DNA of 34,156 bases. It comes from Rhodopseudomonas faecalis. GTDB lineage: Bacteria; Pseudomonadota; Alphaproteobacteria; Rhizobiales; Xanthobacteraceae. The notes beneath the pieces were generated by a model. The model was not told the DNA's origin. It searched no databases and saw only the letters and a program-made list of their open reading frames with translations. The stretch is from contig NZ_QJTI01000020.1 of NCBI RefSeq assembly GCF_003217325.1, positions 1 to 34,156 of the forward strand. The letters run 5' to 3'. Below are positions 1-34,156 of the stretch, piece after piece. Each line of letters starts with the position of its first letter. Within the stretch, counting starts at the first letter, position 1. Both the position numbers and the translations under genes were made by a program.

Positions 1-1814
1 AGCGTGTCACCACCGAGCAGGTTGACGCCGTTGAACGACGCATCCTGAGCCGTGGTTTTGATCTGCTCGATGATGTTGTTGTACTGCGTGACCAGGTTGG
101 CGCGGGTGGTCTGCGCGTTAACGTCGGCCACCGGAGCGGTGGGGGTCGAGAACAACGACGCCGCGGTGCCGCCGATCTTGCCGCCCGACTCGGTCGAACC
201 GATGGTCGAAGAGGCGTAGTCGTTGGAGGCCGAGATCGTCAGCTTGCCGGTGGTGTCGATCGACGCGGTCAGATTGTTGGCCGACAGCTTCGAGTTCAAG
301 TCGGCGAGCGACTTCACGGTGCCGTTGGTGCCGTCACCGATGGTGACCGTCACCGCGCTGCCGCCATTGAACGACTCGAACGACAGGGTCTTGCCGGTGA
401 TGCCGCCGGCAGTCGCGGTACGCGCCACCGAGAAGCTGGTTGCGGTACCCTGGTTGCCGGCGAGGCCGAGCGCCGACAGCGCGTTGCCGGTGCCGGTGAT
501 GTTCAAGTCGGCCGACAGACCGGAGCTGATCTGCAGCTGACCGCCGCTCAGCACCTTGGAGGCTTCACTGCCCGTGGTCACCGCGAGAGTCGCGGAGCCG
601 TTGCTGACCGGCGCGGTCTGGGCGCCGCTGGCGATATCGATGGCGGTGAGCACGTCATCAATCTTGCCACCTTGCAGATAAACGGTGGAGTTACCATTGC
701 CATCGGTGATGACGTTCTTGGTACCGACCTTGCCGAAGCCATAGTCAGCGGCAGCCGGGATCGCAGCGTCAGCGAAGGTAATGGTCTTGCCGTTGATGCT
801 GAGGGTCGAACCAGCCTGGATCATGTTGGTCCGGCTGACGCCGGCGCCAGCAGTGGTGTTGGCGGTGCGATCGGCCTTGAAAGTGCCCGTGCCGGTGGCG
901 CCCGAATTCAAACCGAACGCCGACAGCAACGTGTTGTTGCCGGTGATCGACAGATCCGAACCCGTCGAGGTCGACAGCACGATCTGGTCAGTACCGTTGA
1001 TCGCCGCGTTGGTGCCGGAGCTGTTGGAGATCGTGGCGTTACCGCCGGTGATCGACACCTTCTGCACGCCGCTGGCGACGTCGATCGCCTTCAGCACGTC
1101 ACCCACCGTACCGCTGTTCAGATAGACGGTGGAGTTGCCCTTGCCGTCGGTGACCAGCTGACCGCTGACGCCCGAGCCGGTGGGCAGGGTGGCTGCGCCC
1201 GGGGCGTCGCCGGAAGCGAAGGTGATGGTGTGGCCATTCACCGTCAGCTTGTCGCCAGCCACCGGCTTGTTCGAGCCGAGCGCGCTGAGCGCCGTACTGG
1301 TGGTGATACCAGCGACCGCCGCGCCCGTGTTGGTGGCGGCAACACCGCCGAGCAACGTGCTCGAGCTGACGACGCCAGGGGTCGCCTGGCCGTCCTGCAG
1401 GCCGATGCTCTGGGCAAGGCCGTTGGTGTAGGTCGAGGTGCCGCGCAAATCGTCCGAGGTGGCGCCGGCGATGGTGGTGGAGACGCTGGACTTGCTGCTG
1501 TAGCCGGCAACCGACTGCAGCGCCTGGTTGGCGATCGACTTGGCGCTGTCGACCAGCTTGGTCAGCGAGGTGATGCCAGTGTTGGCAGCCTGAATGATCT
1601 GAATGCCATTGCTGATGCCATCCAGGAGGTTGTTGATGTCGCTGGAGCGCGAGTCGAGCGACGCGGCAGTGAAGAAGTTGGTGGGGTTATCGAGCGCCGT
1701 GTTCACCTTCTTGCCGGTCGAGAGGCGGCTTTGGGTGGTGGCGAGCAAGTCCGCGGTGGCCTGCAGAGACGACAGGTTCTGACGGACGGCATTCGAGAGA
1801 ACGATACCGGACAT
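1..1814 (-). CDS. fliC: Flagellin, long form with two DUF1522-like inserts (3' end cut by window)
   Basis: Main subunit of the flagellar filament, exported through the flagellar type III apparatus. The reading frame starts at an ATG at 1812-1814 with AGGAAGG about 8 bases upstream and stays open for 604 codons to the window edge, so the C terminus is missing. The N terminus (MSGIVLSNAVRQNL, then STGKKVNTALDNPTNFF) is the conserved flagellin D0/D1 coiled coil. Around residues 188-300 and 338-450 two related inserts each contain an NG-T-ITFA segment followed by a STVYL-G-(V/I)-DVL-AID-ASG segment; I recognise these as DUF1522-type, a flagellin insert known from Bradyrhizobium and Rhodopseudomonas. 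The last visible residues (TTAQDASFNGVNLLGGDTL) are the start of the C-terminal flagellin domain. It follows flgL on the same strand after 326 bases and so probably has its own promoter. Confidence 0.93.
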   Translation of the reverse strand, partial: MSGIVLSNAVRQNLSSLQATADLLATTQSRLSTGKKVNTALDNPTNFFTAASLDSRSSDINNLLDGISNGIQIIQAANTGITSLTKLVDSAKSIANQALQSVAGYSSKSSVSTTIAGATSDDLRGTSTYTNGLAQSIGLQDGQATPGVVSSSTLLGGVAATNTGAAVAGITTSTALSALGSNKPVAGDKLTVNGHTITFASGDAPGAATLPTGSGVSGQLVTDGKGNSTVYLNSGTVGDVLKAIDVASGVQKVSITGGNATISNSSGTNAAINGTDQIVLSTSTGSDLSITGNNTLLSAFGLNSGATGTGTFKADRTANTTAGAGVSRTNMIQAGSTLSINGKTITFADAAIPAAADYGFGKVGTKNVITDGNGNSTVYLQGGKIDDVLTAIDIASGAQTAPVSNGSATLAVTTGSEASKVLSGGQLQISSGLSADLNITGTGNALSALGLAGNQGTATSFSVARTATAGGITGKTLSFESFNGGSAVTVTIGDGTNGTVKSLADLNSKLSANNLTASIDTTGKLTISASNDYASSTIGSTESGGKIGGTAASLFSTPTAPVADVNAQTTRANLVTQYNNIIEQIKTTAQDASFNGVNLLGGDT

Positions 1815-1908
1815 GATGACAACCTTCCTGGTCGCTAATAAAAGCCGGTCTTCTTGACCAGCGCCGGGAACTCTGCCGTTCAGGCTTTAAGAACCCGTAA
1901 AAGGCGCA

Positions 1909-1928
1909 GAGGCAATTCGAACTGCCTC
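1909..1928. repeat. 20-bp near-palindrome next to an A-tract, upstream of flagellin
   Basis: GAGGCA and TGCCTC flank a central TTCGAA, giving a 20-bp palindrome broken only by one A/C pair. It is followed on the plus strand by seven A residues (1929-1935). It lies about 95-115 bases upstream of the flagellin start codon. The A-tract is on the wrong side for a minus-strand intrinsic terminator, so a regulator site is the more natural reading; this is inference. Confidence 0.5.
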
Positions 1929-2089
1929 AAAAAAATCCACGCATCGCGCGATCAGGTTCGCGCAGCGAACTAATTGCGGCCCACAACCATGATCGCAATC
2001 GCCCGGTAACGACGCGCAATCGGCCGCGCCCACAAGGCGCGCCCACTGAAATTCATATTATCGGACAAGGAAATAGTGCAGCCAACGAT

Positions 2090-2119
2090 GATGGCGGCCG
2101 GAGCTTGCCGGCCGCCATC
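2090..2119 (-). terminator. Hairpin after flgL, probable transcription terminator or attenuator
   Basis: Perfect 12-bp stem (GATGGCGGCCGG / CCGGCCGCCATC) with a 6-base loop, 21 bases beyond the flgL stop codon on the minus strand. No run of T follows on that strand, so it may stabilise the flgE-flgK-flgL messenger 3' end or need Rho, rather than act as a classic intrinsic terminator. Confidence 0.6.
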
Positions 2120-2140
2120 ACGCGCATCGCAAGCAATTGG

Positions 2141-3748
2141 TTAAAGGAACTTAACCAAGCTCATCTGATAGAGCTGCGACGTGGTCTGATACGAGGCCTG
2201 CAACGCGGTCTGCAGCGCCAGAATTTTGGTGGCGACCTCATCGTTATTGATGCCCTCGATCGAGTCGAGCAGCGTCTGCGAGATCGATTTGCTCTGCGTC
2301 TGTCGATCGGTGGTGGTCTTGATCGACGCTTGAGCCCCGGCAAAGTCCGCCTGGATGTTCTGGATGGTCTGCGTGCCGGGGATCACCGCGAGATTCTGCG
2401 CCAGCCGCTGATTGAGTCCGGCGATCTTGCCGCTGGCATTGACGTCGGTGATGTTAGTGGTCACCGCTGCAAACACCGCAACGTTCTGCAATAGCGTGCG
2501 TAGCGCCTGCTCGTTGGCACGGGCGCCATACTGCACGGTGATGTTGTCATCGATCTTGGCCACCGCCGAGCCGCGTGCGGTGTCGCCCGGCGAGGTTGGA
2601 TTCTCGCCGGTGTACCAGATCACGGTGTCGTTCGCGGTGCCGGCAACCTGCGCGGTAGCAGCGGTGAACGGCGCGGTGCCGGCAACACGTAGTGGCGGCT
2701 GGCTGAAGAGATCGGCGCCGGCCTGGATCGCCGACGCTGCGGCCAGCGGACCATTAGCGAGTTGCTTCACCGCTTCAGTAAGCGCCGCCTTCATGTTGGT
2801 AGCGGTCTTGACCGGATCAGGCGCCACCGGCGGTACCGCCAGCGGATCGCCCTGATCGATGGCAAATCCATTGACCGGCACTGGCGTCGCGGTCGAAGCG
2901 GTCAGCGTGATGGTTTCCCGGGTGCCGTCGGGCAGATCGAAGGTGAACGACACGTTCTGGCCGTCGGTGGGGTTGCCGCCCACCAGGTCGATCGACATCG
3001 CCTCTGGATTGGGCGCCGCCGGCGGCACGGTCGGCGGCGTTTCGGTCGGCTGGGTGATCACCGCACCCGTGATGGTGGTGGCGATCGCGCTCAGTTTTAG
3101 GCCGAATGGCGAGGGGCCGACCGGCGGCACCGCGTAGGGATTGGCCGCAAAATCCTCGCCGATCTGCACAGCAGTCGCGCTTGCCGGCGTCGAGACGATC
3201 ACGCGACCCCAATTGGGCGCGGCGCCAACATCGGCCTCGCGCCGTTCGTTGATCAGTTGCTTCAATCCGGCAACCCCGGCGCCGTCGCCATTGAGCAGCT
3301 TGTCGGCGGCCTCCACCGGCGGGTTGTCCGTGGAACGCCCGCCGAACAGATAACGATCGCCCGACTGCGCGTTCAGCATGTCGACCGTATCGTAGAAATT
3401 GAGCAGCGCGGTCTTCTGCCCGGCGGTCTGGCCGGTGTTGTCGAGAGTCGAGCCGGCGCTGACCGCGGCGCCCTTCACCGTCGAGTTGATGGCGTTGAGC
3501 CGCTCCAGCGCCAGATTGGCGACATTGATGCGGGTGTTCACATTGACCGCGGTGTCGGCATAGGCTTGGTAGTTCGACAGCTGGGCGCGAATGCCGATGG
3601 TCAGGCTTCGCCCGGCGCCGAGATCAGCGTAGGTTGTCGATTTCCGGCCGGTGGCGAGCTGCTCAGTCAGCGTTTCAAGCTGGCTGCGCAGGTTGAGAAT
3701 GCCGGAGCCGATATAGGAGGTCCGTCCACTGACGCCATCAATCGCCAT
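2141..3748 (-). CDS. flgL: Flagellar hook-filament junction protein FlgL (HAP3)
   Basis: Joins the hook-side adaptor FlgK to the flagellin filament. The N terminus (YIGSGILNLRSQLETLTEQLATGRK) and the C terminus (LALQTALQASYQTTSQLYQMSLVKFL) are the paired coiled-coil ends shared by FlgL and flagellin. At 535 residues it is much longer than enterobacterial FlgL (about 317); the extra length is an internal region around residues 185-400. That region carries three copies of a (A/T)VPP-(V/A)-x-P-x-P motif at residues 206-214, 240-248 and 304-312. The ATG at 3746-3748 has GAGG 6 bases upstream, and that GAGG overlaps the TGA of flgK, so the two genes are probably translationally coupled (7-base gap). 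It is the last gene of the flgE-flgK-flgL run. Confidence 0.93.
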   Translation of the reverse strand: MAIDGVSGRTSYIGSGILNLRSQLETLTEQLATGRKSTTYADLGAGRSLTIGIRAQLSNYQAYADTAVNVNTRINVANLALERLNAINSTVKGAAVSAGSTLDNTGQTAGQKTALLNFYDTVDMLNAQSGDRYLFGGRSTDNPPVEAADKLLNGDGAGVAGLKQLINERREADVGAAPNWGRVIVSTPASATAVQIGEDFAANPYAVPPVGPSPFGLKLSAIATTITGAVITQPTETPPTVPPAAPNPEAMSIDLVGGNPTDGQNVSFTFDLPDGTRETITLTASTATPVPVNGFAIDQGDPLAVPPVAPDPVKTATNMKAALTEAVKQLANGPLAAASAIQAGADLFSQPPLRVAGTAPFTAATAQVAGTANDTVIWYTGENPTSPGDTARGSAVAKIDDNITVQYGARANEQALRTLLQNVAVFAAVTTNITDVNASGKIAGLNQRLAQNLAVIPGTQTIQNIQADFAGAQASIKTTTDRQTQSKSISQTLLDSIEGINNDEVATKILALQTALQASYQTTSQLYQMSLVKFL

Positions 3749-3755
3749 GATCGCC

Positions 3756-5630
3756 TCAAATCGCCTGCATCAATACGCTGTACATTTCGTTGATGGTGGA
3801 CATCACGCGCGCGTTGGCAGAATAGGCATTCTGCAATGCGAGCAGATGGGCCATCTCCTCGTCCATATTCACGCCCGAGGCGGCGTCGAACTTCTTCTGC
3901 AGCGTGTTCAGCACCACGGTCTGGCCATCGGCGACCTGCTTGGCGGTCTGGGCCTGCGCGCCCTGCTGGGAGGTGAACTGCTGCATATAGCTGAGCAGCG
4001 AGCCCTTATAGGGCGCGTTCGTAGACCCAACGCCGGTCTTCGGCGAATAGTAGAACACCGACTTGTTGAGCTGCTGGCTCAGATAGTCGACGCGCGTGCT
4101 ATCGCCTGACGGCGTGGTCGGCGAGGTGTTGTAGACCACCAGCCGCGACGGATCGGACACCAGCGAACTGTTCACGGTGAGACGCTGCGCAAGGCCGGTG
4201 ATCTGCCAGCCGGAGGCGCTGATCGAGCCGGTGTAGGCCGCGCCATTGTCGGTGAACAGCGGCAACTCGACGCCATTGCCGGTCAGCGCGGTCTGAGTGG
4301 TGGTGACCGACGCCGCGCTGATGGTCGAGAAGCCGGCATTGTTCAGCACATTGATGCTGGTCGCCGAGCCGGTGAAGATCACGTTATACGGATTGAGCGC
4401 GGCATTGAGCTGCGCGATCACCGTGCCGGGTGTCGAGAAATCGATGCCGACCACGGTGTCGTTCGGATCATTGGTAGTCGAATTCGGCAGCGGCAGCACC
4501 GAGACATCGTCGACGCGCACGATCGAAATGTGGCGCTGGGTACCGGTCAACACGTCGGTGACGGTGACGCGCATCACGTTGCCGTTTTTCAGATTCGAGG
4601 CATCGAGATTGAAGCCCGCCTGCGGCGCCGGCGCCGGCGTGATCACCGTGCCGGCCGTGGTCTTGTCGGCCAGTGCCTTGGAGGTCGAGGCCGCCAGCTC
4701 GTCGAGCTGGTTTTGCGCCTCCACCATCAGCTTGTCGCGCACTTCCAGATAGGCGGCGATCTCGCCGGACTTGACCTGCGAGGTGATATCGATCGAGCCG
4801 CCGTTGGCATAACCCACCCTCAGCGAGCCGAGCGTGAACACGTTCTGCTGCGGGTCCCACAGGGTGCTGGGCGTCACCGTGCCCTGCGCATTGAAGGTCA
4901 GGGTCGCGGCCTCATTGCCGACCAGCTGCACGCCCGAGCCGGTGAACACCGTCGCCTGGTTCATGCCGTTGAAGGTGACGCGGATGTCCATCATCTGCGA
5001 CAGCTGGGTGATGTACCTGTCGCGCTGATCGAGCAGCGATGCGGTCGCGGAGTCAGTCGAGGTGCCACCGAGCGGATTGGTGCGCAGCTGATTGTTAATC
5101 TCGGCGATCTGCCGCATCAAATTATTGGCAGTGTTGACCGTGTCAGCAATGCCGGTTTCCGCGGCGCCGCGCAGCCCCTGAATGGCATTCGACATCGAAT
5201 TGAGCTGGCCGGCAAACGCCTGGGCAGCATTGATGACACCAATCCGGGCCGACTGGCTGTCCGGCGAAGTCGAAAGCGCCTGCACCGCGCTGGTCAGCGC
5301 ATTGAAGGTGTCTTCCAGCGTGCCGCTCGAGGCCGGATTGCCATAGATGCCCTGCAATTGCTGCAGGAAGTCCGACTTCAGCGACGCATAGGACGCCCCC
5401 GAGGTTTCCAGCCGCAGCTGCGCCTGGATGTACTCGTCGAGCTGGCGATTGATGCCCGCGACGTTGACGCTGGTGCCCGTCGATCCGGTGTTGATGGCGA
5501 CCTGATCGACTGTTTTGCGGATGTAGCCGGGCGTCTCCGCATTGGCGACGTTCGACGAGACCACCGACATCGACGCCTGATTGGCGCGAAGCCCGGACAT
5601 TGCGATGGACAGTGCGTCACCGAGACTCAT
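3756..5630 (-). CDS. flgK: Flagellar hook-associated protein FlgK (HAP1)
   Basis: First junction protein between hook and filament, assembled at the hook tip. The N terminus (MSLGDALSIAMSGLRANQASMSVVSSNVANAETPGYIRK) is the rod/hook-family motif shared with FlgE. The C terminus (MDEEMAHLLALQNAYSANARVMSTINEMYSVLMQAI) is the typical FlgK terminal helix. Length is 624 residues against about 547 in E. coli, with extra beta-rich middle sequence around residues 300-500. The ATG at 5628-5630 has AAGG about 10 bases upstream. It lies 37 bases after flgE and 7 bases before flgL, so all three are likely one transcript from the sigma-54 promoter upstream of flgE. Identity is secure from both termini and from gene order. 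Confidence 0.95.
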   Translation of the reverse strand: MSLGDALSIAMSGLRANQASMSVVSSNVANAETPGYIRKTVDQVAINTGSTGTSVNVAGINRQLDEYIQAQLRLETSGASYASLKSDFLQQLQGIYGNPASSGTLEDTFNALTSAVQALSTSPDSQSARIGVINAAQAFAGQLNSMSNAIQGLRGAAETGIADTVNTANNLMRQIAEINNQLRTNPLGGTSTDSATASLLDQRDRYITQLSQMMDIRVTFNGMNQATVFTGSGVQLVGNEAATLTFNAQGTVTPSTLWDPQQNVFTLGSLRVGYANGGSIDITSQVKSGEIAAYLEVRDKLMVEAQNQLDELAASTSKALADKTTAGTVITPAPAPQAGFNLDASNLKNGNVMRVTVTDVLTGTQRHISIVRVDDVSVLPLPNSTTNDPNDTVVGIDFSTPGTVIAQLNAALNPYNVIFTGSATSINVLNNAGFSTISAASVTTTQTALTGNGVELPLFTDNGAAYTGSISASGWQITGLAQRLTVNSSLVSDPSRLVVYNTSPTTPSGDSTRVDYLSQQLNKSVFYYSPKTGVGSTNAPYKGSLLSYMQQFTSQQGAQAQTAKQVADGQTVVLNTLQKKFDAASGVNMDEEMAHLLALQNAYSANARVMSTINEMYSVLMQAI

Positions 5631-5667
5631 GACTAGCTACCTTCAACAGTGACTGCAGTGTGGCGGC

Positions 5668-7467
5668 TTACCGCATCACATTCAGCAGATCCTGAACCAT
5701 GGTATTGGCGGTGGTGATCACCTTGGTGTTCGCCGAATAGGCTTGCTGCGTAACGATCAGCTTGGTGAACTCATCGGCGATGTCGGTGTTGGATGCTTCC
5801 AGCGAAGCGCCCGAGATGCTGCCGCCCTTGCCGTATAGCGCCGGGCCGGATTCGTTGGTGATCTCGAACGCGCCGCCATCGATACGCTTCAGGAAGTTGG
5901 CGCCGTTGAAAGTGGCGACGCTGACTTCGGCGAGAGCGATGTTACGGCCGTTGGAATAGGCGCCGACCACCCGGCCCTCATTGCTGACCGAAACACTGAC
6001 CAACTGACCGGCGGCATAGCCGTCCTGCTCGAGCTGGTTGACCTGCGCATTACCATTGCTGTCGGCGAACTGGGTGAGGCCGCCGGTGCCGAACGACATC
6101 GCCACATTGCCGAGCGAGACGCCGCCAACGGTGAGATTGGTCAAAGTGATCTGGCCGATCACCGGGTTCATCTCGCCCGATGAATTGAAGGTGAAATTGG
6201 TGCCGACATTGGTCCAGGCCACCTGGCTGCCGGTGGCGTTGGGGTTGGTCTGATAGAACAGGTTCCAGACATCGGAATGGCCAGTGCCGAGCGAGGCCGA
6301 GTCCATCTTGGCCCAGCGGAACTGAACGTTCACAGGCGCACCGTTGCCGTCGTAAGCGGTGGTGGCGCCGCCGGAGATCGACTCGTCCAGGAAGGTCTTG
6401 ACGTCGTTGCCGACCACGGTGCCGGTGCCGACCGTGCCGCCGCCGGTGCGCTTGACGGTCACCGGGCTGGTGAGGCCGAGCGCGGCGAAGCCGGAACTGG
6501 TCGAGGTGATCGACAGATCGTTGGTAGTGCCGGTGTGCAGCACCACGGCGCCCCCCGTTACAGTCGAGGGAGTGCCGGTGTTGCCGGACAGCGCGTCGAT
6601 CTTGCCGAGCAGCGCGGTCAGCGAGCTGTCCACCGGGATATGGGTGGCGTCGTTGGTGCCGCCGGAAGCGGTGACGGTCAGCGTGGTGCCGTTGACGACA
6701 ATGGTGTCGCCAACCGCGAAATTCACGATCAGCGAGTCCGTGTTTGACGCACCGCTCATCAGCGTCCCGCCGGTCATCGCTACGCCGTTCTTGTTGTTGG
6801 TCTGCAGGCCAGTCTTGGTATTGTCGCCGAATGGCGGCGGCTGGGTGCCGACGATCTGCGGGTTGGTGCCGAAATCGGCCGGCCGCAACAGTTCCGAGCC
6901 GGGCACCGACTTGTCATGCTTGACGGTCAGCGGGTAGCTGGCGAGGTTGGCGCGGTAGCTGATCTTGGTGGTCTGCTGCGAGGGCAGAAAGTCGTTCTGG
7001 AATTTCAGAATTTCCGGGGTGCCGCCCGACGGGTTGCCGGTGGTCCGATCGATCGGCACGCCTTGCAGATAATAGCCGGCGCCGTTGACCAGATAACCGT
7101 TCTTGTCGAGCGCGAAGTCGCCGCGCCGCGTGTAATTATTGACGCCGGCGAAGATCGGATTGTTGTCCGAGAACGAGCCGGGCTTCTGCACCGTGAAGAA
7201 GCCGTCGCCGTTGATCGCCATATAGGTCGACACCGCGGCCGCCTGCACCGAGCCCTGCAAGGTGTTGGTGGAGCGCGACTTCGCGGTCACCGAACCGGCC
7301 AGCTGGGTATCGTTGCCGGACGGCGGGATCAGGTCGAGGAACGAGGTGTCGATGCGCTTGAAGCCGGTGGTCTGCGAATTGGCGATGTTGCCGGAGATAT
7401 TTTCCAGCGCGTAGGAATTCGCTCTGAGGCCCGCGACCGAGGTGGTGAGAGCGCCGAAGATACCCAT
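5668..7467 (-). CDS. flgE: Flagellar hook protein FlgE
   Basis: Subunit of the curved hook that links the basal-body rod to the filament. The N terminus (MGIFGALTTSVAGLRANSYALENISGNIANSQTTGFKR) is the rod/hook-family signature and the C terminus (FTKLIVTQQAYSANTKVITTANTMVQDLLNVMR) is the matching closing helix. At 599 residues it is about 200 longer than E. coli FlgE; the central Thr/Gly-rich insert at about residues 215-360 accounts for most of this and is probably a surface domain. The ATG at 7465-7467 has GGAG about 9 bases upstream. Transcription probably begins near position 7531 from the sigma-54 promoter, giving a leader of about 65 bases. flgK and flgL follow directly. Confidence 0.95.
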   Translation of the reverse strand: MGIFGALTTSVAGLRANSYALENISGNIANSQTTGFKRIDTSFLDLIPPSGNDTQLAGSVTAKSRSTNTLQGSVQAAAVSTYMAINGDGFFTVQKPGSFSDNNPIFAGVNNYTRRGDFALDKNGYLVNGAGYYLQGVPIDRTTGNPSGGTPEILKFQNDFLPSQQTTKISYRANLASYPLTVKHDKSVPGSELLRPADFGTNPQIVGTQPPPFGDNTKTGLQTNNKNGVAMTGGTLMSGASNTDSLIVNFAVGDTIVVNGTTLTVTASGGTNDATHIPVDSSLTALLGKIDALSGNTGTPSTVTGGAVVLHTGTTNDLSITSTSSGFAALGLTSPVTVKRTGGGTVGTGTVVGNDVKTFLDESISGGATTAYDGNGAPVNVQFRWAKMDSASLGTGHSDVWNLFYQTNPNATGSQVAWTNVGTNFTFNSSGEMNPVIGQITLTNLTVGGVSLGNVAMSFGTGGLTQFADSNGNAQVNQLEQDGYAAGQLVSVSVSNEGRVVGAYSNGRNIALAEVSVATFNGANFLKRIDGGAFEITNESGPALYGKGGSISGASLEASNTDIADEFTKLIVTQQAYSANTKVITTANTMVQDLLNVMR

Positions 7468-7542
7468 TACATCGTCTCCAACTTCGTTCCCGGGCGGCCC
7501 GCCGGTTCCAGACGCATGGTGGCCGCATCGGACCTTCCCCTC

Positions 7543-7557
7543 GCAAGCCCCGTGCCA
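7543..7557 (-). promoter_or_regulatory. Sigma-54 (RpoN) promoter for flgE-flgK-flgL
   Basis: On the minus strand the sequence reads TTGGCACGGGGCTTGCGA. This matches the sigma-54 consensus TGGCAC-N5-TTGC exactly, with GG and GC 12 bases apart. It sits 76-90 bases upstream of the flgE start, predicting a start site near 7531. Sigma-54 control of hook genes is established in Caulobacter (activator FlbD); its use here is inferred from the match. Confidence 0.88.
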
Positions 7558-7618
7558 ACAGGACTATTACAGGTATTTCAACGACTTAATGATTCAGGGA
7601 GGCGTCTTGACCCGGGGG

Positions 7619-7643
7619 ATTCTTGCCGCGCGCGGGTAAGAAT
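7619..7643. promoter_or_regulatory. 25-bp near-palindrome upstream of flgE, candidate activator site
   Basis: ATTCTTgCCGCG and CGCGGgtAAGAAT form a nearly symmetric 25-bp element centred about 100 bases upstream of the predicted flgE transcription start. That is the usual distance for an NtrC-family activator of sigma-54 promoters such as FlbD. No specific regulator consensus was matched beyond position and symmetry. Confidence 0.5.
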
Positions 7644-7809
7644 TGCCGGGCGGCACGCTACGGCGGCGCCCCCGACCTGGTGCCGCGGACCCGCAGCCAA
7701 GGGCAGCTCGCGGCGATGTGATCGCCCTCGCCCTCGTATTTTGACTGAGATCAGACCATTGCGCGGCAAACCGTGAGATCAGGCATCACGTCGAGCCGGA
7801 GCGGAATGA

Positions 7810-8097
7810 ATGAGCGAGTTCGAGATCGCACAACACGTCCTCAACACCCTGCGCCAGGCGGAATCTGCCGAGCCGCAGGCGGCGGTGCCTCTGCTGAAAA
7901 AGCTGATCGGACTGGTCAATGGCGACGGCAGCGAGCAGCCGTTCGAGGTCGAAGAGGCGCGCTCCACTGCTTTCATGGCGATCTGCGAATACGCCAAGGC
8001 GCTGCATCGCGGCCAGCCGGCCGAGGAGTTGTGGCCGGAAGCGATTCACGCCACCAAGAAATGGCAATCACTTGCAGGTTCGCCGGCCCTGGCCTGA
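7810..8097 (+). CDS. Small hypothetical protein, 95 residues
   Basis: I do not recognise a family. The protein (MSEFEIAQHVLNTLRQAESAEPQAAVPLLKKLIGLVNG, ending KKWQSLAGSPALA) is mostly helical, acidic and Ala/Glu-rich. It lacks a signal peptide, a membrane segment or a cysteine cluster. The ATG has GGAGCGGA a few bases upstream, a good ribosome site, and the frame is better supported than the overlapping minus-strand frame. It is divergent from flgE and faces the chemoreceptor genes, so a link to motility is possible but rests only on position. Confidence 0.6.
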   Translation: MSEFEIAQHVLNTLRQAESAEPQAAVPLLKKLIGLVNGDGSEQPFEVEEARSTAFMAICEYAKALHRGQPAEELWPEAIHATKKWQSLAGSPALA

Positions 8098-8629
8098 ACC
8101 CCACCTGCCCTGCAACTTCCTGACTAGCACCCCGATCATTTCCCGCCTTTGAGTCCAGCGCCGCCGCGAGTGGCGCTGAGAATGATTGGCGCCTCTTGCG
8201 ATGCCGCTGGCAACGCCGCCGCATCCTGGCTCGCTCCGCGCCAACGCACGCTGACAGCCGCATCAGCGCAGCCGCCCTTCTCCCAACTATCCCTTTCAGC
8301 CCAGCCAGACCGGCGCGGCTTACAAGCGTGTCTTACAGGCATGTCTTGCAAGCGGGCCTTGCAGTTCGCCTTGTGAACGCACCTTGACCACGCTTTGCAG
8401 CACGACGGCTGCGCGCCAATCTTGCCGGCGCCGCCTCACGCTCAGTCCACGGCAACTAATTCCCCTCGGAGATCTACGAGGAAATTACAACTAATCACAC
8501 GATCAGCATCCACCTTGATCGCGAGGCGTGTTGTTCGCCTGACAGAACAAATGCCACACGAATAATTAGTTCATCGATTTTTCAGGGTGGCCGCTTAGCG
8601 TTGCGCGAATGTACCCCGAAGGATCGACC
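8098..8629. other. Non-coding region before the PAS/chemoreceptor pair
   Basis: About 530 bases without a convincing gene; short open frames here lack ribosome sites and family resemblance. It contains a degenerate 13-bp tandem repeat (8319-8400). It then has an AT-richer stretch (about 8450-8580) with small inverted repeats: CCTCG...CGAGG around 8463-8480 and AGGCG...CGCCT around 8523-8540. That stretch is a plausible promoter region for the downstream genes, but no sigma-factor consensus could be assigned. Confidence 0.5.
8319..8400. repeat. Degenerate 13-bp tandem repeat
   Basis: Units beginning CTT(A/G)CA or CTTG start at 8319, 8332, 8345, 8358, 8370 and 8383, with a last partial unit at 8393. 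The spacing is mostly 13 bases (13, 13, 13, 12, 13, 10). The first two units are CTTACAAGCGTGT and CTTACAGGCATGT; later ones decay. No open frame with support covers it. Confidence 0.55.
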
Positions 8630-9148
8630 ATGCAGCACCCCTCGCTCACCGGCATCGAAAGAAAGCTTGCGGAAAACGAGATCATCGTCAGCAAGACCGA
8701 CCTGAAAGGTCGCATCACCTACTGCAACGATGTTTTCAAGCTGATCTCCGGCTACAGCGAGCACGAACTGATTGGCAAGCCGCACAATATCATTCGGCAC
8801 TCGGACATGCCGCGCAGCATCTTCAAGCTGCTGTGGGACACCATTGCCGGTGGCAATGAGATTTTTGCCTACGTGAAGAACCACACCAGGAACGGCGATT
8901 ACTACTGGGTGCTGGCGCACGTCACCCCCGACTTTGACGATGCCGGCAAGATTACCGGCTACAACTCGTTCCGGCGCTCCGTCACGCCGAAGGCCATCAA
9001 GGCGATCGAGCCGATCTATGCCGGTCTGCTCAAGGAAGAAGCCCGGCATGCCGACCGTAAGGCCGGGCTGAAAGCCGCCACCGAGCAGTTGCAGCAACTT
9101 CTGGCATCCAAAGGCGTGACCTATGATCAATTCGTCCTCGGTCTCTAA
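8630..9148 (+). CDS. Aer-like PAS-domain sensor protein
   Basis: Stand-alone PAS protein of 172 residues, probably a redox or energy sensor. The PAS domain covers about residues 18-125. It carries the hallmarks of the FAD-binding PAS domain of E. coli Aer: [22 protein letters not shown], then [12 protein letters not shown] and [10 protein letters not shown]-terminal helix (about 130-165) could contact a partner. I chose the ATG at 8630 rather than 8609 because AGGA lies 9 bases before it. The last 26 bases overlap the start of the chemoreceptor gene in another frame, implying translational coupling. Unlike Aer it has no membrane anchor or signalling domain of its own; these are in the next gene. 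FAD binding is inferred from motif similarity. Confidence 0.85.
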
Positions 9149-10802
9149 AGCGCTGACCGTATCGGTGCTGGCGACCGGCTTCTCGATCGCAGCCGCCGGA
9201 TGGAATGCCGCGCAGAACGCGCAGATCGCGGCCTCGCTCGCCGGCTGCGGCGCCTTGATGTCGGCGGTGTGCGCCTGGTGGCTCTTGCGCGCCACCAAGA
9301 GCATCAACAAGGCCATGGCCGCGCTCGAGCAAGCGGCGAGCGGCAATCTGAAGGCGCGTATCATCGGCATCCGCGGCCATGGCAGCGTCGGCAAGATGCT
9401 GGAGAACATCAACCGCGTGCTCGATCAGGTCGAGGGTTTCGCCAAGGAAACCGAGGCGGCGATGAAAGCCGCAGCATCCGGGCGTTTTTACCGAAAGATC
9501 ATGCCGCGCGGCTTTCGCGGCGATTTCGCGCGCTTCGCCAATGAAGTGAACAGCACGCTCACGCAGATGGAAGAGAACGTGCGCCGACTGGCGGCGTTCG
9601 AGGCGCGCATGCTGCGCGAGGCGGTGACCGTCACCATAACCGTCAATGAAGGCGCGATCGCCAACACCCGCATCGTTGGCGGCATTCGCAGCGCGCGCAG
9701 CGAGTCACAGGGCATGGCGGCCGCGACCGAGCAGATGGTCGCCGGTTTCCGCACCATCAGCGCCAGCGGCAACGAGGCGGCCCGGCTTTCCGAAAACGCC
9801 AAGAGCATCAGTGAGGACGCGCGGCGCATCGTCGGCGAGGCGATGGCGGAATTTGGCCAGATCGAAGCGTCGGTTGCCGATGCCGCCGAACGTGTCTCCA
9901 GCCTTGCGGCCTCCTCGGAAGCGATCGGCGAAATCCTGGAATCGATCGAGCGCATTGCCGCGCAAACCAACCTGCTGGCGCTCAACGCCACGATCGAAGC
10001 CGCGCGCGCCGGCGAGGCTGGGCGCGGCTTCGCGGTGGTGGCGCAGGAGGTCAAGCAATTGTCGCAGCAGACCGCGGCAGCCGCCACCGACATCAATCAG
10101 CGCGTCACCACGCTGCGCCAGGAGATGGCCGGCATCGTCGACACCATGACCCACGGCACGCGGTCGATCGCCAAGGGCCGCAAGGCGATGGAGACCATGG
10201 GCGAGCGGATCGGCGACGTCACCACCCAGGTCTCGAATACCACGGTTAGAATCGAGGAAATCTCACACGTGCTGTCGGAGCAATCAGCCGCGGCCAATCA
10301 GATTTCCGAAGGCGTTCAGAACATCGCCGAACGCGCCGACAGCAATGCCAACGCGGTCCATGAAAGCTCCAAGGCGCTACACGGCGTCGAAGAGGAAATG
10401 GGATCGCTGCTCAAACTGCTGTCCGAGCGCGACATTCCCGACAAGGTGCTTCTGCTGGCCAAGTCGGACCATGTGCTGTGGAAGAAGCGGCTGCTCGACA
10501 TGGTGGCCGGTGATCTCAAACTATCGACCGACGAATTGGCGAACGACACCACTTGCCGGCTCGGAAAGTGGTACCACGGACCGGACGTCGAGCATCTGCG
10601 TCATCTGCCGGAATTCCAGGCGCTGGCAGCGCCGCACCATGCCGTGCACCAGAACGGCATCGAGGCGGTGAACTGCTTCAATCAGGGCCGTTACGACGAA
10701 GCGCTCAAATACATCGAGCGCGTTGAAGATGCCTCACGGCAGGTTCTGGAATGCCTCGATCTGCTGATCGCCGCGCAGCAGCGGCAGAAGAAAGCCGCCT
10801 GA
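9123..10802 (+). CDS. Methyl-accepting chemoreceptor with C-terminal zinc-binding CZB domain
   Basis: Chemotaxis transducer of 559 residues. Two hydrophobic helices (about 9-27 and 36-55) are separated by a very short loop, so there is no periplasmic ligand domain, as in Aer. HAMP-like sequence follows (about 56-150). The cytoplasmic signalling hairpin has the classic tip [23 protein letters not shown] (about 277-300). The C-terminal CZB domain shows the expected ligands: His450 (SDHVLW), Cys478 (CRLGKWY), and His505/His509 in PHHAVH. CZB domains in other bacteria bind zinc and respond to zinc or hypochlorous acid. There is no CheR-tethering pentapeptide at the C terminus. The gene overlaps the PAS sensor by 26 bases; I infer that the two proteins form one receptor. 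The ATG has only a weak AAGG upstream, consistent with coupled translation. Confidence 0.93.
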
Positions 10803-10819
10803 CCACCACGAGCGCTTAG

Positions 10820-10853
10820 CAATCTTCCCTCCCCTTTTGGCGAGGGAAGATTG
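10820..10853. terminator. Hairpin between convergent chemoreceptor and msrB genes
   Basis: Perfect 12-bp stem (CAATCTTCCCTC / GAGGGAAGATTG) with a 10-base loop in a 57-base gap between converging genes. It could end transcription from both sides. No long T-run follows. The CCCTC...GAGGG core resembles the hairpin at the far right end of the window. Confidence 0.6.
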
Positions 10854-10859
10854 CGCGGG

Positions 10860-11357
10860 TCAGGTCGCGTTCGGCGATGCGGGCTGGAAGGTGAGCCCAA
10901 AGCCGTCGATGCAATAGCGCAGCCCGGTCGGCTTCGGGCCATCATCGAACACATGCCCGAGATGACCGCCGCAGCGCCGGCAGTGCACTTCCGTGCGCAC
11001 CATGCCGAGCGTTGAGTCGCGCCGCTCGCCGATCGCGTTCGGGAGCGGCTGCCAGAAACTCGGCCAGCCGGTGCCGCTGTCATATTTGGTGTCGGATGAA
11101 AACAGCGGCAGCTCGCAGCCCGCGCAAGCGAACGTGCCCTTGCGCTTCTCTTTCAGCAGCGGACTGGAGAACGGCCGCTCGGTGCCCTCCTCGCGCAGGA
11201 TGTAATACTGCATCGGGGTGAGCTGCTGCTTCCATTGCTCGGGCGTCTTCTCGATCTCGAAGCGTTCGGCGGCACGCGCCGCATCGCCGCGTAGCCAGGG
11301 CAGCCCGAGCAGCGCGGCCATCGATCCGGCAGCGGCGAGCATCGTGCGGCGGTTCAT
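10860..11357 (-). CDS. msrB: Peptide methionine (R)-S-oxide reductase MsrB, exported form
   Basis: Repairs oxidised methionine (R-sulfoxide) in proteins. The 165-residue product begins [11 protein letters not shown] followed by a hydrophobic stretch and an Ala-x-Ala site (about residue 30), a Tat-like or Sec signal peptide. The enzyme is therefore probably periplasmic. The mature part has the MsrB fold landmarks: zinc cysteines C78/C81 and C126/C129, GWPSF at about 97-101, and catalytic C149 in RYCID. The segment before GWPSF has DSGT with no resolving cysteine, so recycling may use a different cysteine or an external reductant. I chose the ATG at 11355-11357, with GGGAG 8 bases upstream, over a longer frame that starts upstream without a signal peptide. 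It converges on the chemoreceptor gene. Confidence 0.92.
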
Positions 11358-11469
11358 GAGCAATCTCCCTTGCTGAGCGCAGCCATCCCGCGGCGAGGCA
11401 TCCGCGCACGCGGCGCGGCGAACGCGCGTCCTGGCGCAGTTACGTTTCGCTAAGCATCGGGTTGCCACT

Positions 11470-12909
11470 TTACGGCGGCGGTGGGCTCACATTATCGCGA
11501 GCCGGGGCGCCCGCGCCGTCCGGCTGCTCGGGCGGCTGTTCAGCCGGCGGCGCGTTGCGCATCGCCAGCGCCGCCTCGCGCCGCTCCTCCCGGGCGAGCA
11601 GCCGCGCCCGCGCCCGCTCGTGATAGCGGGCCAGCGCGCCCTGAGCCGCAGCATGGCCGCGCGTCGCCCAGCTGATGGCCTGGCCGGCCACCCGGCCGAT
11701 ATTGCCGCCGACCCACACCAGTTCGAACGGCGCAAACAATCTCCAGCGGTCGTCGCCGGTCAGGATCGCCTGCGCGATCAGCTTGCCGGCCAGCGCCGAG
11801 CTGTTCAGCCCCTGGCGGCCAAAACCGCTCGCCACCCACAGCCCATGCTGCATCTGGCCGATCTGCGGCATGCCATGCACGGTCTGGCCGATCACGCCGC
11901 AGCCGCAGCGTTCGATCGTCACCTCGCCGAGCTGGGGAAACACGGTGCGGACCCGGCGCGCGATCGATTTCGCCATGCGTTCCGGCGCCATCGCAAAAGT
12001 GGTCTCCGGGCTCGACCAGACCAGCCGGTCGCCCTGCACCACCCGGAAATGGTCGATGCCGTGGCTGTCGGCCACCGAGCCGGTGAACGAAATCGCCTCC
12101 GCCAGCCGCTCGCCGAGCGGCGCGGTCACGCCGGCATAGCGCCACACCGGCAGCAGCGTGTCGGTGAGCCGCTGATGCGGCGCGCCGAGATGAACATTAC
12201 CGGCCAGCACGATATGCGAGGCGCGCAGCCGCGCCTGCGGCGTCACGATCCGCTTGCGAATGCCGTCCGGATCGATGCTGACCACCTCCGTGCCCTCATA
12301 GATCCGGGCACCGGCTTTAGCAGCGAGCGCCGCGAGGCCATGCAGATAGCGGCGGCCGTCCAGCTGGAACGCGCCGGGATAATACACGCCATGGAAATAG
12401 CGATCGGTGACAAGCGCCTCGCGCACCTGTTCGATCTGCCAGCCTTCGACCGGAGTGCCGAATTCATTGCCGAGCAATGTCAGCCGTTCGATCAGCTGGT
12501 CGCCGCTTTCGATGGTGGAAACTTCAAGCGCCCCCTCGCTGATCGCAAGATCCGGGATCTGCTCGGCGATCGCGCGCACATAATCGGCGCCGTAGCTCGA
12601 AAGAACCCACAGATCTTTGGTGTGGTGCAGGCCGATGCGATCGATCAGATCGGCCAGCGGCACGCCGTAGCCGGGACGCACGGTTCCAAGCATATGACCG
12701 GACGCGCTCCAGCCGATCTGCCGGGCTTCCAATACCGCTACGCTGAGCCCGCCCCGCGCCAGTTCATAAGCGACGGTCAGCCCCGCCAAACCGGCGCCGA
12801 CCACGCAGACATCGACGTCACGATCGAGTCGCAACTGCGGCCATTCCGGGGCCTCCGCCACGGCCGGACCGCCGTTTTCGCCGACAGTGCTGTCGATATC
12901 GCTGGTCAT
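11470..12909 (-). CDS. FAD-dependent oxidoreductase, DAO family
   Basis: Flavoenzyme of 479 residues. A Rossmann FAD-binding motif ([21 protein letters not shown]) lies at about residues 34-54 and is followed by [17 protein letters not shown]. The C-terminal region has the DAO-family nucleotide-contact stretch [24 protein letters not shown]. The overall layout resembles amine or amino-acid oxidases such as gamma-glutamylputrescine oxidase (PuuB), but the substrate cannot be read from the sequence. An unusual tail of about 60 residues is rich in Arg/Ala and then Pro (ending VSPPPP). No signal peptide is seen, so it should be cytoplasmic. The nearest neighbours are unrelated, so context does not help with function. 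The start at 12907-12909 lacks a strong ribosome site. Confidence 0.85.
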
Positions 12910-13020
12910 TACGCCGTCTTACGAAGGCCGCGAGGACTTGTCACCTTGTCGTGCCAGCCGTTCTCCATTAATCCGCAGGGCAAGTAGCCCTTTCGTCCCC
13001 GAGGCCGTCCTGAGATCCCC

Positions 13021-13551
13021 ATGCGCCGACTGATCCTGCTGCGACACGCCAAGACCGAACCCGAGGCGCCGACCGGCAAGGACCAGGATCGCCGTCTCGA
13101 CGACCGCGGCCGCAACGATGCCGCCACCATTGGCTGCTGGCTGACCGACAATGATCTGGTGCCCGATACCGTGCTGGTGTCGAGCGCCACCCGTGCCCAG
13201 CAGACCTGGGCAATTGTCGGCGAACAGATCCCGGCCGAGGCCGCGCCCAATGTCAGCAACGTGCCGGAGCTATATTGTGCCGGGCCGATGACGATGCTGC
13301 AGCTGATCCGCGGCATGTCCGACGATGCCAAGCGGCTGCTGGTGGTCGCTCATAATCCCGGCCTGCATGAGCTGGCGCTGGCGCTGACCGGCCATCATCC
13401 AAACCGGTCACGGCCGCTGCCGGGCAGCATGCCGACCGCGGGTCTGTTCGTGATCGATTTTCCGACCGACGATTGGAGCCAGGTCGGTTTTGGCGAGGGC
13501 TTGCTTGAACATTTCACCAGCCCGAAACTGTTGAAGTCAGCCGGCGCCTGA
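13021..13551 (+). CDS. sixA: SixA-type histidine phosphatase family protein
   Basis: Small histidine-phosphatase (phosphoglycerate-mutase fold) of 176 residues. The catalytic LLRHAKTE motif puts the phospho-accepting His at residue 9. Partner residues are in SSATRAQQTW (Arg58) and the second histidine in VAHNPG (His111). This short RHA form matches SixA, which in E. coli removes phosphate from phosphohistidine proteins of the phosphotransfer/PTS type. The true substrate here is unknown. The ribosome site is weak (GAGG about 13 bases before the ATG). It is divergent from the FAD oxidoreductase and precedes a universal stress gene by about 100 bases, so the two may or may not be co-transcribed. 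Confidence 0.85.
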   Translation: MRRLILLRHAKTEPEAPTGKDQDRRLDDRGRNDAATIGCWLTDNDLVPDTVLVSSATRAQQTWAIVGEQIPAEAAPNVSNVPELYCAGPMTMLQLIRGMSDDAKRLLVVAHNPGLHELALALTGHHPNRSRPLPGSMPTAGLFVIDFPTDDWSQVGFGEGLLEHFTSPKLLKSAGA

Positions 13552-13653
13552 GCGCCGCCATACGTCCTCCCGCGATTGTTGTGCTAGCCTTGCTGTGCAG
13601 CGCTGCGCCGCACATCGCATCAGCGGGGCCGCTGCCGTGCGGAGGCGGCGACG

Positions 13654-14082
13654 ATGTATAAATCCATCCTGGTCCCGATCGATCTGTCCGATACCGAACT
13701 GATCAAGCCGGCGCTCGCGACCGCGGCATCGCTGGCGTCCTGCTATGACGCCAAGGTGCGGCTGCTCAATGTGCTGCAACTGACGCCGGTGATGCTGGCC
13801 GAATATGTGCCTGCGGATTTCGACGCCCAGCAGCACGAGGCCGCGGCGCAGGCGATGGAAGCGATCGCCAAGGAGTCCGGCATCGATGCCGCGCGGCTGT
13901 CGACCGCGGTGCGGCAGGGCGGCGGCATTTATCACGAGATTCTGGAAGAAGCCGCGGCGATCGGCGCCGACCTGATCGTGATGACCTCGCACCGGCCGGC
14001 GATGCGCACCTATTTCCTCGGCTCCAATGCCGGCCATGTGGTGCGCTATGCCACCTGCTCGGTGCTGGTGGTGCGGCACTGA
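13654..14082 (+). CDS. Universal stress protein, UspA family
   Basis: Cytoplasmic single-domain universal stress protein of 142 residues. It opens with YKSILVPIDLSD, the first beta strand with the nucleotide-contacting Asp. It closes with a G-(9)-GS type ATP-binding segment, seen here as MTSHRPAMRTYFLGSNAGHVV and then SVLVVRH. The canonical GSHGR is replaced by TSHRPAM, a variant that still fits nucleotide-binding Usp proteins. GGAGG lies about 8 bases before the ATG. Such proteins usually help survival under starvation, oxidative or energy stress. Nothing in the flanks fixes a specific role. Confidence 0.92.
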   Translation: MYKSILVPIDLSDTELIKPALATAASLASCYDAKVRLLNVLQLTPVMLAEYVPADFDAQQHEAAAQAMEAIAKESGIDAARLSTAVRQGGGIYHEILEEAAAIGADLIVMTSHRPAMRTYFLGSNAGHVVRYATCSVLVVRH

Positions 14083-14091
14083 CGCCGCCGG

Positions 14092-14697
14092 CTACGGCAG
14101 CAGATCCGCAGGCAGGGCGTCGAACGAATAGCGGCGCGGCTTGTTGCGGCGGATGAAGCCGCCGATCTGCCAGCCGAACAGCGCGGCAAAGCCGAGGATG
14201 AACAGCACGCCCGGCCATTCGCCGACCGCGACCGCGCGCGCCAGCAGCGCGGTCATGGCGACCGCCAGCAGCGCCAGCACCACCAAGGCGCCGTTATAGC
14301 CGAGCGCCGACAAGCCGCCGGTCAATTCGGCCTGGCTGCCGGCCGCCTTCAAGCGCTGATGCAAGGCCACCATGAACGCGCGATAGGCCTCATCCTGCGG
14401 CGCCATCAGCGTCACGGTCTGCCAGGAGGTCGACAGGATGGTGAGACGCTGGCCGTCCAAGGTGCGCAGATCGGCCCGAAAACGCCGCGACTGCATCGAC
14501 ACCGGCCGAAAGCTGAGCCGCACCGACGCGATCGAGCCATAGGGCCAGATGCCGCTACGGGCGCCGATCTGCCAGGACAGCCCCTGTTCCATCAGGTCGA
14601 AGCGGCGCGCGCCGCCGATCAGCGAGGCGCGATAACCGTAATGCACACCGGCCTCGGCTTCGAGCGGGGCGTCGAGTTCGGGCTTATCGGCGGTCAT
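14092..14697 (-). CDS. Hypothetical inner-membrane protein, 201 residues
   Basis: I do not recognise a named family. The N-terminal 110 residues are soluble and beta-rich (YGYRASLIGGARRFDLMEQGLSWQIG, then WPYGSIASVRLSFRP), suggestive of a PH-like fold seen in some bacterial membrane proteins. This is followed by two membrane helices (about 130-150 and 158-178) and a basic C terminus (RRNKPRRYSFD). It converges with the universal stress gene, with only 9 bases between their stop codons. It is divergent from the next small membrane protein. Confidence 0.75.
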   Translation of the reverse strand: MTADKPELDAPLEAEAGVHYGYRASLIGGARRFDLMEQGLSWQIGARSGIWPYGSIASVRLSFRPVSMQSRRFRADLRTLDGQRLTILSTSWQTVTLMAPQDEAYRAFMVALHQRLKAAGSQAELTGGLSALGYNGALVVLALLAVAMTALLARAVAVGEWPGVLFILGFAALFGWQIGGFIRRNKPRRYSFDALPADLLP

Positions 14698-14835
14698 CGG
14701 ATTTCAATTGCGCATCGGGTGATGGCCGCGCCAGCGGCGTTTGCCTGTGAACAGCCATTAGCATACAAGCAGCCGATCCGGCTGCGGCGCAACGCCTCGG
14801 CTGATGTCCGTTGGCTCGACCACCGAAATGGCCCG

Positions 14836-15303
14836 ATGACCAAGCCCGTATCCTTCCCGCGCCACCTGATTTTCGCCGCCGCGCTGATCTGCGGCGTGCT
14901 GATGGCGCTGGCGGTGCACATGCTCGGCCAATCGATCGGCCTTGAGCTCGACGGGCTGTGGCGCGCGGACCAGCGCGACATCGTGCCGGCCGGCGCGGCG
15001 CTGGCGTGGTGGCTGGTGGCCACTGCCGGTTTTGCCGGGGGCTATTTCACCGCATCGCTGATGCGCAGCGCAGCCGCGGGCGAAATCCCGCCGCGGCTAC
15101 GCAATTTTCTGGTGGCGGTCGGCGTGCTGCTGCTCGCCGCCGCCGGCCGGGTCGCCTCGGCGCCGAGCGCGGTGCCGACCGTGTCCGCCGTGCTGGCGGG
15201 CGTGGTGGCCCTGCTGATCGGCGCGCTACTGGCCTTCTGCGGCGTGCATTTCGCGCTCCGCAAAGGCGAGCCCCCGCCCGTTAGCCGGTCGCCCGCAGAT
15301 TGA
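14836..15303 (+). CDS. Hypothetical membrane protein, 155 residues
   Basis: Unrecognised integral membrane protein. About four hydrophobic helices are visible: FAAALICGVLMALAVHML, LAWWLVATAGFAGGYF, FLVAVGVLLLAAAGRV and LAGVVALLIGALLAFCGVHF. The frame is open further upstream, but I chose the ATG at 14836 because the protein then begins just before the first helix (MTKPVSFPRHLIF). No strong ribosome site was seen. It is divergent from the 14697 gene. Its 3' end overlaps the stop of the convergent ferritin-fold gene by 23 bases. Confidence 0.7.
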   Translation: MTKPVSFPRHLIFAAALICGVLMALAVHMLGQSIGLELDGLWRADQRDIVPAGAALAWWLVATAGFAGGYFTASLMRSAAAGEIPPRLRNFLVAVGVLLLAAAGRVASAPSAVPTVSAVLAGVVALLIGALLAFCGVHFALRKGEPPPVSRSPAD

Positions 15304-15787
15304 TGGTGCTCTCCGCGAGCGCGGTCAGTTTCTTGTCGGTGGCCTTTTCTTCATCCAGCGTCGTCTGCAGCACCGCCGCGCAGTCATTGCGGCCGAGCTG
15401 CTTGGCCCACGCCACCAGGCTGCCATAGCGGGTGATCTCGTAATGCTCGGCGGCCTGCGCAGCGTTGATCAACGCGGCGTCGAGCACCGCCTTGTCCTCG
15501 ACCTCGCCGGCGACCTCTTCGGCCTCCTCGATGATGCCGTCGATCGCGGGACAATCCACCGCCTGCGCCTGCGCGCCATGCATCTGGAACACCTGCTCCA
15601 GCCGCTGGACATGGGTCCTGGTTTCGTCGAGATGGCTGAGGAAACCCTGCTTGAGCTGCGCATTGTTGGCCTTGTCGGCCATCTTCGGCAGCGCCTTCAC
15701 CAGTTGTTTCTCGGCGTAATAGATGTCCTGCAGCTGGTGCACGAACAGGTCATCCATGGTCTTGATGTCCTTGGTGAAAAGTCCCAT
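15281..15787 (-). CDS. Ferritin-like DUF892 protein (YciE/YciF family)
   Basis: All-helical ferritin-fold protein of 168 residues. It begins MGLFTKDIKTMDDLFVHQLQDIYYAEKQLVKALPKMA, the standard DUF892 opening. Glu and His residues expected for a di-metal site are visible in helices 1-4 (YYAEKQL, HLDETRTHVQRLE, AAEHYEITRY, DEEKATDKKL). E. coli YciE/YciF are stress-induced and their function is not settled. An excellent ribosome site (AGAGGAG) lies 6 bases before the ATG at 15785-15787. It converges on and overlaps the membrane-protein gene. General-stress induction is likely by family, but no promoter was identified. Confidence 0.9.
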   Translation of the reverse strand: MGLFTKDIKTMDDLFVHQLQDIYYAEKQLVKALPKMADKANNAQLKQGFLSHLDETRTHVQRLEQVFQMHGAQAQAVDCPAIDGIIEEAEEVAGEVEDKAVLDAALINAAQAAEHYEITRYGSLVAWAKQLGRNDCAAVLQTTLDEEKATDKKLTALAESTINLRATG

Positions 15788-16222
15788 CGCGGCTCCTCTT
15801 GGTTGCCAAATGCATGGCAACAGGGCCTGTGCCCTGTCGCAAGGTCCGCGGACAACCGCCGGAGCGCAGCGGCGTTCCGGACTGAAGGAGCATTGATCAT
15901 CGCGATGGCGTGAGGCGGCCTTGAGCGATATGGAAGCGCGGTCGCCAAGGAGCAGCTCAAGCGGCGGCTCAAGGCGTGGCACAAAGCGCAGGCGACGATC
16001 CGCCGCTGCGTTTGTCGCAATTGCGCAACGGTTTGCGCTATATCAAGGGCGTTCGGGGGGCACTCGGGAAGATGCACACACCGGCTGGGCCAGGGTGCAG
16101 TTTTTTTTCTGACGAGCCGCTTTCGCCCAATGGATTATGCGCGTTATGAGTAGCTCGGCAGCCTTTGGCCAGTTTTCGCCTCAATCGGCCTACACCACGG
16201 CGCCGCCCATCCCGGAGGACGA
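15788..16222. other. Gene-poor region between divergent ferritin-like and membrane-protein genes
   Basis: About 435 bases between divergent genes. A plus-strand frame from about 15914 to 16150 encodes a basic stretch (AVAKEQLKRRLKAWHKAQ) that looks protein-like, but it has no start or ribosome site and no family I know; it may be a gene remnant. An eight-T run lies at 16101-16108 without a convincing hairpin before it. The promoters of both flanking genes presumably lie here. Confidence 0.45.
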
Positions 16223-17302
16223 ATGCATCGAGTATTGAGCGCGCTGCGGCGTGGCTTCAAAGAACGGTTGGGCTGGAAACGGCTGGGGATCGTCGCAAGC
16301 CTGCTGATCATCGGATTTGCGATCCACTCCCTGATCCATACCCTACAGGGTGTCGATACCGACGTTATCCTGGTCGCCCTCAAGGAAAAGCCGAGCACCC
16401 AGATTGCGCTGGCCGCGCTGTGTGTGGTCGGCGCGTTCTTCACGCTGACCTTCTATGATTTCTTCGCGCTCCGCACGATCGGCAAGCGGCACGTGCCGTA
16501 CCGGATCGCGGCGCTGACCGGCTTCACCTCCTACACGATCGGCCACAATATCGGCGCCACGGTGTTCACCGGCGGCGCGATCCGGTTCCGGATCTATTCC
16601 GACTACGGCCTGTCGGCGATCGACGTTGCCAAAATCTGCTTCATCTCCGGCCTGACCTTCTGGCTCGGCAATCTGTTCGTGCTCGGCATCGGCCTGGTCT
16701 GGCATCCGTCCGCGGCCTCGGCGATGGACCGGCTGCCTTCCGAGATTAACCGGCTGATCGGCGTCGGCTGTCTGGTCGGCATCGCGATCTATCTGGCCTG
16801 GATCGCCACCGGCAAAAAACGCCGCGAGCTTGGCCAGAACGGCTGGAAAGTGGTGCTGCCCTCGGCGCGCCTCACCTTCCTGCAGGTGCTGATCGGCGTG
16901 GTCGATCTCGGCTTCTGCGCGCTGGCGATGTATCTGTTGATGCCGGCCTCGCCCGATATCGACTTCATGTCGCTGGCGGTGGTGTTCATTCTCGCCACGC
17001 TGCTCGGCTTTGCCAGCCATGCCCCCGGCAGTCTCGGGGTGTTCGACGCCGCGATGCTGCTGGCGCTGCCGCAATTCGCGCGCGAGGAACTGGTGGCGAC
17101 GCTGGTGATCTTCCGGATGCTGTATTTCGTGATCCCGTTCGCGATCTCGATCACCATCATGGGCACCCGCGAATTGTGGCTGAGCGTGGTCAAGCCCTGG
17201 CAGGCGCGCCGGGTTCCGGTGGTGCCGCCGGCGCCGAAGCGCTTGCCGCCACCCCCGCCGCAGGCCCGTGCCGCCGCCACCAGCCCGCGCCGTCCGCTGT
17301 GA
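16223..17302 (+). CDS. YbhN/MprF-N-like integral membrane protein (UPF0104, LPG synthase TM region family)
   Basis: Polytopic inner-membrane protein of 359 residues with about eight hydrophobic helices (from about residue 21 to 325). The family landmarks are present: FTSYTIGHNIGATVFTGGAIRFRIYSDYGLS in the middle and GFASHAPGSLGVFDAAML near the end. It lacks the soluble aminoacyl-transfer domain of MprF, so it is not a complete lysyl-phosphatidylglycerol synthase. Relatives have been proposed to move or flip lipids, and the substrate here is unknown. The last 35 residues are a Pro/Arg-rich cytoplasmic tail. GGAGGACGA directly precedes the ATG, a strong ribosome site. The SGNH hydrolase gene follows 52 bases later and may share its transcript. 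Confidence 0.85.
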   Translation: MHRVLSALRRGFKERLGWKRLGIVASLLIIGFAIHSLIHTLQGVDTDVILVALKEKPSTQIALAALCVVGAFFTLTFYDFFALRTIGKRHVPYRIAALTGFTSYTIGHNIGATVFTGGAIRFRIYSDYGLSAIDVAKICFISGLTFWLGNLFVLGIGLVWHPSAASAMDRLPSEINRLIGVGCLVGIAIYLAWIATGKKRRELGQNGWKVVLPSARLTFLQVLIGVVDLGFCALAMYLLMPASPDIDFMSLAVVFILATLLGFASHAPGSLGVFDAAMLLALPQFAREELVATLVIFRMLYFVIPFAISITIMGTRELWLSVVKPWQARRVPVVPPAPKRLPPPPPQARAAATSPRRPL

Positions 17303-17354
17303 GCGGGCGGCGGCGCCCATAGTTTTGCCTCAACCGCAGCGTTGAAGGCGGGCC

Positions 17355-19346
17355 ATGATCGCGATGTTGTCCAGGTTCAGTGCTTTTTCGCGGGCGGCGC
17401 TCGTCCTCGGCCTTGCCGGTGCGGCCGCCAGCCCTGGCGCCGCGCAGCCGGTGGCGACCCCGGTCCAAGCCGCCAGCCCCGGCAGCGGCCTGCAAATCCA
17501 GTGGGAAGTCCGCAACCGCTTTCGGCTGTTCCGCGAGGAACGCGACTTCCTGCTGCATGCCGAGGCGCTGCGCAGCGCCACCGTGCTGGCGTCGGAACAG
17601 GCCCTTGGCGTGCAGAGCGACGGCCGCGGCTGGGCCCGCAATGTGGTGGGCCGGCTGTGCATCGACCCGACCGGCCGGGTCAACGAGCCCTGCACCCGCG
17701 ACAACGTCAAGGAAAGCTATCTGACGCCGACCGAGCATCCGGTCACGGTGCGGCTCACCGGCGCGATTCCGGTCGGCGCCACCTGCGCCTGGTCGTTCGA
17801 CGACGGCGAAGGACCGCCGCGCAGCTCGACGCTCGATTGCGCCGAGCCGATCAATCTGCGCGTCCATTATGGCGGACCGACCCAGGTCGCGGTCGAGGTC
17901 AGCAGCGGCGCCGATCCGGCGCTGCGCGTCACCGAGACCATCGAGGTGCGCGACATCTTCATCGCCGGGCTCGGCGACTCGATCGCCTCCGGCGAAGGCA
18001 ATCCCGACAAGCCGATCGCGCTCAGCGACGAAGGCTTCTGCTTCCGTTCCTATCTCGGCGGCGTGCAGGGCCAGTACTACCGGCCGAGCCGTGCCGGCTA
18101 TAAAGGCGGCCGCGCCTGCGAAGCGCCGGAGACGCTGCAAGTCTGGCAGCGCCAGAGCGCGCAATGGCTGAACCCGGCCTGCCACCGCTCGCTGTATTCC
18201 TACCAGACCCGCACCGCGCTGGCGCTGGCGGCACGCTTCCCGCACCTCGCGGTCACCTATCTGCCGCTGGCCTGCACCGGCGCCACCATCAGCGAAGGGC
18301 TGTTCGGCTCGCAGCGCGCGCGCGAATGCGTGATCACCAAGTCGGGCGCAAAATGCGAGGGCAACGTCAACGCCCAGCTCGCCGAACTGCGCGAGGCGCT
18401 GAGCGCGGCCAAGCGCCGGCAGCCGAACCGCACGCTCGATCTGGTGCTGCTGTCGGTCGGCGCCAACGACATCAACTTCTCCGGCATGGTCGCCGATGTG
18501 ATCGTCGACAACGCCACCGAACGCACGCTGTTCAAGCGCTCCGGCGTGATCGCCTCGCTCGACGATTCCCGCGCGGCGCTGCAACGCGAGCTGCCGCAGG
18601 GCTTTGCCAGACTGCGCGAAGCCTTGAAGCCGCTGCTCGGCGGCGACCTGTCGCGCGTGGTCTATACCGCCTATGGCAATCCGGCGCTGGCCGGCGGCGC
18701 GCCCTGCCCGGGCGGCCCGGCCGGTTTCGACATCCATCCGGCGTTCAATGCCGATCCCGCGCGCCTCGCCCGCGTGGTCGATTTCGTGCAGAGCGAGTTT
18801 CTGCCGCAGCTCAAGAACCTCGCGCAATGCAGCGGCGGCGTGCTGTGCCGCGATCCGGTCGCCGATCGCATGACCTTTGTCGATCGCCATCAGAGCGCGT
18901 TCGCGCAGCACGGTTTCTGCGCGCGCAGCGCCAATGATCCGGAATTCGACCGGCAGTGTTTTTCGCCGCGCGGCGACAGTTTTGATCCCGACATCGTCTC
19001 GGCCGCCTCGCAGCCGATGGCGTGCGGCATAGGCGCCAGCAATTATCGGCCCTATCTGCCGCGCGCGCGCTGGGTGCGCGACGCCAATGACAGTTACTTC
19101 TCGGCGATGACCTATCCGCAGGGCCTGCCATCGTCGCAGCAGCCGACCGATATTCACGACGCCACCTGGGGCGTGCTGTCGGCGGTCTATGGCGGCGCGG
19201 TGCATCCCTCGGCCGAGGGCCACGCCGCGATGGCCGACGCCGCATTGCCAGCGGCGGCCAGCGTACTCGGCCTGCAATCGGGTGGCCCGGAAGTGGTGCA
19301 GGAACCGCTGCCGCCGCCGACCATGGTGCCGGGCTCAGCGAACTGA
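17355..19346 (+). CDS. Secreted SGNH/GDSL-family hydrolase
   Basis: Large exported esterase/lipase-like protein of 663 residues. An N-terminal signal peptide (hydrophobic AALVLGLAGAAASPGAAQ, cleavage near residue 30) precedes a beta-rich domain (about 45-200) that may bind carbohydrate or lipid. The SGNH hydrolase core follows: block I GLGDSIASGEG with the nucleophile Ser (about residue 207), block III VGANDINFSG (about 371), and block V VHPSAEGH with the catalytic His (about 619). Many cysteines (FCFRSY, RACEAP, PACHRS, RECVI) suggest disulfides in the periplasm. AAGGCGGG lies just before the first ATG. It follows the YbhN-like gene by 52 bases, so a joint role in envelope lipid or glycan handling is possible but unproven. 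The substrate is unknown. Confidence 0.85.
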   Translation: MIAMLSRFSAFSRAALVLGLAGAAASPGAAQPVATPVQAASPGSGLQIQWEVRNRFRLFREERDFLLHAEALRSATVLASEQALGVQSDGRGWARNVVGRLCIDPTGRVNEPCTRDNVKESYLTPTEHPVTVRLTGAIPVGATCAWSFDDGEGPPRSSTLDCAEPINLRVHYGGPTQVAVEVSSGADPALRVTETIEVRDIFIAGLGDSIASGEGNPDKPIALSDEGFCFRSYLGGVQGQYYRPSRAGYKGGRACEAPETLQVWQRQSAQWLNPACHRSLYSYQTRTALALAARFPHLAVTYLPLACTGATISEGLFGSQRARECVITKSGAKCEGNVNAQLAELREALSAAKRRQPNRTLDLVLLSVGANDINFSGMVADVIVDNATERTLFKRSGVIASLDDSRAALQRELPQGFARLREALKPLLGGDLSRVVYTAYGNPALAGGAPCPGGPAGFDIHPAFNADPARLARVVDFVQSEFLPQLKNLAQCSGGVLCRDPVADRMTFVDRHQSAFAQHGFCARSANDPEFDRQCFSPRGDSFDPDIVSAASQPMACGIGASNYRPYLPRARWVRDANDSYFSAMTYPQGLPSSQQPTDIHDATWGVLSAVYGGAVHPSAEGHAAMADAALPAAASVLGLQSGGPEVVQEPLPPPTMVPGSAN

Positions 19347-19390
19347 CCGCGCTGCGCGCGGCCTGGCCTTCGCCTCCTCACCAATGACCC

Positions 19391-19480
19391 GTCATGCCCG
19401 CGCTTGTCGCGGGTATCCACGTCTTGAAAGCGCCGCTGGATCAAAGACGTAGATGGCCGGGACGCGGCCCGGCCATGACG
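19391..19480. repeat. Palindromic intergenic repeat (REP-like), about 90 bp
   Basis: Bounded by GTCATG and CATGAC, with an inner ACGTCTT/AAGACGT pair and GC-rich arms (CCCGCGCTTGTCGCGGG and GGCCGGGACGCGGCCCGGCC). The layout matches a repeat family common between genes of Bradyrhizobium and Rhodopseudomonas. It lies between the convergent SGNH and DUF2147 genes. A second copy of similar length and outline sits inside the restriction enzyme gene at 21103-21190. Confidence 0.8.
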
Positions 19481-19525
19481 TACGGAATGGTTGGTATCAA
19501 TCGCCGTTGGTAATAACAGCCTCTC

Positions 19526-19587
19526 AAAACAGATCAGCCAAAAACAGATCAGCCCTGGCCGCGCAAAACAGCCAGAGCTGATCTGTT
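19526..19587. repeat. Direct and inverted copies of an AACAGATCAGC motif; hairpin between convergent genes
   Basis: AAAACAGATCAGCC occurs at 19526-19539 and again at 19541-19554, and the inverted GCTGATCTGTT at 19577-19587. The second copy and the inverted copy form an 11-bp stem, extended by CTGGC/GCCAG around the loop. It lies just after the DUF2147 stop and may end transcription on the minus strand, though no T-run follows. Confidence 0.6.
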
Positions 19588-19614
19588 GAGGGCTCCGCCC
19601 GTGGGCGGCGGCGC

Positions 19615-20250
19615 TCAGCGCGCCGGAGCCGGAGCGGGCGTCGGCGCCGGGGCCGCAGGCTTGGGCGGCTTGGCCGCGGCCGGCGCGGCGCCGGGCTTGG
19701 CGGGCGCCGGCGCAGCAGCCGGGGTCGGCGGCGGATATTTGGCGGCGATCACCGGATCGAGCTGGGCATAGGCGGTGTCCGGCAGCCGCTGCCAGGTCTC
19801 GTCCTGGCCGAGCATCGGCGTCATCAGATAGCCGCGCAGCGTCAACGCCTGGCCATCCGGGCTGACCTTCATCTGCGCGCTCCAGATGTCGCCATTGCGC
19901 GGGTCGAGAATGTTGCCGCCGATATATTCCAGCCCCTTCCGCTTCATGTCGCGGATCAGCGAAATGCCGAGCACCGGCTGGCCCTTACGATCATCCTCGC
20001 ATTCGTCGCAGACCAGATTGGGGTCCGATCCCGGCTGCGGGAACGTTTTGGCGACCACGCCCTCAAACAGGCCATTGCCACGATCGAGCATCAGCACCCA
20101 GACCACTGGCTTGCCATTGTCGCTGCGTTGCCACAGGCCCGCAGCGGTGACATCGGCGGCCCAGGACGGCCCGCCGCCCGCCAGCATTGCGATTGCCAAG
20201 GCGGTCACCGCGAGACCGCGCTGAAGCTTCTTTCCTACCATTCGCATCAT
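19615..20250 (-). CDS. Exported DUF2147 protein with Ala/Pro-rich tail
   Basis: Periplasmic protein of about 211 residues. A signal peptide (GLAVTALAIAMLAGGGPSWA, cleavage near residue 31) is followed by a DUF2147 domain. That domain contains GLWQRSDNGKPVVWVLMLDRGNGLFEGVVAKTF, the CDEC cysteine pair and GLEYIGGNILDPRNGDIWSAQM, the typical order for the family. DUF2147 proteins are small lipocalin-like exported proteins of unknown function. The last 45 residues are almost purely Ala, Pro and Lys, an unusual low-complexity tail that might contact the wall. The start is uncertain: GTG at 20253 and ATGs at 20250 and 20247 are in frame, with only a weak GAGAG upstream. Confidence 0.82.
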   Translation of the reverse strand: MMRMVGKKLQRGLAVTALAIAMLAGGGPSWAADVTAAGLWQRSDNGKPVVWVLMLDRGNGLFEGVVAKTFPQPGSDPNLVCDECEDDRKGQPVLGISLIRDMKRKGLEYIGGNILDPRNGDIWSAQMKVSPDGQALTLRGYLMTPMLGQDETWQRLPDTAYAQLDPVIAAKYPPPTPAAAPAPAKPGAAPAAAKPPKPAAPAPTPAPAPAR

Positions 20251-20253
20251 CAC

Positions 20254-20535
20254 CGGATTCTCTCGGTTGGTGGCTATCTATCGGTTGGATAATTCATCTT
20301 ATCATACGCCGCGGGTGGCAATTTGATGATCGATGCATGCAACCAGAAGCTTATGACTAAAATGCAATCGCGCTTTGCGAGAATTTGGTCAACCAATCCG
20401 TCTCTGGGCGCGAATGCGATGCCACAGCATGCGCGCTTCGCCGCCGTTGCGCGTTGTCCGAGCGCAACTGGGTTCCCGCAGAATCTAAGTCAAGAAAGGC
20501 CGCTGCAGCGATCGCTGCGCCGGCTATAGGCTATA
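20254..20535. other. Intergenic region between DUF2147 and the restriction gene
   Basis: AT-richer than its surroundings in places and presumably holding the DUF2147 promoter. TCGGTTGG occurs as a direct repeat at 20263-20270 and 20281-20288, 18 bases apart. The short plus-strand frame here has no ribosome site and no family resemblance. No terminator hairpin was recognised after the restriction gene. Confidence 0.4.
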
Positions 20536-23500
20536 TTATGCCACCTTGCGCAGCATGAAGCTGATGCCGTCTGGCGAGCTGACGTAACCGAGCCGCGCCA
20601 GCGAGGCGAGCACGTCGGCCACCTTCTTCTCAGTGGTCTTGGTGCGCTTGAACTGTGCCGCGAGGCCCTTGGCATCGATCGGCCCCGAGGCAGCCGCGAG
20701 CGCCGCAAACACCGCCGCGGTCTGCTCGACTGCACTCGCCGGGAACGACGGCTTCTGTTGTTTTTCGCCAAGGTCGAGGCTGGCTGCGATCTGCGCCCCC
20801 TCCTCGGCCACCGCCTGCTTGTCGACGCCCTTGGCAAAACGCGGAATCTGGTAGTCGGGCCGCAGCCAGCGCACCAGCCCGCGCTTTTCTTCAGCGGCGC
20901 GCTCTTTGTTGAGCGCCACCAGCCGCGCCAAAATCTCATCGTCAGTAAGGTCCGCTGGCCAGCCATAGGCTTCGGCCACCGCGACATCGAGCCGGTCGTG
21001 CAACTCCTTGAGGATCAGCACGAGGCCATCGTCGAAAATGCGCTGCTCGTCCGGCGTCAGTACATTGCTCTGCTCGTCATTGACCGTCGAACTTCTCCTC
21101 CCGTCATGGCCGGGCTCGTCCCGGCCATCCACGCCTTTCTTGCGGGCGCGCACCGAAGACGTGGATCCCCGGGACGAGCCCGGGGATGACGGCTGTGCCT
21201 GCGGCACGGCTCCCGCCTTGATCCGCTCCAGCACATTGTACAGCCCGGTCAGCGTCAGATGCGGATGCTCCGCCAGCACGCGCTTGCGATGCGCATCGAG
21301 CTCTTCGGCGCTGACGCGAATCGTCTGCTTCTGAATGTTGTTGGCGTCGGGAAAGGGAAAGGGATCGAAACACTGAGACTTAGTGTATCGTGGCCGATCC
21401 TCGAGCGTTCCACCTTGCGCCAGCGTCCAAGTCACATGGAGCCGGGAGGACAAGACCCCGAGATGAAACGCATCATCCGACCCGATGGCAACAAGCATGT
21501 TGTCGGGCAGAATTGATGCATCGAGAAATTGAAAGACGCGATGCTTGGTGGTCTCAACCGTAGCGATGTAGCGACGAAGATCAACCAGTGCAGGTCTAAG
21601 GTCCTTGCGAGGCTCACCAAAAACCCACCAGTTCAGGCGATAGCTGTCCCGGTTGTTGGCGTCGCGTTCAGGCTTAACTGTCGTGGCGAGGTGCTGATAG
21701 ACTTCTGGGAATCTGCTCTTCACCTCTTCGGCTTCGAGCCCAAATAGATCGATCACCATCACGTTGCGCGATCGGCTCGTTAAATCCCGACCATTGCGAT
21801 AGTCCCTGATATGAGCGTTGAGCCCCTCTCGCCGCTCCAATCCAAGGTGAACAGCCTCCTCTCTAGAGATAATGAAGCCCGAGCCGTGCAACTTCACTCC
21901 AGGAGAGCAAACGCCTTCATTTGCTCCAAGCTCTCCGGCTGCAGTCACATCGACACCGATCGTAAGGTCTGAATTAATCAGCCCCAACCGCCCTTCGAAC
22001 TCAATCTCCGGAGTATCAGTATCGAGCTTGGCCTCTGCTACGGTCTCTTGTAGCAGTCCGTCATGTTTCCCCGTGACGGCCACGGTCATGGCGATCCGCA
22101 CCGCCGCTGCATCCGGCGTCGCCTTGGTCCATGGGTGATCGGGGATCGCCATGATCAACGAGATCGGTTTCTTTGCCTTGAGATACTTCTCCATTACCCG
22201 GCGCTGAAACACCTGTGAGATCGAATTGGTGGTCACCAGACCAAAGCGGCGCAGCACTGTGCCCTTGCGCGTGAGGAGTTCGGCAGCGCGATCCCACCAA
22301 TACATCACGAAATCGGCGGACTCGTTCATGTGCTTGTGCGCGGCCCACAACTCTTCCGCATACGGAATACGGCTGCGAACATCCTTGCCGCCAATGAATG
22401 GCGGATTGCCGACGATGAACTCCGCCGCCGGCCATTCCGGCCGGCGCGGGTTCGGATAGGTCTCCTTGCCGCCCTCGATCTTCGGCAGCGGCGCGCCGTC
22501 CCATGTCAGGACCGCGTTCTTGACCTGAATGTTCTTGAACGCTTTCAAGATCGGCTCGTCGGGCGCGCCGCCCTTGGTGCGGAAGTGCCATTGCAGATAA
22601 CCGATCCACAGCACCAGCTCTGCGATTGCCGCCGCGCGCGGATTGATCTCCATGCCCAGGAACTGATGCGGATCGATCGAGTGCGAGCCGAGGCCGCGTA
22701 GCGCTTCCTGGCCGCCGAGATCGAGCAGAGCTTCCAGCACCTCGCCTTCCAGCCGCTTCATCAGCTCGAGCGAAACATAGAGGAAGTTGCCGGTGCCGCA
22801 GGCGGGATCGAGCACCCGCGTCTGGCACAGCTGATCGTGGAATTTCTGCACCGCATCAGCCGCCCCCTTGAGGTCGCCGGCGGCGCGCAGCGTTTCGGCG
22901 GTGGCCTGCACGTTGCGCCAGTCCTCGCGCAAGGGCTCGATGATGGTGGCGATCACCAGCCGTTCGACATAGGCGCGCGGCGTGTAGTGCGCCCCGAGCC
23001 GCTTGCGCTCGGTCGGATCGAGTGCCTGTTCCAGCAGCGTGCCGAAGATCGAAGGATCGACCTCCTTCCAGTCATAGCCCGCAGCCTCGCGCAGCTCGCC
23101 GATTTCTTCGCGGCCGAGCGGTAACGCAGCGCGATTCTTAAAGAACTCGCCGTTGAAACGCTTGACCTTGGTTTTCAGCGCATGCGCCCACTGGCCAAGG
23201 TCCATCGCCTCCCAGAGCTGGCCGACATCGTGCACGAAAGCTTCAGGATTGTTCTCGCACTCTTCCAGCAGATTCTTGAACGCGTTCTCCGGCAGCAGTT
23301 CGACATCCTCAGCGAACATCGTAAACAGGCAACGCATCAGGAACATCGCGACGTCGTCGGCGACAAAACCCTGTTTCTCCAGCGCGAGCGAGACGTGCGC
23401 TAGCCGCCGCGCAATGTCGCGCGTTACCTTGGCCGAAGCCTGTGCCGGATCGAGCGCCTGCGGATCGAGCCAAATTTTCTGCAACCGCTCGCGCACGTCG

Positions 23501-24072
23501 TCGTTGCGCAAGTCTTCGAGATAGATGCGGAAACTCTGCCGATCCGGAAACTGGGTGTAGTTTTTGCCCTGGCCCGTGAAGTCGGCATAGACCTCGATGC
23601 AATGGCCGACGTCGCACACCAGAATGAACGGCGGCCAGCCATGCGAGGCCGGCAGCGCGCGGGCGTATTCCTCGGCCTGGCGCTTGGCGTTCAGCATCAG
23701 CACGTCCCAGGCGCGATCGGCGCCGCGCCGCCCGCGGCTGCCCTCGGCCGCACTGGCGAACAGCTCCGACTGGCCGGCGACCTTCTTGAGGCCCTTGAGC
23801 CGGCTCTGCTTGGCTTCCAGGACGAAGCAGCTTTTTTTGTAGAGATCGATGCGGCCGTAAGAGGCGCCGTCGGTGCTGCTTTTCTTCACCACGCGCTCGA
23901 ACACATAGTCGTTGTGCTCGTGGGTGGCGTCGGCGGGATCAGGCTTCGGCAGCCCCAGCAGCGCGATCAGCTCCGTGAGAAACGAAACGTAATTGGCGCG
24001 CTCCTGACCGCCCTCGCGGTCTTGCCAGCGCGCAATAAATTCTTCAACGGCCGAAACGTCCTGGTCCCCCAT
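20536..24072 (-). CDS. MmeI-like type IIL restriction-modification enzyme (nuclease and methyltransferase in one chain)
   Basis: Single polypeptide of 1,178 residues that should both cut DNA and methylate one strand of its site. The N-terminal nuclease has a D-X9-E-X-K motif (Asp76, Glu86, Lys88), the MmeI pattern. A helical spacer (about 130-400) leads to the methyltransferase with motif I LDPACGTGNFLY (about 420) and motif IV GNPPFIGGKD (about 553), typical of N6-adenine methylation. The target-recognition part (about 680-920) ends with SSRLHVTWTLAQGGTLEDRPRYTK and DPFPFPD. It is longer than MmeI (about 919 residues): residues about 961-990 come from an inserted palindromic repeat, followed by a helical extension that may end in a winged helix. 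No separate specificity or methylase gene is nearby, as expected for this type. Target sequence unknown. Confidence 0.9.
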   Translation of the reverse strand: MGDQDVSAVEEFIARWQDREGGQERANYVSFLTELIALLGLPKPDPADATHEHNDYVFERVVKKSSTDGASYGRIDLYKKSCFVLEAKQSRLKGLKKVAGQSELFASAAEGSRGRRGADRAWDVLMLNAKRQAEEYARALPASHGWPPFILVCDVGHCIEVYADFTGQGKNYTQFPDRQSFRIYLEDLRNDDVRERLQKIWLDPQALDPAQASAKVTRDIARRLAHVSLALEKQGFVADDVAMFLMRCLFTMFAEDVELLPENAFKNLLEECENNPEAFVHDVGQLWEAMDLGQWAHALKTKVKRFNGEFFKNRAALPLGREEIGELREAAGYDWKEVDPSIFGTLLEQALDPTERKRLGAHYTPRAYVERLVIATIIEPLREDWRNVQATAETLRAAGDLKGAADAVQKFHDQLCQTRVLDPACGTGNFLYVSLELMKRLEGEVLEALLDLGGQEALRGLGSHSIDPHQFLGMEINPRAAAIAELVLWIGYLQWHFRTKGGAPDEPILKAFKNIQVKNAVLTWDGAPLPKIEGGKETYPNPRRPEWPAAEFIVGNPPFIGGKDVRSRIPYAEELWAAHKHMNESADFVMYWWDRAAELLTRKGTVLRRFGLVTTNSISQVFQRRVMEKYLKAKKPISLIMAIPDHPWTKATPDAAAVRIAMTVAVTGKHDGLLQETVAEAKLDTDTPEIEFEGRLGLINSDLTIGVDVTAAGELGANEGVCSPGVKLHGSGFIISREEAVHLGLERREGLNAHIRDYRNGRDLTSRSRNVMVIDLFGLEAEEVKSRFPEVYQHLATTVKPERDANNRDSYRLNWWVFGEPRKDLRPALVDLRRYIATVETTKHRVFQFLDASILPDNMLVAIGSDDAFHLGVLSSRLHVTWTLAQGGTLEDRPRYTKSQCFDPFPFPDANNIQKQTIRVSAEELDAHRKRVLAEHPHLTLTGLYNVLERIKAGAVPQAQPSSPGSSRGSTSSVRARKKGVDGRDEPGHDGRRSSTVNDEQSNVLTPDEQRIFDDGLVLILKELHDRLDVAVAEAYGWPADLTDDEILARLVALNKERAAEEKRGLVRWLRPDYQIPRFAKGVDKQAVAEEGAQIAASLDLGEKQQKPSFPASAVEQTAAVFAALAAASGPIDAKGLAAQFKRTKTTEKKVADVLASLARLGYVSSPDGISFMLRKVA
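21103..21190. repeat. Palindromic REP-like repeat inside the restriction enzyme coding sequence
   Basis: Bounded by GTCAT...ATGAC like the intergenic copy at 19391-19480, and of nearly the same length (88 against 90 bases). It has GGCCGGGCTCGTCCCGGCC and CCCCGGGACGAGCCCGGGG arms. Read on the minus strand it is translated without a stop as SSPGSSRGSTSSVRARKKG and onwards. The peptide is Ser/Arg/Gly-rich and unlike the rest of the protein. Confidence 0.85.
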
Positions 24073-24220
24073 GCGTGCAACCTAGCGGGGAGTTTTGCTG
24101 TCGTCCACATCCGAACGGACAGTTCCTGACACACCGAGGCACCCTCTTTGGTCGAGAGGCGGCAGGCGTTGCGAGAAGCGATGGGCTGACGCGCATCCGG
24201 CAATCCCGCTTTCAAGACGC

Positions 24221-24255
24221 AAAAAGCCCGGCGATGCGGGGCATCGTCGGGCTTT
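24221..24255 (-). terminator. Intrinsic terminator after the ferredoxin-NADP reductase gene
   Basis: Stem of 15 positions (AAAGCCCGgCGATGC / GCATCGtCGGGCTTT) with a 3-base loop. On the minus strand it is followed by a run of T (complement of the A-run at 24221-24225). It lies about 40 bases after the reductase stop, in the right orientation. Confidence 0.9.
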
Positions 24256-24294
24256 GAATGATCGAAGCGGATGACGCTTAGCAGCAGATGGCGC

Positions 24295-25949
<1,655 letters not shown>

Positions 25950-25968
25950 CGCCGACCGCATCAAAAAC

Positions 25969-25999
25969 GCCAATGGCCGGGACAAGCCCAGCCATTGGC
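25969..25999. terminator. Hairpin between convergent thioesterase and ferredoxin genes
   Basis: GCCAATGGC / GCCATTGGC stem of 9 bp around a 13-base loop, beginning about 20 bases after the thioesterase stop and followed by AAAATC on the plus strand. The ATGGCCGGGAC wording resembles half of the REP-like repeats elsewhere in the window, so it may be a decayed repeat reused as a terminator. Confidence 0.6.
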
Positions 26000-26117
26000 A
26001 AAATCACTGGCAGCAGCGCGCGGCAGCTGCCGCCGCGTTCTGGTCGTCAGGCGAGCCAAGCCAAGCCATCCGGCAGGACGGCTTTGGCGCGGCTCACAGC
26101 GACAAGATCGGCCCTTG

Positions 26118-26438
26118 TTAGGCCTGACGCTCGGGGACGGTGACCACCAGGCCGTCCAGCTCCTCGGTGACCTTGATCTGGCACGACAGCCGCGAATTCG
26201 GGCGCACGTCGAAGCCGAAATCCAGCATGTCTTCTTCCATCGGGGTCGGCGAGCCGGTCTTTTCGCGCCAGGCGTCGTCGACATAGACGTGGCAGGTCGC
26301 GCAGGCGCAGGCGCCGCCGCATTCAGCCTCGATGCCCGGCACCGCGTTGCGGATGGCCGCCTCCATCACCGTGGCGCCCTCCTCGACCTCGACGGTGCGG
26401 GTTTCTCCGGTGTGATCGACAAAGTTGATCTTGGCCAT
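26118..26438 (-). CDS. [2Fe-2S] ferredoxin, putidaredoxin/adrenodoxin type
   Basis: Soluble electron carrier of 106 residues. Cluster ligands follow the C-X5-C-X2-C...C pattern of this class: Cys40, Cys46, Cys49 and Cys86, with one extra cysteine at 44. Flanking sequence ([22 protein letters not shown] and [20 protein letters not shown]) is typical of ferredoxins that serve P450 enzymes or iron-sulfur assembly. It resembles palustrisredoxin B of R. palustris as I remember it. No iron-sulfur-assembly genes are adjacent, so a P450 or general redox role is as likely as an assembly role. The nearby ferredoxin-NADP reductase could be its electron source. The ATG at 26436-26438 has only a weak ribosome site. 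Confidence 0.92.
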
Positions 26439-26564
26439 GATTGCTCGTGTGCTGATAACAAAAGGGGGAAATGTTTCGGGCTGTCCTATAACGGCTCGTT
26501 CCCGGTTTCGCCAGGGTGCGGGATCAAATCTGAACCGCTATCGCGTTTTCCCACCGCCGCGACG

Positions 26565-26606
26565 CTGGCCCGGCTATTTCCATTTCTGGCCCGGCTATTT
26601 CCATTT
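26565..26606. repeat. Exact tandem duplication of a 21-bp unit
   Basis: CTGGCCCGGCTATTTCCATTT occurs twice back to back (26565-26585 and 26586-26606) with no mismatch. It lies in the 264-base gap between the ferredoxin and Hpt genes, both on the minus strand. The identity suggests a recent duplication. No gene covers it; the rest of the gap shows nothing recognisable. Confidence 0.85.
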
Positions 26607-26702
26607 AATGTGTCGGCTCAGCTGGCGCGGAACCGGCAGAAATCGCATCCGACCAAGGGCATAGACCCATCGGCGCCGCGCGGCCGCCTTCGCCGCGAGC
26701 CT

Positions 26703-27077
26703 TTAGTTCTGTTGCAGCCGCCGCCCGATCGCTTCCAGCGCCGCCTCGACCGCGCCATGCAGCGCGTCCAGCGCCCGATCGCGGTCGCCGCCATGGCGCA
26801 GCACGATCTCGAGCTGCTCGGCGGTGTCGGCCACCTCGCCGGCGCCAATGCCGCGCGCAGAACCGCACAGCCGATGCGCCAGCGCGGCGGCATCGTCCGG
26901 CCACAGCGCCAGGCGGGCCAGCAATTGACCCGCCTGGGTCACGAACATGGTCAGCACTTCGCGCGCCAGCGCGTCATCGCCGAGCGTCATCCGGTCGAGA
27001 TGATCCAGGTCAATCGGCAGTTCGTCCGGCACGATCGAAGGTGACGGCATCCAGGCAACCCGTTCGATTTCCAGCAT
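26703..27077 (-). CDS. Histidine phosphotransfer (Hpt) domain protein
   Basis: Single-domain phosphorelay protein of 124 residues. The Hpt motif AHRLCGSARGIGA carries the phospho-accepting His68 in the usual H-x-L-x-G-S-A setting; Cys replaces the common Lys. Helices before (LDRMTLGDDALAREVLTMFVTQA) and after fit the four-helix bundle. The open frame extends further upstream, but I chose the ATG at 27075-27077, which removes an unlikely cysteine-rich leader; ATG at 27048-27050 is also possible. It is divergent from the giant growth-pole-ring gene and shares an upstream region with a CtrA box. A role in cell-cycle phosphorelay is therefore suggested by context only. It is not ChpT, which has a larger, dimeric fold. 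Confidence 0.82.
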   Translation of the reverse strand: MLEIERVAWMPSPSIVPDELPIDLDHLDRMTLGDDALAREVLTMFVTQAGQLLARLALWPDDAAALAHRLCGSARGIGAGEVADTAEQLEIVLRHGGDRDRALDALHGAVEAALEAIGRRLQQN

Positions 27078-27269
27078 CAGCACCCCGCATCGGACCCGCT
27101 CGCCGACGGCGTCGGCCCGCTGCGCACAGCAAATCACGAAAATGGTTACCAATTCTGGCTGTGGAAACCCGGCGCAAAGTCCAGATTTCGGCAATATTTT
27201 GCAGAAAAGTGTGGCTTCCGTGGCTTTCCGAGCCGCTTTTTTTCCTCGCGGAGCCGCCGTTAACGATGA

Positions 27270-27285
27270 TTAAGAATGTCTTAAC
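27270..27285 (+). promoter_or_regulatory. CtrA box (TTAA-N7-TTAAC) in the Hpt/GPR divergent region
   Basis: TTAAGAATGTCTTAAC matches the full CtrA binding consensus with the exact 7-base spacer. An additional TTAAC half-site lies just upstream (about 27260-27264). It is 166 bases before the GPR start codon and about 190 bases before the Hpt start, so it could act on either. CtrA is the master cell-cycle regulator of alphaproteobacteria; binding here is inferred. Confidence 0.75.
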
Positions 27286-27450
27286 GGCAACCATTTCATT
27301 CGCATCGCCAAGCCAATAGGATGTTTGCTGAAGTGGTGGACAAGCTGGCGGCATCGAGAGGTCTTCCTGTCGAGCCGCGAGGACCGGCGGGCGGGACGCG
27401 ACTTTCGCGAAAGATCCCCCGGATGCGTAGAACAAGGGCGTAAACTGCAC

Positions 27451-30400
27451 ATGGCCAACAATCCCAAGAAAGCCAAAGATCCCACCGAAGTTGCGCTGTC
27501 TGCGATTCAGGAAGCCCTGAACATCGACACGCCGCCAGCTTCGGGCGAGACCAGCCCTGCCCGGGCTGACGCTGCCGCATCCAAAACAACGACGTCGCCG
27601 GGAGACCTTGCGGCCGAGCCGCGGGTGGTTCCCGAGCGCGCCAGCTTCGACAAGCTGGCCGAACAGTCGCTGTCGGGGCGCCCGGCCAATGATGATCGCG
27701 AGACCATCGGCCAGCTGCTCCAGACGATTCAGAGAAGCCGCCCCACCCGCAATGTCTACGCTCTCGCCGGCATCTTCGCCGGCGTCTGGCTGCTTGGCGC
27801 CGGCCTGCTCACCGCCAGCTTCTTGCCCTCGCTGCAGGCCGCCATGGGCCAGAGCGGCGGCGTGCTGGTGCTCGCCGGCCTTGCGGCGTTGTTCTTCGCG
27901 CCGGTGATGCTGTTCTTCTTCCTCGCCCATCTCGCCTGGCGCGGCCAGGAGCTGCGCATGATCGCGCAATCGATGGCGCAGGTCGCGGTGCGGTTCTCCG
28001 AACCGGAAGGCGTCGCCAGCGAGTCCGTGGTCACCGTGGGGCAGGCGATCCGCCGCGAAGTCGCGGCGATGGGCGATGGCATCGAACGCGCGATCGCGCG
28101 CGCCAGCGAACTGGAAGCGCTGGTCGCCAACGAAGTGTCGGCGCTGGAACGCGCCTATTCCGACAACGAAGTGCGCATCCGCGCGCTGCTGCAGGACATC
28201 GCCCATCAGCGCGATAATCTGGTCGGCCAGGCCGAACAGGTGCGCAGCGCCATTTCCGGCGTGCAGATCGATCTGCGCCATGACATCGCGCTGATTTCCG
28301 ACGCGATCGCCTCGCGCGTTGACGAAGTCGCCAAGAGCATCACCAGCGCCCTGGAAGAACGCGGCGCGCACATCACCAATGCGCTCAGCTCAGCCGGCGA
28401 CCATATGATCCTGACGCTCGGCGAGCGCGGCGGCGACCTGCTCGACCGCTTCGAGGAGGCCAGCGCCGAAACCACGCGCGCGGTGCTCGACGCCAGCGAG
28501 CGGCTGACCACCAGCCTGAATTTCAAGACCGGCCACGTGCACGACGAATTCGTCGACCTCGCCGATCGCGTCCACGAGATGCTGAACCAGCGCATCGAGC
28601 GCATCACCAGCGAGTTCGAGCAGAAGGCCGCCGTCATTGTGGAAGGCATCTCCGAACGCGCCGAGCAGGTGCATGACGCGCTCAAGAATTCGGGCGACTC
28701 GCTGCTGGTCGAACTCGACCTGCGCAGCACCGACCTTGCCAGCAAGATCGACGACGCCGGCAACCGCCTCGCCACCCAGGTGCTGACCAGCGGCGACAAG
28801 GCCAGCGAAGCGCTGGATGTCACCGTCAACACCCTGGTCGCCAAGGTGATCAGCCAGACCGAAAACACCCACGACACGCTCAGCGTGCAGATGAGCGCGT
28901 TCGACGAGCTGGTGCGCAACAAGGGCACCGAGCTGGCCGAGAAATTCGCGCGTGACAGCGGCACGCTCGGCGCGCTGATCACCCGTCACATCAGCGAATT
29001 CGATCACACCGTGAAGACCTATGGCGGCGAGATCGTCGAGCGCATGGGCCAGCGCAGCCAGGAAATCTCCGACGCGCTCAAGACCTATGTCGACAGCTTC
29101 GACAGCAAGATCTCGACCACCGGCACCGGCATCACCGCCACGCTCGACTCGCGCCTCGCCGAGTTCGAGTCGATGATCGACACCCGCGTCAGCAATCTCG
29201 ACAATTCGCTGGAAGGCAGGCTGAGCAGCTTCGACGCCATGATCGGCGGCCATATGGGCGCGCTCGACCAGACCTTCGATCTGCGTGCCAAGTCGGTGAT
29301 CGAAACCATCGACACCCGCATCGACAGCCTCGCCTCGACGCTGTCGGACGGCGCCGCCCAGGCGATCGACTCGATCGACTCGCGCCTCAGCCATCTGACC
29401 CAGTCGCTGACCGAGAACGCCACCAATGCCACCCAGGCGATCGATGCCCGCCTCGGCCGTCTGACGCTGTCTTTGACCGAAGGCGCCGCCAACGCCACCC
29501 AGGCGATCGACGCCCGCCTCACCGAGCTGACCAACACCCTCACCGATGGTGCGGTCAGCGCCACCGAGGCGATCGACTCGCGGCTGCATCACCTCACCAG
29601 CACGCTCACCGATGGCGCCGCCCGTGCCACCGGCGAAATCGACGCGCGGCTGCATGAGCTGGCGCTCACCCTGACCGACGGCGCCGCCAAGGCAACCGAG
29701 GACATCGATATTCGCCTGCAGCGTCTGACCTCGACGCTGACCGAGGGCGCCGCCAACGCTACCGACGATATCGATGCGCGCCTGCAGCGTCTGAACGCGA
29801 CCCTCACCGAGGGCGCCGCCAACGTCACCGACGATATCGATACCCGCCTGCAGCGCCTGACCTCGACCTTCACCGAGGGCGCCACCACCGCCACCCAGGA
29901 GATCGACACCCGGCTGCGTCAGCTCACCGTCACCCTGTCCGAAGGCGCCGCCAGCGCCACCGGCGAAATCGATCAGCGGCTGCGCCAGCTCACGGTCACC
30001 GTCACCGACGGTGCCGCCAGCGCGACCCAGCAGATCGACAACCGCCTCACCCACCTCGCCGCCACGCTGGCCGATCGTGCCACCCGCGCCACCGAGACCA
30101 TCGACGGCCGCCTCGGCGACCTGACCATGGCCCTGACCGACAGCGCCACCCAGGCGGTGCAGTCGCTCGACACCCGTCTGGCGCACTTCACCCAGTCGCT
30201 GACCGAAGGCACCGTGCAGGCGATCGCGGCGATCGACAATCGCATCGCCCACGTCACCGAGACCATCGACGGCCGCACGCTGCATCTCGAGCACACCGTC
30301 ACCGCAAGGTTCCAGGAGATCCACGAGGGGCTCGAGGTCCGCGTCGGCGCGGTGGCCAACGAGATCGACACCCGCGTGTCGCAGTTCGAAGACCTGCTCG

Positions 30401-33400
30401 GCTCGCGCATCGAAGCCGTGGCCGGCCGTATCGAAAACAGCGGCCGCCACGCCAGCGACAGCCTAATGGCGCGCGCCGAAGAACTGTCGATCGGCATCCG
30501 TTCGCACGTCGAGGACGCCGAGCGCTCGCTGACCCACCTCGTGGTCAACACCAGCGAAACCATCCAGACCGGCGCCCGCGCCGCGCAGGAAGCGCTGCTG
30601 TCGGTCTCGACCGAAGTCGGCGCCCAGCTGAAGCTGACCTCGAACGAAATCGAGAGCGGCCTGACCGCGGTCGGCATCAACGCCGCCGAGTCGCTGGTGG
30701 CCCGCGCTCGCGAGGCGCAGTCCAACCTGATCAACGCCTCGAGCGACGCCACGCTGCAGATCAAGGAGCTGGCCGAGGAAGTGGAACGCACGCTGTCGGC
30801 TGCCGGCAGCTCGACCGCCACCGCCCTGCTCGCCGGTGCCCGCGAGGCCCAGACCACGCTGGTCTCGACCTCGACTGACGTCGCCAGCCAGATGCGCACC
30901 CTGTCGGCTGATATCGAACGGACGCTGTTTGCGGCCGGCTCGACCACCTCCGACGCCGTGCTGTCCGGCGCCCGCGCCGCGCAGACCGTGCTGGTGGAAG
31001 CCTCCAGCGAAGCCGCCAGCCAGGTGCGTTCGCTCACCACCGATGTCGAGCGGACCCTGTCGAGCGCCGGCGCCAACACCGCCGAAGCGATCCTCAACAG
31101 CGCCCGCGATGCGCAGAGCCGTCTGGTGAGCGTGGCCACCGACGTCTCGACCCAGGTCAAGTCGATGTCGGGCGATGTCGAGCGCACGCTGACCGCGGTC
31201 GGCACCTCGACCGCCGCGGCGATCCTCGCCGGTGCCCGCGAAGCGCAGAGCACGCTGGTCAGCGCGTCGTCGGAAGCCGCGACCCAGGTCAAGAGCCTGA
31301 CCGAAGACGTCGAGCGCACCATCACGGCGGCGGGCCGCAACACGGCCGACACCATCGTGAGCGGCGCGCGCGAAGCCCAGGCCAGCCTGAGCTCGACTTC
31401 GGAAGAAGCCGCCAATCAGGTGCGCACCACCGCGCTCGAAGTCGAACGCACGCTCACCAAGGTGGGCGCGGACACCGCGGCCGCGCTGCTCGACAACGCC
31501 CGCGAAGCCCATGCCAGCCTGGCCACGACTTCGGAAGAAGCCGCCGGTCATGTGCGCTCGGCCGCGCTCGATATCGAGCGCACGCTGATCAAGGTCAGCA
31601 CCGACACCGCGACCTCGCTGCTCGACAGCGCCCGCGAAGTGCAGGGCACGCTGGTGACGGTGAGCAGCGATGCCGCCAGCCACATGCGGTCGATTTCGGC
31701 CGACATCGAGAAGTCGCTGACCACCGTGACGGCCAACACCGCCGACACCATCCAGAGCAGCGCCGCCAACGCCCAGAACACGTTGGTTGCGGTCTCGAAC
31801 GAGGTGGCGGCCAAGATGAAGACCACCTCGGCCGAGATCGAGCGGTCGGTGTTCGCCGCCAGCGGCAGCTTCGGCACCACCATGACGAGCAAGACCGACG
31901 AGATCGTCAGCTACGTGCAGCAGCAGACCGATCGTCTGTCGCAGATGATCGACGGCAAGCGCGGCCTGCTGGTCGATGCGATCGGCGGCAAGGCCAATCA
32001 GCTCACCGTTGATATCGACCGCGTGACCGCTGATGCGCTCAAGGCGATCGAGACCCGCGGCAAGGCGTTCTCGCACACCATCGTCACCAACAGCACCGAC
32101 GTCGCCCGCACCATCACCGGCGCCGGCGAGCTGGCAACCAATGCGGTCAACAAGTCGATCAAGGACCTCGAACTGGCCTCGCGTTCGGCGATCGAGCAGT
32201 CGCGCCAGGTGTCGATCGCGGCCGTGACCGAGATGCAGGAAACCAGCAAGATCCTGCGCACCGACACCGTCGCGCTGTTCGAACGGCTGCGCGAAGGCAA
32301 CATCCTGCTGCAGGAAGTGCTGACCGGCGCCCACGAGAACCTGAACTCGCTGGAGCGTGCGCTGGTGACCCGCGTCGCCGACTTCGTCACCACCATGAAC
32401 GACGTCAACTCGCGCAACGGCGTGGCGACCCAGGCTCTGGAAGATCAGCTCACCGTGTTCAACGGCAAGACCGCCAAGGCTCTGGAAGACCTCGGCGCGC
32501 TGTCGACCCAGTTCGCTGCCCACGGCCAGGCTCTCGAGCAGGCCGCGGCGCTGGTCGAGCAGAGCAACCACAGCACCAGCAGCTCGGTGGCGCAGCGCAA
32601 GTCCGAACTGGAATCGCTGGTCACCACCATCGACCTGCGCACCGCCGATCTCGATCAGCGGCTGACCCGGTTCACCAGCCTGCTCGACGAGTCGCTGGCG
32701 GCGGCCGAAGAACGTGCCCGCGACATCGCCCGCATCGTGGCGGAGACCGCCGGCACCGGTTCGAGCACCATCACCCGGCAGTTCGAGACCGTGCGTGAAT
32801 CCGCTGAGGAACAGCGCCGGCTCACCGTGGCCGCGATGAACGAGCTGCAGCAGCAGAGCAGCCGCGAAGTCGAAACGCTGTTCAAGCAATCGACCGACAA
32901 GTTCGCTGCCATGGTCCAGGGCATCAAGAAGATGGCCTCGGAGATGCACGCCGAGTTGGAATCGACCCGCGAAGAACTGCGCCGCGGCGTGCTGGAAATT
33001 CCGCAGGAAACCGCGGAAAGCACCTCGCAGATGCGCAAGGTGATCGTGGATCAGATCGAGGCGCTCGCCGAGCTGAACCGCATCGTCGCCCGCCATGGCC
33101 GTGGTCTCGACGTGTCGACCACCAGCCGCGCCAGCGTGCAGCGTGAAGAAGAGCCGTCGCTGGTGACGGCGGGCGCCGCCCGCCGCGAAGCCCCGGCGCG
33201 CCAGCCGGCCCGGCCGCGTGAAGCGCCGCCGGCCCGTGAACCGGCGATGCGCGACTCGAGCGCCGCAATCCTGCCGCCGCCCGACCTCGGCCTGCCGCCC
33301 AGCCGTCGCACCGAGGCGCCCTCGGTCGCCCCGGAAGCGGACCAGGACCGTGACGGCTGGCTGTCGGATCTGCTGAACCGCGCCGACAACGAACGCGAGG

Positions 33401-33786
33401 CCCCGCGCCCCGCGCCGCGTGCCGCGGCCACCCCGCCCGCCTCCAGCGCCAGCCCGCTTGACTCGCTGACGCTCGACATCGGCCGGCTGCTCGACCGCAA
33501 CCTCGCGGCCGAGATGTGGGATCGCTATCAGCGCGGCGAGGCCAAGGCGTTCTCGAAGCGGCTGTACACCCCGGCCGGCCAGAAGGCTTTTGACGAAGTC
33601 GCCCGCAAGTATCGCAGCGACCGCAGTTTTAAGCAGACCGTCGATCGCTACATCACCGAGTTCGAGCGTCTGCTCGACGAAGTGGCGCGCGATGAACGCG
33701 GTCCGGCGGCGCTGCGCAACCACCTGCTGTCGGAAACCGGGCTGGTGTACACCCTGCTCGCCCACGCTTCGGGCCGGCTCGGCTAA
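27451..33786 (+). CDS. gpr: Growth pole ring protein, GPR/RgsE homologue (giant apolipoprotein-like membrane protein)
   Basis: Protein of 2,111 residues, close to the roughly 2,100-residue GPR of Agrobacterium and RgsE of Sinorhizobium, which form a ring at the growing pole and are needed for polar growth and rod shape. The N terminus is cytosolic and disordered (1-100). Two membrane helices follow at about 102-124 and 137-161. A very long helical region then contains fifteen exact-length 22-residue repeats (620-949) and ten exact-length 44-residue repeats (1023-1462), then more coiled coil (to about 1890). A Pro/Arg-rich linker (about 1900-2000) leads to a compact conserved C-terminal domain (about 2004-2111, DIGRLLDRNLAAEMWDRYQ). 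I chose the ATG at 27451 (MANNPKKAKD, AAGGGCG upstream) over an open frame beginning 126 bases earlier. Identification rests on length, layout and C terminus. Confidence 0.87.
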   Translation: MANNPKKAKDPTEVALSAIQEALNIDTPPASGETSPARADAAASKTTTSPGDLAAEPRVVPERASFDKLAEQSLSGRPANDDRETIGQLLQTIQRSRPTRNVYALAGIFAGVWLLGAGLLTASFLPSLQAAMGQSGGVLVLAGLAALFFAPVMLFFFLAHLAWRGQELRMIAQSMAQVAVRFSEPEGVASESVVTVGQAIRREVAAMGDGIERAIARASELEALVANEVSALERAYSDNEVRIRALLQDIAHQRDNLVGQAEQVRSAISGVQIDLRHDIALISDAIASRVDEVAKSITSALEERGAHITNALSSAGDHMILTLGERGGDLLDRFEEASAETTRAVLDASERLTTSLNFKTGHVHDEFVDLADRVHEMLNQRIERITSEFEQKAAVIVEGISERAEQVHDALKNSGDSLLVELDLRSTDLASKIDDAGNRLATQVLTSGDKASEALDVTVNTLVAKVISQTENTHDTLSVQMSAFDELVRNKGTELAEKFARDSGTLGALITRHISEFDHTVKTYGGEIVERMGQRSQEISDALKTYVDSFDSKISTTGTGITATLDSRLAEFESMIDTRVSNLDNSLEGRLSSFDAMIGGHMGALDQTFDLRAKSVIETIDTRIDSLASTLSDGAAQAIDSIDSRLSHLTQSLTENATNATQAIDARLGRLTLSLTEGAANATQAIDARLTELTNTLTDGAVSATEAIDSRLHHLTSTLTDGAARATGEIDARLHELALTLTDGAAKATEDIDIRLQRLTSTLTEGAANATDDIDARLQRLNATLTEGAANVTDDIDTRLQRLTSTFTEGATTATQEIDTRLRQLTVTLSEGAASATGEIDQRLRQLTVTVTDGAASATQQIDNRLTHLAATLADRATRATETIDGRLGDLTMALTDSATQAVQSLDTRLAHFTQSLTEGTVQAIAAIDNRIAHVTETIDGRTLHLEHTVTARFQEIHEGLEVRVGAVANEIDTRVSQFEDLLGSRIEAVAGRIENSGRHASDSLMARAEELSIGIRSHVEDAERSLTHLVVNTSETIQTGARAAQEALLSVSTEVGAQLKLTSNEIESGLTAVGINAAESLVARAREAQSNLINASSDATLQIKELAEEVERTLSAAGSSTATALLAGAREAQTTLVSTSTDVASQMRTLSADIERTLFAAGSTTSDAVLSGARAAQTVLVEASSEAASQVRSLTTDVERTLSSAGANTAEAILNSARDAQSRLVSVATDVSTQVKSMSGDVERTLTAVGTSTAAAILAGAREAQSTLVSASSEAATQVKSLTEDVERTITAAGRNTADTIVSGAREAQASLSSTSEEAANQVRTTALEVERTLTKVGADTAAALLDNAREAHASLATTSEEAAGHVRSAALDIERTLIKVSTDTATSLLDSAREVQGTLVTVSSDAASHMRSISADIEKSLTTVTANTADTIQSSAANAQNTLVAVSNEVAAKMKTTSAEIERSVFAASGSFGTTMTSKTDEIVSYVQQQTDRLSQMIDGKRGLLVDAIGGKANQLTVDIDRVTADALKAIETRGKAFSHTIVTNSTDVARTITGAGELATNAVNKSIKDLELASRSAIEQSRQVSIAAVTEMQETSKILRTDTVALFERLREGNILLQEVLTGAHENLNSLERALVTRVADFVTTMNDVNSRNGVATQALEDQLTVFNGKTAKALEDLGALSTQFAAHGQALEQAAALVEQSNHSTSSSVAQRKSELESLVTTIDLRTADLDQRLTRFTSLLDESLAAAEERARDIARIVAETAGTGSSTITRQFETVRESAEEQRRLTVAAMNELQQQSSREVETLFKQSTDKFAAMVQGIKKMASEMHAELESTREELRRGVLEIPQETAESTSQMRKVIVDQIEALAELNRIVARHGRGLDVSTTSRASVQREEEPSLVTAGAARREAPARQPARPREAPPAREPAMRDSSAAILPPPDLGLPPSRRTEAPSVAPEADQDRDGWLSDLLNRADNEREAPRPAPRAAATPPASSASPLDSLTLDIGRLLDRNLAAEMWDRYQRGEAKAFSKRLYTPAGQKAFDEVARKYRSDRSFKQTVDRYITEFERLLDEVARDERGPAALRNHLLSETGLVYTLLAHASGRLG
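29308..30297 (+). repeat. Fifteen 66-bp (22-residue) repeats within GPR
   Basis: Each unit reads roughly ID-x-RL-xx-LT-x-(S/T)-LT-(D/E)-GAA-x-AT-xx, exactly 22 residues with no insertions or deletions over residues 620-949. The last unit is degenerate. A 22-residue amphipathic helix period is the hallmark of apolipoprotein A/E-type repeats. Confidence 0.92.
30517..31836 (+). repeat. Ten 132-bp (44-residue) repeats within GPR
   Basis: Each unit reads roughly (V/I)ERTL-xx-(A/V)G-xx-TA-x-(A/L)-(L/I)-x-x-AREAQ-x-x-L-(V/S)-x-x-S-x-(D/E)-(A/V)A-x-x-(V/M)(R/K). Units are exactly 44 residues, twice the 22-residue period, without indels over residues 1023-1462. A partial eleventh unit follows (IERSVFAAS). 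Confidence 0.92.
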
Positions 33787-33793
33787 GCACCGC

Positions 33794-33855
33794 GCCAGGC
33801 ACACGGCAATAGCCAGGCACACAACAGCCAGGCACACAACAGCCAGGCACATAAT
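33794..33855. repeat. 15-bp tandem repeat after GPR
   Basis: AGCCAGGCACACAAC occurs at 33811-33825 and 33826-33840, then AGCCAGGCACATAAT at 33841-33855. A fourth, offset GCCAGGCACAC is at 33794-33804. It begins right after the GPR stop codon and ends at the terminator stem. Confidence 0.85.
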
Positions 33856-33856
33856 C

Positions 33857-33886
33857 AAAGGGCGGGAGCGCAAGCTCCCGCCCTTT
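33857..33886 (+). terminator. Intrinsic terminator of GPR
   Basis: Perfect 12-bp stem (AAAGGGCGGGAG / CTCCCGCCCTTT) with a 6-base loop, ending in TTT and followed by CCTTTT. It lies about 70 bases after the GPR stop, on the right strand. Confidence 0.88.
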
Positions 33887-33914
33887 CCTTTTGGCCGCTC
33901 GCGTTCCCGGACCG

Positions 33915-34074
33915 GCGTTCGGGGACATCGCCGACGGTGTTCGGAGAGATGGCCGACAAGTGTTCGGGGACATGCCGGAGGGTGTTCGGGGACATGCCGG
34001 AGGGTGTTCGGAGACATGGCCGACAGGTGTTCGGGGACATGTCAGACGGATGTTCGGGGACATCACCGACACAT
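33915..34074. repeat. Seven-copy 22/23-bp tandem repeat downstream of GPR
   Basis: GTTCGG(G/A)GA(C/G)AT starts at 33917, 33939, 33962, 33984, 34006, 34029 and 34052, spaced 22 or 23 bases. Copies 3 and 4 are identical over 22 bases; the others differ in the last third (CCGAC, CCGGAGG or CAGACGG). Because unit length alternates, no single frame reads through the repeats as a protein repeat. No spacers are present. Confidence 0.9.
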
Positions 34075-34127
34075 CGGCGGACGGCATCTGACCGCTCAAG
34101 GCCAAGTCCATGCTCGGACGAGTCTTT

Positions 34128-34155
34128 CCCTCCCCCCGCGCAGCGGTGGGGAGGG
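34128..34155. repeat. GC-rich hairpin at the right edge
   Basis: CCCTCCCC / GGGGAGGG outer stem with an inner CCGC-GCA-GCGG stem, forming a nearly continuous hairpin. It is similar in its outer arms to the hairpin at 10820-10853. It could be a terminator or a dispersed repeat; the window ends one base later. Confidence 0.6.
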
Positions 34156-34156
34156 T

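Follow-up and report, generated by a model that had tools for sequence, protein, structure and literature searches.

A head-to-head dimer of CGTC-type REPs read in frame at a linker of an MmeI-like restriction-methylation gene in Rhodopseudomonas faecalis

In a 34,156-nucleotide stretch of the Rhodopseudomonas faecalis genome (contig NZ_QJTI01000020.1; the whole stretch is called the window below), a palindromic element lies within a long open reading frame (ORF) for a restriction enzyme. This locus raises the question of whether the element is a genuine repeat that is read as protein and, if so, how it came to be there and what has been kept of it. The features concerned, in window coordinates, are as follows.

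20536..24072, minus strand: gene for an MmeI-like single-chain restriction-methylation protein of 1178 aa, in which the insert lies (ORF, Pfam, PADLOC, PDB)
20539..21060, minus strand: C-terminal extension, residues 1005-1178, common to homologues with and without the insert
21061..21099, minus strand: non-repeat linker tail, residues 992-1004, varying among carriers and absent from non-carriers
21100-21192, minus strand: peptide of residues 961-991
21102..21191, minus strand: head-to-head dimer of CGTC-tagged REPs, in frame (sequence, copies, alignment)
21106..21128, minus strand: second REP hairpin along the gene (9-bp stem, 5-nt loop), ATGGCCGGG-ACGAG-CCCGGCCAT
21129..21164, minus strand: central part, a CCACG...CGTGG stem with a fast-changing loop
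21165..21187, minus strand: first REP hairpin along the gene (9-bp stem, 5-nt loop), ATCCCCGGG-CTCGT-CCCGGGGAT
19389..19480, no strand given: intergenic dimer of the same REP family (covariance-model match)

The stretch at 21102-21191 is a true REP dimer read in frame. The element is 90 letters long, belongs to a hairpin repeat scattered mostly outside genes in the R. faecalis genome, and consists of two hairpins, with CGTC at their outer ends, placed head to head round the CCACG...CGTGG stem. It coincides with an inverted repeat at 21101-21192 that has 44-nt arms, 82% complementary, with 4 nt between them. The RNA fold of the element on the gene strand has a stability of -72.4 kcal/mol (z -7.56), and none of 200 shuffled sequences was as stable. 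A chance palindrome is ruled out by the arms of the inverted repeat, the copies in the genome and the shuffle test of the fold. The minus-strand reading contains no stop and gives PSSPGSSRGSTSSVRARKKGVDGRDEPGHDG, residues 961-991 of the 1178-aa ORF; a preliminary description of this DNA had put the stop-free reading at about 30 residues, and the number is 31. The one-base adjustment of frame that was also suggested there is unneeded to explain the sequence. A search of window positions 19000-26500 against Rfam gave zero matches at the gathering threshold.

A BLAST search and a covariance model made from 30 of the copies together placed at least 110 separate dimers in the 4.07-Mb genome, a count that leaves out partial matches and single REPs and is a lower bound, because only part of the first-look candidates (150 of 5678 from the covariance model and 40 of 235 from BLAST) was scored. 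The genome-wide search proposed in the preliminary description has thus yielded many other copies, and the likeness that it saw to an intergenic repeat at 19391-19480 is borne out by the covariance-model match at 19389-19480. Within stretches of about 2 kbp taken on each side of the copies, nine ORFs span a dimer with at least 60 aa before it and at least 40 after it; one is the MmeI-like gene, and the other eight have no Pfam match at E 0.01. A count of copies inside open frames, likewise proposed, finds one of the 110 located dimers well within a supported gene; dimers in contact with a gene end are not part of the count. The earlier idea that such repeats enter and persist at domain linkers is supported by the homologues described below, but in-gene dimers are very rare in this genome.

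The CGTC tag, the 9-bp stem whose first two pairs are A-T/T-A, the 5-nt loop and the CCA tail are features of CGTC-3 REPs, as are the many copies (110 located), the head-to-head dimers and the mostly extragenic location. Judged from the sequence, the element is probably a CGTC REP of type 3, the family number being given by published features and not by consensus comparison. CGTC-3 REP dimers have been reported in Rhodopseudomonas palustris (Di Nocera et al. 2013, PMC3733652), and the main-text parts of that paper describe them with the same CGTC tag, 9-bp stem starting from AT, 5-nt loop, CCA tail and head-to-head arrangement, in many, mostly intergenic copies. According to the same parts, CGTC REPs have no dedicated transposase gene.

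Other repeats are also present in the window. A single degenerate REP-like hairpin (AATGGCCGGGACAAGCCCAGCCATT) occupies 25953-25998, just after a plus-strand ORF that ends at 25949. Long in-phase repeats of 66 nt and 132 nt (families D1-D5) extend over 29263-31842 and span the minus-strand ORFs 28390-30450 and 30463-34017, and units of roughly 22-23 bp (GTGTTCGGGGACATG-like; families D9 and D15) follow one another in tandem at 33910-34070, near the window end.

The protein that hosts the insert matches the Pfam domains MmeI_N, MmeI_hel, MmeI_Mtase and MmeI_TRD, and PADLOC PDLC03627 (type IIG restriction-methyltransferase) covers its residues 8-1173. MmeI-like type IIG/IIL enzymes cleave at a distance and methylate one strand. 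As in these enzymes, domain searches place a nuclease, a methylase and a recognition domain on a single chain, in the order nuclease, helical, methylase, recognition. D76, E86-A-K88, DPACGTGNF and NPPF, which we take to be catalytic-type motifs, are invariant across ten homologue rows. The host protein differs from MmeI-like enzymes in having a long C-terminal extension past residue 946 of P0001, preceded by the repeat-bearing linker. The match to the sole solved relative found, MmeI (PDB 5hr4, E 5.9e-39), ends at this same residue, and the insert lies just past it and ahead of the extension; its earlier placing at the boundary between the MmeI-like part and a C-terminal extension is therefore about right. 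In the predicted model, residues 961-1002 have pLDDT <50 and stand between higher-confidence helices at 941-952 and 1007-1036, in a structure that is weak overall (mean pLDDT 65.2, pTM 0.37).

Homologue matches were found in six of the 16 genus genomes, the window's own included, and in 42 of the 391 family genomes, those of the genus included; named genomes gave at least 573 matching stretches, of which the best 80 of 573 were used. The homologue alignment contains 96 rows, some of them partial, and 1133 core columns; nine duplicate ORFs were removed from the set, and six of 110 loci had no usable ORF. An insert occupies the same site in Rhodopseudomonas sp. BR0M22 (G015, L065), in G008, in G010, where the gene is disrupted near residue 733, and in the metagenome-assembled genomes (MAGs) of Rhodopseudomonas sp. 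Cfx3-05 (G020, L086) and Pseudorhodoplanes (G152, L066). It is cleanly missing from most other homologues examined, which is the absence of residues about 961-990 that the preliminary description had proposed to look for. Carriers in several genomes rule out a single recent insertion in one strain. Inserts of at least 15 aa occur at residues 956-1005 in nine of the 96 rows and outside this interval in three single rows only (L061, L100 and L140). Once new Microvirga rows join, the linker holds an insert in 15 of 104 rows (9/96 plus six of eight new ones).

Some of these loci have peculiarities of their own. In G010 (L035/L037; G010:C1:1952653-1956221) a frame change plus a TAG break the gene in two near residue 733, and the REP stems are intact. 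In G008 (L033 and L038; G008:C13:114202-114849) a second N-terminal MmeI-like fragment, with 64% identity over query residues 7-227, lies downstream of the full gene. At L086:7894-8013 in G020, the loop of the second hairpin is enlarged by 30 nt, added in frame, which contain a short palindrome of their own (GGCGCTTCGCGCC).

In Microvirga, the genus of G391 (Microvirga sesbaniae, L114), 14 of 48 genomes gave matches. Nine of 12 intact ORFs have an insert at the same linker, the three without it being L251, L253 and L254; the broken gene L252 has an insert as well, and L255 (a fragment) and L256 (a distant relative) stand outside this count. At least three kinds of repeat are represented, and two of the inserts are chimeric. 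The first kind consists of CGTC dimers (L242, L245, L246 and the decayed L243). The second has the reading [VI]PGRSAAEGKGIH...PGMT (L247, L249 and L250), with a related unit, ending PGMT, in tandem after the first in L250. The third, reading SPSSLWG..., is fused to the right half of kind 1 in L244 or of kind 2 in L248; these chimeras have nearly the same left half and different right halves, and their flanking third positions differ at 38 of 90. Pieces matching the insert of M. aerilata (L250) number 61 within the M. aerilata genome and 45 in that of L129, and pieces of the L129 insert are themselves multi-copy (23 matches). The G391, G152 and G020 genomes are rich in R1-type dimers: matches to the dimer model, both strands counted, number at least 150, 104 and 70, respectively. 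The element of L243 has a damaged stem, so that stems are not always kept.

The number of insertion events was considered from trees. Seven rows (L058, L060, L061, L062, L110, L125 and L143) were left out of the first set, in which an 89-row tree built without the linker columns requires four changes of the insert label, all four forced by well-supported branches, and trees from the N- or C-terminal part alone need four, of which three are forced. Parsimony is blind to gain versus loss, and mosaic enzymes are possible. When more Microvirga are included, in a tree of 30 rows, insert presence needs seven changes and repeat type ten; in this tree L105 is a wrongly chosen ORF with a branch of 10, which set the root of the drawing. 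In nine of the ten CGTC elements (P0001, L065, L033, L037, L086, L066, L242, L245 and L246) the CGTC tag starts 31 nt past the same codon, in the same phase, the position in L242, where an earlier CGTCA stands at 19 nt, having been read by eye; in the decayed L243 the tag is 28 nt past the reference codon. Because the CGTC dimers of all three lineages share their start nucleotide, one old event or an exact target is possible, and either would suit this finding as well as chance tolerance does. The second Microvirga repeat starts 35 nt past the reference codon in three cases of three, and in a different phase, so that at least the other repeats are separate entries. Given several repeat families at one linker, repeats entered it more than once, and the CGTC dimers of the three lineages may share one old origin.

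What has been kept since then can be judged from the four Rhodopseudomonas copies (G000, that of the window, with G015, G008 and G010). None of their 36 stem columns is variable, against 20 of the 54 other columns. The 23 arm codons have a pS of 0.067 in G000, G015 and G008, a value below those of all 1069 same-shape gene windows (median 0.474, minimum 0.104); in a comparison over the C-terminal part that includes G010, none of 324 windows is as low as the arms. Fisher tests of synonymous change in the arms versus 120 flanking codons gave p values of 0.0007, 0.0013 and 0.0166 for the pairs with G000, 0.019 and 0.027 for two other pairs and 0.075 for G015-G008; the six pairwise tests are non-independent and draw on four copies, that of G010 belonging to a disrupted gene. 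When the insert as a whole was compared with the flank in five pairs, its divergence was lower only in G000-G008 (p 0.024). Compared with G000, the centre differs at 10 of 24 nt in G015 and at eight of 24 in G010.

The peptide has no comparable protection. Over the six pairs of these copies, pN is 0.02-0.12 in the arms, 0.02-0.04 in the flanks and 0.12-0.42 in the centre, and differences in the arms over three pairs comprise eight nonsynonymous versus four synonymous ones. The dN/dS of the arms is 0.4-2.5 (undefined in one of the six pairs), compared with 0.05-0.09 in the flanks, and that of the centre, which has eight codons, is 0.2-1.1 (again undefined in one pair) and thus not uniformly neutral. 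Codon-level selection on the peptide is ruled out, since arm pN is not below that of the flanks and centre pN is higher. The carriers share a similar peptide without codon-level protection; the opposite outcome raised in the preliminary description, a peptide conserved at the codon level in all homologues, is not what we found. A structure alignment of nine of the ten in-gene CGTC-dimer elements, leaving out the decayed L243, has both hairpin stems paired in 100% of cells, with three compensated pairs each, and the whole structure 96.8% paired (slid partners, at most 49.5%); if different REP forms were inserted separately, this covariation is uninformative on constraint within the gene. From the substitution patterns, we infer that the thing kept is the DNA or RNA hairpin and not the peptide.

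The first hairpin gives some indication of where the in-gene copy came from. Its pattern at 21165..21187 is the sole exact copy in the R. faecalis genome, and none of the 109 other dimers there has this left stem; the right-stem sequence, in comparison, is common (60/109). In a search of 13 genomes for exact matches, the left stem (ATCCCCGGG-loop-CCCGGGGAT, or its AC/GT form) was found once each in G000, G015, G020 and G152, always in the MmeI-like gene. Further copies, one in G008 and two in G010, are all of the AC/GT form, and the AT form does not occur outside the gene in these two genomes. At least one copy of the left-stem pattern exists in 107 of the 391 family genomes; in a reading of the counts by eye, more than ten copies, up to 59, exist only in genomes of group g23. 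L065 and L086, each extended by 5 kb of flanking DNA, align with the window over the gene and nowhere else (E 1e-10). Because the gene has different surroundings in these two relatives, the repeat probably travels with it; that is, the gene probably moves between genomes carrying its REP. The simplest reading of these sequences is that resident REPs have not overwritten the in-gene left stem.

We consider it likely that a dispersed CGTC-type REP dimer entered, in frame, the short disordered stretch that joins the MmeI-like body to the C-terminal extension, and persists because this linker tolerates about 30-80 extra residues. Insertions elsewhere in genes would mostly be removed by selection, which, with the disorder of the linker, would make it a recurrent site; and the repeat would move between genomes with the gene, which would explain a stem form foreign to the resident repeats. 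The stems may then be held by a DNA or RNA hairpin constraint and not for the peptide, the candidate constraints being mRNA folding at the domain boundary or binding of a REP-recognising protein. A stronger version, which we regard as rather unlikely, is that the linker is more than permissive: the mobile defence gene would keep a strong hairpin at the domain boundary for a nucleic-acid reason, e.g. slowing of the ribosome between the recognition and C-terminal domains, and lineages would keep or refill the slot with whatever palindromic repeats are available.

Several other explanations were weighed against the entry of a dimer into a tolerant linker. It is possible, though we doubt it, that one very old CGTC insertion preceded the split of the Rhodopseudomonas, Pseudorhodoplanes and Microvirga gene lineages, with many later losses and, in some Microvirga, replacement by other repeats; the site would then be a relic more than a landing place. 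Such a history would account for the tag standing 31 nt past the same codon and in the same phase in nine elements, and for the right halves of other elements that L244 and L248 keep behind the third repeat; however, the trees need several changes (four, all forced; seven in the 30-row set), L067, L042 and L078, which are close relatives of carriers, are empty, and the second Microvirga repeat starts at 35 nt in a different phase. The shared start nucleotide of the CGTC dimers, at one site in several lineages, would equally follow if a REP-mobilising enzyme preferred the linker DNA and recurrence reflected target choice instead of tolerance, but different repeat families stand at the site in different phases, and we think targeted insertion unlikely. 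That the long ORF is an illusion of annotation, the element ending one gene and the C-terminal extension being a separate ORF, would suit a repeat found mostly between genes. This is extremely improbable: insert-free homologues are one continuous protein across the site, which rules out two separate genes, and PDLC03627 covers residues 8-1173.

The remaining explanations concern the low divergence of the arms. The insert may be inert and simply tolerated, with its arms alike owing to recent transfer or recombination of the segment among strains, an alternative that we think possible but doubtful. It agrees with the probable movement of the gene, with the G000 and G008 inserts, which differ at only 4 of 93 nt, and with the nearly identical left halves of L244 and L248 between flanks that differ at 38/90 third positions. 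The centre, however, is strongly diverged in G015 and G010 and the 36 stem positions are unchanged, and this disfavours recombination of the whole segment, since stems and centre would then be alike. Repeated overwriting of the in-gene arms by resident REPs, which would keep the arms uniform, appears quite unlikely. REPs are abundant, the Microvirga chimeras resemble an exchange between repeat halves, and conversion is possible for the right stem, which 60 of 109 other G000 dimers share; for the left stem it is ruled out, since no other exact copy exists in G000 or G015, none of the 109 other G000 dimers has it, and its AT form is absent outside the gene in G008 and G010.

REP units within genes are known in several species, and flexible linkers have been suggested as neutral REP sites, in the main-text parts of PMC3733652, which also give one case, Xanthomonas recB, of different REPs at about the same site. 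These parts mention neither a restriction enzyme nor in-gene stem conservation. They give R. conorii the largest count of in-gene CGTC repeats and equate RPE-6 with CGTC-1 and RPE-4 with CGTC-4. The Rickettsia RPEs are, like the present element, palindromic repeats inserted and read in frame, and since some of them are other members of the CGTC superfamily, the kinship is closer than the resemblance proposed in the preliminary description; the element is nevertheless not an RPE. In contrast with RPEs, which have many in-gene copies and, according to PMC6649704 (with reference to Claverie and Ogata 2003), lose their identity as repeats over time, only one gene and one linker are concerned here, with stems kept, and insertion in many unrelated genes was not found (one of 110 located dimers). 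The coding palindromes of Nematomorpha mitochondria, as presented in parts of PMC6649704, are also inverted repeats kept in coding sequence, but they are not dispersed REPs and belong to unrelated organisms and genes. Within the parts of the literature compared on in-gene palindromes, same-site insertions, RPE insertion sites and MmeI-like insertions, we found no single linker with several repeat families across genera and with stems kept while the peptide drifts; the nearest work is that of Di Nocera et al. (2013), as compared through parts of its main text.

In-gene REPs were known before, mostly as scattered, perhaps neutral insertions. Here, one linker of one family of defence enzymes holds several repeat families in different lineages and is a recurring home for mobile DNA. 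With its empty sites, REPs, other repeats and chimeras, this natural series is suited to the study of how mobile DNA is turned into protein and of whether a hairpin within a gene is retained for its own sake. A further suggestion is that a gene moving horizontally can bring a REP form to genomes in which that form is missing.
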